This document shows, one piece after another, positions 1-52,844 of a stretch of 52,844 nt of DNA. Source of the stretch: Candidatus Tenebribacter davisii (lineage in GTDB: Bacteria; Cloacimonadota; Cloacimonadia; Cloacimonadales; TCS61); NCBI GenBank assembly GCA_030765535.1, contig JAVCCH010000176.1, positions 1 to 52,844 on the forward strand, given 5' to 3'. The position numbers and the translations under genes were made by a program. Position 1 is the first letter of the stretch; every line of letters starts with the position of its first letter. Under the pieces are notes generated by a model. That model was not told where the DNA came from. It saw only the letters and a list, made by a program, of their open reading frames with translations, and made no database searches.

Positions 1-384
1 ACTCTTACAAGCTTTTGTAGATAATATAATATTATTATTTGTAAGAAAGCATAACTTGTGAGTATAGTCTTCATCTCTATCTATAGGATCATTACGCAAG
101 GTAGTACCAACTCTCAGAATTTTCTTAATTGGGTCAATTAATTGCATCAAATTCCAGGTAGTTGAAGATTTCTTTGCCTGATAAGCATCTATGCTGGATA
201 CTAAGTCGTCTTCGTTCAAATAACAAAACAGAATATCATCGTAATTTTCTATGCAAATGAAATATCGACTGTTTTCCAATTCACTAAAATTACTAAATAA
301 GAGGTATAAAGCACAATGCTTTTGAAACTCAATTCCAATTGAATTATGAACTCCAGCATTAACTGTTTTATCAATTTTATTCAT
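1..384 (-). CDS. Partial nuclease-like protein, Cap4/DUF4297-like N-terminus (runs off left edge)
   Basis: An open frame starts at ATG 384-382 and stays open for 128 codons to base 1, so the C-terminal part is missing. Residues 12-24 read GVHNSIGIEFQKH. The stretch IENYDDIL near residue 47 is followed by YQAKKS near residue 68, giving the E...D-D...QxK spacing of a PD-(D/E)xK nuclease core. The opening G-I-E-F-Q and the acidic-then-QxK order resemble the DUF4297 domain of the CBASS effector Cap4 and related dsDNA nucleases. The family call is inference from motif spacing. Whether a SAVED sensor or an ATPase follows cannot be seen. The gene is the last of a run of minus-strand accessory genes and lies about 300 bp from its nearest neighbour. 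Confidence 0.5.
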   Translation of the reverse strand, partial: MNKIDKTVNAGVHNSIGIEFQKHCALYLLFSNFSELENSRYFICIENYDDILFCYLNEDDLVSSIDAYQAKKSSTTWNLMQLIDPIKKILRVGTTLRNDPIDRDEDYTHKLCFLTNNNIILSTKACKS

Positions 385-682
385 AGTTTGTTTAAAAATT
401 ATATTTCAACCTTTTCATATTATAATTGCGAATAATAGATTATACAAACCACTTCCCGTTTTTATCCTCAACAGCATAATTAACTGTCATTGAGAATTCA
501 TTAAATATCATTATCTCAACATAAGCATCATCACTTTTTTAATAGTTCTCTATATAAGAAAAAAATATCTTGAAATACATAAACTAAAAGGTACAATTAA
601 AATATTTTCGTCAAGACAATAATTATTTAACGGAAGAAAATTAATTGAATGAGATTTGCAAGCTATCTGAGCTGAATGGTTT
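385..682. other. AT-rich intergenic stretch, no gene seen
   Basis: About 300 bases between the truncated nuclease-like gene and the frameshifted gene at 683-1043. It is very AT-rich. I see no convincing reading frame, hairpin terminator or RNA gene. It presumably holds the promoter of the nuclease-like gene. Confidence 0.4.
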
Positions 683-1043
683 TTACATGTACATTACACT
701 TTCTACCATAATGCTACAACCTCTATGTAAGTCTAAACCTGGATTAGTATATTCAACATTTATTATTACATCTCGAGAATTTTGATTTGGATCCAGCATT
801 ATATTTGAATAAACTTTACCCACCACTATCAAACTGCAATAAATAATCTTTGGTACAACTAAAAGATGCAGTAGGCATTGCTCGAGCAGCAAATCTTACT
901 TTATTTTCATCTTCCAAATCCTGCCTGACAGATATATCCTTCCAAGAAAGACCTCTGTCTTTGATACTCAATTTGATAAGTCTTTCCCAATATCCCTTTT
1001 CTTCTTGAGTAAATGCCCTAATTTTATTATCATTTGTTTTCAT
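683..1043 (-). pseudogene. Small hypothetical protein split by a one-base frameshift
   Basis: The frame from ATG 1043 reads 75 codons and stops at TAA just after FDSGG (around 816-820). The next frame continues at once with KVYSNIMLDPNQNS and runs to a stop at 683. Removing one G from the GGG at about 821-823 gives an uninterrupted protein of about 119 residues that joins as FDSGG-KVYSN. The N-terminal half is charged (TQEEKGYWERLIKLSI) and the C-terminal half is beta-like. I do not recognise the family. The ATG lies 12 bases after the stop of the gene at 1055-1738, so the two are probably co-transcribed. The frameshift may be real decay or an assembly error in a short homopolymer. Confidence 0.5.
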
Positions 1044-1054
1044 TATATATCTCC

Positions 1055-1738
1055 TTAACCTATTCTGTTTGTATGCCTTTCAACACATGCCCGTAATTCT
1101 TTAACTCCACCCTTGCACTTGGTTACTGCACACTTGTATTCGTTCTTTACAGCATTGATATACAAACCATATTTAGTCTTAGGGCAACGAGCACGCCAGA
1201 TATTTTCATATTTGCCGGTTGGTTGAGGGTCTAAACCTAATTCACGGGCAACTTTTACTATCTCAGTTTCATTTAACACAGCTTTATTTTTGATAATGTC
1301 TCTCTCACGATTAAGCTGGTCTTTTAATTTGTCGAATTCAGTTCTTTTTACAATACCACCAATCACAATTTGTTTAACATTTTCATACCCATAATAGGCA
1401 CGGAATAAATGCTCCAACATCATTAAACAAGATATAAACTCACCGAAGTCTTTGTTGAATGAATAGGCAATACCACTTTGAAGTCTTTTAATTTCATTAA
1501 ACTCATTAATTGAGATGTCTCCTCTTTCTAATTGTTTAAGTATTGTATGACTAAAAAAACCTCCAGACCTCCAAAGCTGATAATGTGTTTTTGAACTTAC
1601 AAGAAATGTTACTTCATAGATACAATCAGCTATTAAATCCAATTTGTAAGCACAAACAAGTTTTGCTCCATTTGGAATATCTGCTTTCGAATCAGATTTT
1701 TTTAACCACGGGTCATTAATAATTGTAGTAATTGTCAT
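1055..1738 (-). CDS. Hypothetical protein with C-terminal primase-type zinc-finger-like segment
   Basis: 227 aa with no signal peptide. The first ~150 residues are unrecognised. Residues about 155-215 resemble the CHC2 zinc finger of DnaG-type primases: a helix leading into ELGLDPQPTGKYENIW, then ARCPKTKYG, a short beta stretch, and YKCAVTKCKGG. Cysteines 185, 203 and 208 are visible, but the usual His of Cys-x2-His is absent, so metal binding may be weak or differently built. Such fingers occur in phage and plasmid proteins that touch nucleic acid, which suits this accessory region. The gene ends 12 bases before the next reading frame, suggesting an operon. The zinc-finger reading is inference; the product is otherwise unknown. 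Confidence 0.5.
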   Translation of the reverse strand: MTITTIINDPWLKKSDSKADIPNGAKLVCAYKLDLIADCIYEVTFLVSSKTHYQLWRSGGFFSHTILKQLERGDISINEFNEIKRLQSGIAYSFNKDFGEFISCLMMLEHLFRAYYGYENVKQIVIGGIVKRTEFDKLKDQLNRERDIIKNKAVLNETEIVKVARELGLDPQPTGKYENIWRARCPKTKYGLYINAVKNEYKCAVTKCKGGVKELRACVERHTNRIG

Positions 1739-2202
1739 TATTTCTCCTTTTTAGCATTTATTTTTAGTCAGTTGCAATACAGAACAAATCCTGACTTATA
1801 CTATATAATAAAAAAGCCTCGCTAAAGAGCAAGGTATCTCAACTTTTTAGCTACTTCTTTATAGTCGCTGCAATATGTCCAAATCACGACTATGCCAAAA
1901 ATTATTTATTAAAATTTATCTGTCAAGGGAGAATAAATGACATACTTTGAAATTTTAATATAATAACCTTCTACTTGTATTAAAGGAATTCACATTACAT
2001 ATATTTGTATTATTAGAGATGAATAATTAAAAGTAGTAGTTTTACACTAATAAATACTTATCGGCTGTTACAGAGCTTTTAAATTGAGCTTAACGGTTGT
2101 TTTGAACAGAATAAAGGTAGCACACAAGATTGGGAAGGACACACACTTTGTTTTAGTATTATGTTCGCACAGAACTAATGAAAAAAATCAATTATAATCG
2201 GA
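1739..2202. other. Intergenic region with one terminator
   Basis: This gap of about 460 bases holds the hairpin terminator at 1809-1834. The remainder is AT-rich with only short accidental frames on either strand. The promoter of the 1055-1738 gene should lie between the terminator and base 1739. Confidence 0.4.
1809..1834 (-). terminator. Rho-independent terminator (minus strand)
   Basis: Read on the minus strand, CCTTGCT pairs with AGCGAGG (7 bp with one G-T wobble) around a short CTTT-like loop, followed by CTTTTTTATT. It would end transcripts coming from the gene at 2203-2916 and insulate the gene at 1055-1738. Confidence 0.6.
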
Positions 2203-2916
2203 TTATTTCTCTCGTTCGATTAAAACATTAATCATTCCATAGACATTATTTGCAAGCTCCAAAACTTCATTATATTTATCAGATCCCTTCGAAACCGATT
2301 TTTCCAAAAGGTTAATGCCCACATATGGTTTATCAATATCGTTAATGAATATTTTAATACTTATTTCATTAATTTTCGAACCTGCTACTGAGCCGGTAAT
2401 TGCTCCTACAACTGCACCAGCGCCACCAAACATTATTCCACCAATTGCAGCCAATCCGAGAATATTTTTATTCGAAGAGGTTGATAATAGTCCTTTCCCA
2501 TTTTCTATAATCTCTAAACTCAATATATCTCTCACAAATATGAGATGATAATCTACTTTTTTAGTTTTATCATTGTATCCACCTATAATTACTTTTCTAT
2601 TTGTCTCATCAAATCCAATAAATAGATTTTTAACAGAAATATATGTTACTTTACTTAATTCAAGAATGGATTTATCTTCTAAAACTTTGGCTACTGAATC
2701 TAAGATTTCTTGTTCTTTCAAAATTTCTAATTTCCCACCTTCAATTGTACTTCTAAATACTTCAAATATGAACCAAATTAAAGAAGGTATAGAAAAGAGA
2801 AAGACATAAGCCCCCAAAAAAATACCAGGCACGTCTACAGTAAAAATTGATTCTAAATTTAGAACAATAATAAAATTGATTGCACCTACACCTAAAGCAA
2901 GATATAATCTTTTCAA
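2203..2916 (-). CDS. Membrane protein with glycine-rich segment, function unknown
   Basis: 237 aa. The start is TTG at 2916-2914, supported by AGGAG seven bases upstream. Two hydrophobic segments (about residues 5-22 and 30-52) suggest a membrane anchor. A soluble part (about 60-150) with alternating hydrophobic strands follows. Next comes a glycine-rich segment at about 152-180, IGGIMFGGAGAVVGA then ITGSVAGS, which looks like a glycine zipper able to insert in a membrane. The last ~50 residues are soluble. The layout recalls small phage- or plasmid-borne membrane proteins, but I cannot name a family. It lies 72 bases downstream of the 467-aa gene on the same strand and may share its transcript. 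Confidence 0.55.
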   Translation of the reverse strand: MKRLYLALGVGAINFIIVLNLESIFTVDVPGIFLGAYVFLFSIPSLIWFIFEVFRSTIEGGKLEILKEQEILDSVAKVLEDKSILELSKVTYISVKNLFIGFDETNRKVIIGGYNDKTKKVDYHLIFVRDILSLEIIENGKGLLSTSSNKNILGLAAIGGIMFGGAGAVVGAITGSVAGSKINEISIKIFINDIDKPYVGINLLEKSVSKGSDKYNEVLELANNVYGMINVLIEREK

Positions 2917-2988
2917 ATTCCACTCCTATTTAATAATAACTAATTAATTATGCATCATAAATTAACAAATTCAGATAATCTAGAATAA

Positions 2989-4392
2989 TTAAAAACCACT
3001 TTTTGTGTTAAAATAATCATCAACTCTCTCTATAAAATCGGTGAAATCTTTTGAGTAATTTTCTAACTCTGTTCCTAATTGTCTGAGTTTGTGATACACT
3101 TTACTCACTTCGTAAAATTTATTAATAACTTCATAATATTGTGGATATCGTTCAGAAAAAAATAATTCAATGTCTACCTTCCCATCACTTGAATTGTCAT
3201 CATTTTTGGGGTTTACAATTTTATTTATACGATTTTTAAACCTTGTATAAAGATTATATTTTCTATATAAAATATTATACTCAGGTTCAAACTGTATTAT
3301 TTCATTTGAATTATCTTTGATTTCAATTTTTATAATACTTAATTCTTTCTTTAAGATAGGCTGTATTATACGATTTAGTTTTTCAATTCTTGAAATAAAA
3401 TCTTCAATAATAATTATACCCTTAAAATTCAATATACTATCTATAAATATTAAAGCTCCTGAAATTTTTTCCCCTCTATATTTTATTAATTTTCTTTTAT
3501 CATTAAACTCGTATTCTTTGAAAGTGCCATTGTACTGTTTGAAAGAGAAGATATGATTTTCGACTATAAATTCAAGACCTTTCACCATATCCTTACATTC
3601 GTTAAAAATATATTTTTCAATAAATTTTCTTTCGTCTAATTGATAAAGGTTTATAGCGTCTACTCCATAGTTCATGGCATCAAGCCAACTTTCATTATGT
3701 AAAAAATGTTTCATTGAATAACGTATTATATCTTCAATCTGAGCAAGTGGATAGAAAATCCAATCTGAAAAGGGTACGATATCAATATTATTGAATGTTA
3801 ATTTAGAGTAGAAGTAACTTGAGTGTCCATATCCAAAATTAGTTAGAAACTGTAGTATGAATCCGTTCCCTAATACAAATTCAGGATTTGACCACCCAAC
3901 TTTTCTATGAGAATATGCTTTGATTGCTACATCTTTATTACATTTTTCATATGTGGTTTGCAACGCATAAGGTAAATCTCTTCTTTCAAACATATTTAGT
4001 AATGTATCTTTTTTTTCTTGAATGATTATATTGATATCATCTTCAGAAACTTCTTCTAGAGTTTCTTCTAAATTTTCTTCTATATTAAAAAAAGTTTCAA
4101 AGTTCAGATCTGAAGATTCAATGCCTTGATAAGCTTTATGAAGATATTCACAATAATCAATATTAGATAATATTTTTGGAAGTTCTTCTTTTTGAATAAT
4201 AAAATCTTTAATTTCATTTAATGTTGATTCCTTTTTTTTGCAAAGACAATATAATTCATCTAATTCGATACGAATAGGATTAATTATTGGTTCGTATGAA
4301 ATAAATGCTGTCTTGTTTGAAAAGTTTATTTTTAATACTACTACATGTGATTCATTAATTAATATATTATGAATATTTCGATCTGTAGGCAC
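2989..4392 (-). CDS. Hypothetical protein, 467 aa
   Basis: The start is GTG at 4392-4390 with AGGAG eight bases upstream. There is no signal peptide or membrane segment. Residues about 105-125 are very acidic (EENLEETLEEVSEDD). The central part holds an aromatic, glycine-containing stretch (GNGFILQFLTNFGYGHSS, about 175-192), and the C-terminal ~70 residues look helical or coiled coil (YEVSKVYHKLRQLGTELE). I recognise no catalytic motif. Very low GC and position in the tRNA-flanked accessory region suggest acquired DNA. Its length and acidic, helical build would fit a phage- or defence-related cytoplasmic protein, but that is only context. Confidence 0.5.
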   Translation of the reverse strand: MPTDRNIHNILINESHVVVLKINFSNKTAFISYEPIINPIRIELDELYCLCKKKESTLNEIKDFIIQKEELPKILSNIDYCEYLHKAYQGIESSDLNFETFFNIEENLEETLEEVSEDDINIIIQEKKDTLLNMFERRDLPYALQTTYEKCNKDVAIKAYSHRKVGWSNPEFVLGNGFILQFLTNFGYGHSSYFYSKLTFNNIDIVPFSDWIFYPLAQIEDIIRYSMKHFLHNESWLDAMNYGVDAINLYQLDERKFIEKYIFNECKDMVKGLEFIVENHIFSFKQYNGTFKEYEFNDKRKLIKYRGEKISGALIFIDSILNFKGIIIIEDFISRIEKLNRIIQPILKKELSIIKIEIKDNSNEIIQFEPEYNILYRKYNLYTRFKNRINKIVNPKNDDNSSDGKVDIELFFSERYPQYYEVINKFYEVSKVYHKLRQLGTELENYSKDFTDFIERVDDYFNTKSGF

Positions 4393-4980
4393 TATTAATA
4401 CTCCTAATTTAATAAATTATTCATGTCTTTGAGTGCTTTTTAACCATCTCTTGGTAGTATCCACACAATATAACAATATTCTTTTATTATCAAGTTAACC
4501 AACAATGCAAAATGAACATTAGATAAATTGAATAATATAATTTGTATGTCAAGAATAATAGTATTTGATAGTGTGTAATAAAATAGTCATATTCACATTG
4601 ATTCTATGGGTGTGTATAAGGACGGGGAAACATAAAATGTGGTATGATACTCTAATAGCTATTCAAGATATGAAGTGAAGGCATCCAACCAGAGTGTATA
4701 TCTCAGGATATCTACATTGAACTGTCTGCACCATCTTTGCAAGATTCTTCTATTTAATCCTAAGAGTCTTGATGTTACATGGAGTGGATTGTTATATAGT
4801 TTATATAAGCAAATTTACATGCTACATAAAGTTGCTATTAGGAAGAAACAAAAAGTCGTAAAGTTATTGACAAGTAAATAGAAAATAATAAATTTCAAAT
4901 ATAAATTTATAAAAAATAGAAATACAAATTTATCATAAAGTAAGAAAGGTTTTAACAAAAATTTCAAATATGGAGGGAAA
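4393..4980. other. Intergenic region with a degraded coding remnant
   Basis: The 588 bases between the divergent 467-aa gene and the CsgG-like cassette hold a likely transposase-like remnant on the minus strand (4659-4822) and two copies of a short repeat (around 4589-4603 and 4694-4722) that recurs beyond the cassette at 7407-7437. Promoters for both divergent units must lie here; I could not pick one with confidence. Confidence 0.4.
4659..4822 (-). pseudogene. Possible transposase/HTH-protein remnant
   Basis: On the minus strand a frame of about 54 codons, without a proper start, ends at TAG 4661-4659. It reads SRLLGLNRRILQRWCRQF and then NVDILRYTLWLDAF. The Arg/Trp-rich helix-turn-helix character is typical of the DNA-binding part of transposases. 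The NVDI-RY part recurs in degraded form at 7407-7437 and, shorter, at 4589-4603, so these are probably relics of one repeated element. The plus-strand frame over the same bases is its antisense shadow. The family cannot be named from so short a piece. Confidence 0.35.
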
Positions 4981-5925
4981 ATGAAGAGTTCATTCTTGAG
5001 TATTATTATTGTTGTTTTAATAGGTGGATGTGCTACAATACAACAGCCTATTGTTAAAAAATTGCCGAGTGAATCTCCTGATGTAAGTAAAACAATTGAA
5101 ATGGAACAGGAACATTCATTAAAACGGAAAATATCTATCGCACGATTTTCTAACGAAACAGCATATGGGCAAGGCAATTTATTCAATACTAATAATAAAA
5201 TCGGTAAACAAGCTATGGATATATTAAGTACAAAACTAACCCAAACAGGCAAGTTCTTATTATTTGAAAGACCTGACATTGAGAAGATCACTAATGAATC
5301 GAAAGAAGAAATGAAGGAATTCAAGCTAGTATCAGACTATTTAATTGTAGGCTCTGTTTCAGAATTTGGAAGAAAGAATACCAGTAAAGTTGGAGTATTC
5401 TCAAGAACAAAAAAACAAACCGCTAATGCAAAAGTCAATGTTAGGTTGATTAATATTAAGACTGGGCAAGTAATTTATGCTGAAGAGGGAAGTGGGGAGG
5501 CATTTTCAGAAACAGGTACAGTATTAGGGGCTGGGTCTAAAGCTGGATATGATAGCTCATTAAATGATAAAGCACTTAGTGCTGCAATATCAAAATTAGT
5601 TAGTAACATAGTTGAGAATCTATTAAATGAACCGTGGAGAGCATATATTTTAGAGATTGATAATAAGGATATTATTATTTCAGGAGGAGAATCACAAAAC
5701 ATAAAATCAGGAGATGTTTTTTTAATTAAAAAAAGGGGTAAGATTGTAGAGAATCCTCAAACTGGACTTGAATTGGAATTACCTGGGGAAGAAATTGGAA
5801 GAATAAAAATAAAATCATTCTACGGTAAAACACCAATTGAAGAAATATCTTTTTGTGAATTAATTGAAGGTAATCTTGATGATCAAACAATAAATGAAAT
5901 CTATATTGAAGAAATGGAAGAATAG
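4981..5925 (+). CDS. CsgG/HfaB-family lipoprotein
   Basis: 314 aa. The N-terminus is a lipoprotein signal with lipobox IGGCAT (Cys about residue 17), so the product should be lipid-anchored, probably in the outer membrane. Residues about 45-210 match the CsgG/HfaB fold: KISIARFSNETAYGQG, ILSTKLTQTGKFLLFERPD, SDYLIVGSVSEFG, KVNVRLINIKTGQVIYAE and a final AISKLVSNIVENLL. CsgG forms the curli secretion pore, but many relatives lie beside GNA1162 and DUF4810 lipoproteins with no curli genes, as here. A C-terminal extension of about 100 residues (212-314) is beta-rich and ends acidic. GGAGGG precedes the ATG. It is first of four co-directional lipoprotein genes. No curlin gene is visible, so a curli role is unlikely. 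Confidence 0.8.
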   Translation: MKSSFLSIIIVVLIGGCATIQQPIVKKLPSESPDVSKTIEMEQEHSLKRKISIARFSNETAYGQGNLFNTNNKIGKQAMDILSTKLTQTGKFLLFERPDIEKITNESKEEMKEFKLVSDYLIVGSVSEFGRKNTSKVGVFSRTKKQTANAKVNVRLINIKTGQVIYAEEGSGEAFSETGTVLGAGSKAGYDSSLNDKALSAAISKLVSNIVENLLNEPWRAYILEIDNKDIIISGGESQNIKSGDVFLIKKRGKIVENPQTGLELELPGEEIGRIKIKSFYGKTPIEEISFCELIEGNLDDQTINEIYIEEMEE

Positions 5926-5934
5926 GAGGTTTTA

Positions 5935-6237
5935 ATGAAATATACTTCAATACTTTTTGTGATATTAGTTTTCAGTCTATTAACTGGTTGCGCATATAAT
6001 GCAGGGATCATCCAAAAAGAAGACATCTCATATATAAAATTAACAGGAAATTTAGTTGAAATTTCATTACAAATTGATGATAATGAAATAATCCCATTAA
6101 TCGAACCAACTGATAATACTGTATATGAAATCGATCCTGGACTACATCTGATTAGAGTGTATAGGAACGGTGAAATGATTGTTAAAAGAAATCTATTTTT
6201 TGATGGCAATATAACTAAAGAGGTGAATGTAAAATGA
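5935..6237 (+). CDS. Small lipoprotein in the CsgG-GNA1162 cassette
   Basis: 100 aa. The signal has lipobox LTGCAY near residue 19. The mature part is about 80 residues, beta-rich, ending in a segment (EIDPGLHLIRVYRNGEMIVK) that resembles a PEGA-like surface-layer repeat, in which a Gly-x-His turn is followed by strand pairs. It starts 9 bases after the CsgG-like gene behind AGGAGG, and its end overlaps the next start (ATGA-type junction at 6234-6237), so it is translationally coupled. I know of no named family. As an extra member of an otherwise recognisable three-gene cassette, it may be an accessory subunit. Confidence 0.6.
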   Translation: MKYTSILFVILVFSLLTGCAYNAGIIQKEDISYIKLTGNLVEISLQIDDNEIIPLIEPTDNTVYEIDPGLHLIRVYRNGEMIVKRNLFFDGNITKEVNVK

Positions 6238-6590
6238 AAATTAAACTTATTGTTATTCTTATTGTATTAGTATTTACTGGATGCTATCAAACTACTCTAT
6301 ATTATTGGGGAAATTATTCTAACTCCCTATATAATTATAAGAAATTAGAAACCGAAGGAAATCTCAATAAACATATCAAAAGTATAGAAAAAATTATTAA
6401 GCAATCTGATTATCTTAAGAAGAAAGTCCCACCAGGAATTTATTGTGAATATGGTTATTATTCAATGCAAGAAGGAAATTATTCTGAAGCTAAAAAATAT
6501 TTTGATTTAGAGATTAAATTATATCCTGAATCAGAAAAATTTGTGACTGTGCTTGTACAAAGAATTCCTGAAAAAAAGGAGAATGAATAA
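6234..6590 (+). CDS. DUF4810-type lipoprotein
   Basis: 118 aa. Lipobox FTGCYQ puts the lipidated Cys near residue 17. The mature start TTLYYWGNYSNSLYNYKK is the signature of DUF4810 lipoproteins, and a TPR-like helical pair follows (GIYCEYGYYSMQEGNYSEA, then KKYFDLEIKLYPES). This family is typically found between a CsgG-like and a GNA1162-like gene, exactly as here. It overlaps the gene before it by 4 bases and touches the start of the next at 6590. It probably acts as a periplasmic scaffold for an outer-membrane lipoprotein complex; the biochemical role of the family is not established. Confidence 0.75.
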   Translation: MKIKLIVILIVLVFTGCYQTTLYYWGNYSNSLYNYKKLETEGNLNKHIKSIEKIIKQSDYLKKKVPPGIYCEYGYYSMQEGNYSEAKKYFDLEIKLYPESEKFVTVLVQRIPEKKENE

Positions 6591-7258
6591 TGAAAAAAGC
6601 GATTTATATCATTATACCTATTATATTACTAATGTTATCTGGATGTGCAACATTTGAAACTAAAGCAAATACTTACCCGTTAATGTATGCAAAACAACCA
6701 TCCAACGTTCTAATATTACCTCCCGTTAATCTTTCTACTGCGCCAGAAGCTAAAGAATATTTTATGTCAACCCTGACTGAAGCAGCATCTGAAACAGGTT
6801 ATTATTTTCTTCCATTAGAAGTAACAACTCAATTTTTGATTTCAGAGGGATTATATGACACAGAAATAATTCCAGATGATCTTCTTCCACAATTTAAAGA
6901 ATATTTTAATGCTGATGCGGTATTAATCACCCAAATCGTAGAATGGGACAAAGCTTATTTTATTATAGGAGGAAATGTAACTGTAGCATTGGATTTTGCA
7001 TTAAAGTCAACTACTACTGGTGAAGTATTATGGAATTATGCAGGTAAAATTGTATATGACACATCTGGTGGATCTAATCAGGGATTACTCTTTGCTCTTC
7101 TTGAAACTGCAGTTAAAACAGCTGCACAGGATTATGTTCCTATTGCTAAAGGAATAAATAAACAAGTACTTGAAACAATGCCTGTTGGTAAATATCACCC
7201 ACGAAATTATCAAGATCAAGCAGACCAAGTTAAGATATTATCCGAAAATAAGCAATAA
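6590..7258 (+). CDS. GNA1162/DUF799-family lipoprotein
   Basis: 222 aa. Lipobox LSGCAT lies near residue 20. The mature protein has the GNA1162 pattern: YPLMYAKQPSNVLILPPVNLS, then LTEAASETGYYFLPLEVTTQF, a D-x-L-P-x-F-K segment, FNADAVLITQIVEWDK and a C-terminal GEVLWNYAGKIVYDTSGG. The fold is related to TolB N-terminal and CsgG-like domains. Its gene follows the DUF4810 gene directly and is closed by a strong terminator at 7300-7330, so the four lipoprotein genes form one operon. Homologues accompany CsgG-like proteins in proteobacteria, and an envelope-assembly role is usually assumed. Its presence on an accessory region is notable. Confidence 0.8.
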   Translation: MKKAIYIIIPIILLMLSGCATFETKANTYPLMYAKQPSNVLILPPVNLSTAPEAKEYFMSTLTEAASETGYYFLPLEVTTQFLISEGLYDTEIIPDDLLPQFKEYFNADAVLITQIVEWDKAYFIIGGNVTVALDFALKSTTTGEVLWNYAGKIVYDTSGGSNQGLLFALLETAVKTAAQDYVPIAKGINKQVLETMPVGKYHPRNYQDQADQVKILSENKQ

Positions 7259-7299
7259 AGTAATTATTTCAGCTTAGATCAAGATAGTTGTAGTTTATA

Positions 7300-7330
7300 G
7301 ATGGGGAGTTTTGACACTCCCCATCCTTTT
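7300..7330 (+). terminator. Strong rho-independent terminator of the lipoprotein operon
   Basis: GATGGGGAGT pairs perfectly with ACTCCCCATC (10 bp, 6-nt loop) and is followed by CTTTTAAG. It lies about 40 bases after the stop of the GNA1162-like gene. Confidence 0.85.
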
Positions 7331-7406
7331 AAGTGGTGTTAATAACCTCTTAATCTCCAGAAATTACGTTTTCTGATCTTTCTTTCTCTTCAATCATACA
7401 TTCAAG

Positions 7407-7437
7407 GTGGATATCTCGGAATATTCACATTGATTTT
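7407..7437. repeat. Short repeat copy related to 4694-4722 and 4589-4603
   Basis: GTGGATATCTCGGAATATTC and the following CACATTGATT resemble bases 4694-4722 at roughly three of four positions. The 15-mer ATATTCACATTGATT (7423-7437) is identical to 4589-4603. The copies thus bracket the lipoprotein cassette. On the minus strand the copies would encode a shared N-V-N/D-I core, suggesting remnants of one element. Confidence 0.45.
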
Positions 7438-7640
7438 TTTGTTCATTTAAAACCAAAATATATAATAGATGTAGTTTTACATTAAAAAAAGAATGTCATC
7501 GATTATAGAGTCCATAAAAATGAACCAGAAGGCATTTTCAAAGTAAATAAATTTATATATTGAATCCATTCAACACATTTCCTTTTATATGATCTCATTA
7601 TTCATATTTACGAAAAGTTTAAAAAAAAAATTGAGTATTA

Positions 7641-7693
7641 AGCAAATGCTAAGCCTAAGCTAAGCTGGGGCTAAGTTAGGCTAAGCTAAACTA
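7641..7693 (+). repeat. Helically phased repeat array 1 (five 10-11 bp units)
   Basis: The units are AGCAAATGCTA, AGCCTAAGCTA, AGCTGGGGCTA, AGTTAGGCTA and AGCTAAACTA, back to back, with lengths 11, 11, 11, 10 and 10. The consensus is AGC-N4-GCTA. A spacing of about 10.5 bp places each unit on the same face of the helix, as expected for cooperative binding of an initiator or partition protein. Confidence 0.6.
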
Positions 7694-7816
7694 CAATTAG
7701 CGTAAAAAGTAACAAAATAAAGTGTAATTAATAAAATCGGTGTTTTTAAAGAGTGCAAAATTAAGTGATTTTTAATAGTGTGTGAGCCTGGACTATCAAA
7801 GGGCTAACAAATAGTA

Positions 7817-7862
7817 AGCAAAAGCTTAGCAAAAGCCTAGCAAACGTGTAGCAAAACGTAGC
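7817..7862 (+). repeat. Helically phased repeat array 2 (four units plus a partial)
   Basis: The units are AGCAAAAGCTT, AGCAAAAGCCT, AGCAAACGTGT, AGCAAAACGT and a partial AGC, with spacing 11, 11, 11 and 10. The first unit resembles the first unit of array 1 (AGCAAATGCTA). The array runs straight into TATATAG and the microsatellite. Confidence 0.6.
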
Positions 7863-7867
7863 TATAT

Positions 7868-7910
7868 AGAAGAGAAGAGAAGAGAAGAGAAGAGAAGAGA
7901 AGAGAAGAGA
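7868..7910 (+). repeat. (AGAAG)n microsatellite
   Basis: More than eight tandem copies of a purine-only 5-mer. Such tracts slip easily during replication and can form triplex DNA. No gene overlaps it, so it is not an obvious phase-variation switch of a coding frame. Confidence 0.85.
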
Positions 7911-8294
7911 TAAGAGTAAAAGAATATATAAGAAAGAAAAAGAATTTTGAGTGAATGAAGGTAAGTGAAGAGAGAATGAGAAGAAGAGGTAAGTCTGAAA
8001 AAATACTATATACGCTTTTTTCTTCTCTTTCATAAACCACAATCTTCTAATCATCTCTCTTCATACCTACCAAATGTTTCCATACTCGTACACTATTTCT
8101 CAAAGAGCATGTTAGGAACCCAACTCACGTACACCCACTCATTCACCTGCCTATTTGGGCTTACGCCTTTAGTACCTCTTGCTGTGCCCGACCCCCTTCT
8201 ACAGGAATAACGGTTTTGGAATCAACTTTTCCTTTATAGCGTAGTAGATATTTACATAAAAGACTGATATAAAAGATATTAAGCTTTTGTGCTT

Positions 8295-8657
8295 CTATTC
8301 ATCAAATCTACAAAATACTTCATTAACCCTATTCATTAATATTCCTTCTGTGGCAAAGTGAAGAATATTTCTGTCACATTGAATTTTAGCATCAAAATTA
8401 GTATCAAAATAAGCATCAATCATTAAACAAAAGTCATTAAATGTATAGATACTACCTGCTCTGCTGAAGGTATACATAAAATCAATAACTCTTTCCCAGT
8501 GCTTTTCTTTCAACACCGGGTGTTCTTTTTTCATATATGCCTTATAGATTTCGAGATAATACTCAATTATTTTTAAGAAATAATCATCCTGTCCTTTCAA
8601 GGACCATTTATCTTTTTTATTTATTAGTTTTATTATATTATTCTTATTAGTGTGCAC
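8295..8657 (-). CDS. Hypothetical protein, 120 aa, last gene of the mobile-element operon
   Basis: The start is GTG at 8657-8655, with a G-rich site (AAGGGG) about a dozen bases upstream. The protein is mostly helical, with many aromatic and charged residues (YFLKIIEYYLEIYKAYMKKE; HWERVIDFMYTFSRAGS). It has no signal, no cysteine pattern and no recognised motif. It follows the winged-helix gene by 54 bases on the same strand. Its position suggests an accessory replication or regulation protein, but that is context only. Confidence 0.5.
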   Translation of the reverse strand: MHTNKNNIIKLINKKDKWSLKGQDDYFLKIIEYYLEIYKAYMKKEHPVLKEKHWERVIDFMYTFSRAGSIYTFNDFCLMIDAYFDTNFDAKIQCDRNILHFATEGILMNRVNEVFCRFDE

Positions 8658-8711
8658 TTTTCGTAACCCCTTGTGCTCAATAAATGCACTATTAGGTGAG
8701 TCAATTTCTCC

Positions 8712-9071
8712 TCACAACCCACCTTCTTCTATTAATTTTGTGATTAAACCAACATCATCCGAAATCCAAAAGTATCTTCTTGTTGACCCATTTCTGTTGT
8801 CTTGCTTCAGTAATCCCAATTCTTGTAATTTCTTAATCTCTATCCTTTGTTGTCTCCCAGTTAAACAAGTTGCTTTCCCTAAGCTTTCAATCGTATTAAA
8901 GAAATAACCATCAGGAGTTAACTCTCCTCGATTCTTAAAGTAATGATATCTTGAAAGTAATTCCGAATAAATAAGTGTACTCCTTAATCCGATTCTCCTT
9001 ATTAAATTCTTATTAATTATGATGTAACCACCAATTTCAAATTGTTCAATTATCTCATCATATGCACTCAT
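8712..9071 (-). CDS. Winged-helix protein resembling plasmid/phage replication initiator N-termini
   Basis: 119 aa. GGAGG lies a few bases before the ATG, inside the previous gene. Residues 17-35 (IIINKNLIRRIGLRSTLIYS) and 42-75 (YHYFKNRGELTPDGYFFNT, then IESLGKATCLTGRQQ) fit the winged-helix domain at the start of RepA/DnaD-type initiators, which open with a short strand and an A-L/I-Y-x-L-L helix. The segment ending LQELGLLKQ and the basic wing (NRNGSTRRYFWI) complete it. The protein stops after this domain, so a catalytic or origin-melting domain is absent, and a regulator remains possible. It overlaps the upstream gene by a base triplet (TAATG-type junction), showing translational coupling. 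Confidence 0.55.
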   Translation of the reverse strand: MSAYDEIIEQFEIGGYIIINKNLIRRIGLRSTLIYSELLSRYHYFKNRGELTPDGYFFNTIESLGKATCLTGRQQRIEIKKLQELGLLKQDNRNGSTRRYFWISDDVGLITKLIEEGGL

Positions 9072-9430
9072 TATTCCACCTCCTTTAAATTAGGATTAGT
9101 AGGAATAATTTTATGGGCTAACCGTTTCTCCTTATTCTTTAACCATCGACCATAACGATACACTCTTCTGGAATGGCTCCCAGTTGCAAATAATAGGTGC
9201 AAATTTGCGACATCTGTTTCAAAGGTATATAACTTATCATCTGTATCCCATTCTTTAGTAGTTATACCTTCTTTTTTCAACTGGAGAAATATTCTCTTAC
9301 TCCAACAATACACTCCAAGAGTTGAATTTGATTTCTTATAAATCTCCATATACTTTGTGAGTAAGAAATCATCACCAATTTCATCTTTATAAAGCAAGTG
9401 TTTGTGTTCTTTAGTTATTAAGCTTTTCAT
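9071..9430 (-). CDS. Hypothetical protein, 119 aa, in mobile-element operon
   Basis: No recognised domain. It is rich in Lys and aromatics, with YMEIYKKSNSTLGVYCWSKR in the middle and a basic end (HSRRVYRYGRWLKNKEKRL). Its ATG overlaps the stop of the HTH gene (ATGA), and its stop overlaps the start of the winged-helix gene, so the three are translationally coupled. Coupling between two DNA-binding proteins suggests a role in regulation, excision or replication of the element. Confidence 0.5.
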   Translation of the reverse strand: MKSLITKEHKHLLYKDEIGDDFLLTKYMEIYKKSNSTLGVYCWSKRIFLQLKKEGITTKEWDTDDKLYTFETDVANLHLLFATGSHSRRVYRYGRWLKNKEKRLAHKIIPTNPNLKEVE

Positions 9431-9705
9431 GATGTCACCACCAGATGTTCAATTGCTTCTGCTTCAATCTGTTCTTGTGATTTGTAATAAGAACCGTTAC
9501 CTAAAACAAATTTGTCTAAATCTTCAATTTTGAAATAGATTTTTCGTCTGGGTTTACAAAATGGAATTGTACGATTATGAGTATAGGAATATAAAGTTGA
9601 TATTTTTAAATCTAAATACTCGCTTGCTTCTTCAATAGTGACAAAGAGTTTGTTGGTTTGAAGTTGTTTAAATTCTAATTGTTCTTGTCCTTTTTGGTTT
9701 TTCAT
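9427..9705 (-). CDS. Excisionase-type helix-turn-helix protein (HTH_17)
   Basis: Small MerR/excisionase-like DNA-binding protein. The core reads FVTIEEASEYLDLKISTLYS, then a basic turn (CKPRRKIYFKIEDLDKFV), the HTH_17 pattern common in mobile elements of this phylum group. ATG at 9705-9703 is preferred: it lies eight bases after AAGGAGG. GTG at 9711 is only two bases from that site. An inverted repeat overlaps the ribosome-binding site. It is first gene of a coupled operon reading toward 8295. It probably controls excision or the operon itself. No integrase is seen in the window. Confidence 0.7.
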   Translation of the reverse strand: MKNQKGQEQLEFKQLQTNKLFVTIEEASEYLDLKISTLYSYTHNRTIPFCKPRRKIYFKIEDLDKFVLGNGSYYKSQEQIEAEAIEHLVVTS

Positions 9706-9738
9706 TTTCACTTCCTCCTTTACTTAGAAGGAGTGAAA
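9706..9738 (-). promoter_or_regulatory. Inverted repeat covering the ribosome-binding site of the HTH gene
   Basis: TTTCACT (9706-9712) is matched by AGTGAAA (9732-9738), with an inner CTCCTT/AAGGAG pairing. In the minus-strand transcript the AAGGAGG ribosome-binding site lies within the inner stem and the ATG follows directly. It could be an SD-hiding hairpin, or a dyad operator bound by the HTH protein it precedes. Confidence 0.45.
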
Positions 9739-9789
9739 TCTTTAGTTACAATGTTACTTTTGGAGTTACTTAATCAAAATAGATAATAA

Positions 9790-11133
9790 TTAATCCCATG
9801 AAATATCTTCTAATGGCTTATATGAAAAATAATACCCTGTTTCAATATAAGACATAAAGTGCTGATATAATTTAATGTGACCATTTAATTTGATGCTATC
9901 TAAAGCTTTCTTATAATTTTTATATACTGAAATTCTCACTTTCTCTGATCCTGTATCTTTGATTTGGTTAAAACGTGTATTTGAACATTTTCTTTCAATT
10001 ATATCAATTTCTTCTTCAATAGACTCAATTCTCCCAATATCATTATTATCCTTCGCTTCATATAAATCAGAGTAAAGAAGTTTCAATTCAGTTTTTACTT
10101 CATTTTTAAATCTCTCATCCATAATCGATTGTTTGATATTTTCCTCAATCACTAAACCTTCTTCTTTTACTTGTATATGTTTATTAGAACTTTCAACTGA
10201 CATAGTGTTAACAAGCTCTTTGCAGTGAATTTTAGTAAAAGGATGATGAACTAAATAATCTATATAGCTCATCCCAGTATAGTTTTTAAATATTCCTGAA
10301 ACTCCTTCATAGACAACGTTCCAGTAATCATCTTGTTTTATAAATGAATTATCAGATTCTGATACCTGCAATTTAATACTATCACTTTTATAGGTTTCTT
10401 GATATATTGCACCTATTCGATTAGCTAAATCTTTTAAAACTTCTGATGCAATTAACTTTTCTACGTAATCATTATAACTTCCTAAACTAATAAGATTGTA
10501 GATTTCTTCATTCACTCGATTGTTAATTAATTCCTCGGTTGTAGGCATGAATCTACGATTTAGAAAATTATCTGTATTATGTGAATTCTTTATTTTTAAG
10601 GATGTTATGATTTGAATCCAATAATTATTATCTGATTTATTAGTCTTCATTGTGTGGTCAGATTCATCAATAACTTTAAAATCCAAGGATATCCATTTAT
10701 CAAATTTAATATCTAAGTCTAATGATTTTAATTTAGATAATGTATCTGAATCATTTTTCAAACCTAATTCCAAAAATGATAACTCGAGTATAAAAAAAAT
10801 CCCTTTAGAAAAAAGTAAATACTTATAAAACTCATTATATGATTGTTGAAGTAGAAAAACCTTACCTATATGTGATAATATGATTTCATATTTTCGTGTA
10901 ATTTTTTTATTTATCTTCCACCCTGATTTATTAGTGAATTGGATGAATCCCTTAATACCTATCTCAATATAATTATGTAGTTCTTTGTACTCATTCTTAT
11001 ATAAATTCATTGCGGAATGAGAATTACAATTTTTTTTATACTGAATTCTAACATATTTCTCAAGGTCTGATATTCGTTTTGTTAGAATTGAATTTATTTT
11101 TTTATTCAATTTCCTTCTACTTATCTTAGCCAT
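9790..11133 (-). CDS. Hypothetical protein with the C-terminal module seen in large ATPase/TPR regulators
   Basis: 447 aa, starting at ATG 11133 after GGAAGA. The first ~260 residues are helical and unrecognised. Residues 266-308 (QDDYWNVVYEGVSGIFKNY, then TGMSYIDYLVHHP and KIHCKEL) match a conserved segment, GDYW-x-V-x-Y-E-G...KGL-x-YL-x-LL-x-NPG...EL. Residues 339-441 match its usual partner: a coiled coil with EAKDNNDIGRIESIEEEIDI, then EKVRISVYKNYKKALDSI and ETGYYFSYKP. I know this pair from the C-termini of actinobacterial and myxobacterial AAA-ATPase or TPR regulators, where it ends ERARVNV...TG-x-C-x-Y-x-P. Here it stands without an ATPase. It is the gene nearest the tRNA-Pro integration site, 333 bases away. 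Confidence 0.55.
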   Translation of the reverse strand: MAKISRRKLNKKINSILTKRISDLEKYVRIQYKKNCNSHSAMNLYKNEYKELHNYIEIGIKGFIQFTNKSGWKINKKITRKYEIILSHIGKVFLLQQSYNEFYKYLLFSKGIFFILELSFLELGLKNDSDTLSKLKSLDLDIKFDKWISLDFKVIDESDHTMKTNKSDNNYWIQIITSLKIKNSHNTDNFLNRRFMPTTEELINNRVNEEIYNLISLGSYNDYVEKLIASEVLKDLANRIGAIYQETYKSDSIKLQVSESDNSFIKQDDYWNVVYEGVSGIFKNYTGMSYIDYLVHHPFTKIHCKELVNTMSVESSNKHIQVKEEGLVIEENIKQSIMDERFKNEVKTELKLLYSDLYEAKDNNDIGRIESIEEEIDIIERKCSNTRFNQIKDTGSEKVRISVYKNYKKALDSIKLNGHIKLYQHFMSYIETGYYFSYKPLEDISWD

Positions 11134-11466
11134 TTTCTTCCATCAAGATTGCTTTCATTAAAAAGTTTACTAATTGAATTCATTACAACATCTCCCAGAT
11201 AAATAATTCTTCATTAATAATTAATATTTGATGACACGCGTATTTGTCAATTAATTAGAGTTGAAGTCTCATTGATAAATTATTTGCTCACCAAAATAAA
11301 TTGGAAAATTATTAGAAAATGAATTTGCTCTAATATTGTAAATAATCAATACGCGAATACTCACTTATTATTTCACTTTCACAGCAAATTTCACAACAAT
11401 ACATTTTATTACTATCGATTAAAAATGGTTTATAATGTTGTTAAATATAGAGTTAGGAGAATGAAA
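11134..11466. other. Intergenic region next to the tRNA-Pro 3' end
   Basis: 333 bases of AT-rich DNA between the 447-aa gene and the tRNA. If an element integrated in the tRNA, its attachment site would lie at the right end of this stretch. I saw no integrase gene and no obvious second copy of the tRNA 3' end inside the window, but I could not search exhaustively. Confidence 0.4.
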
Positions 11467-11544
11467 TGGTCGGGATGAGAAGATTTGAACTTCCGACCTT
11501 TCGGCCCCGAACCGAACGCGCTGACCGAACTGCGCTACATCCCG
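11467..11544 (-). tRNA. tRNA-Pro (anticodon CGG)
   Basis: On the minus strand the acceptor stem is CGGGATG (11544-11538) paired with CATCCCG (11477-11471), followed by discriminator A and an encoded CCA. The D stem is GCGC/GCGC. The anticodon stem is TTCGG/CCGAA around loop TTCGGGG, so the anticodon is CGG (codon CCG). The T arm has GGAAG, loop TTCAAAT and CTTCT. The 3' end faces the accessory region, the usual orientation for tRNA-targeted integration. Confidence 0.93.
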
Positions 11545-11573
11545 ACGAGAACATTTTTTTTTTCTGCAAGATG

Positions 11574-11667
11574 TTGTCAACTATTCCAGAATATATTAAA
11601 ATTATTTAATACAAGCAATTATTATCTTGACGTGATATTGGCTCAAAAATTGCTTCTAAATTATAAT
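11574..11667 (+). promoter_or_regulatory. Candidate sigma70-type promoters of the C25 peptidase gene
   Basis: TTGTCA (11574-11579), 17 bases, TAAAAT (11597-11602) is one candidate. TTGGCT (11638-11643), 18 bases, TATAAT (11662-11667) is a second, placing the start of transcription about 15 bases before the ATG. Both are consensus matches only. Confidence 0.35.
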
Positions 11668-11687
11668 AAAATAGATAGGAGAAATAG

Positions 11688-14600
11688 ATGAAATTTAAAA
11701 TATTTTTAATAGTTATGCTGCTACCGGTATTTGTTTTAGCAATTGATCTTAAAGTTGAAGAACCAACTATAAGGGGAATTAACTTCCAAAATGAACTTCC
11801 GCAGATCATTGAACCGGGTCAACCTTCCATACCATATATTCCGGTAAAGATCCTGCTTCCAATGGGGCAGAAATTGAATTCAATTAATGTAGAACTTAGT
11901 AATATGGATCAGTTAAATGGTTATAGGATTATAGATTTTGCTAAGAAAATGCAGCCCATGTCAAAAGCTGTACCTGATAATACTATTAAAGATAAATCAA
12001 TTTATTCTAAAAATGCAAATTTTCCTATTATGAATTTTGAATTATTGGGAACTCAAAGAGTTAAAGGATATGACCTGGCAATAGTTAATATTTATCCTTA
12101 TAAATATAATCCTGTAACAGGAATTGTAACCTGGTTTCAGACAGCTGAGATCTCTTTAAATACAGAGTTTGATGATAATGTCTATGATAATCAGAATAAG
12201 ATGATGATAGAAAGTTATAAAACCGATATTGAGAAAATGGTTGTTAACCCTGAAGATCTTTACAATTATGAAAAAACATACAACAATTCTTCTCGCACAT
12301 TAGTTGATCCGGCTGATCCTTTTACCATGATTGTAATTACAGATGAGGAACGTGAGGTATACCTGCAGGATTTTGTAGATTGGAAAATTGATCATAATAT
12401 ATCCACAGGTGTATTTCTAACTTCAGATATATATACCGAATATCCAGGTGATAATGAACAGGAAAAGATCAAAAATTTTATTATTGATGCTTATGTAACC
12501 TTTTCCGGTACTACTTCACCTCTGGAATTTGTTTTATTGGGAGGAGATGATGAGGTTGTTCCCTTAAGAACAGTATTTATTGATACTGGCTGGGGTACTT
12601 ACGATTATAGTATGCCGTGTGATCTCTATTATGGATGTTTGGATAATGACTGGGATGGCAATGGTAATGGAACGTATGGTGAAGTTGCAGACGATGTTGA
12701 CCTTATCCCGGAAGTTTCAGTCGGTAGATTTCCCGCAGAAACTCAAGAAGAATTTCAAAATATTTTCAATAAGACTTCATATTACGTAGATAATCAAACA
12801 TATACTAATGATGTTGTCTTTCTGTTTGGAGAAAACTTGAACAATAGCCCTGTAACATGGGGTGGAGATTATAAAGATGAAGTTGCTGATTTAGCTCCAA
12901 GTTTAGAAAGTGAATATCATGTAAACAGACTTTATGAGCGTGAAGGAACATACAATTCTGATACTGTTCGTGATGCAATTAATAATGGTCTGGCAATTAT
13001 CAATCATATGGGACATTCAAACGAGAATATTGTTTTCGGACAGACTTCAAGCTATGTGAATACCTATACAAATACTAATTACGGCTTTGCCTATACCCAA
13101 GGCTGCTATCCTGCTGCTTTTGACGAATTGACCAGTTTGAGTAATGAGAGTATAGCAGAAAATCTGGTTATATCCGAGCATGGTCTTTATGCTTTTATCG
13201 GTAATACACGGTATGGCTGGTATAGTCCGGGAAATACTAATGGACCTTCACAATTTTACGATATAGCTTTTTTTGAAGCCATGTTTAATGATAATATGCG
13301 TCAACTTGGGAAATCCCTATCACAATCCCGGGCTGAACTTGTTAATATGGCATTGGCAGATGGTGTGATGCGCTGGGTACATTATGAACTGGTAATTCTA
13401 GGAGATCCTTCCGTTGAAGTAAAATATGCCAATGGTTCTTTTCCGTATGTTCATCCTGTGAGTGTTATGTATGATGACTCATTATATGGTGATGATGATA
13501 ATACTCCAAATCCCGGTGAACAGATCGAAGTATTTATAGAGTTAGAAAATATGGAAGGCTGGGCAGATGCTGAAGATGTCACAGCTTCTATTACCTTTGA
13601 AGATAACACAATTGAGGTTATAAATGGCATAGCCAGCTTTGGAGATATTCCTGTTGGAAGTTCCATAACAGGTCCTTCATTTATTATTCAAGCTCCCCAA
13701 GACTGTAATTATGATACTTATCTGTACACATTATATATTACTGCTCCTGTAAGTGGCGGGGGGTTATTTGAAATGGATTATGCAATGGAATTTGAAGTAT
13801 CTTTATTTCAGCAGAACTGGCCCTGGTCAGCCAGTAATCAAGTATTCTCAAACCCAATTATTTGTGATTTCAATAATGATGAGATAAAGGAAATCATGAT
13901 CATTGATGCTGGTTCAAATATTAATCTCTTACAGCCTGATGCACAAATGGTAAGTGGATTCCCTTGGACAGGCGATGCAAATATCTGGAAGAGTACAGCT
14001 TATGGAGACATGAATGATGATGGCTCTGAAGAAATAGTTATAGCAGACAGAGCTGGAAATATCTTTGCATTAGATAATACCGGTTCTCAGATATTCAGTT
14101 GTTCAATTGAGGCTCAAAATCTGCTTACTCCAATGATTTCAGATGTGAATGGTGATGGAGAAATGGATGTTGTTACATTTGACCTGGATAATAAACTCTC
14201 AGTATTTGATAATAGTGGAAACATCCTGCCAAATTTCCCGGTAGAACTGCCTAATACTCTTTTCTGTGATATGGCTTCTGCTGATCTTAATGAGAATGGT
14301 AAAAGTGAAATCTTGATCTCAACCCTTGATGGAAACTTATATGCTTATGCTGATGATGGTGAGAATATAAACGGATTTCCTTTAGTGCTGTCTGCTATTG
14401 CTGCAACAGCGCCAATTGTACTTGATAACAAAAATATTGTGATCGGAACGGTTGATAACAAATTGTATATAATTAGTCCAACTGGAGAAATTCTTGTTTC
14501 AAAAACAATTCCAGCTAAGATAGCAGGTTCTGCAATTGCAGCAGATTTTGATAATAATAATGAACTGGATATTGCTTTCACTACAATTCACGGTGAATTT

Positions 14601-15296
14601 TACATAATTGATCAAAATGGTACTGATTTACCAGGTTGGCCAGTTGATATTGACAGATTAATTTCAAATCCGCCCTTAGCTGTTGATCTTGATAATGATG
14701 ATAATGTTGAATTAGTTTGTTTTACGGATCAAAATGATTTTTATGCTTTTAATCTGGATGGAACTGAAGTAGATTTTGCTCCTGTAACAGTTAATATTGG
14801 TGCTTATGGTCCTGCAAGTGTAGAGGATATTGATGGTGATGGTGATTTCGATTTCATTTCAGGTACTATCGCTGGTGCTCTAATAATTGACTGCAAACTT
14901 CCAAAAGGGCATAAAATTCCATGGTCAACATATCGCGGAAATTACCAGAGAACGGGATTTTACGGTGATAATAAAGTTGTCACTGATGCAGAAGATATTA
15001 TTGTTATTCCGAAAAATCCAGTTCTTAATCAGAACTATCCAAATCCATTTAACCCCTTAACAAATATTTCGTTCAATTTGCCGGAGGCTAGTAAGGTAGA
15101 TTTGAATGTTTATAATATTCGCGGTCAGAAAGTACGTGTTCTTGCAAATGCAGAATCCAAAGCGAAAGGAGTGCAGAACATTCAGTGGAATGGTAAAGAC
15201 GATAACGGTAAAAAAGTAGGATCAGGAATTTATTTTTACAAACTGGATGTAGATAATTCAGTTGTAGATGTAAAGAAATGTATTTTACTTAAATAA
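11688..15296 (+). CDS. Secreted gingipain-like C25 cysteine peptidase with FG-GAP repeats and sorting domain
   Basis: 1202 aa. Signal peptide 1-18. Residues about 20-200 form a C25 propeptide-like region (GQPSIPYIPVKILLPMGQ). The catalytic domain spans about 205-590: PFTMIVITDEE, FVLLGGDDEVVPLR, VGRFPAET, INHMGHSNENI with catalytic His 443, and YTQGCYPAAFD with catalytic Cys 473, so the His-Cys dyad is present. An Ig-like stretch follows, then several FG-GAP/VCBS-type repeats (about 710-1090; for example DLDNDDNVELVCF and DIDGDGDFDFISG). The C-terminal 90 residues are the sorting domain (NQNYPNPFNP, VYNIRGQKVR, SGIYFYKLD, KKCILLK). AGGAG precedes the ATG. The product is probably exported to the cell surface by a type IX-like system and cleaves proteins outside the cell. 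Confidence 0.88.
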   Translation: MKFKIFLIVMLLPVFVLAIDLKVEEPTIRGINFQNELPQIIEPGQPSIPYIPVKILLPMGQKLNSINVELSNMDQLNGYRIIDFAKKMQPMSKAVPDNTIKDKSIYSKNANFPIMNFELLGTQRVKGYDLAIVNIYPYKYNPVTGIVTWFQTAEISLNTEFDDNVYDNQNKMMIESYKTDIEKMVVNPEDLYNYEKTYNNSSRTLVDPADPFTMIVITDEEREVYLQDFVDWKIDHNISTGVFLTSDIYTEYPGDNEQEKIKNFIIDAYVTFSGTTSPLEFVLLGGDDEVVPLRTVFIDTGWGTYDYSMPCDLYYGCLDNDWDGNGNGTYGEVADDVDLIPEVSVGRFPAETQEEFQNIFNKTSYYVDNQTYTNDVVFLFGENLNNSPVTWGGDYKDEVADLAPSLESEYHVNRLYEREGTYNSDTVRDAINNGLAIINHMGHSNENIVFGQTSSYVNTYTNTNYGFAYTQGCYPAAFDELTSLSNESIAENLVISEHGLYAFIGNTRYGWYSPGNTNGPSQFYDIAFFEAMFNDNMRQLGKSLSQSRAELVNMALADGVMRWVHYELVILGDPSVEVKYANGSFPYVHPVSVMYDDSLYGDDDNTPNPGEQIEVFIELENMEGWADAEDVTASITFEDNTIEVINGIASFGDIPVGSSITGPSFIIQAPQDCNYDTYLYTLYITAPVSGGGLFEMDYAMEFEVSLFQQNWPWSASNQVFSNPIICDFNNDEIKEIMIIDAGSNINLLQPDAQMVSGFPWTGDANIWKSTAYGDMNDDGSEEIVIADRAGNIFALDNTGSQIFSCSIEAQNLLTPMISDVNGDGEMDVVTFDLDNKLSVFDNSGNILPNFPVELPNTLFCDMASADLNENGKSEILISTLDGNLYAYADDGENINGFPLVLSAIAATAPIVLDNKNIVIGTVDNKLYIISPTGEILVSKTIPAKIAGSAIAADFDNNNELDIAFTTIHGEFYIIDQNGTDLPGWPVDIDRLISNPPLAVDLDNDDNVELVCFTDQNDFYAFNLDGTEVDFAPVTVNIGAYGPASVEDIDGDGDFDFISGTIAGALIIDCKLPKGHKIPWSTYRGNYQRTGFYGDNKVVTDAEDIIVIPKNPVLNQNYPNPFNPLTNISFNLPEASKVDLNVYNIRGQKVRVLANAESKAKGVQNIQWNGKDDNGKKVGSGIYFYKLDVDNSVVDVKKCILLK

Positions 15297-15308
15297 GTTT
15301 GAAAATAT

Positions 15309-15340
15309 AATAAACGGGTGGTTTTCCACCCGTTTATTGT
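15309..15340 (+). terminator. Rho-independent terminator after the C25 peptidase gene
   Basis: AATAAACGGGTGG pairs perfectly with CCACCCGTTTATT (13 bp) around a TTTT loop, followed by GTTTG. The A/T-rich outer stem gives U-runs on both strands, so it may act in both directions. Confidence 0.88.
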
Positions 15341-15375
15341 TTGACAGATAAGAAAAATATCGAAAAATCAATTTT

Positions 15376-16539
15376 ATGAATATTGATAAATTGCTGCAGT
15401 TTCTGAAAGATAAAAAGAATATTCTGTTTTTTAATAGACTTCAGGCATTACCGAAAATTACCATAAACGATACGCAAAAGTTTATTTCAGAAAATCAGGA
15501 TAAACCAATTAAAGAGATGCTTAGTCAGATTAAATTGCAAAAACGGAATATTAAAAAAATACCAATTGCCGGAGAAATTCTTTTTACTCAGCTGGGAGCA
15601 CAACAAGCCAGCTCATGTGAGCTGGCAAAGTATCATGAATTAAAGTTCAAAGACTATAATATAATTGCTGATCTATGCTGTGGTATTGGAATTGATCTTA
15701 TGCATATCGCCAAGGATAAAGAACAAGTATATGCAGTTGATCTTGATGCAGATACATTAAGAATTGCTGAATTCAATTGTAAAAATAGGGATCTAAATAA
15801 TATTAATTTCAAATTAGGTAGCGCAGAAGAATTTGACCAGCAGGTTGAGGCAATATTTATTGATCCGGATAGACGGATGGATAGTAATCGCAGGATCAAT
15901 CCTGAAGAATATTCTCCGCCTTTCCATAAGATTATGGAACTTCGTAAAATTACCCCGAATATTGCTGTAAAATTATCTCCAGCCATTGATTATAAGAAAC
16001 TGATATTACCTGTTGACTCAACCTTAGAATTTATTTCTGAAGATGGAGTATTGAAAGAAATATTACTGTGTATGGGTAAACTTTCCAACGAAAATTGTTC
16101 TAGAAAGGCAATACTCTTACCTTCCAATATGACTTTACAAAATTCTGATGAGAAGATTAAAGTTAGTGAAATTAAAAAATATTTATTTGAGCCTGATGCG
16201 GCTATCATCAGAGCAGGATTGGTCCAGGAGTTAGGCTTGATAATAAATTATAATCTAATAGATACTAAACTTGCCTTATTAACTGGTTCAAAGGTAACTC
16301 ATATTAAGTTTGGCAAATTGTATGAGGTTGAATTGATAATCAATTACGATTTGAAAAAGGTGAGAAAATATGTTCGTGATAATGAGATTGGAGAGTTGAT
16401 AATTAAGACAAGGGGATTCCCGGAATCAGTAGAGAAATTTAGGAAGAAGATAAAACTTAAAGGGAAAAGATCAGTTATAATGTTCATATTGAGAAAAGGA
16501 AATGAACATATTATTGTATTCTCGCAAGTTAATAAATAA
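15376..16539 (+). CDS. Class I SAM-dependent methyltransferase with THUMP-like domain
   Basis: 387 aa, cytoplasmic. An N-terminal helical part (1-75) precedes a Rossmann methyltransferase core: IIADLCCGIGIDLMHIA (97-113) is the SAM-binding motif I, AVDLDADTLRIAEFN is motif II, and FIDPDRR (161-167) replaces the NPPY motif. The C-terminal ~100 residues fit the THUMP-like domain (GELIIKTRGFPESVEKFRKK). Proteins of this build are common in Bacteroidota and are presumed RNA or nucleic-acid methyltransferases; the substrate is unknown. There is no clear ribosome-binding site before the ATG, which lies 36 bases after the previous terminator. Confidence 0.8.
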   Translation: MNIDKLLQFLKDKKNILFFNRLQALPKITINDTQKFISENQDKPIKEMLSQIKLQKRNIKKIPIAGEILFTQLGAQQASSCELAKYHELKFKDYNIIADLCCGIGIDLMHIAKDKEQVYAVDLDADTLRIAEFNCKNRDLNNINFKLGSAEEFDQQVEAIFIDPDRRMDSNRRINPEEYSPPFHKIMELRKITPNIAVKLSPAIDYKKLILPVDSTLEFISEDGVLKEILLCMGKLSNENCSRKAILLPSNMTLQNSDEKIKVSEIKKYLFEPDAAIIRAGLVQELGLIINYNLIDTKLALLTGSKVTHIKFGKLYEVELIINYDLKKVRKYVRDNEIGELIIKTRGFPESVEKFRKKIKLKGKRSVIMFILRKGNEHIIVFSQVNK

Positions 16540-16603
16540 AAATCACTTGCAAATTTTTAAAGTATATAGAAATTGTAATTTAAACAATATAAGGAAGTAA
16601 AAT

Positions 16604-16816
16604 ATGAAGGGAACTGTAAAATGGTTTAATGAAGGGAAAGGTTTTGGTTTTATTATTACAGATGAAGGAAAAGAATTTTTCGTTCACTGGAAATCAATAG
16701 TTACAGCATCAGAATTGGGAAGAAAAACTCTTATTCCGGATGAAGAAGTTGAATTTGACACAATTGAAACTGATAGAGGAATTCAAGCGATCAATGTTAT
16801 CAGAGTAAATCCCTGA
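16604..16816 (+). CDS. Cold-shock protein, CspA family
   Basis: 70 aa, the full length of the family. The single OB-fold carries RNP1 (KGFGFI, residues 12-17) and an RNP2-like strand (EFFVHW, 24-29). It opens MKGTVKWFNEGKGFGF, diagnostic for single-stranded nucleic acid binding cold-shock proteins. It has ATKKxxG-free spacing and ends VIRVNP. AAGGAAG precedes the ATG. It is probably monocistronic, because a hairpin terminator follows 20 bases after the stop. The 5' leader of about 60 bases is too short to show a thermosensor. Confidence 0.93.
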   Translation: MKGTVKWFNEGKGFGFIITDEGKEFFVHWKSIVTASELGRKTLIPDEEVEFDTIETDRGIQAINVIRVNP

Positions 16817-16836
16817 TTTGGTAATTGTAAATATTT

Positions 16837-16861
16837 GCGGCGCAAAAGCGTCGCTTTTTTT
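16837..16861 (+). terminator. Rho-independent terminator after the cold-shock gene, abutting the next start codon
   Basis: GCGGCGC pairs with GCGTCGC (7 bp, one G-T wobble) around AAAA, followed by a run of T that ends directly at the ATG of the YgiQ gene at 16862. Confidence 0.85.
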
Positions 16862-18637
16862 ATGAATAACTATTTACCTATATCTAAGAATGATTTGAAA
16901 GAAAGAGGATGGGATCAGCTTGATATCATTATAATAACAGGTGATGCTTATGTTGATCATCCCAGTTTTGGTCCCGTGATCGTTGCCAGATCACTGGAAG
17001 CAGAAGGTTATAAAGTAGGAATTATTTCACAACCTGACTGGCAGAATGATAAGGATTTTAAGAAACTTGGTCGTCCCAGACTTTTCTTTGGTGTCTCTTC
17101 CGGGAATATGGATTCAATGATAAATCATTATACTGCAATGCGTAAAATACGTTCGGAAGATGCATATTCACCAGGTGGGAAGAGCGGTTTACGTCCCAAT
17201 AGAGCAGCAGTTGTTTATACTCAGAAAGTAAGATCAATCTTTAAAGGTACACCTGTTATTTTGGGTGGAGTTGAAGCCAGTATGCGCAGGTTACCTCATT
17301 ACGATTATTGGAGTGATAACTTAAGGAATTCCATTATTTTCGATTCCAGAGCTGATTTGCTTGTTTATGGGATGGGTGAGAGGACTATTAATACGATAGC
17401 TAAAAGATTGGCTGATGGGGAAGAGATAAAGGAGCTGAAGAATATTCGTGGGACAGTGGTAATAGGTAAAGAGATTGACGATGCTGTAATTTTACCTGAA
17501 TTTTCTTCTGATCTATCTAAAAAAGATTTTCATGAAATGCGCCTAAAATTCTGGGAAAATTTTCGGGATAAAGTGCTCATTCAGAAATTTGGGAAAAGCT
17601 TTCTTATTCATAATCCTCCTGCGAAACCTCTTACTACAAAAGAACTTGATAAAGTTTATGATCTTGAATTTACACGCCAACCGCATCCCACATATAATGG
17701 CAAGAAGATACCTGCTTTCACTCAGATCAAAGACTCTGTGACAGCCCACAGAGGATGTTTTGGCGGCTGTCATTTTTGTGCAATTGGCTCTCATCAGGGT
17801 AAAACTATCCGATCTCGCAGTATTGATTCTATAAGAAAAGAGATTATGACTATTGCCTCTGATAAAAATTTCAATGGTACGATAAGTGATATTGGCGGAC
17901 CTTCAGCAAATATGTATGGAATGAGCTGCAAACTGGGGATCAGTGAAACATGTAAGAGAACTTCCTGTCTATTCCCGGAAATTTGTCCTCACTTGAATAG
18001 TTCACATCTTGAGCAGAAAAAACTATTGAATGAAGTTCGTAAATTAAAAAATATTAAACATTCCTTTATCTCTTCAGGGCTAAGATTCGATCTGGCCTTG
18101 AAAGATATTGATTATATTAAGGTCGTAGCTAAATATCATACAAGTGGACTTTTAAAATTAGCACCAGAGCATATTAGTCCTGAAGTTTTAAAGTATATGT
18201 ACAAACCTTCGGTTGATCTTTATGAGAGATTCCATGAGATATATAGCTCATATTGTGAGAAGATAGGTAAAAAACAGTTTATCATTCCTTACATCATTGT
18301 AGGGCATCCCGGTTCGAGCCTAAAGGAGACAATAAAACTTGCAGTTTATTTGAAAAAAAAGGGGATTAAGTTGAAACAGATACAGCAATTTACTCCAACC
18401 CCGATGACACAAAGTACAATGATGTATTATACCGGATTCAATCTTGATGGGAACAATATCCATATTCCCAGAGGTAGAGAAGTCAGGCTTCAGAAAGCGC
18501 TTGTGCAATGGTTTGTTCCGCAAAATAAAAAACTGATTATTGAAGCTTTGAAGAATGCCGGCAGAAAAGATCTGATAGATTTTTTCTTAGACAATCCACG
18601 ACCAATAAAGCCTAACATTCGTAAAAGAAAGAGATAA
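16862..18637 (+). CDS. ygiQ: YgiQ-family radical SAM protein
   Basis: 591 aa from ATG 16862. An upstream in-frame TTG at 16835 would put the first codons inside the terminator stem, so it is rejected. The opening PISKNDLKERGWDQLDIII, then TGDAYVDHPSFGP and VGIISQPDWQ, is the YgiQ/UPF0313 signature. The radical SAM cluster motif is RGCFGGCHFCAIG with cysteines at about 299, 303 and 306. A second Cys-rich segment (CKRTSCLFPEICPHL) and the C-terminal PRPIKPNIRKRKR follow the family pattern. The reaction of YgiQ is not known. The ATG has no ribosome-binding site and follows a terminator T-run directly, so transcription must read through or start inside cspA. Confidence 0.88.
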   Translation: MNNYLPISKNDLKERGWDQLDIIIITGDAYVDHPSFGPVIVARSLEAEGYKVGIISQPDWQNDKDFKKLGRPRLFFGVSSGNMDSMINHYTAMRKIRSEDAYSPGGKSGLRPNRAAVVYTQKVRSIFKGTPVILGGVEASMRRLPHYDYWSDNLRNSIIFDSRADLLVYGMGERTINTIAKRLADGEEIKELKNIRGTVVIGKEIDDAVILPEFSSDLSKKDFHEMRLKFWENFRDKVLIQKFGKSFLIHNPPAKPLTTKELDKVYDLEFTRQPHPTYNGKKIPAFTQIKDSVTAHRGCFGGCHFCAIGSHQGKTIRSRSIDSIRKEIMTIASDKNFNGTISDIGGPSANMYGMSCKLGISETCKRTSCLFPEICPHLNSSHLEQKKLLNEVRKLKNIKHSFISSGLRFDLALKDIDYIKVVAKYHTSGLLKLAPEHISPEVLKYMYKPSVDLYERFHEIYSSYCEKIGKKQFIIPYIIVGHPGSSLKETIKLAVYLKKKGIKLKQIQQFTPTPMTQSTMMYYTGFNLDGNNIHIPRGREVRLQKALVQWFVPQNKKLIIEALKNAGRKDLIDFFLDNPRPIKPNIRKRKR

Positions 18638-18698
18638 AAAATAGCGCAAATAACCCACATTAGAAAATTTTGCAAACAAATATGTTTGAAAAAAATAC

Positions 18699-18727
18699 TT
18701 GCAAAGAAAAAAGCTTTTATTTAAATA
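18699..18727 (+). promoter_or_regulatory. Candidate promoter of the second C25-like gene
   Basis: TTGCAA (18699-18704), 17 bases, TAAATA (18722-18727). It would give a leader of about 110 bases before the ATG at 18848. Consensus match only. Confidence 0.35.
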
Positions 18728-18847
18728 AATTTCAAATAAAAAAAATTGATACAAAGTTTTAATTTTTACAATAAATTTTTACAGGAGCTTCTAAACAATA
18801 TTAATATCTTCATTATCTTTGTAAAAAAAATTATAAGGTGGTTATTT

Positions 18848-20677
18848 ATGGTAAAGCGTATTACACTAATCGGAATGATGATCTTCATATTTATTGGAAT
18901 GAAAGCAGTAAATTTAAAACAGAAAAATATTGAAAAAGCCCGTGATGGACGGCACATTATTATTGCACCAGAAGAGTTTTTGACTCAGGCACATCAATTG
19001 GCAGATTTCTATCGGAATGAATTTCAAATTGTACGCATAGTAGTAGAGCAACAGGACATATTCGACGAAATGAGTGGAGGTACTGAAGATCCGGTAGCTA
19101 TAAGAGAATATCTTGTTGAATTTTTCGATGATCCTTCGATTTGGATGAATAGCTCTGTTCTTTTGATAGGAAGTGGTACAGAAGACTGGAATACTCCCAG
19201 TGATAAAAACCGGATAGTTATAATGGGATATACTGATGATGACTTTGTGATGCTGGATGCAGATAACTATCCAGATATACCTATCGGTAGATTTCCTGCA
19301 CAGAATATTGAACAATTAGAACTTATTATCAATAGGAATATTCAATATATCTCAAATCCTACACTTGATTGGTGGCGAAATAAGATGCTCATTGTTACAG
19401 ATGATGAGTATAAAGGAGAACATTTAGAGGGATTAACTCCTACAAGTGGTCTAAATCATACAGCCAAGGCTCAAGAATTAACAGAGGTATTATCTGATGC
19501 AGTATGGATAGATCGTGTATTGGGTATAGAATATGAAATGGATGCCAATGGAAATAAACCAGAAGCATCTCAAGATATAATTTATAATGTTAATGAAGGT
19601 AGGTTAATCTGGCATTATATTGGTCATGGGAATGAAGACCTGTTAGGTGATGAAGATTATTTTAGAGCTTCTACACAACTTCAATTATTGCAAAATCCAG
19701 ATCATCTTCCTCTCTTTACGGCAGCTTCAAGTAGGGTTGGAGATTTCAGCTCTTTGGAGTTTGATTGTATGGCAGAACAATTTCTAACTTATGAGGATGG
19801 TGGAACAATTGCTGCTATTACACCTCGTTTGCCAGCCTCTGGAGGTTCTAGTTGCGTTTTATTTCTTGCTTTTTATCAAAATATTATTAATGAATATCAA
19901 AATTTAGGTACAGCTTTTCTTGATGCTAAAATGAATAGCGAAGCAAGTATTTTTAATAGCAAGTTGTATAATATATTAGGGGATCCTTTACTTTTTGTGA
20001 ATCCTCCACAACGTGATGAAAATATTACAATTACTGGAAATCCTGAGATAATATTTTATAATGATGATATTTCAGTTTTCGGGCAGCTTCCTACCGATGA
20101 TTATTCTCAATGTGAATTTAAAGCATTTGAATCAGAATATGATTGTTATTATTCAAACACTTTAAATGAATACTTTTACGAAGTAGACTATACACGATTT
20201 GGAGAACCATATTTTGAAGAAGAGATTATAGTAACTGGTGATTATTATGAAACTTCATTCACTGTTATACCTAGTGTCCAAACTGGAGAAGAAGCTAGAA
20301 TGATTAGCTACATTTTTGATGAGGATGGTGATTTTATTCAATATAAATATCCAATAACCATTTCTGATGGGACATATTCACCAGATTTACCAGAATTGTC
20401 ATCCAGTTTAATTGCATCCAATTACCCAAATCCGTTCAATCCAAGTACCACAATAGCTTATTCTCTTCCAAACGATGGTTTGATTGAACTTAAAGTTTTC
20501 AACACTAAAGGACAGCTAGTAAAAACTCTAATAGATGGAGAACAACCTGCGGGATTTTATGAAATTGTGTGGAGTGGTAAAGACGATAATGAAAAAAGTG
20601 TATCATCTGGTATCTACTTTTACAAATTAGTAACCAAAGATGAAACAGTAATGAAAAAAATGGTTATATTGAAATAA
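18848..20677 (+). CDS. C25-family (gingipain/PorU-like) secreted protein with Ser at the catalytic Cys position
   Basis: 609 aa from ATG 18848, which follows AAGGTGG; the longer frame from 18746 would add 34 residues ahead of the natural signal peptide. Signal at about 1-20. The C25 domain is recognised by HIIIAPEEFL, SSVLLIGSGTEDWN, IPIGRFPAQN and the catalytic-His motif WHYIGHGNED (His 260). The nucleophile segment, usually T-A-S-C-x-V-G-x-F, here reads FTAASSRVGDF, so Ser 295 stands where Cys is expected. An Ig-like region (about 400-520) and the sorting domain (SNYPNPFNPS, FNTKGQLVKT, SGIYFYKL, KKMVILK) end it. It may be an inactive or Ser-dependent homologue, perhaps a binding or chaperone protein. 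Confidence 0.8.
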   Translation: MVKRITLIGMMIFIFIGMKAVNLKQKNIEKARDGRHIIIAPEEFLTQAHQLADFYRNEFQIVRIVVEQQDIFDEMSGGTEDPVAIREYLVEFFDDPSIWMNSSVLLIGSGTEDWNTPSDKNRIVIMGYTDDDFVMLDADNYPDIPIGRFPAQNIEQLELIINRNIQYISNPTLDWWRNKMLIVTDDEYKGEHLEGLTPTSGLNHTAKAQELTEVLSDAVWIDRVLGIEYEMDANGNKPEASQDIIYNVNEGRLIWHYIGHGNEDLLGDEDYFRASTQLQLLQNPDHLPLFTAASSRVGDFSSLEFDCMAEQFLTYEDGGTIAAITPRLPASGGSSCVLFLAFYQNIINEYQNLGTAFLDAKMNSEASIFNSKLYNILGDPLLFVNPPQRDENITITGNPEIIFYNDDISVFGQLPTDDYSQCEFKAFESEYDCYYSNTLNEYFYEVDYTRFGEPYFEEEIIVTGDYYETSFTVIPSVQTGEEARMISYIFDEDGDFIQYKYPITISDGTYSPDLPELSSSLIASNYPNPFNPSTTIAYSLPNDGLIELKVFNTKGQLVKTLIDGEQPAGFYEIVWSGKDDNEKSVSSGIYFYKLVTKDETVMKKMVILK

Positions 20678-20773
20678 TGTATAAATATCTTGCGAAGGTT
20701 GTGAACTTTTCAATTAATCTAGAGAGGGAATTGGTTATCTGGATATTATAAGTAATAATTAAGGGAGTGAAAA

Positions 20774-22967
20774 ATGAAGTTTAGAAATTTAATTTTTGTA
20801 GTGATGATAATGATCATATCATCTCAAAGTTACGCCGTTTTTCATAAGATTTCAGAATTACCATTTTATAATTTTGTATCATGGATAGAAATTGATAATG
20901 ATTTAGCAATTATTGGTGTAGATGAGCCAGAAGGAAATCCAAATTGGAATTTAGGATTTATAGATATTTCAAATCCTGAAGATCCTGTAATTATTGAAGA
21001 ATATCACGATTTTCATCGGGTTAATAATATTGCTATAAAAGATTCAGTAGCTTTTATAGCAGATGATAATAGTTTGAAATTAATTGATTATAATGATTTA
21101 AACAACATTATGATAAATACTTATTATTCTGATACAGGAGTAAATTTTATTGATATTGATAATGATTATGCTGTCTTTGTTTATGATGGCGGATTCACGC
21201 TGATCAATGTTTCAAATGCGTTTTCTCCACAAGAAATTATTTTTGTTCCAACAGGTTTCAATATTAGGCGTGCAAAAATCATTGAGAACTCCCTGTATCT
21301 TCTGGTTGATGATGGAATAAAAATCTATGATATTAGTCAAATTGATGATCCTTTACTTTTAGGACAATATACTGACGATTTCTTTATTTTAAATTCGTTT
21401 GAAATTTATGATAACAAAGCATATATAGCAGGTTGGGAAGGTTTATTTCTTGTAGATATTTCTGACCCAGCAGATCCTCATTTAATAGGTTCCAATCATA
21501 ATATAGTAACACCCTCAAATATTTCTATTCAAGATGGTATTCTCTATGTTTGTGATTTTTTATATGGATTTTCAATGTTTGATATAGAAGACTTCAATGA
21601 TCTAGTTTTAATAAACACCTATTCTACACCAAGAGCAACTGTTCATTATGCTACACAAGATGAAATTTTATATCTAATAGATTGGAGTTATGGATTGCAG
21701 GTTGTTAATATGGATGAGAATGCAAATCCATATGAGGTTTATCGCTATTTTGATGAGTTTTCTTATGTTGAAGGATTAGAATATACAGATGATTACATTT
21801 ATTATGCAGATATGTTGGATGGTCTTGGTATTTATGAAAGGACTAATCCAGAAGAACCAATTTATCTCACAGGTGATGAAATGGGTACTAGTATAATCTA
21901 TGACGATGATATTGTATACTTATCATATCGAACAGGTTCAAGTTTCTCTGTAGGAATCAAGATATACGATGTAAGTATTCCTGAATTTCCTGAATTACTA
22001 AATACAATTATGACAGATAATTATCAAACAAGAAAAATTGGAGACTATTTAATATTTAAAAACGGAATTTATTCAATAAAAGTTTTGGATGTATCCAATC
22101 CAAATAATCCTACTTATGTTTCTTCAATAATCAATGATTATCATGTAGTTAGCTATCAAATTAAGAATAATTTACTTTTTGCTAATATACATGATTCATA
22201 TGATAACATTAATGGAATCGAGATTTATGATATAAGTGATATAACAAATCCTGAATCAATTAGTTTTATTTCACTAGATTATGAAGTATTTGATCTTAAT
22301 ATATTCGAGGATGTGCTTTATGCTGGTTATTACAATTTAGGTTGGTATGGTTCTGCAAGTGGATATTTCATTATAGATTTCTCTAATCCATTAAATCCAA
22401 TTGTTGTAAATGAATTCTATGTACATTCACTTAATAATCGTGGAGTTGGATTTGGATCTTTTATGCTGTAATCTTTCAGGGACTGATTTGGTTATTGCGG
22501 ATAATCGAAGTAATAGAATTCTAACTTATGATGCTACGGACATTACTAATCCTATTTTACAGGATGAATTTAGATGGAATCTTCAAACAAGTTCGATTGA
22601 TTTTGATGGTGAAAATCTAATTCTAAATAATTGGGTAAATGGCATAACAGAGTTAGATTGGAACCAGTTTTTATCTGTTAATGAACTTCCTATTATTAAT
22701 AAAGATATTTTTCTCACCAATTTTCCAAATCCCTTCAATCCAGAAACAAAAATATCATTCAGCGTAACACAAAACTCCGATTTTGTGAATCTTGATATCT
22801 ACAACATCAGAGGACAAAAGGTGGATCAATTAGAAATTACGAATTATGAATTAGGAATAAATGAAGTAACTTGGGATGCTAAAAAATTTGCATCAGGGAT
22901 TTATATGTATCAACTGAAAGTAGATGGCAAAGCAATTGCCAGTAAGAAGTGTTTATTGTTGAAGTAA
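20774..22967 (+). pseudogene. LVIVD-repeat secreted protein with sorting domain, split by a one-base frameshift
   Basis: The first frame (20774-22471) has a signal peptide (ending QSYA) and about a dozen LVIVD-type beta-propeller repeats, for example FIDISNPEDPVIIEEY, IYDISQIDDPLLLGQY, LVDISDPADPHLIG and VLDVSNPNNPTYV. It stops at TAA after GFGSFML. The +1 frame continues with NLSGTDLVIADNRSN and ends in a full sorting domain (FPNPFNPE, YNIRGQKV, SGIYMYQL, KKCLLLK). Dropping one T in CTGTAAT (near 22470) restores GSFML-NLSGTDL and gives about 730 residues. It was probably a cell-surface protein with an interaction role. The break is either recent decay or a sequencing error. Confidence 0.7.
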
Positions 22968-22979
22968 CCCTTACCTAAC

Positions 22980-23162
22980 ATCTCCCTGAAGGAGAGGAAT
23001 AAGAAGCATTAGTTTCGTCATTCTGACGTGTCTCGCACGTTGTTCTCCATAGGAGAATCAAAAAATACTAAGTTCTTCCTGACTTTTCGTTAAGTGTTTC
23101 AGCAAGAAGACTTCTCCAGCCTTCGTTATAAACTATGGCTTGGCAGGCAGAGTGACAGAACA
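22980..23162. repeat. Possible interspersed repeat/MITE-like element in intergenic space
   Basis: Non-coding, higher in GC than its surroundings. The left part has GTCATTCTGACG; the right end, read on the other strand, has GTCACTCTGCC, an imperfect inverted terminal match of GTCAYTCTG. Fragments such as CATTCTGA and AAGAAGAC recall repeats scattered through FCB-group genomes. It needs a genome-wide copy count to confirm. Confidence 0.4.
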
Positions 23163-23165
23163 TTA

Positions 23166-23195
23166 TTACATTATTAAAAAAAACTTGCCTATAAT
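23166..23195 (+). promoter_or_regulatory. Candidate promoter of serC
   Basis: TTACAT (23166-23171), 18 bases, TATAAT (23190-23195), followed by about 50 bases to the ATG of serC with GGAGG in front. A good -10 match; still only a consensus call. Confidence 0.45.
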
Positions 23196-23244
23196 ATCTC
23201 AAAATTTAAGTTAACACGAAAATAAAAACATTGGAGGTTGTGAG

Positions 23245-24324
23245 ATGAGAGTTCACAATTTTAGTGCAGGACCAGCTGTTTTACCGGAAGAAGTATTAAA
23301 AGGTATTCAGAAGAATTTATTGGATTATAAAGGTAATGGGCTATCAGTTTTAGAGATGAGTCACAGATCAAAAGAGTATATGGAGATCATTGAAGGCGCA
23401 AGTGCCAGATTGCTTAAACTAATGGGATTAGGAGATGATTACATTGCGATGTTCCTACAAGGTGGAGCAAGTACCCAATTCTATATGATCCCACTCAATT
23501 TCTGTGCTGATGATAAAGTTGCAAACTACATTAATACAGGTGCATGGAGTTCAAAAGCAATTAAAGAAGTAAAAATATTAGGAAAGAAATTACACATTGC
23601 TGCTTCATCTGAAGATAAAGATTTTACATACATTCCTAAAGAATGGAAACTTTCTGAAAATCCTGCTTATCTTCATATAACAACAAATAACACAATTCGT
23701 GGAACAGAATGGAAGATAGACCCGGACGTTCCTGCCGGCGTTCCATTAATTGCGGATATGTCTTCTAACTTCTTGAGTAAACCACTTGATTTCAGCAAAT
23801 ATGATCTCATTTATGGTGGAGCTCAAAAAAATATCGGACCAGCCGGAGCTACATTTGTTGTAGTTAAAAAATCTATGTTGGAGAAGATCAATCCCGGTCT
23901 TTCTACAATGATGGATTACAACACTCATGCCAGCAAAGGATCTATGTTCAATACTCCTCCTACATTCGCTATTTATGTGATAGGTGAAGTTCTTAAATGG
24001 ATCGAAGGAAATGGCGGTCTAACAGGAATGCAGAAGATCAACGAAGAAAAAGCTGCATATATTTATGATGTTATCGATAATTCTGATTTTTATAGAGGAA
24101 CAGTTGTTAAAGAAGATCGCTCATTTATGAATATCCCTTTCCGTCTTCCAACAGAAGAATTGGAAAAGAAATTCATCGCAGAATCTACTGCTAATAAAAT
24201 GTTGAATTTGAAAGGACATAGAAGTGTTGGCGGCTGCCGAGCTTCAGTTTATAATTCACTGCCAATGGAATCAGCAAAAGCTCTTGCAAAATTCATGGTT
24301 GATTTCGAAAAAACAAATAAGTAG
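23245..24324 (+). CDS. serC: Phosphoserine aminotransferase
   Basis: 359 aa, usual family length. It is a PLP enzyme converting 3-phosphohydroxypyruvate and glutamate to phosphoserine and 2-oxoglutarate in serine synthesis; it also serves pyridoxine synthesis in some bacteria. Signatures: NFSAGPAVLPEEVL at the start, LQGGASTQFYMIP (71-83), the PLP Lys 195 in YGGAQKNIGPAG, and the C-terminal GHRSVGGCRASVYNSLP with its substrate-binding Arg residues. GGAGG precedes the ATG. A hairpin follows the stop. No serA or serB is adjacent. Confidence 0.95.
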   Translation: MRVHNFSAGPAVLPEEVLKGIQKNLLDYKGNGLSVLEMSHRSKEYMEIIEGASARLLKLMGLGDDYIAMFLQGGASTQFYMIPLNFCADDKVANYINTGAWSSKAIKEVKILGKKLHIAASSEDKDFTYIPKEWKLSENPAYLHITTNNTIRGTEWKIDPDVPAGVPLIADMSSNFLSKPLDFSKYDLIYGGAQKNIGPAGATFVVVKKSMLEKINPGLSTMMDYNTHASKGSMFNTPPTFAIYVIGEVLKWIEGNGGLTGMQKINEEKAAYIYDVIDNSDFYRGTVVKEDRSFMNIPFRLPTEELEKKFIAESTANKMLNLKGHRSVGGCRASVYNSLPMESAKALAKFMVDFEKTNK

Positions 24325-24342
24325 TAAAAAATAAATAATATT

Positions 24343-24384
24343 ATGCGGGTTTTCCAATAAATTTCGGGAATCCCGCATTTATTT
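24343..24384 (+). terminator. Terminator after serC, abutting the next start codon
   Basis: ATGCGGG (24343-24349) pairs with CCCGCAT (24372-24378) across a long, partly paired loop, followed by TTATTT that runs into the ATG at 24385. It is weaker than the other terminators because of its large loop. Confidence 0.6.
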
Positions 24385-24939
24385 ATGAAAGATAAAATAA
24401 TACCTGAAAAGCAGCAATCAATAGATCTTTCAAATCTTAGATTGATCCATCTTGCCTTTTTTACAGCATTTGCAATAACGATCTATGTAGTAGAAAGCTT
24501 TATCCCTAAACCTTTTCCATTTTTGAAATTAGGTCTGGCTAATATTGTTGTCCTATTACTGCTTGTTTCCGGAAATTTCCGCTATGCACTTGTTGTGATA
24601 ATTGGGAAAACAGTAGCTGGTGGTTTTATTAGTGGTTTATTTCTTAGTCCAACTACACTTCTTTCCATTAGTGGAAGCTTATGTTCACTTTGTGTAATGG
24701 CAATAGTATTAAAAAGCAAAGCTCGTTTCAGTCTTTTAGGGATAAGTATACTGGGAGCAGTTACACATAATCTTGTTCAAATAGTGGTTGTGCGGTTGAT
24801 CCTTATAAAAGAAAATACAATATTTTATTTGACGCCCCTCTTGATTTTTATGGGAATAGCTACAGGAATTTTAATAGGATATATAGCTAAATTAATTTTA
24901 AATAGGATAAATGGAGATTATGAAAAAAGAAGTAATTAA
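24385..24939 (+). CDS. Gx transporter family membrane protein
   Basis: 184 aa with five or six membrane segments. It matches the Gx transporter family (formerly called heptaprenyl diphosphate synthase component I): LAFFTAFAITIYVVESFIP, LKLGLANIVVLLLL, GKTVAGGFISGLFLSPTTLL, SGSLCSLCVMA and GAVTHNLVQIVVVRL. The fold is like the S-component of ECF vitamin transporters, and the substrate is unknown. Its ATG directly follows the serC terminator with no ribosome-binding site. It overlaps the PBP1A gene by about 20-29 bases. Confidence 0.8.
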   Translation: MKDKIIPEKQQSIDLSNLRLIHLAFFTAFAITIYVVESFIPKPFPFLKLGLANIVVLLLLVSGNFRYALVVIIGKTVAGGFISGLFLSPTTLLSISGSLCSLCVMAIVLKSKARFSLLGISILGAVTHNLVQIVVVRLILIKENTIFYLTPLLIFMGIATGILIGYIAKLILNRINGDYEKRSN

Positions 24940-27310
24940 ATTCCTGTTCATTTTTATTGCGATCATTGTTTTATTTCTGGGAATTGGGTTTGGTCTATTT
25001 AAATATTACAGTAAAGAATTGCCGCCCCTTTCTGAATTACAAAGTTATGAGATGAAAGTAGGTTCAGAAGTTTATGATCGTAATGATAACTTGATACATA
25101 TTTTCTATGTTGAGAAAAGGCAATTAACTCATCTGAAAGAACTGCCTGAATATCTGCCAAATGGAATAATTGCCGTTGAGGATAAAAATTTTTACAAACA
25201 TTGGGGGATGGATCAACTAGGTCTTATCCGAGCAATTATAGTTGATATTGCGAAAGGCGATTTCTCTCAGGGAGCAAGTACAATAACGCAACAGCTTGCC
25301 AGGAATATGTTTCTCTCACTTGATAAACAACTTCCCCGCAAGATCAAAGAACTGATCCTTGCCATCCGGATCGAAAAGAACTTCTCTAAAGATGAAATAT
25401 TAGAAATGTATTTGAATAAATCTCCCTTTGGTCCCGGACTATACGGCATAGAAGTTGGCTCAAAAAAGTATTTTGGTAAAGAAGCTAAATATCTTACAAT
25501 TCCGGAGGCGGCTCTGTTGATTGGGATGCCTCAGCTGCCCAGTGCTTACTATCCATTCCGTCATCCTGAACGTGCTATTAAACGAAGAAATATTGTACTA
25601 CGGCGTATGTTTGAAGAAAAGGTTATTGGCGAAGAACAATATAAAGAAGCTGTTGAAACAGAATTAGTATTATTTGAGCCAACAGGGAACTTTGGAGCTA
25701 AAGATTATTTCATAGAATATATCCGCAGAAGGCTTGAACGTGAATTCGGAACAACACAACTTTTTGCTGGTGGACTTAAAATATATACTACCCTGGATAT
25801 GGAACTTCAGGAATATGCTGATTCCGTATTGAACATGAATTTGAGAAAGTTCGAGAATAAAAATGATTATGAATTCAAATATGATGATTTTCCAGCTGAT
25901 ACGATTAATATTGTAACTCCATATGTTCAGGGAGGAGTATTTTCAATAGAACCAGAAACTGGTTTTGTACGTGTAATGATAGGCGGAAGAAATTTTAATC
26001 ATAGTAAACTGAATCGGGTAATGCAATCTATACGGCAACCAGGTTCTTCCTTCAAACCCATATTATATTCTACTGCTGTAGTAAACGGCTATACCCCAGC
26101 TACAATAATTGAGGATGAATCGTTTTCATTCATTCAAAGTGACACACTCTTCTGGAGTCCGAAAAACTATTCAAGTAGAAATTTTGGTTATACCCGTTTA
26201 CGTACCGGGTTAAAAAAATCAAGAAATGTTTTTGCTGCAAAAACAATTTATGATATAGGTCCTCGTAAGGTAATGGAATTTGCAGAACGATTTGGGCTCA
26301 CAACTCCTGTCTATCCTTTCTACACTTTAGCAGTTGGCAGTATGGAAGTACATCCATATGAATTGATCAGTGCCTATACTACATTCCCAAATGGTGGAGA
26401 AAGGGTTAAACCGATATTTGTTCGAAGAGTTGAAGATAAATACGGTAAAATTTTGAAATCTAATGAACCGGAAAAGATCCGAGTGATAAGTGAACAAACA
26501 GCATATATAATGGCTAGTTTAATGAAATCAGTTTGTGAAGACGGAACGGGAGTAGGTATCCGCTGGCAATCCGGCTATGAGACGCTTGGTTCTATAAGCT
26601 ATAAATGGAATGCAGCCGGAAAAACTGGTACTACAGATGATTTTCGGGATGCCTGGTTCATTGGGTATAATAAAAAATTAGTAACAGGTATCTGGGTTGG
26701 CTTTGATGATAACTCAAGTTTGGGGCAAAGTCAGTCTGGCGCTACAGCTGCTCTACCATCCTGGCCTTATATAATGAAGAAAGCAGTATATCTTGATTCA
26801 CCCAAGAACAGTAAGGGAGATCCAATCGTAAACGGAGATGAGCTGCAGTTTAAAAAACCAGAAGGCATAATTACGGTAGAAATATCTAAAGAAACCGGCT
26901 TGCTTCCTAAAAATGATTATGAAGAAACAATGCAGGAAGTATTCATTGCAGGAACGGAACCGACACCTCTTAGTGATAGCTTGAACTATAATTTCTACCC
27001 GACTTTTTATCGTGAACATGACATGGATTCACTGGTTGTTGACTTGGGTGGAAAAGCTTATATTTGGCCGGATTCCATAATTTATGAACCAACTTATCCT
27101 GATACTGCCCGACCTGATTATATGGTGATGGCTCCCAGGCATGAACCCGATCCGATAGATTTACGGGGAGCTTTGGTCGTACAGGGTAAAAAGATCATCA
27201 CACGACCTGATAGTTTACTCTGGAAGGGACCAAATTGGCTAAATCCATACACTGAACCTGAAAATATTATTGATAAATTAATCGACTCATTGATCAAGGT
27301 GGTACAGTGA
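24911..27310 (+). CDS. Penicillin-binding protein 1A (bifunctional glycosyltransferase/transpeptidase)
   Basis: 799 aa; ATG 24920 with GGAG just upstream is an equally good start. An N-terminal anchor (about 10-32) is followed by a GT51 glycosyltransferase: AVEDKNFYKHWGMD (Glu 90 catalytic) and GASTITQQLARN (121-132). The transpeptidase domain has S379-x-x-K382 in RQPGSSFKP, an SRN motif (KKSRNVFA) and KTGT near residue 570 in AGKTGTTDDFRDAW. It polymerises and cross-links peptidoglycan in the periplasm. The C-terminal ~130 residues are a Pro- and Asp-rich tail. It overlaps its upstream neighbour, and its stop overlaps the next start (GTGA), so it heads a tight operon. Confidence 0.93.
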   Translation: MEIMKKEVIKFLFIFIAIIVLFLGIGFGLFKYYSKELPPLSELQSYEMKVGSEVYDRNDNLIHIFYVEKRQLTHLKELPEYLPNGIIAVEDKNFYKHWGMDQLGLIRAIIVDIAKGDFSQGASTITQQLARNMFLSLDKQLPRKIKELILAIRIEKNFSKDEILEMYLNKSPFGPGLYGIEVGSKKYFGKEAKYLTIPEAALLIGMPQLPSAYYPFRHPERAIKRRNIVLRRMFEEKVIGEEQYKEAVETELVLFEPTGNFGAKDYFIEYIRRRLEREFGTTQLFAGGLKIYTTLDMELQEYADSVLNMNLRKFENKNDYEFKYDDFPADTINIVTPYVQGGVFSIEPETGFVRVMIGGRNFNHSKLNRVMQSIRQPGSSFKPILYSTAVVNGYTPATIIEDESFSFIQSDTLFWSPKNYSSRNFGYTRLRTGLKKSRNVFAAKTIYDIGPRKVMEFAERFGLTTPVYPFYTLAVGSMEVHPYELISAYTTFPNGGERVKPIFVRRVEDKYGKILKSNEPEKIRVISEQTAYIMASLMKSVCEDGTGVGIRWQSGYETLGSISYKWNAAGKTGTTDDFRDAWFIGYNKKLVTGIWVGFDDNSSLGQSQSGATAALPSWPYIMKKAVYLDSPKNSKGDPIVNGDELQFKKPEGIITVEISKETGLLPKNDYEETMQEVFIAGTEPTPLSDSLNYNFYPTFYREHDMDSLVVDLGGKAYIWPDSIIYEPTYPDTARPDYMVMAPRHEPDPIDLRGALVVQGKKIITRPDSLLWKGPNWLNPYTEPENIIDKLIDSLIKVVQ

Positions 27311-28419
27311 TCCTAAAGTTACTATATGCTTTTACTATAGCCTTTTTTTTCGTATATATATTCTATTTGAGAATTTTTTTTAATGGTTTAAAAGACAGGA
27401 ATATTAATTTCTCACATTCTAAACCTTTTGTGTCGGTTATCATTGCTGCTAGAAATGAAGAACAAAACATAGCTAGATTGCTTACAGCATTAGAAAATCA
27501 GTCATATCCATTTGATCAATACAATATCATCATTGCAAATGATGGATCCACAGATGGAACCGTATCTATAGTTAAGCAGTTTTCAAAGAAATGGAATAAT
27601 ATTAAATTATTGAAGGTAACAGGAAGAGAGAATGTGATATCTCCCAAAAAAAATGCTCTATCACAAGCTATCGAAATATCGGAAGGAGAAATTATACTTT
27701 TAACTGATGCTGACTGTTTGGTGGGGAAACACTGGATTGAATCAATGGCTGCCTGCTTTAAAGATAGTGATATGATAATTGGATTTTCTAGAACTCAACT
27801 CAAGGATTGGAGAAGATCAAAATTCATAAGAAAATTTGAACATTTTGACTTTCTGGCAATGTTTTATGCTGCCGCAGGTGCAATTTCATCAGGGAAATAT
27901 TTTTCTTGTTCAGGACAAAACATTGCCTATAAGAAAGAAGCATTTATTAAGGTTGGAGGTTTCAAGAAAATCAATCATCTGATCTCAGGTGATGATGTAA
28001 ATCTAATGCAGTTATTCCGAAGGAACAAAATGAAGATCAAATTTTCTTTTAATGATCATAGTTATGTTTATACAAGACCTATAGTAAATATTGGTAAATT
28101 TTTAAGTCAGAGGAGCAGATGGACTTCAAACATGAAATGGCAGATTCTGTTAAATCCGGAATTTTTCGTTTATTTAACTAGTGTTTTTTTTATTACTTTT
28201 TTACCAATAGTTCTTCTGTTTATTTTCTGGCAACTTGGAATTGGGATACTCTTACTAAGAGTGATATTGGAATTAATTTTCTTGAAATATGGGTATGAGG
28301 TTTTTGGAGAAGATAAAAAAAAGTTGATGTTTTATCCTGTTTGGTTTTTACTACAACCCTTTTATATAATTGCTGTTGCATTAATGGGCGGGCTAAATAT
28401 TTTTTCTTGGAAAAAGTAA
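27307..28419 (+). CDS. Family 2 glycosyltransferase, membrane-bound
   Basis: 370 aa from GTG 27307, overlapping the PBP1A stop. Membrane helix at about 5-25; a GT-A domain follows: FVSVIIAARNEEQNIARLL, IIIANDGSTDGT with the nucleotide-binding Asp, LLTDADCLVG as the DxD-like motif, and QRSRWTSNMKW as the Q/RxxRW motif of processive enzymes. Two to three membrane helices end it (about 290-365). It transfers a sugar to a lipid or polysaccharide at the inner membrane; donor and acceptor are unknown. Coupling with PBP1A suggests a cell-envelope role. Confidence 0.85.
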   Translation: MILKLLYAFTIAFFFVYIFYLRIFFNGLKDRNINFSHSKPFVSVIIAARNEEQNIARLLTALENQSYPFDQYNIIIANDGSTDGTVSIVKQFSKKWNNIKLLKVTGRENVISPKKNALSQAIEISEGEIILLTDADCLVGKHWIESMAACFKDSDMIIGFSRTQLKDWRRSKFIRKFEHFDFLAMFYAAAGAISSGKYFSCSGQNIAYKKEAFIKVGGFKKINHLISGDDVNLMQLFRRNKMKIKFSFNDHSYVYTRPIVNIGKFLSQRSRWTSNMKWQILLNPEFFVYLTSVFFITFLPIVLLFIFWQLGIGILLLRVILELIFLKYGYEVFGEDKKKLMFYPVWFLLQPFYIIAVALMGGLNIFSWKK

Positions 28420-28435
28420 TAAATTGGAGGTTATG

Positions 28436-29893
28436 ATGAGTATATTTAAAAAAGTTTCACTAATTGTTTTATGCGTTTCTTTTCTCACGGCACTTGTAGC
28501 TCAAGATGATTTCAAAACATGGAAATTGCAGCAAAAGACAGAAATGAAGAAATTTATAAGTGAACAGGATAAAGCTTTTGCAGCTTTCCTGAAAATGAAT
28601 TGGAAAAACTTTGAAACATTTAAGGAAAATGTTAATGATACTATACCAAAACCTGAAACTATACCGGAAGTTGAACCGAGAAAGATCGAAGAGTTAGAAG
28701 TTTCAAATATAATTAAAGAGATTATAGTTCCTCCTAAAATGTTTGTAGAAGAGAAGGAAAAAAAAGACAGCATGGTCAGGGTTGAGCTAACAGATGATCC
28801 TCGTGTTACAATTAATTATCTTGGTCTACCGTTAGAGTTGAATTATCAACCTCAAGTAGATATTCAATTAAAGGAACCGATCGATGAAAAGAGTATTGCC
28901 GATTTCTGGTATTCTATCAGCAATGTTGATCATACCACTTTTTTCTCACAGATAAATGATTATCGAGAGCAGTTAAAGCTAAATGATTGGGGTTATTGCT
29001 TACTCCTGAATGACGTAACTAAACAAGTCTCGGGAGATTCACAAAATCTTTCCAGACTACTACTCTGGTTTATGCTCACTAAATCGGGATATGAAGCAAA
29101 AGTTGGATTTGCCCAGAACAATGTCTACCTGCTGCTTCCCTGTAAAAACACTATTTATGGTGTATCATACGTGATTATTGATGATAAAAGATTTTATACT
29201 TTATCATTTGATACGAAAGAACAAATTAAAATTTCCATTAATACATATGATGGAAAATATCCAGATGCTGATGATCTGATTGATCTCAGTGTAAAAGATA
29301 CACCAAAAGTTAAAAGTACATTAATTGAGAAAGAACTTAAATTCAAATATGAAGATCAGGATTATACTATTCCTGTTACATACAATCAGACAACAGCAGA
29401 ATATTTTAAGAATTATCCGCAAACAGATCTGGAAGTATATTTCAAAGCTCCGCTTTCTGAAGAAGCTACTTATTCACTCACTTTAGGATTAAAACCTATC
29501 CTTGAAGGTAGAACTGAAGCTGATGCAGCAAATGTGCTACTCAGATTCGTCCAAACTGCTTTCCAATATAAAACTGATGGAGATCAATTTGGCGGTGAAA
29601 AGAGCTTGTTCTCGGATGAAACACTCTTTTATCCATATTCTGATTGCGAAGATAGATCGATCATATTTGCTTACCTGATAAGTCATATATTAGATCTAAA
29701 TGTTATTGGATTGGATTACCCGGGGCATATTTCAACAGCAGTTCTATTTCAGCATAATCTAATTGGTGATAAAGTTAAATACAATTCTAAGAATTATGTA
29801 ATCTGTGATCCAACCTATATCAATGCAAATATTGGCATGGAAATGCCGAAATTTAAAGATATAGAACCAAAGATAATAGATTTTCAAAAGTAA
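28436..29893 (+). CDS. Secreted transglutaminase-like cysteine protein
   Basis: 485 aa from ATG 28436, five bases after GGAGG; ATG 28433 and TTG 28424 are less well placed. Signal peptide to about residue 20 (TALVAQDD). A charged linker rich in Pro and Glu (about 60-115) and a beta-rich middle follow. The C-terminal domain carries a transglutaminase-like triad: Cys in PYSDCEDRSI (about 404), His in DYPGHISTAV (about 431) and Asp in VICDPTYIN (about 458). Such domains in this phylum are presumed periplasmic proteases or peptide-crosslinking enzymes. It lies between envelope glycosyltransferase and GlmU-like genes. Substrate unknown. Confidence 0.72.
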   Translation: MSIFKKVSLIVLCVSFLTALVAQDDFKTWKLQQKTEMKKFISEQDKAFAAFLKMNWKNFETFKENVNDTIPKPETIPEVEPRKIEELEVSNIIKEIIVPPKMFVEEKEKKDSMVRVELTDDPRVTINYLGLPLELNYQPQVDIQLKEPIDEKSIADFWYSISNVDHTTFFSQINDYREQLKLNDWGYCLLLNDVTKQVSGDSQNLSRLLLWFMLTKSGYEAKVGFAQNNVYLLLPCKNTIYGVSYVIIDDKRFYTLSFDTKEQIKISINTYDGKYPDADDLIDLSVKDTPKVKSTLIEKELKFKYEDQDYTIPVTYNQTTAEYFKNYPQTDLEVYFKAPLSEEATYSLTLGLKPILEGRTEADAANVLLRFVQTAFQYKTDGDQFGGEKSLFSDETLFYPYSDCEDRSIIFAYLISHILDLNVIGLDYPGHISTAVLFQHNLIGDKVKYNSKNYVICDPTYINANIGMEMPKFKDIEPKIIDFQK

Positions 29894-29905
29894 AATGGAT
29901 CTGGT

Positions 29906-31126
29906 TTGAAATTCGTAATTTTTGATGATGCTTTCCGCAGTAATTTTTTCCCGATCACATTAACACGATCTACCGGCGATCTAAGGATTGGCATCCTCAA
30001 ATTGCGTCAGAGGATCTTAAATTACTTTTCAGTTTTAGAAACTAATATCATTATATCATCAACTCTTGAAGAAATCTATAAAGAGAGACATATAAACTGG
30101 AACGTGAATACACTCACAAACGAGGAAACGATCTTTATTAATAGCAGGATCAAAATAAATGAAACATTTAAAAATGCAATTATGACTTTGAAAACTAATG
30201 AATGTTTAGTAAATGAAGATACAATTCTTGCAGCAAAATGTATACCTGCATCAAAAAATAATAGTTCTGAAAACATCAATGAACTTTTTGGGAATTTAAA
30301 GATAATTAATGAACCAAAACTAGAATGCTGGGAATTTTTGTGGGATCTTTTAAAAGCAAATTCAGAGTATATCACACGTGATTTCAATGATGTGTTTTAT
30401 GATAAGGATAACTATTTTGAAACAGAATTAGGAACTACTGTGATTAATCCCTATAACGTTTGGATCGGTGATGGTGTTACACTAAAACATGGAGTTATAA
30501 TTGACGCAACTGATGGACCGGTTATTCTGGATGAGAATTCAACAATAATGTCGAATACTGTCGTTATCGGCCCGGTATATATAGGTAAAGGATCAACAAT
30601 AAAAATTGGGGCGAAGATATACAAGGGAACTTCTATTGGCCCAGTTTGCAAAGTTGGGGGAGAAGTTGAAGAGACGATTTTTCAAGGCTACTCCAATAAA
30701 CAGTATGATGGGTATCTTGGTCATAGTTATCTGGGTGAATGGGTAGATCTAGGAGCTAATACAAATAATTGTGCTCTAAATAATAATTATAAAACTGCGT
30801 CAGTATACTTCTATCCTCAAGCTGATTTTATTGATACACAGAATAAATTTATTGGTACGTTTATTGGAGATCATTCAAAAACCGGTGTAAATTCAACTAT
30901 CAATGCAGGTACTGTCATCGGAATTGGATGTGATCTAGATGGATCGGAGTTAATCAATAAAAATATTCCATCTTTTAAATATGTAACAGGATTAAAAGCA
31001 GGAGATTATTTATTAGATAAGTTCATTGAGATTGCTGAGCTTGTGAAAAAAAGAGGAGATCTCACATTTTCCGGATCAGAAAAAGAACTTTACAGCATGA
31101 TCCATAAACAGGTTTTTGACAATTGA
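29906..31126 (+). CDS. Alternate bacterial GlmU (sugar nucleotidyltransferase/left-handed beta-helix)
   Basis: 406 aa from TTG 29906, with a GGA-containing site a few bases upstream. The opening VIFDDAFRSNFFPITLTRSTGDLRIG is the signature of the putative GlmU-type sugar nucleotidyltransferases of Bacteroidota, in which a degenerate nucleotidyltransferase domain (1-150) precedes a left-handed beta-helix (about 175-370; VVIGPVYIGKGSTIKIGAK, FIGDHSKTGVNSTINAGTVI). It presumably makes UDP-GlcNAc or a related nucleotide sugar for the envelope; function in this family is inferred, not measured. It lies 12 bases after the transglutaminase-like gene. Confidence 0.82.
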   Translation: MKFVIFDDAFRSNFFPITLTRSTGDLRIGILKLRQRILNYFSVLETNIIISSTLEEIYKERHINWNVNTLTNEETIFINSRIKINETFKNAIMTLKTNECLVNEDTILAAKCIPASKNNSSENINELFGNLKIINEPKLECWEFLWDLLKANSEYITRDFNDVFYDKDNYFETELGTTVINPYNVWIGDGVTLKHGVIIDATDGPVILDENSTIMSNTVVIGPVYIGKGSTIKIGAKIYKGTSIGPVCKVGGEVEETIFQGYSNKQYDGYLGHSYLGEWVDLGANTNNCALNNNYKTASVYFYPQADFIDTQNKFIGTFIGDHSKTGVNSTINAGTVIGIGCDLDGSELINKNIPSFKYVTGLKAGDYLLDKFIEIAELVKKRGDLTFSGSEKELYSMIHKQVFDN

Positions 31127-31157
31127 TATGGATGAATTAAATAATACTGGAGCAATA

Positions 31158-31994
31158 ATGCAAGATTATATAAAAGTAGTTTTCCGTACTAGAAGAGAAG
31201 GCTACTACTTAAATGAAAAAGAATATCCAATACAACCTGAAATGAATGTTATCGTCAAAGTTGAGCGTGGTGAAGATATCGCAAATATTGTTAACTGTGC
31301 CGTTGAATGGGATAAAATAGATAAGAAACCGGATATTTCTGAAATTTCATCAATTAAACGAATCGCAACTGAAGCTGATGATAAACAGTTGGAAATTGTA
31401 AAAACAAAAGAAGAAGAAACTAAGAAAAAATTTCTTGAGATGCTGAAAACTCAGTCATTCACAATGAAACTTCTGCAAACCATTTATCAACTTGATGGTA
31501 ATAAACTTACATTTTTCTTTTCAGCTGACGGCAGAATAGATTTCAGAGATTTTGTCAGAGAACTTGCCTCAGAATTTAAAACGAGAATTGAATTACATCA
31601 AACATCAGGTCGCGAAGATGCCAGGAGATTAGGTGGACTGGGCATGTGTGGAAAAACATATTGCTGTGTAAGTTTCTTAAGAAAGTTTAATCAAGTAACA
31701 ATTCAGATGGCAAAAGATCAAAATTTACTTAGTAACCTTTCGAAAATCTCCGGACCATGCGGAAGATTGTTATGCTGTTTACATTACGAAGAAGATTATT
31801 ATTTAAAAAAATCAGAAGATTTTCCTGAATTAGGTGAAGTTATTCATTATAAAGAAAAGAAAATGTATGTAGAGAAGAATGATTATTATAATAATCGCAT
31901 TAATCTTATTGCAGATGATAGAGAACGCTATATACTAACATTGGAAGAATTTAAAAATATTAGAAAACAAAATAATGGCAAAACAAGTTCTTGA
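31158..31994 (+). CDS. PSP1-domain protein, RicT/YaaT-like
   Basis: 278 aa from ATG 31158, chosen because GGAG lies six bases upstream and the family starts right before the first strand (YIKVVFRTRREGYYL); the longer frame from 31116 begins with TTG inside the GlmU-like gene. The PSP1 C-terminal signature is clear: FFFSADGRIDFRDFVRELA, RIELHQTSGREDARRLGGLG, then Cys clusters MCGKTYCC and GPCGRLLCC. In Bacillus, RicT works with RicA and RicF in an Fe-S-containing complex that promotes RNase Y-dependent RNA maturation; the cysteines here would suit a cluster. Its stop overlaps the start of rlmN by 20 bases. Confidence 0.85.
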   Translation: MQDYIKVVFRTRREGYYLNEKEYPIQPEMNVIVKVERGEDIANIVNCAVEWDKIDKKPDISEISSIKRIATEADDKQLEIVKTKEEETKKKFLEMLKTQSFTMKLLQTIYQLDGNKLTFFFSADGRIDFRDFVRELASEFKTRIELHQTSGREDARRLGGLGMCGKTYCCVSFLRKFNQVTIQMAKDQNLLSNLSKISGPCGRLLCCLHYEEDYYLKKSEDFPELGEVIHYKEKKMYVEKNDYYNNRINLIADDRERYILTLEEFKNIRKQNNGKTSS

Positions 31995-33015
31995 GCTCTT
32001 ACCTGAAGAATTAATTCAAAGTATACTTGATCTAGGAGAGAAAAAGTTTCGGGCAAAACAAATCCTGAATTGGATATATTTAAAAAAAATTACAAATTTT
32101 GCTGAGATGACATCTCTTTCCGAAACACTCAGATTAAAACTTCAGAATCAATTTTATACTACACTTCCCACCGTAATTCAAAGATCAATCTCAATTGATG
32201 GGACAAAAAAATACTTACTTTCTTTATCAGATGAAAGTAAAATTGAGATGGTACTAATTCCTAATGGAAAGAAAAATACACTTTGTATTTCTTCTCAAGT
32301 TGGATGTGCAAGAAATTGTCAATTTTGTGCTACTGCTAAGTTAGGTTTAAAGCGTAACTTAGAGACTTACGAGATCACCTCGCAGGTTTTTCTTGCAATT
32401 CAGGAGCTGGGTGAGGATAAACTAACAAATATAGTTTTCATGGGAATGGGTGAACCTCTAGATAATTTTGATAATGTAATTAAGGCAATAAGGATCCTGC
32501 AGGATGATCTTTGTTTTAATTTCAGTCCCAGAAGGATCACTTTATCTACTTCTGGAGTAATTCCCCAAATAGCTAAACTTGCTGATACTGGAATAAAAAT
32601 GAAATTGGCAGTCTCTTTGAATTCAGCAATTCAGACTAAAAGAGAAATAATTATGCCGATCAGTACAACATATTCTATATCAGAACTTAAAAAAACCTTG
32701 ATAGATTTTAGAAGAAAAACTAGTTATCGAATAACGTTCGAATATGTGATGATAAAAGATTTTAATATTGGAAATGAAGATGTAAAAGCATTATTGAGGT
32801 TTTTGGGAGATATTTCTTGTAAATTGAATGTCATCAAGTGGAATGAGGTTGATGATCTTCCATACAAAACACCTTCTGATAAAGAGATCGAAAAATTTAT
32901 AAATTCAATGAGTGTACTTAGTTCTGCCATAACTTACAGAAAAAGCCGAGGAGCGGATATTGATGCCGCTTGTGGTCAATTAGCAGCAAAGTATATTCAT
33001 AATGTTAAGGAGTAA
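31975..33015 (+). CDS. rlmN: 23S rRNA (adenine2503-C2)-methyltransferase, radical SAM
   Basis: 346 aa, usual length. It methylates C2 of A2503 in 23S rRNA and A37 in some tRNAs, using a radical SAM mechanism with a methyl-Cys intermediate. The 4Fe-4S motif is CARNCQFCAT (Cys 111, 115, 118). VFMGMGEPLDNFDNV and RRITLSTSGVIPQI are family signatures. The mechanistic C-terminal Cys is in DAACGQL (Cys 333). The start overlaps the RicT-like gene, and deoC follows 2 bases later, so it sits inside an operon. There is no sign that it is a Cfr-type resistance enzyme. Confidence 0.93.
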   Translation: MAKQVLELLPEELIQSILDLGEKKFRAKQILNWIYLKKITNFAEMTSLSETLRLKLQNQFYTTLPTVIQRSISIDGTKKYLLSLSDESKIEMVLIPNGKKNTLCISSQVGCARNCQFCATAKLGLKRNLETYEITSQVFLAIQELGEDKLTNIVFMGMGEPLDNFDNVIKAIRILQDDLCFNFSPRRITLSTSGVIPQIAKLADTGIKMKLAVSLNSAIQTKREIIMPISTTYSISELKKTLIDFRRKTSYRITFEYVMIKDFNIGNEDVKALLRFLGDISCKLNVIKWNEVDDLPYKTPSDKEIEKFINSMSVLSSAITYRKSRGADIDAACGQLAAKYIHNVKE

Positions 33016-33017
33016 TC

Positions 33018-33848
33018 ATGAAGAATATTGATCTAAGTAAAATTGCTAAGATGATCGATCATACTGAGTTGAAAGCCAGTTCGGGAGAAAAAAAGATCAA
33101 ACAGTTATGTAATGAGGCCAAACAATTTGGATTCATTTCTGTTTGTGTGAATCCAGCCTATGTAAAATATTCCAAAGAACAATTGGAAGGAAGCGATGTG
33201 ATCGTTTGTAGTGTTATCGGTTTTCCACTGGGAATGAATACGAGTGAGATAAAAGCATCAGAAGCCCGGAAAGCTGTTGAGGAAGGGGCATCAGAGATTG
33301 ATATGGTAATAAATGTAGGTGCTGTGCGAGACGGCAGATTTGATTATGTTCTGGAAGATATCAAACAAGTAGTTCAAGCGAGTTCACCTGCACATGTAAA
33401 AGTTATTTTAGAGACATGTTATCTAACTGATGCAGAAATAATAAAAGCGTGTGAACTTGCCGTAGAAGCAGGAGCACATTTTGTAAAAACTTCTACAGGA
33501 TTTGGTGCATTTGGCGCTTTTGAACATCATGTTAAAATTATGCGTGAAACTGTAGGTCCAGATATTGGTGTGAAAGCTTCGGGTGGCGTTTCAAATTTTA
33601 AAGATGCTTTAAGAATGATTAATGCGGGAGCAACCAGACTGGGTACTAGCGCGGGAATAGTTATTCTGGAAGGAGCTAAATTATTAAAATATGCTCCTGA
33701 TGCCTGGCTTGAACCTGAAATTCCCTGTCATCTCTGTCCTGCCAGAAGTGCAACTATGTCAAAATTACCTAAAGCATTATATCAATATTATAATAAAATG
33801 TGTTTAAAATGTGAACATCGTGATAAATACAATAAGTTTTACGATTAG
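33018..33848 (+). CDS. deoC: Deoxyribose-phosphate aldolase with a four-cysteine C-terminal tail
   Basis: 276 aa, about 50 more than typical DeoC. The enzyme splits 2-deoxyribose 5-phosphate into glyceraldehyde 3-phosphate and acetaldehyde. The barrel is complete: MIDHTELKA, SEIDMVINVGAV (Asp 95), the Schiff-base Lys 157 in HFVKTSTGFG and Lys 186 in GVKASGG. After the barrel, residues 237-265 carry CHLC and CLKC, two CxxC pairs that look like a zinc ribbon. It starts 2 bases after rlmN behind AAGGAG and is followed 12 bases later by an aldehyde oxidoreductase gene. The tail may bind metal, mediate oligomers or contact the next enzyme. Confidence 0.92.
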   Translation: MKNIDLSKIAKMIDHTELKASSGEKKIKQLCNEAKQFGFISVCVNPAYVKYSKEQLEGSDVIVCSVIGFPLGMNTSEIKASEARKAVEEGASEIDMVINVGAVRDGRFDYVLEDIKQVVQASSPAHVKVILETCYLTDAEIIKACELAVEAGAHFVKTSTGFGAFGAFEHHVKIMRETVGPDIGVKASGGVSNFKDALRMINAGATRLGTSAGIVILEGAKLLKYAPDAWLEPEIPCHLCPARSATMSKLPKALYQYYNKMCLKCEHRDKYNKFYD

Positions 33849-33860
33849 GAGGATTAGAGT

Positions 33861-35630
33861 ATGTACGGATATATGAATAAAATTGTAAAAATAGACCTTA
33901 GCACAGGAAAACAGGAAAATATTAAAATAGATGAAAAAATCCGAAGAAATTTCATTGGTGGAAGAGGACTTGGATTAAAACTATACACAGACATTTGCTC
34001 AGTTAAAACTAATGCTCTCGATGAAGAGAATGCAATAATATTTATGACAGGTCCTGTAACAGGAATAATTCAGACGGCTGGAAGGTATCAGGTAACTTCC
34101 AGATCTCCATTAACAGGAACAATTATTTGTTCGAGTTCAGGTGGATTCTTTGGAGAAAAATTAAAAAAAGCAGGATACGATGGATTAATTATTACAGGAA
34201 AATCAGCAAACCCGGTTTATCTAGATATTACGGAAGCTGGAATTGAGATAAAGAATGCAGAAAGTATCTGGGGAAAAGATACACATAAAACTATGGATAT
34301 TCTTAAAGAAACATTAACATCTAAAATATCTGTTGCCTGTATCGGACCAGCTGGTGAAAATCTGATTCCGTATGCTGCAATTATGAATGACAAGGATAGG
34401 GCTGCAGGTCGCGGGGGATTAGGTGCAGTTATGGGTTCAAAGAATCTTAAAGCTCTCGCAGTTTTAGGAAATAAAAATATTTCAGTAAGTGATCCTGAAG
34501 AATTGAAAAAAATGATTTCTACTATAAATACCTTAATTGATAAAAATCCGATAACTGGGAAATCTTTACAGTTACTTGGAACTTCTGTCTTGGTAAATGC
34601 TATTAATAATAATGGAATGTTTCCAACTAAGAATTTCCAGCAGGGAGTCTTTAATGATGCAAAAGGTATAAGTGGAGAGAAAATTGCCGAAACGCTCTTA
34701 CAGGGAAGATCTGCTTGTTTCAGGTGCCCGATAGCATGTGGAAGGAGTACTAGGACCGATGATCGAGAAGGTGAAGGTCCTGAATTTGAAACTGTATGGG
34801 CATTTGGAGCACAATTGGGAGTTAATGATCTTAAGACGATAACTGAGGCGAATTATACTTGTAATGAATTAGGCTTGGATACAATAACTACAGGGAATAC
34901 AATTGGATGTGCAATGGAGCTTTACGAGAAAGGTGCTTTCCCGCAAAAACTTGAATGGGGAGATTCTTCCAATCTTGTGAAGTTAGTGGAAGATATTGCT
35001 TTTAAAAGAGGTATAGGTAAAGATCTGGCGCTTGGTTCAAAACGATTAGCTGAAAAATATGGAAGACCCGAATTAGCCATGCAGGTTAAGGGAATGGAAT
35101 TACCAGCTTATGATCCGAGAGGTTCACAGGGACAAGGTTTATCTTATGCTACCTCAAACAGAGGTGGATGTCATATGCAGGCTTATTTAATTTCACCGGA
35201 AATACTTGGATCACCGGTTCGTTTGGATAGATTCTCTATTGAAGGTAAGGCGGAATTGGTTGCTCTCTTTCAGGATATATCAGCTGCCGTTGATACTCTG
35301 GTACTATGCAGGTTTTTACAATTTGCAGTTAGCATTGATACATTTAAAGATATTCTAAATATTGTAACTGGCTCAGATTTTACAGAAGATGAACTTCTAA
35401 TGGTTGGAACCAGGATATACAATCTGGAACGAAAATTCAATACTGATGCAGGTTTCGATCGTAAAGATGATATGTTGCCTTCTAGATTCTTGAACGAAGT
35501 ATTTACAGAAGGTGCTTCTAGAAATAGAGTTGTAAAACTTGATGAAATGCTGGATAGATATTATAAACTACGCGGCTGGGATGAGAATGGAGTTCCAACA
35601 GAGGAAACATTAAAAAAACTTGATATTTGA
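33861..35630 (+). CDS. Tungsten-dependent aldehyde:ferredoxin oxidoreductase (AOR family)
   Basis: 589 aa, usual length. It oxidises aldehydes to acids and reduces ferredoxin, using a tungstopterin and one 4Fe-4S cluster. The N-terminal AOR domain shows FIGGRGLGLKLY, TGPVTGIIQTAGRYQVTSR and DRAAGRGGLGAVMGSKNLKA, the pterin-binding signature. Cluster cysteines are CFRCPIAC (286, 289, 293) and probably Cys 483 in LVLCRFLQF. GGAGG precedes the ATG. Being next to deoC suggests acetaldehyde as a substrate, but AOR enzymes are broad and this is inference. It shows an anaerobic lifestyle; no pterin-synthesis or tungstate-uptake gene is nearby. Confidence 0.9.
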   Translation: MYGYMNKIVKIDLSTGKQENIKIDEKIRRNFIGGRGLGLKLYTDICSVKTNALDEENAIIFMTGPVTGIIQTAGRYQVTSRSPLTGTIICSSSGGFFGEKLKKAGYDGLIITGKSANPVYLDITEAGIEIKNAESIWGKDTHKTMDILKETLTSKISVACIGPAGENLIPYAAIMNDKDRAAGRGGLGAVMGSKNLKALAVLGNKNISVSDPEELKKMISTINTLIDKNPITGKSLQLLGTSVLVNAINNNGMFPTKNFQQGVFNDAKGISGEKIAETLLQGRSACFRCPIACGRSTRTDDREGEGPEFETVWAFGAQLGVNDLKTITEANYTCNELGLDTITTGNTIGCAMELYEKGAFPQKLEWGDSSNLVKLVEDIAFKRGIGKDLALGSKRLAEKYGRPELAMQVKGMELPAYDPRGSQGQGLSYATSNRGGCHMQAYLISPEILGSPVRLDRFSIEGKAELVALFQDISAAVDTLVLCRFLQFAVSIDTFKDILNIVTGSDFTEDELLMVGTRIYNLERKFNTDAGFDRKDDMLPSRFLNEVFTEGASRNRVVKLDEMLDRYYKLRGWDENGVPTEETLKKLDI

Positions 35631-35636
35631 GGATAA

Positions 35637-37175
35637 ATGAAAGTAACTTTAGCTGGGTTCAACATAGATACAAATTTGATTGATAAATTACCGGAAGATA
35701 CAATTGCCACACCTGAAACTATCTCAGCAGCTTATGCCCGTATAAGCCGTGATCCTAAAGATGTTCCGGAATTGCGTAAGGAAGCAAGAGAACAGGTTAA
35801 AAAAGCACGCCGCTCTAATAAAGCAATAGTCTTTGGGATGAGCCATCATTCAGTAGCTGAGCATGCATATTTCAACTTTGATATTCTGCAGATCTCACGT
35901 TTGGCTTTGGAAGAACTGGAAGCACGCCGCATCGGGTCTGCCTACACTGAAAAATCTCAACGCTATATTACCCTGAAAGGAGATTGTGTTCTTCCCAAGG
36001 AATTCAATGATAGTGACACAAATAAATTTAAAGAACTGGTTGAATTTCAAAATAAGTTCTATCTGGATAATCTTGAGAAATTAGCGCAATATCAGTTTAA
36101 TAATAATCCAGAACTCGCAGAACAAGCCGAAGAAGCATCTGCTAAAGGTACTTCCGATAAAATGAATAGAGCTAAGAATACAATGGAGGGTTGGGCTAAA
36201 GAAGATGCACGTTATGCTCTTAGCCTGGCTACTCAAGCTCAACTCGGCATGTCATTCAATGCCCGTACCCTGGAACATGCCATCCGCACAATGAGATATT
36301 CAGAACTCATCGAGTGCAGAGAATTATCGCAAAAACTATATGATACGACCAAAGATGTGGCACCATCACTTATCATTCTTACAGATCCGGATGAATTCCG
36401 AAAAGCGTTTAAAACTGAACTGAAGGATGATAACTTCAAGTATACTCGATCTAATCTAAAAAAGTATGTAAAAGAGATGATAGATAAATATTATGGTGAA
36501 TTGCATGAAGGAATTCCTCAGATCATCACAGAAAAGCATGAAAAACTGATCTTGGAATCCAATGTGGATAGAAATATTGCAACTGCAATTATACACAATA
36601 ATTCACTGTTATCAATTGAAGATTCATATCGCATTGCTTGTGTAATTCTGTCGGAGGAAGAAAGAGGAAAAAGTTTCTTTGCTGAAATTTTGAAATATGT
36701 TTCAGCTTTTGATTCTCTTCCACGTGAATTTGAGTTTACCGGGGAATTAAAATACGAGCTGGTAGTTAGTGCCAGTAATTTTGCTCAACTCAAACGTCAT
36801 CGTTTAATGACCCTTTTATCGCAAGATTACGATCCCAGTCTGGGAATCACAATTCCACAATCTATAAAGGCAATAAGTGCAGAAAATGAACTTATGGAAG
36901 TTTGCCGTAGAAGTGAAGAACTTTTTTCGGAGTTTTTACCTAAATATGGCAATGCTGCTGAATACTGTTTAACCAATGCCCACCGAAGACGAGTGCTGGT
37001 TGCTGCTAATCCTCGTGAACTTTATCATTTCTCACGTCTGCGTGAAGATGAACATGCCCAGTGGGACATCAAAGACACTGCTGGTAGAATGATGAACCTG
37101 GCAAAACAGGTTGCACCACATTCATTTATTCTCTCAGGTGGGAAAGATCAGTTTGAGAAATTGAGAGAAAAGTAA
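35637..37175 (+). CDS. Double-length ThyX-like (FAD-dependent thymidylate synthase) protein
   Basis: 512 aa, about twice a standard ThyX, made of two ThyX-like halves. The N-half (about 1-250) has HHSVAEHAYFNF (70-81), RRIGSAYTEKSQRY (97-110) and NARTLEHAIRTMRYSEL (208-224). The C-half (about 270-512) has LKRHRLMTLLSQDY (385-398) and ANPRELYHFSRLREDEHAQW (457-476). The ThyX signature RHR-x2-S-x-N-E-x-S-x-R is split: the N-half keeps E-x-S-x-R-Y but not RHR, and the C-half keeps RHR but not the end. ThyX makes dTMP from dUMP with methylene-tetrahydrofolate and FAD in tetramer-interface active sites. It starts 6 bases after the AOR gene. Confidence 0.78.
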   Translation: MKVTLAGFNIDTNLIDKLPEDTIATPETISAAYARISRDPKDVPELRKEAREQVKKARRSNKAIVFGMSHHSVAEHAYFNFDILQISRLALEELEARRIGSAYTEKSQRYITLKGDCVLPKEFNDSDTNKFKELVEFQNKFYLDNLEKLAQYQFNNNPELAEQAEEASAKGTSDKMNRAKNTMEGWAKEDARYALSLATQAQLGMSFNARTLEHAIRTMRYSELIECRELSQKLYDTTKDVAPSLIILTDPDEFRKAFKTELKDDNFKYTRSNLKKYVKEMIDKYYGELHEGIPQIITEKHEKLILESNVDRNIATAIIHNNSLLSIEDSYRIACVILSEEERGKSFFAEILKYVSAFDSLPREFEFTGELKYELVVSASNFAQLKRHRLMTLLSQDYDPSLGITIPQSIKAISAENELMEVCRRSEELFSEFLPKYGNAAEYCLTNAHRRRVLVAANPRELYHFSRLREDEHAQWDIKDTAGRMMNLAKQVAPHSFILSGGKDQFEKLREK

Positions 37176-37276
37176 ATAACAATACTTTTTAAGCAGTATA
37201 ACACTTATACAATTTACTTAATTTTTTATTTACAATTCAATGTATTTAATATTTATCTTCTTTGGGAGAATGGATT

Positions 37277-37918
37277 ATGGATGAAACTGAAATCATGACT
37301 ACAAATGAAGAGATCGCAAATGCGGTTTTACATGGAGTAGGTTTAGGCTTATCAATTGCCGTGCTTGTTGCTTTAGTCGTATTAGGTCGGATTCATGGGA
37401 ATATTTTGTACATAGTGAGTTTTAGTGTTTACGGATCTTCATTAATTTTACTGTATCTGTCTTCTACTCTTTATCACAGTTTTCCTCATGGCAAAGTAAA
37501 GGACATTTTTGAAATATTTGATCATTCCGCCATTTATCTACTTATAGCAGGAACATATACACCCATTTCTCTGATTGCAGTAAAAGGAAGTTTTGGTTGG
37601 ACAATGTTTGGTATAATCTGGGGTGTAGCGATCTGCGGAATTTTGTTTAAAGTATTTTGGATTAAAAAATTTGTCGTATTATCAACAGTCTTTTATATGA
37701 TCATGGGAGTATTCATTGTAAGCGCTATTAAACCAATATTCTCTAACATGAATACAACCAGCATTGTTTTTCTTTTTATCGGAGGTGCTTCCTATTTATT
37801 GGGAACAATATTTTTTCTCTGGAGGAAGATAAAGTATCATCATGCTGTCTGGCATCTTTTTGTTTTGGGTGGAAGCATCTGCCATTTTTTTACTATGTTT
37901 TTTATGATATCAAAATAG
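37277..37918 (+). CDS. Hemolysin III/PAQR-family membrane protein
   Basis: 213 aa from ATG 37277, eight bases after GGGAG; an in-frame TTG at 37262 adds five residues and is less likely. It has seven membrane segments. Family signatures: NAVLHGVGLGLSI, SSTLYHSFPHG, FDHSAIYLLIAGTYTP and the C-terminal HHAVWHLFVLGGSICHFF. These His and Asp residues form the metal site of the PAQR fold. Despite the name, these are inner-membrane proteins, suggested to act in membrane-lipid homeostasis, and hemolysis is not implied. It is separated from thyX by about 100 AT-rich bases, so it probably has its own promoter. Confidence 0.88.
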   Translation: MDETEIMTTNEEIANAVLHGVGLGLSIAVLVALVVLGRIHGNILYIVSFSVYGSSLILLYLSSTLYHSFPHGKVKDIFEIFDHSAIYLLIAGTYTPISLIAVKGSFGWTMFGIIWGVAICGILFKVFWIKKFVVLSTVFYMIMGVFIVSAIKPIFSNMNTTSIVFLFIGGASYLLGTIFFLWRKIKYHHAVWHLFVLGGSICHFFTMFFMISK

Positions 37919-38043
37919 AATTCTAACTTTTAACGTTTATGCAAAAGAATATAACATATAGCATCATACTCGAAAAGATGAGTAAAATAGTTACAAAACA
38001 TTATGTGTGATCATCCAACTTTCTTTGATATTTTAGCTTCTTT

Positions 38044-39189
38044 TCATGCTAATGGATTGTGGGGATACATCTCTTCACGATGTTGAAATGAGATTATGTC
38101 AGGTTTTACAACAACACCGGCATCGATATTTACCGCCTGTCGAATGGTCTCATTTTTCTGCCAGCTATCATAACCTGCTAATACGGTTGGTAAATGGACA
38201 ATGAGAGCAGCAGAGATAGACCGCGAGGCACTTTCCCAAAGATAGCTTGGAGTATGATCCACAGCATAATAATCTACCTTTCCCACTTTCAATATAGGAT
38301 TTTTAAATGTGGTTGGTTTGGCAAAATAGAATCCCATACCTTCATCGCAACTAACGTCGATAATCAAGCAGCCCGGTTTGAGACTAGATATTTCATCTTC
38401 AGTAACGAATTGAATTGGATGTTTTGGTTTCTGGAAAGTACCATTCACGATGATTTCGGATTGGCTGATCAGATCAGCCAATGGTTGTTCACTTCCATCA
38501 TGTTCTACCACCAACATTCGCGGTTCACCTTCATTGCCTTCCCTTATGTGTACATAATGACAATCAAGCACATCCTCCCGCACTTCGTTGTCGGGACGTT
38601 GAATACAGATTGTGATATCTCTAAAACCACGAGCTTTTAGAGCGTAGATTGCGCCACGGCTTACCGCACCAAAACTAAAAATGATCACTTTGCGCTGGTT
38701 ACCGTAATGTCCGTCTATCCCTTTTAAATGAAGGGCATGTAATACTGCACAGTAACCCGCCATTTCGTTATTTTTATAAAAAGTGTGTCGCCCAATATTC
38801 CCGTTTGGTCCCCAGACAAACATATCCTCAAAAGCAATTAGAGTCTGCTTACGATCGATCGCAGCCTGAGTGTGTGACCTTTGTTGTACACAATGAGGAT
38901 AACCCCAGAGGATTCCGCCTTCCTTTAGTTCTTCAAAATCCGCTAAGACTGGTTTGGCAAGGATCACATTCCCAATATCGGCTAGTAGTTCGTGGCGTGT
39001 GGCAACACCACCTGATTGATCTGCCATCTCAGAATCGCAAATGCCAAAAGGTGCTCCATATCCCTCTTCAAATATTAACTGACTTCGAATTTGTTCCGAA
39101 AGGCGCATCAAGTGTTCCGGATGGATTGGAATTCGATTCTCGTCCTCTTTTCTGGATGTACCAATGACACCAAATTTTAGAATATTCAT
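38044..39189 (-). CDS. Alanine dehydrogenase/PNT-family enzyme, possibly N5-(carboxyethyl)ornithine synthase-like
   Basis: 381 aa from ATG 39189 after AAAGGGG. The opening GVIGTSRKEDENRIPIHPEH fits the N-terminal AlaDH/PNT domain (substrate Arg and Lys). FEEGYGAPFGI, ILAKPVLADFEEL and KVIIFSFGAVSRGAIYALKARG (a Rossmann G-x-G-x-x-x-G-type loop) follow. IIDVSCDEGMGFYFAKPTTF and YAVDHTPSYLWESASRSIS complete the pattern. Family members reduce 2-oxo acids onto amines with NAD(P)H, as in alanine dehydrogenase and carboxyethylornithine synthase; which activity applies cannot be decided. GC is visibly higher (about 45 percent in a counted line against about 35 in a neighbour), hinting at transfer. 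Confidence 0.72.
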   Translation of the reverse strand: MNILKFGVIGTSRKEDENRIPIHPEHLMRLSEQIRSQLIFEEGYGAPFGICDSEMADQSGGVATRHELLADIGNVILAKPVLADFEELKEGGILWGYPHCVQQRSHTQAAIDRKQTLIAFEDMFVWGPNGNIGRHTFYKNNEMAGYCAVLHALHLKGIDGHYGNQRKVIIFSFGAVSRGAIYALKARGFRDITICIQRPDNEVREDVLDCHYVHIREGNEGEPRMLVVEHDGSEQPLADLISQSEIIVNGTFQKPKHPIQFVTEDEISSLKPGCLIIDVSCDEGMGFYFAKPTTFKNPILKVGKVDYYAVDHTPSYLWESASRSISAALIVHLPTVLAGYDSWQKNETIRQAVNIDAGVVVKPDIISFQHREEMYPHNPLA

Positions 39190-39450
39190 ATAGTTCCCCT
39201 TTATCTAGCATACACATACAATTGTGATCATTAATAAGTGTCTACTAAAAAATAAGTTAATTGTTTTATACGATTATGTCATCTATCCACAAAACTATAA
39301 TCCAAATCGTGCTATTTACGTGCTACATTAAAACTATAATTGAGAAAAAAGTACCTACAAATCTGATAATCCTTAAATTTTTTGACAGGCAACATCTATT
39401 AATCTTCTTTGCTTTATGTATATAAGTGATGTGAAAAAGGAGCAGAAGAA

Positions 39451-40416
39451 ATGAATAGAACTATAATCTTTGTTTTAAGCATTATCATCTTAACGAGTTG
39501 TGCAATATCGAAATGCGTGCCCGAAGGTAGAAGTAGTGATTCTTTTTCGTTTAAAGAATTAGATTCTGCTCCGAAAGTTTTTGTACCGCCACTTCAATTT
39601 CTAGAAGCAAGTGATAAAACAAGACTTGCTTATAGAGAATATATACCCGAAAAGATAGATGCTGTACTCATATTTTATCATGGTGGAGGTGCCTACAGCA
39701 AGGCTGGATATCAGTTTATTGGGGACGGGTTGAGCAAACGTTTCAATATCTTGGTAATTACACCGGATATCAGAGGTCATGGTGATTCTGGTGGAGATAG
39801 AGGAGATACTCCAAACGTGGAACAGGTCTTTGATGATATTAGTTTATTGATAAATCATATAAAAGAAAAATATCCGCAGAAAAAACTTTTTCTCGGAGGG
39901 CATTCTTCCGGTGTAGGATTAGTTTTGAATTATTCCAGTTATAAGAAACGGGAAGAAACCGATGCTTACATTTTCCTTTCTCCTCATCTGGGCTTCCGTT
40001 CTGAAACAGAAATAAAAAATAATCCCAACCCTTTTGCTACAGCTAAAACAGAACTTTTTATTAGCAATGCTATGACAGGATCTGATGGTGATTCCCTAGC
40101 TGTATTTTTTAATTATTCAGAAGAAATATTACAATCAACTAAGAATATTGCAGCAATTACTGTGAATATGTCAAATGCGATAACTCCTTCTGCTCCAGTA
40201 AATCAGATCAAAAAACTGAATATCCCAACAGCAGTTTGGATTGGTGAAAAAGATGAATTATTAAACGCAAATAAAGTAGTGTTTCTTTTCACAAAGTATA
40301 ATCCTGAAGTTTATACGAACATTGTAAGCGGAGAGAAGCACCTCTCGATTTTGGTAAATGCAGCTGATTATATGGGTCCCTGGATACTAGAAAAAGCGTT
40401 AGAAAAGCAACAATGA
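39451..40416 (+). CDS. Alpha/beta-hydrolase lipoprotein (monoacylglycerol-lipase-like)
   Basis: 321 aa. The N-terminal lipobox LTSCAI (Cys near residue 17) predicts a lipoprotein. The hydrolase fold follows: VLIFYHGGGAYSKAG as the oxyanion-hole strand, ITPDIRGHGDSGG, the nucleophile elbow GGHSSGVG (Ser near 154), then Asp in WIGEKDELL and His in GEKHLSIL, a complete Ser-Asp-His triad. The sequence layout is like monoacylglycerol lipases and lysophospholipases. Substrate is unknown. AAAAAGGAG lies before the ATG. It stands alone between a divergent dehydrogenase and a convergent secreted-protein operon. Confidence 0.82.
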   Translation: MNRTIIFVLSIIILTSCAISKCVPEGRSSDSFSFKELDSAPKVFVPPLQFLEASDKTRLAYREYIPEKIDAVLIFYHGGGAYSKAGYQFIGDGLSKRFNILVITPDIRGHGDSGGDRGDTPNVEQVFDDISLLINHIKEKYPQKKLFLGGHSSGVGLVLNYSSYKKREETDAYIFLSPHLGFRSETEIKNNPNPFATAKTELFISNAMTGSDGDSLAVFFNYSEEILQSTKNIAAITVNMSNAITPSAPVNQIKKLNIPTAVWIGEKDELLNANKVVFLFTKYNPEVYTNIVSGEKHLSILVNAADYMGPWILEKALEKQQ

Positions 40417-40553
40417 TTTACAATTATAAATTTATTATCTAAGGTAGAAAGTCTTCCTGCAAATTATTTTAGAGGTTAGTAACAGTCAATTGATCTTAAA
40501 GATAGAATCGTAGAAGTTGTACTTATCAGCTGTAGGTTAACAACTAAATAAAA

Positions 40554-40580
40554 AAACGCCCTGTTTCCAGGGCATTTTAT
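40554..40580 (-). terminator. Terminator closing the redox/secretion operon
   Basis: On the minus strand GCCCTG pairs with CAGGGC around GAAA, followed by GTTTTTTTA. It lies about 20 bases beyond the stop of the last gene. The plus strand also has a T-rich tail, so it may end the convergent hydrolase transcript too. Confidence 0.8.
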
Positions 40581-40594
40581 ATATATATTTTAGG

Positions 40595-42823
40595 CTACTT
40601 CATTAACAGCATTTTCTTTGAAACTTCAGAAGAAGCTGTCTTCATTTTTACAAAGTACATTCCACTTGATGTAGAATTGCCATTATTGTCCTTTCCATTC
40701 CAAACAACAGTTGTATTCTGCATGATCTCATTATTAACAATTGTTCTTACAAGCTGACCTTTAATATTGAATATCTTAACTGAAACAGGTTTCAGAAGGT
40801 CATTTTCGTTAATTGAAAGTGCAATATTCGCTGTTGGATTAAATGGATTTGGATATACAGAAATTGAATTTACTGCAGCTATATTAATTGTGTTGTCTTC
40901 GGAATCTGTTGGCTGCATTCCATTAGGCCCGCCATAAGCGCCCATATCATTTCTTGATCCATCAACATCATTGTACATTGCATCAGGATTTCCTGCATCG
41001 ATGCAAGGTGATCCTGTCTGCAGACTCCAGTTTGCTGTAAGTCCGTCATAACCTGATCCATCTCCATCTGAGGGTGATATAAAGAGAGGCTCTCCCTCGA
41101 TATTACCTTCTCCTGCAAATCCGCCGGTAACACAACTATAAGTGATCTCCGGAGTACTTTGCGGGAAGTATATTTCACCATTATCAATGATGATCGAGTT
41201 AGAAATAACAGGAACTGAACTTAACAGGAAGAATAAATATGGAGATGCATTAGTAGATAAATTATTAGCAATTGTGTTATTTACTAAAGTTGCATTAGAA
41301 TCATTCTTGAAACTAAATGCTCCCCATTGTCCTGTGTTATTTGCAACTATATTATTGCTGATCTCAGGAGATGATGCAGTACATCTAATAGCTCCGGCAC
41401 AATTTGAACTTGTGTTATTTACAATAACATTTTGTGAGATCAAAACATCATTGGAACCAACTATTTCAATAGCTGCAGCTTGTGAAGATGTATTATTATC
41501 ATGTATAATACATCCAACAATATCTACTTGTGAGTCACCTTCAATTATGATGGCAGAATCAGAAGTATTAGAAATATCACAATTTGCAATAATGTTTTCT
41601 TCTTGAGTACTGAAGAATCTTATACCATTCCAGGAAGTATCAGAAGTAAAGATAATTGGCTCACTTCTTGTTTCAGAAGCATCTGCAAGTAGAAGTCCAT
41701 TAACTGTGAATTGAGCGTCATTTTCAATATTGATTTCAGCTCCTTCATAAATTGTCAGCATGTCACCTGTGACAATTTCAACATCACCGGTTATCGTATA
41801 CTCATTCCCAGCAAGCCATGCTCCAGAAAGATTCCCAGAAATTGCGGAACCATCCGTTACCGTAATTAGTTCTGTAGCGGTAGTTTCTTCAGTTTCACCA
41901 TCTACAGTAATTCTAAGGGTAACATCATACACACCAGACACAGTGTATAAATGATAAGGGTTTTCCTGAGTACTGTCAAATGTTCCATCACCGTCAAAAT
42001 CCCATTCCCACATATCTATACCTGTTTGCGGGAAGGATGTACTGGTGAATTGAACACCAAGATATGCGGGGCCTTCCGTTACGTTTGTAGAAAACATTGG
42101 AAGAAGACCTGTGATTGATGATTGAGCTGCCTGTAGTATTGGGTATGTACTAAATGGAGCTTCAGGATATCCATTTACAACAAAAGTACCAGTAGAATTT
42201 GTATGTTGAATTATTACAACTCCCATGATATTAGCTACATCCCAGGTTGGATCAAAGGTAAAATTATGTTGAAACTGTTGAGTTGAACCAGATGTTGTAA
42301 GATTGAAATCTTCCTCCGCATATCGAACAACTGTTGAGTTATAACTATCAGAAAAATAATATTTCAGCATATATATGATTCTATAGTCATCTGCCGGAAT
42401 AGTTTCGGTCATAAGTACATCTGCTATTACAGCAAATTGTCCACCACTAACACCTAAGTCCATAGCTATCTCAATTGGACTAGATTGATTAACAATGCCA
42501 TTATAAATATTTTGATATCGATTATATGCAGATCCACCACCAATATCAAAAGTGTCTCCGTTAAAACCAGCTGATGGCAAATAATAAAGACCATATTCAT
42601 TACCTCTAGTAGAGTAATTTGGACTTGTGTGATTATCACCTTCCCATATCACAGAAATAAAATAATCTTGATTCTGACTCATTGTTAATAATGCAGCACG
42701 TGCATTAGGACAATTAGGTCACCAATCCTCTGAGAAAACTTCTCCCACAACAAAACGCTGTGTTGCAAATGCTGATAATGCCATAAGAAGAAGTAAGCTA
42801 ATTAATAAGAATTTCTTTTTCAT
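40595..42823 (-). CDS. Probable selenocysteine-containing secreted protein: thioredoxin-like, PKD, beta-helix and sorting domain (in-frame TGA at 42719-42721)
   Basis: 742 codons from ATG 42823, behind a strong GGAGG. A frame starting at 42682 would lose the signal peptide. Signal peptide 1-20; then RFVVGEVFSEDW-[TGA]-PNCPNARAAL, where the TGA (codon 35) stands at the first Cys of the CxxC of an Omp28/thioredoxin-like domain (about 22-215). A PKD domain (about 225-295; WEWDFDGDGTFDS), a right-handed beta-helix (about 340-560) and a sorting domain (YPNPFNPT, FNIKGQLVRT, SGMYFVKM) follow. The homologous lipoprotein in the same operon has FTAISCVNCPVVEEAL, with Cys at the TGA position. A SECIS-like hairpin follows the TGA. 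The alternative is a nonsense mutation; the frame downstream is intact for 707 codons. Confidence 0.75.
42689..42707 (-). promoter_or_regulatory. SECIS-like stem-loop 11 nt after the in-frame TGA
   Basis: In the transcript TAATGCA pairs perfectly with TGCATTA (7 bp) around the loop CGUGC. The stem starts 11 nt and the loop 18 nt after the UGA, and the second loop base is G. Bacterial SECIS elements are hairpins shortly downstream of UGA with a G near the start of the apical loop, so geometry fits. The stem also encodes protein (N-A-R-A-A-L), so some pairing could be chance. Confidence 0.55.
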
Positions 42824-42841
42824 TTTTGAGTCCTCCTTTTT

Positions 42842-43576
42842 TTATTTTATTGAGATCATTTTTTTAACTGCAGAATTTTCTACTCCAGTTAGTTTATAAA
42901 AATAAATTCCTGAATTGACGATAATATCATTGTTATTTGTCCCATTCCAAACAATATTTCCACTTGTATTGAGATTATTAAAAGTTTTAATTAATTGTCC
43001 TTTTGTATTATAAATTGTAATGCTGGCACTTGCCAATTCCTGCTGTGATATTTCGTAGGAAATTGTAGTACTTGGATTAAATGGATTTGGATAATTTGAT
43101 AATATAATATTATCCGGATCTACTGTATGATCAACACTTCCGCTTACAAAGTTTTCCGGATAGAAAGTAAACTCTACTACTACCGGTTCGGTTAACGTTG
43201 CTGAAGTAAATGTGTATGTTAAGGTGCAATCATCTAAACTACTCACATTTGTGAAGACAAAATCAAGCTTAAGCAAACTTCCATTTAGGAATTCAAAATC
43301 CCAACTAGGTGATACATGGCAGGTACCTACACCATCTAATTCATGACACCACATAAGATTCCACCCGTCAGGTAGATCAATAGGTTCTACAGTTAAATTG
43401 AACATCTCTGTAATACCTAAGTTAGTTACATCAAATTGATCAGATGTAAATGTATATGGAGTAACTTCATAAGGTGGTCCTAATACAGGATTTCCAAATG
43501 GAATATTAATCTCCAATTCTGCAAACACAAAACTTAAACTCATTAATAAAACTGTGAATAAAATTAATCTTTTCAT
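42842..43576 (-). CDS. Small secreted sorting-domain protein with a Trp-Cys...Cys domain
   Basis: 244 aa. GGAGATAAAAG precedes the ATG; signal peptide 1-19 (SFVFA). Residues about 25-150 are a beta-sandwich-like domain with DLPDGWNLMWCHELDG and VGTCHVSP, the W...C...C pattern seen in secreted proteins of Bacteroidota that accompany Omp28/thioredoxin-like proteins. The C-terminal ~85 residues are the sorting domain (SNYPNPFNPS, YNTKGQLIKT, SGIYFYKLTG, KKMISIK). It lies 18 bases upstream of the probable selenoprotein gene and 17 downstream of the beta-barrel gene. It could be a disulfide-bearing partner or substrate of that protein; function unknown. Confidence 0.7.
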   Translation of the reverse strand: MKRLILFTVLLMSLSFVFAELEINIPFGNPVLGPPYEVTPYTFTSDQFDVTNLGITEMFNLTVEPIDLPDGWNLMWCHELDGVGTCHVSPSWDFEFLNGSLLKLDFVFTNVSSLDDCTLTYTFTSATLTEPVVVEFTFYPENFVSGSVDHTVDPDNIILSNYPNPFNPSTTISYEISQQELASASITIYNTKGQLIKTFNNLNTSGNIVWNGTNNNDIIVNSGIYFYKLTGVENSAVKKMISIK

Positions 43577-43593
43577 CTTTTATCTCCTTAAAT

Positions 43594-45006
43594 TTAAAAT
43601 GTTGTTGTTAATGTCAGGCGTAAACCCTCAAATTCAGCTTGATATTTACAAACACCATTTCGACAAACTAAACCGCCCTTTTCTTTTCCGACAAATAAAC
43701 GGATATCGGTATTCCCGAAGATAGAAGCAGCTAATTCCGCTCCAACCCAGAATTCTCCATCATCACCTTCTTGTGATTCACCGAGTTGATTTTCTATTGT
43801 TATAGATGCTGAATAATTTCCGATAGAGATATCAGTTTGAAGCTTTGGTTCATAATGAGAAATGTTTTCAGCACCATTGTCTTCCTCTTTATATTGATAT
43901 TCAGTTTTTATTGTAATAGGGAGATCCTTCACCATAAAGTCAAAGCTCAAAGCTGGAGTAAGCTCTTTATACCAGTTGTTGGCACTTTCTGTATTTATCT
44001 GCTCCAGGGCACCATATTCAGCCTTAATTGAAAGATTTTCAAAATCGTGTTTGAATTCAGAATATAGATCTGACTGGCGAACTTTGAAATTACTGTTCCA
44101 GCCTTCAGCATAATTTAAGACTAATTCATTTTCATAATTCGGTAGGAAACGTATTTCACCCATTAGTCCTTCTTCATCTCTTCCCGGGTCCCAACTGTGT
44201 TCCAGTTGCTGTCCACTATGGTTTGCCATTGGAAGGTCGGTAATTTTTGTATTGAAATTCTCATATTTTTTATAAGCAGTCAGAAAGGTGAATTTACCTA
44301 AATAAGCTGTTGCATTGGAATAAATTCCAGTTCCTTCAATATTTTTATCGTCTGAACTACGAGCATATTCTGCATTTAAATCGAATAGATCATTGAAAAA
44401 ATATAATCTTCCAGTAACAATGTCGCGCTGGTTATCATCAAATTGCTGCTGCATTATATAGCCGCCACCAATTTTTAAGTTGTCCTTTATATTAATATCA
44501 GCATCAACTGTACCAATATTATCATTCTCATTTTCATCACTTACATTCTCCATAAGTCCATAGAATACTTGAGCCTGAAACTTATCAAAAAAGGTTTGTG
44601 CATAACCTCCGGTAAGTCTTTAATCATCTTCGAAATCAACATCATAATAATTATGCAATACCATCCCGCTGCCTATTACAGCATCATAAGTTCCTGCTTT
44701 AAAGAAGAAATGATCTGATTCAAATTGCAGAAAATATTCATCAAAATAATTTTCATCTGTTTCATTGCCAGCAATCTCCACACTTAAAAAACGATCATAT
44801 TTAGGTTTAAGAAAATCGTATTTTGCGCCAACAGATAAATTTTTATAAAATAATTGCAGTTGAAGTTTATCAAAAAAGTAACTTTTATAATCATCGCCTA
44901 TGTCCCTTGAGATGAACTGAAATTCATTTAGTATTGAATACGAGATTTCTGCATAAATTGAAACTATAATCAGGAGAAGAACTAATATTGAGATTAATAT
45001 TTTCAT
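43594..45006 (-). pseudogene. DUF6029-like outer-membrane beta-barrel protein interrupted by an in-frame TAA
   Basis: The ATG at 45006 opens 128 codons with a signal peptide (IVSIYA) and amphipathic strands (FDKLQLQLFYKNLSVGAKYD). TAA (44622-44620) follows VDFEDD, and the same frame goes on without shift as RLTGGYAQTFFDKFQAQVFY through to 43594, giving 470 codons in all. Content (aromatic-rich strands, FFFKAGTYDAVIGSGMVLHN) matches the DUF6029-type barrels often placed beside TlpA and Omp28 genes. TAA cannot be selenocysteine. The frame beyond it is intact, so the mutation is recent, or it is a sequencing error, or translation restarts at the internal ATG 44553. Confidence 0.65.
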
Positions 45007-45008
45007 AG

Positions 45009-45524
45009 TTATTCTGACTCTTCAATTTTCTTATCTGATTGAGGAAGTGATTTTAACCAATTCTCAATGACTTCTTTATAATGCTTTTCATCTCCGCGTT
45101 TAAAACCGGTATGCTCGAGCAATATCTCACCATCAGGTGCAATAATAATAGTAACCGGGATATTTATAATATTATATTGCTTTTGAACTATTTTCTTAGA
45201 ATCCAGCAGAGTATGAAATTCATATTTATGTGATTTTACTTCTGCAATTGCCTTTGGCTGAGTTCTTGGTTTGTCTGTGCAGATAGTTACAACATTTACA
45301 TTTTCATACTGTTTATGCAGTTTATTAAGTTCTGGTAAAGCCTTTTTACATGGTACGCACCAGCTTGCCCAGAAATCAAGAATTACAAGGCCTTCCTTTT
45401 GAAAGTCAGAAAGTTTTACCATTTTGCCTTTTATGTTTTCCAGTTGAAAATCTTGTGCTTTCTCTGCCGTAAACAGTGAAGCAGCAAGCAGTAGAATTAC
45501 AATTATCATAATAGTTTTATTCAT
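45009..45524 (-). CDS. TlpA/ResA-type thioredoxin-like protein
   Basis: 171 aa. A signal or anchor segment (1-20) is followed by a thioredoxin fold: ENIKGKMVKLSDFQKEGLVI, LDFWASWCVPCKKALPEL with Cys 56 and 59, and NIINIPVTIIIAPDGE with the cis-Pro. It acts in the periplasm as a disulfide reductase, taking electrons from a DsbD/CcdA-type donor. That donor is encoded two genes upstream in the same operon. Spacings are 5 bases to the Omp28-like gene and 2 to the barrel gene. No cytochrome c maturation genes are nearby, so its target is more likely the operon's own exported thiol proteins. Confidence 0.9.
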   Translation of the reverse strand: MNKTIMIIVILLLAASLFTAEKAQDFQLENIKGKMVKLSDFQKEGLVILDFWASWCVPCKKALPELNKLHKQYENVNVVTICTDKPRTQPKAIAEVKSHKYEFHTLLDSKKIVQKQYNIINIPVTIIIAPDGEILLEHTGFKRGDEKHYKEVIENWLKSLPQSDKKIEESE

Positions 45525-45529
45525 TATAA

Positions 45530-46633
45530 TTATCTCCTATCTATTAATTTTTCAATTACATTATATATAGTGCAGGTACTCTGATTATATGGATTTTCTA
45601 AGGTCTGTACCCAAAGCACGAGAACAATATCATCTGGAAGTTGCTGATAACCTGATGCAAGCTGATCTAGATCTGGAATAACAAAATTCTGAAGACCTGA
45701 TGAAGAAATACTTACAGTTTCACGTTTCAGTTCAATATTATGAAGATTTTCTCCATTATGATTTTGATGTTCAGTACTTAATTTTTCCATTAATGTTGTT
45801 ACCAGGAATAAATTATCAGTAGATATGGAAGGATCTAATTCGATCTGCACAGAACCATAAAGGCTATCTGCATTAATAATTGTCTCTACATCAGAAAGAT
45901 TGACCAGTATTAGTTGTTCCATAAGCGGCAGTATCACATCATCAATTTCCTGTTGGACCGTGGGAAAAGAACCTGTGATGATCTGGGCGTTTCCATTTAT
46001 TACTGTATAGGGGAGAGATCCTTGACTTCCATAATAGAAGAGAAGAGGAAGATTACCTGGATCTAAAACATCGTTGATATGATATTCAACATAAGACAGT
46101 CTGCTACCATATTGCTCTTTAAGATTATGCAGAGCTTCCTCAACAACAGGACAATTTACGCAGGAAATGGCAGTGAACATCTCTATCATTACATTTCTCA
46201 TATCTGCCTGATTCCCGTAAAATTGATAAGAATCTTCAGTTTTTATTAAGATATCGGAGATTAAAGTATCCATGAATGTAATTTCTGAATCCGGGCTTGT
46301 TACAAGTAGATTCCAAGCAATTTCATACCCGCTGGTATCAATTAAAGTGGCTTCAAATTCCAAAGGTATATTTACATAATAAAATGCTTCGTAAAATATC
46401 TCAACATCAGATTTAATTAAACCATTATTGTTATAATCATCTTGAAAAAAGAGCATGATATTCGAAACATTTTCTGCAGGAAGAATACTTTCGATTGAAT
46501 CAGCAAATTCTACAAAAAAATCTGAGATCCAATTCTCAGCTTCCTGTTCCGGAGCCAGTTCATGTTCAAACCTATCACAAGCAATAATTATAACCAAAAT
46601 AACTGCTAATGATATAAGTAATATTTTTTTCAT
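45530..46633 (-). CDS. Omp28/thioredoxin-like lipoprotein with CVNC
   Basis: 367 aa. Lipobox IIACDR (Cys 19) predicts a lipoprotein. Residues 20-145 are a beta-rich N-terminal domain. Residues about 146-300 fit the Omp28/thioredoxin-like fold: MIEMFTAISCVNCPVVEEAL with Cys 158 and 161, YVEYHINDVLDPGNLPLLFY, and SLPYTVING near the expected cis-Pro. The ATG lies directly after the stop of the DsbD gene, so the two are coupled. It probably takes electrons from DsbD and passes them on at the envelope. Its FTAISCVNCPVVEEAL aligns with FSEDW-[TGA]-PNCPNARAAL of the last gene in the operon, key evidence for recoding. Confidence 0.8.
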   Translation of the reverse strand: MKKILLISLAVILVIIIACDRFEHELAPEQEAENWISDFFVEFADSIESILPAENVSNIMLFFQDDYNNNGLIKSDVEIFYEAFYYVNIPLEFEATLIDTSGYEIAWNLLVTSPDSEITFMDTLISDILIKTEDSYQFYGNQADMRNVMIEMFTAISCVNCPVVEEALHNLKEQYGSRLSYVEYHINDVLDPGNLPLLFYYGSQGSLPYTVINGNAQIITGSFPTVQQEIDDVILPLMEQLILVNLSDVETIINADSLYGSVQIELDPSISTDNLFLVTTLMEKLSTEHQNHNGENLHNIELKRETVSISSSGLQNFVIPDLDQLASGYQQLPDDIVLVLWVQTLENPYNQSTCTIYNVIEKLIDRR

Positions 46634-48313
46634 CTATTCCTCATCCAACTTTTTCAACATATTCATCACCATATCTTTAGTGATCAATTCAGGTAACGTA
46701 ACTGGTTTTTCCTTACCAGGTATATAAAGGATATAGAGTGGTACTCCTGCTCTGCCAAATTTTCGCAGCCATTCTCCAATTACATCATCTTTTTTTGTAT
46801 TATCACCACGTAATATTTCAACACCACGATCTTTGAAAGCTGTTTCAATGTCATCAGTAAAAAGTACAGCAGTTTCATTTGTTTTACAAGTCAGGCACCA
46901 TTCAGCTCCAAAATCAATGAAGACAGGCTTACCCTCATCACGATACTGTTGAACGAGTTCAGGTGAAAATTTTTGCCACTCACGTGGATAGTGAGCGCTT
47001 TCTTCTGTTAAGTTTTCTGTAGAAGCATAATCAAGAGTCATAAAACCTGCTCCAACGGCAATTATCAATGCCGCAATAGTAGCGATCCATTGTTTTCTCT
47101 TAGAAAATTCTGGACGTGCAAAGCGACCATAAATCCAGACAGCAAAAGCTAAAATAATGAGATAAAGAAGTACGCTTATCAGGTTAATTCCACCAATGAG
47201 GAAATAAAGAGAACGCAGTAAATAAAGTGCAGTTAGGAAAAGCAGGAAGCCCATTACTTCCTTAAATACATTCATCCACTCACCTGGCTTAGGAATCGCT
47301 TTGATAGCTTTTGGCCAGAATCCCAGCAGAATAAATGGGAAGGCCAGGCCTAATCCAATAAGGATAAAAATACCAAATATCATAGCCGGAGGTTGAGAGA
47401 AGGCAAAGCCAAGAGCTGCCCCAAGTAGTGGTGCTGTACATGGTGTTGCTAATAGAACTGCGAAAATTCCACTTAAGAAAGATCCCATCAAGCCACCTTT
47501 CGATGATGCTTTTGTTGCTACTGTCATTCCCGGTGCTCTAATAATGAAGACATCAAACATGGATAATGAGAAGACAAAGATCAATATAAGTAACGCAGTT
47601 ACAAAACCGGCACTCTGGAATTGGAAGCCCCAGCCTACCATTTCACCTGATGTTTTTAAGATTACGATCACAAGAGCCAGAATAATAAACGAAGTAAGAA
47701 TTCCAGCTGTATACGCTAAAGAACTTCTTAATATTTGTTTTTTATCTTGTTGACTTTGTTTTACCAGGCTCATAGCTTTAATAGATAAAACTGGAAGTAC
47801 ACAAGGCATTATATTAAGGATCAATCCACCCAGGAAAGCCATTAATAAATATTTTAATATTTCCATTGGATTTGTTTTAGCAGAAACATCATTATTGCCC
47901 GATTGAAAAGTAAGATCGAATTCCAATTCTTCCGGCATAAAACAAGTTCCGCTATCAAGACACATCTGATATCCGGTATAAACTTTTATCTGAGGTTCTC
48001 CATTGAAATCTTCTGCAACCGTAAACTCTTTTATTAGGATTACAGTTCCATGATATTCAACATAACCATCTTCTGTTGTCTTTCCTTCAGGATAGATCGT
48101 AGATCCAAATGAAATTCCGTCAATTGGGTCTGTATCTATATAGAAAAGATCTTCCTGAAAAGTTAGGTGCATTCCTTCCGGTATAATGAAGGTTGCTATA
48201 ATTTTGTTTCCCTCTATCTTTGCTGACATTACATCTTGCGGGTCTGGTGTTTGCGCAAAAAGCGATGTGATCACCATTAAAACGATAAAAGAAAGCCAAA
48301 AAATCTTCTTCAT
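46634..48313 (-). CDS. dsbD: Thiol:disulfide interchange protein DsbD
   Basis: 559 aa with all three DsbD domains. The N-terminal periplasmic domain (20-135) has the Cys pair in MCLDSGTCFMPEEL. The membrane domain (about 150-425, eight helices) has the Cys motifs NIMPCVLPVLSIKAMSL and ATPCTAPLLGAALGFA. The C-terminal thioredoxin domain has DFGAEWCLTCKTNE. It carries electrons from cytoplasmic thioredoxin across the inner membrane to periplasmic acceptors. It heads the six-gene operon ending at 40595; no promoter was pinned down in the roughly 60 bases before its ATG. The acceptors are probably the TlpA, the Omp28-like lipoprotein and the exported selenoprotein candidate of the same operon. 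Confidence 0.92.
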   Translation of the reverse strand: MKKIFWLSFIVLMVITSLFAQTPDPQDVMSAKIEGNKIIATFIIPEGMHLTFQEDLFYIDTDPIDGISFGSTIYPEGKTTEDGYVEYHGTVILIKEFTVAEDFNGEPQIKVYTGYQMCLDSGTCFMPEELEFDLTFQSGNNDVSAKTNPMEILKYLLMAFLGGLILNIMPCVLPVLSIKAMSLVKQSQQDKKQILRSSLAYTAGILTSFIILALVIVILKTSGEMVGWGFQFQSAGFVTALLILIFVFSLSMFDVFIIRAPGMTVATKASSKGGLMGSFLSGIFAVLLATPCTAPLLGAALGFAFSQPPAMIFGIFILIGLGLAFPFILLGFWPKAIKAIPKPGEWMNVFKEVMGFLLFLTALYLLRSLYFLIGGINLISVLLYLIILAFAVWIYGRFARPEFSKRKQWIATIAALIIAVGAGFMTLDYASTENLTEESAHYPREWQKFSPELVQQYRDEGKPVFIDFGAEWCLTCKTNETAVLFTDDIETAFKDRGVEILRGDNTKKDDVIGEWLRKFGRAGVPLYILYIPGKEKPVTLPELITKDMVMNMLKKLDEE

Positions 48314-48366
48314 TTATCCTCCAAACATTATGAAATTTTTATTTTATAATTATGCAAATTGTGTTC

Positions 48367-49176
48367 CTAAAGAACAATATTTTCTCTATTTAAAAACTCG
48401 TCTACAGCAAGTGCTTCATTCCAATATTTATAAAAAGTTGTTATAAGTGTTTCTGCCAGATCAGAATGCTCAATTACCATGTATGTTAAGTTTTCATCAG
48501 GATTCACTTGATTGATCATAGAGAACATAACTGTGTGATCATCAAAGACATGAAGTTTGATGGGTAGATGGTAAGCTACTTTTATTTCTTCACCCTGGTC
48601 CTCAAAATTCTTCATCCTTCTTGCAAAAAACTCTAGATCATCTTTTTCTACTTCAAATATCGATTTAAATGTAACTCCTGTATTCATGCTTTCCTGCTGC
48701 TCTTCATGAATATCAAGAACATTGGACATGGCATAAGGGGATTTACAAAATGAAAGGACAACATTTTTAGATTCTAACTCAAGAGTATGATGCTTTTTAA
48801 TTATGCTTGCAGGTGTGCCATAAACTTCTATGAATTTAAGCGGAGATGAATTATCAGTATTAGATTTGTAAATTGGAGAAAGAAGTCCAGATAGCGCATT
48901 AATGAGTTCCAATTTCTCATTTTGTTCATTCTTGAGTTTATCAAAAGCTATCTCAGGGGCAGCTGCTTGAAATTTCCTGACTTTACCCAAGATCTCTATA
49001 CATAATCCTTTATGGATCAAACTCTCTAAAACAGAATAAATACGGGATCGATTTACATTGCAGCATTGAGATATTTCAGTTGCTCTAAAGGTGTGTTTTC
49101 TTAATAAGCAACTATAAACTTTTGCTTCATTTTCTGTCAGGCCAACGTCCATCAACATACTGAGATATTTTTTCAT
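48367..49176 (-). CDS. TrmB-type transcriptional regulator
   Basis: 269 aa from ATG 49176, which follows AGAGGG; an ATG six codons upstream lacks such a site. The N-terminal winged helix (1-75) reads LMDVGLTENEAKVYSCLLR, then RATEISQCCNVNRSRIYSVL and ESLIHKGLCIEI, the TrmB pattern. A short coiled coil (about 80-105) and a C-terminal sensor domain follow. TrmB proteins regulate sugar or redox genes in archaea and anaerobic bacteria. It lies about 50 bases upstream of the dsbD operon on the same strand, so it could regulate that operon; the C-rich helix (SQCCNVN) might sense redox state, but that is speculation. Confidence 0.78.
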   Translation of the reverse strand: MKKYLSMLMDVGLTENEAKVYSCLLRKHTFRATEISQCCNVNRSRIYSVLESLIHKGLCIEILGKVRKFQAAAPEIAFDKLKNEQNEKLELINALSGLLSPIYKSNTDNSSPLKFIEVYGTPASIIKKHHTLELESKNVVLSFCKSPYAMSNVLDIHEEQQESMNTGVTFKSIFEVEKDDLEFFARRMKNFEDQGEEIKVAYHLPIKLHVFDDHTVMFSMINQVNPDENLTYMVIEHSDLAETLITTFYKYWNEALAVDEFLNRENIVL

Positions 49177-49256
49177 ATTCCCTCTTCTAAACACTGTTGC
49201 ATCTTTAGAGGCAACAAAATATTTTGAGTATGAGATGTCAATTTTTTTAGTATTTA

Positions 49257-50792
49257 TTAATAAAATAGTTTACCGCATTTAAAACCGTCAGCAGCACTGC
49301 TCATAATACCGCCGGCATAGCCTGAGCCTTCTCCGATTGGAAAGAGATTTACAATTCCATTTGCCTGAAAAGTTACAGGTTCCCTGAGTAAACGGACTGG
49401 CGAAGATGTCCGCGTCTCCGGTGCTAATAACAAGCTACTATCAACAAATCCGGGAATTCTTTTATCGAATTTGATTAAAGCAGATTTAATAGCTTCTGTA
49501 ATATTCTGTGTAAAGATTTGATTGAGATCAGATTGGAAGATGCCTGGCCGATAACTGGATAAATTGTTATTTGATGAAATGGAATTTTTCATGAAATCAT
49601 TAGTGGTTTGAGATGGAGCAAAATATGGCATAGATTTATTAAAACAGCTACTTTCAATTTTTTGTTGAAATTCCATACCAGCTAGAATATCATTACCGAA
49701 ATCTTTTTTATTAACAGTGGCCACGATTGCACTATTAGCAAAGTTATTTTTTCTATCTTTATAGCTCATTCCATTAAGTACAAGACTGTTCTTTACTGAA
49801 GATCCAGCTACAATATATCCACCCGGGCACATACAGAAACTGTAAATTCCTTTTTCTTTGTATTTACCTGTAAGACGATAAACTGCTGGTCCGGTTAATG
49901 ATAGATCAGTTTTCTCACCATAGAAAGATCTGTTGATGAAATCTTGAGAATGCTCTATACGAAATCCAACAGAAAAAGATTTATTTTCCATATTGATTTT
50001 ATCTTTTAACATTGTAAAGGTATCCCGCGCAGAATTTCCAATACCTAATACCATGATTTCAGGTGAAAATCTTTCATTATTTATGGTCACACTTACTATT
50101 TTATTATTGTTGATTTCAAGATTTTCCAGCTTGCTATTCCAAAAGAATTTACAACCTTTCTCAATTAAAAAATTCCTGAGATTGATCATGATCTTTCTTA
50201 ATCCATCAGTTCCCAGATGGGGAAGAGCATCGTATCTTATTGATTCATCTGCACCAAATTGAATGAGATAATCTACAATTCTATTTGTATAGTGATCTTT
50301 TGTTCGTGAGGTGAGTTTGCCATCGGAGAAAGTACCTGCTCCACCTTCACCGAACTGAACATTACAATTTTCATCAAGAGTTCCATTTTTCCAGAAATTT
50401 TCTACTTTCTTTGCACGAAGATCGATTGTTTCTCCTCTATCAAAGATGTAAGGCTGAAATCCATTCTCAACAAGTGAGATTGCAGTAAAAAGACCAGCAG
50501 GACCTGCACCAATAATGAATGGATGACGATTTGATAGTTTTATAGTGCTTTGAATATAGCTTGAGGGTTCTGAGAAATTTTGTATTTCATCATCAAGTTT
50601 TATTTTAAAATCGATGTCAGCAACAAGCGTGAAGTTATACTTAAGATTATTTTTTTTTCGTGCATCAATGGAACGACGGAGAATTCTAATGTTATCAATA
50701 TATTTTTCTGGTATTTTAAGTTTATTTGATATTGCTTTTGCCAGGTCGACCTTTTTTGCGATCGGAACTAAAATATTGCGAACCAAATACAT
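49257..50792 (-). CDS. FAD-dependent oxidoreductase (COG2509 type)
   Basis: 511 aa behind GGAGG. An N-terminal domain (1-88) with a RNA-binding-like alpha/beta layout (ILRRSIDARKKNN) precedes the FAD domain: PFIIGAGPAGLFTAISLVEN with G-x-G-x-x-G at 95-100, a Arg-containing second motif (DRGETIDLRAKKVENFW), CNVQFGEGGAGTFSDGKLTS, and the C-terminal FPIGEGSGYAGGIMSSAADG that closes the flavin site. This is the uncharacterised FAD-dependent dehydrogenase family, common in anaerobes. Substrate unknown. It is divergent from the HAD phosphatase gene, with 83 bases between. Confidence 0.85.
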   Translation of the reverse strand: MYLVRNILVPIAKKVDLAKAISNKLKIPEKYIDNIRILRRSIDARKKNNLKYNFTLVADIDFKIKLDDEIQNFSEPSSYIQSTIKLSNRHPFIIGAGPAGLFTAISLVENGFQPYIFDRGETIDLRAKKVENFWKNGTLDENCNVQFGEGGAGTFSDGKLTSRTKDHYTNRIVDYLIQFGADESIRYDALPHLGTDGLRKIMINLRNFLIEKGCKFFWNSKLENLEINNNKIVSVTINNERFSPEIMVLGIGNSARDTFTMLKDKINMENKSFSVGFRIEHSQDFINRSFYGEKTDLSLTGPAVYRLTGKYKEKGIYSFCMCPGGYIVAGSSVKNSLVLNGMSYKDRKNNFANSAIVATVNKKDFGNDILAGMEFQQKIESSCFNKSMPYFAPSQTTNDFMKNSISSNNNLSSYRPGIFQSDLNQIFTQNITEAIKSALIKFDKRIPGFVDSSLLLAPETRTSSPVRLLREPVTFQANGIVNLFPIGEGSGYAGGIMSSAADGFKCGKLFY

Positions 50793-50875
50793 TTAACCTC
50801 CACTATTGACTGCAGCAATCTAAACTTCTTGACTAATATTCTTGTCAAGTGAATCAAATGGTCAAGGATGTAAAT

Positions 50876-51700
50876 ATGATAAAAGCATTATTCACAGATT
50901 TAGATAGAACTCTATTAAAAGATAACGGGATGTTTTCGGAAGCAAATTTAAAAGCAATGAAAGATCTTTCTGATAATAATGTGAAATTGATCATAGCGAC
51001 AGGAAGAAATACTTTATCTGCCAAAAAGGTTCTCACTAAAAAGCATGAATTTGACTTTTTAATGTTTTCATCTGGAGCAGGTATAATTAACTGGCAGAAT
51101 AGTGAGATCATTTATGAGAATAATTTAAATACAAGAGATACACAAAGGACGATAGATATCTTACTTAATAATGATGTTGATTTTATGGTTCATGATGTCA
51201 TCCCTGAAAATCATAAATTTTATTATTGGATCCATCATTCATTACCTGATTTTAAGCGTAGAATAAAGTTATATGAGGAATTTGCACAGCCCCTGGAATT
51301 AGATAGATCTCCGATTAAAGCTACCCAACTTTTAGTAGTTCTGAAACAGGAGGAAGAAGAAAAGTATGAATTAATAAAAAATGAACTCAAATTTGTTAAA
51401 GTCATTCGAGCTACTTCTCCACTTGATCACAAATCTATCTGGCTAGAGATATTTCCTCGCAACATTTCCAAAGGTCAATCAGCAGAATGGTTATGCAGAA
51501 ATCTTGAAATTGAACAAGAAGAAACTGTTGGTATTGGTAATGATTTTAATGATATTGATCTTTTGGAGATGACTTATAAGAGCTATGTCGTGGCTAATGC
51601 TCCAGAAGCATTAAAACAAAAGTATGAGGTAGTATCTTCCAATGAAGAGGATGGATTTACAGAAGTTGTAAATAAAATTTTAACCAATGATTTTGCATAA
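50876..51700 (+). CDS. Cof-type HAD-family phosphatase
   Basis: 274 aa from ATG 50876, with AAGGA nine bases upstream; an ATG at 50849 would add nine residues that do not belong to the fold. HAD motif I is FTDLDRTLL (Asp 8 nucleophile, Asp 10 acid). Motif II is LIIATGRN, the C2-type cap lies about 80-185, motif III Lys is in SKGQSAEWL, and motif IV is GIGNDFNDIDLLEM. Cof-type enzymes dephosphorylate sugar phosphates or flavin and nucleotide phosphates in the cytoplasm; the specific substrate cannot be told from sequence. Confidence 0.87.
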   Translation: MIKALFTDLDRTLLKDNGMFSEANLKAMKDLSDNNVKLIIATGRNTLSAKKVLTKKHEFDFLMFSSGAGIINWQNSEIIYENNLNTRDTQRTIDILLNNDVDFMVHDVIPENHKFYYWIHHSLPDFKRRIKLYEEFAQPLELDRSPIKATQLLVVLKQEEEEKYELIKNELKFVKVIRATSPLDHKSIWLEIFPRNISKGQSAEWLCRNLEIEQEETVGIGNDFNDIDLLEMTYKSYVVANAPEALKQKYEVVSSNEEDGFTEVVNKILTNDFA

Positions 51701-51704
51701 AAAA

Positions 51705-51780
51705 TGGTGGCAGGACCCAGACTTGAACTGGGGACACAAGGCTTTTCAGGCCTCTGCTCTACCAACTGAGCTATCCCGCC
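51705..51780 (-). tRNA. tRNA-Phe (anticodon GAA)
   Basis: On the minus strand GGCGGGA (51780-51774) pairs with TCCTGCC (51715-51709) as the acceptor stem (with one G-T), followed by discriminator A and encoded CCA. The D arm is GCTC...GAGC. The anticodon stem is GAGGC/GCCTT around loop CTGAAAA, giving anticodon GAA. The T arm is CCCAG, TTCAAGT, CTGGG. It is convergent with the HAD gene, only a few bases from its stop. Confidence 0.94.
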
Positions 51781-51849
51781 ACGCAAAGTGGACTCAACAA
51801 AAAATCGGGTTTTTGTGTCAAATAAAAAATTAATTATAAAACAACTAAA

Positions 51850-52844
51850 TTAGGAATTATTGATATATTCTGTTTGTTTATCCAGCATTTTATTTTTTTC
51901 TATTTTATTTAGGAATGAAGCTTTAAACGAGTTAGCTGCAAGTTGTATAATATCTTTCTTTGTAAGATTAAGTGCTTTTTGGATCTCAATGTAATTCTCA
52001 TTCAAATACCCGCCAAAATAGGCTGGATCATCAGAATTAATTGTAACAAAGAGACCTTTATCAAGCATTATTTTAAGTGGGTGCATTGTTAGATCTTTAA
52101 CTACTTTAAGTGCCAGGTTAGAGAGTGGACATACTGTAAGTGCTATATTTCGCATGATAAGATCATTTACAACATCCATATTTTCCAAGCTTCTAATACC
52201 ATGATCGATCCGATCAACCTGCAGTAATTCCAAAGCTTCAGCAACGTATTCCGGAGGTCCTTCTTCACCGGCATGAGCTACTACCAGATATCCATCTTCT
52301 TTTGCCTGCTTAAAGATTCTTTTAAATTTGGAAGGTGGATTTCCTATTTCTGAGGAGTCAAGCCCTACTGCGTCGATCCATTCTTTAAATGGTTTAGCTT
52401 GTTCTAATGTTTCAAATGCAGCTTCTTCAGGAAGATGACGCAAAAAGGACATTATAAGTTTTGAAGAGATTCCCAGTTTGTTTTGTCCATTTACCAGTGC
52501 TTTGTGAATTCCTTTTATTACGGTTTCAAAGGCAATTCCACGGTCTGTATGAGTTTGAGGATCGAACATGATCTCTACGTGAAGAATATTTTGTTCCTGA
52601 GCTTTTATTAGGTATGCCCAGGTAATATCGTAGAAATCAATTTCATTTAGAAGAACGTTACAACCTTCATAATAGATATCTAAGAATTCCTGAAGGTTAG
52701 AAAAATTATATGCATTCTTGAGATCTGCAATACTTTTATATTTTAATTGTATATTATTTCTTTTAGCGATCTCAAGCATAAGTGCCGGTTCAAAAGTGCC
52801 TTCAATATGTAGATGCAATTCCGCCTTTGGAATTGCTTTAATAA
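51850..52844 (-). CDS. Adenine/adenosine deaminase family, start beyond the right edge
   Basis: 331 residues are visible; the frame stays open through base 52844, so the first few residues lie outside the window. The first visible codons read IKAIPKAELHLHIEGT, the metal-binding HxHxEG motif. FDPQTHTDRGIAF and MSFLRHLPEEAAFETL are typical of the adenine deaminase branch. HAGEEGPPEYV (catalytic Glu), RIDHGIRS, LTVCPLSNLALKV and INSDDPAYFGGY (metal Asp) complete the site. The enzyme hydrolyses adenine to hypoxanthine (or adenosine to inosine) in purine salvage; the adenine branch is my preference by motif, not proof. Confidence 0.85.
   Translation of the reverse strand, partial: IKAIPKAELHLHIEGTFEPALMLEIAKRNNIQLKYKSIADLKNAYNFSNLQEFLDIYYEGCNVLLNEIDFYDITWAYLIKAQEQNILHVEIMFDPQTHTDRGIAFETVIKGIHKALVNGQNKLGISSKLIMSFLRHLPEEAAFETLEQAKPFKEWIDAVGLDSSEIGNPPSKFKRIFKQAKEDGYLVVAHAGEEGPPEYVAEALELLQVDRIDHGIRSLENMDVVNDLIMRNIALTVCPLSNLALKVVKDLTMHPLKIMLDKGLFVTINSDDPAYFGGYLNENYIEIQKALNLTKKDIIQLAANSFKASFLNKIEKNKMLDKQTEYINNS

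Follow-up and report, generated by a model that had tools for sequence, protein, structure and literature searches.

The window, a 52,844-nt contig of Candidatus Tenebribacter davisii, carries on its minus strand a gene whose frame, past an in-frame TGA, stays open to a stop at 40595. With the TGA read as selenocysteine (Sec), the 742-residue product would comprise, in order, a signal peptide, a thioredoxin fold with an Ig-like module, a PKD domain, a beta-helix and a T9SS type A tail. The features of the gene are as follows.

40595–42823, minus strand: predicted selenoprotein gene, 742 aa including Sec35
42832–42836, minus strand: GGAGG ribosome-binding site ahead of the ATG at 42823 (sequence)
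42764–42823, minus strand: signal-peptide-like hydrophobic start, MKKKFLLISLLLLMALSAFA (sequence only, no signal-peptide predictor)
42719–42721, minus strand: in-frame TGA at codon 35, first position of a UxxC (UPNC), very probably the Sec codon (sequence and family alignment)
42689–42707, minus strand: SECIS-like hairpin TAATGCA-CGTGC-TGCATTA (sequence and shuffle tests)
42182–42763, minus strand: thioredoxin fold plus Ig-like module (AlphaFold2 pLDDT 93; top PDB match HBP35, 5y1a, TM 0.74, E 9e-9)
41858–42055, minus strand: PKD domain
41261–41635, minus strand: right-handed beta-helix
40607–40858, minus strand: type A sorting domain of the T9SS (TIGR04183; 37.1 bits, above the cut-off of 23)

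It stands last in a DsbD-lipoprotein-TlpA-DUF6029 redox operon, whose other members are:

42842–43576, minus strand: small secreted protein with a T9SS tail, a conserved neighbour
43594–45006, minus strand: DUF6029 protein, probably an outer-membrane barrel, with an in-frame TAA at 44620–44622
45009–45524, minus strand: TlpA/ResA-type thioredoxin
45530–46633, minus strand: Omp28-like CxxC lipoprotein, a Cys paralog of the selenoprotein domain
46634–48313, minus strand: DsbD transmembrane thiol reductase with a C-terminal thioredoxin

A sequence-only reading of this locus had described an ATG at 42823 preceded by GGAGG and opening a signal-peptide-like start, a TGA at codon 35 followed by an open frame, and a 7-bp hairpin whose 5-nt loop, CGUGC, begins 18 nt past the TGA and has G at its second position; each of these is seen in the DNA as described. 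The Cys counterpart it had placed in the lipoprotein is also found, with FTAISCVNCPVVEEAL occupying the same column of the family HMM alignment. Two further TGA codons lie within long frames of the window, at 16814 on the plus strand and 8714 on the minus strand, and are probably ordinary stops beside gene starts.

Homologs of the gene, with stops read through and counted, are present in 104 of 125 genomes of Candidatus Cloacimonadota, and among the matches listed each contains either no stop or one TGA. In an HMM alignment of the fetched Cloacimonadota loci, 59 distinct homologs carry TGA in the column of codon 35 and a further 55 carry a Cys codon, the alternation that the earlier reading had named as support for a Sec codon. 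TAA or TAG does not occur at this codon among homologs listed with all stops read through; in the alignment of loci itself, frames were split at TAA and TAG, so members with these stops were not directly scored. A scan of named genomes, in which the profile alignment was cut after the motif, found TGA homologs in MAGs of Neomarinimicrobiota, KSB1 and Eisenbacteria as well. Within the window's own genus, a contig of genome G094 matches Ca. Tenebribacter burtonii.

The TGA is a single base away from TGC and TGT, and the neighbouring DUF6029 gene contains an in-frame TAA, both of which would fit a point mutation (the main rival in the earlier reading), a read error or a pseudogene stop. However, 59 homologs share this TGA at the matching codon and it turns up in independent genomes from several phyla; this recurrence rules out a point mutation or read error, and the 704 codons downstream of it give a dN/dS of 0.127 against a 71%-identical relative. 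On recurrence and dN/dS together we rejected all three explanations, whose remaining likelihood we regard as negligible.

The machinery for Sec insertion is encoded in the same genome, an assembly of 218 contigs that is 95% complete. We found selA, with a yedF-like gene downstream of it, selB adjoining a selC that encodes a tRNA-Sec with anticodon UCA, and a selD that contains an in-frame TGA of its own, so the complete selABCD set whose absence would have refuted the earlier reading is present. In family f2, SelB scored above cut-off in none of 50 genomes, and the homologs of this family are TGA-free among the matches listed. Some bacteria decode UGA with a SelB-delivered tRNA-Cys (PMC7609411; PMC11415595), a precedent for UGA being read here as Cys or, by plain suppression, as another residue, leaving a site without selenium. 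The tRNA of the window's genome argues against this, having the shape of a tRNA-Sec and a G before CCA rather than the U73 of selC*-type tRNA-Cys, as do the presence of selA and selD and the TGA within selD itself; we consider decoding as Cys or another residue very improbable. We are highly confident that the TGA at 42719–42721 encodes selenocysteine, Sec insertion being inferred and selenium unmeasured.

Evidence for a SECIS element comes mainly from the family. We tested position-restricted hairpins, placed a set distance past the codon, against synonymous-codon shuffles; these tests and the Fisher test below are uncorrected for relatedness. Taken by itself, the hairpin of the window gene is only modest (E −5.7, p 0.043). 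TGA members have a mean z of −2.15 (n = 49), with p < 0.05 in 26 of 49, about half of them thus lacking a significant hairpin in this simple scan, whereas Cys members that are not Sec candidates average −0.4 to −0.7. TGC members from genomes with a GCA-anticodon tRNA-Sec, discussed below, reach a mean z of −3.70 (n = 12), with p < 0.05 in 10 of 12. In 54 of 58 genes, the wobble base of the +6 Ala codon goes with the residue encoded at +9, a purine accompanying Ala and a pyrimidine accompanying Gly; the Ala wobble is silent, and this covariation (Fisher p 7e-12) is what pairing in the stem demands. The family-wide SECIS-like signal is far from chance and, as judged from these sequence statistics, is conserved beyond the needs of the protein, so the pairing that the earlier reading had sought in relatives is indeed kept. 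Whole-region minimum free energy was dropped as a SECIS test, being too diluted to separate TGA from Cys members.

The N-terminal domain gives profile matches to thioredoxins and HBP35 and only weak Pfam matches (DUF1223, glutaredoxin, Omp28), and on the AlphaFold2 model it is a thioredoxin fold of HBP35/Omp28 type followed by an Ig-like module. The earlier proposal that the protein is sorted to the cell surface is supported: the TIGR04183 domain scores over its cut-off and the T9SS translocon protein SprA is encoded in the genome (PF14349, 67.7 bits, over cut-off), while secretion itself is only predicted. Two other Sec subfamilies occur among the relatives. One has a CU-GxDxxAR motif in short proteins with frames of about 340–390 codons (L080, L081, L083, L085, L090 and others); another has CxxU-GxDYS (L047, L058, L069, L079, L092 and L077), and its member L077, from G055, has TGC at the site together with a hairpin of loop GGUCU.

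More than a dozen genomes keep together the genes for DsbD, the CxxC lipoprotein, TlpA, DUF6029, the small T9SS-tailed protein and the Sec/Cys protein, and G001, from the SelB-less family f2, also has most of this set. From this gene order and the roles of DsbD and TlpA elsewhere, we infer an envelope thiol relay with the selenoprotein at its outer end, a proposal we hold with roughly equal belief and doubt. In our main reading, SelB and tRNA-Sec(UCA) very probably decode the UGA at codon 35 as Sec under the direction of the hairpin just downstream, which gives a UxxC active site in the HBP35/Omp28-type domain. The signal peptide and T9SS type A tail would then take the protein to the cell surface, a step inferred from these signals, where it would end a chain of DsbD, TlpA, CxxC lipoprotein and DUF6029 barrel that passes reducing power out of the cytoplasm and through the envelope; the direction of electron flow is guesswork. 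DUF6029 is one unbroken frame in relatives and is split in the window by the TAA at 44620–44622, which is a pseudogene mutation or an assembly error, and given this TAA the relay may be damaged in the window's genome.

The strongest hairpins were kept by Cys members of some SelB-positive genomes, and we therefore predicted a recoded tRNA-Sec there. A search following this prediction found tRNA-Sec with anticodon GCA as the only type in eight genomes and both GCA and UCA types in G059; a wider set contained 9 GCA against 48 UCA genes. The GCA-type genes have the shape of a tRNA-Sec and a G before CCA, and ARAGORN calls them tRNA-Cys (L126, L127, L136, L138–L141, L143 and L144). A TGA homolog was found in none of the eight GCA-only genomes. 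Instead, TGC or TGT stands at the Sec sites of Omp28, SelD and FdhA in these eight, mostly with SECIS-like hairpins; in selD of G055 and G062, for example, TGC is followed by a hairpin (p 0.001 and 0.002). No selD hairpin was found in G103 and G104, where selD has Cys. With some GCA genomes having a Cys selD without a hairpin, the picture is mixed, and we dropped selD as a marker that would show the codon switch in every genome. Separately, G108 has two homologs with TGC or TGT and strong hairpins (L078), and only a UCA-type tRNA-Sec was found there; contamination, estimated at 6%, or a missing second system could account for this case.

FdhA has the Sec-site motif CARL[UC]HSSTV. It scores over cut-off in 7 of the 8 GCA-only genomes and in G059, compared with 1 of 10 UCA genomes tested, and its co-occurrence with GCA-type tRNA-Sec was noted in G055, G057, G058, G059, G062, G063, G103 and G104. 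The Sec-site codon is TGC or TGT in the GCA-type genomes and G059 and TGA in the UCA-type G083, and in all nine genes it is followed by GT[GA]GCC-GGTCT-GGCTGC. Only 4 of 185 amino-acid-invariant degenerate codons are identical in 9 of 9 FdhA genes, and these are +6 to +9 alone, the codons of the hairpin. TGC and TGT are also read by tRNA-Cys, and together with the hairpin-less Cys selD of G103 and G104 this leaves room for these codons being plain Cys and the hairpins relics. Against that stand the retained tRNA-Sec shape and G before CCA of the GCA-type genes, the identity of the FdhA hairpin codons and no others, and the greater strength of the hairpin in TGC than in TGA members, and we judge plain Cys with relic hairpins unlikely. 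From these sequence patterns, it appears that in some relatives, sister lineages of the window's, the role of UGA has passed to UGC and UGU, read as Sec by tRNA-Sec(GCA), with selenium unmeasured. The most surprising part of the analysis lies outside the window, in GCA relatives whose Omp28 family, SelD and FdhA seem to encode Sec by Cys codons.

A SelB tree groups all SelBs of the GCA genomes and the second one of G059 on one side, which they share with UCA SelBs from another family. This side also contains G084, a member of the window's family, beside G055, a position that suggests horizontal transfer. In G059 the GCA tRNA (C116), the second SelB/SelA (C82) and FdhA (C101) are on contigs apart from those of the UCA system, so that its dual system could be a binning artefact with contigs from a second organism. 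This is a real possibility, which we do not favour given that the MAG is estimated at 100% completeness and 1% contamination and has only a single selD. The most far-reaching interpretation, which we think somewhat more likely than not, is that within one phylum several selenoprotein genes (Omp28, SelD and FdhA) have together switched their Sec codon between UGA and UGC/UGU, that the GCA-type tRNA-Sec/SelB system owes its spread in part to horizontal transfer, and that at least one organism, the MAG G059, uses UGA (Omp28, SelD) and UGC (formate dehydrogenase) in parallel. The same genes of related bacteria would then offer a natural series of UGA, UGC/UGU and true Cys in which to study codon reassignment. 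A TGC selenoprotein can pass for a common Cys protein and ARAGORN takes the matching tRNA for a tRNA-Cys, and such systems are therefore hidden from annotation.

An Omp28-related selenoprotein was already predicted in marine bacteria as hypothetical protein GOS_C, now NF045500 (Zhang and Gladyshev 2008, PMC2398784), which qualifies the earlier reading. The marine homologs fall within this model. Among 119 families of prokaryotic selenoproteins, a catalogue from 2026 lists NF045500 as GOS_C and does not include the T9SS-tailed Omp28 form (PMC13188914). Against NF045500, with a curated cut-off of 200 bits, Neomarinimicrobiota members found in our scan score about 550–605 bits, T9SS-tailed relatives from KSB1, Eisenbacteria and one Neomarinimicrobiota 63–66 bits, and the window gene gives no match at E 0.1. 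Both NF045500 and the window gene have a UxxC in an Omp28-type thioredoxin fold, Sec encoded by UGA, and Cys homologs, but the window gene lies outside the NF045500 model and has an additional PKD domain, beta-helix and T9SS tail. It is thus a known kind of selenoprotein and a new T9SS-tailed branch, distantly related to NF045500, and puts Sec at what is probably the outer end of a conserved thiol operon of the envelope. HBP35 is a thioredoxin-domain protein secreted by the T9SS. The Porphyromonas gingivalis protein (5y1a) shares the fold of the window domain and a sequence profile match, and differs in having Cys in place of Sec and other accessory domains.

Among the papers found, none links Cloacimonadota with selenoproteins, and Cloacimonetes are linked with selenocysteine only by PMC5330540, according to which Mukai 2016 also described a Cloacimonetes-type tRNA-Sec. 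The same work is cited for Sec at Cys codons via tRNA-Sec(GCA) in Aeromonas salmonicida (PMC11415595; PMC10778597). Among the papers found, we saw no report of Cys-codon recoding for Omp28, SelD, FdhA or Cloacimonadota; some of the codon switch may already be described in Mukai 2016. The GCA-type genes differ from selC* tRNA-Cys in lacking the U73 discriminator that marks the latter, having G before CCA. The relatives share with Aeromonas salmonicida a tRNA-Sec with a Cys anticodon and Sec at UGC/UGU, the latter inferred in the relatives. They differ from it in phylum and in the genes involved; in addition, closely related genomes do not all use the same codon, and the MAG G059 seems to have a UGA and a UGC system at the same time.
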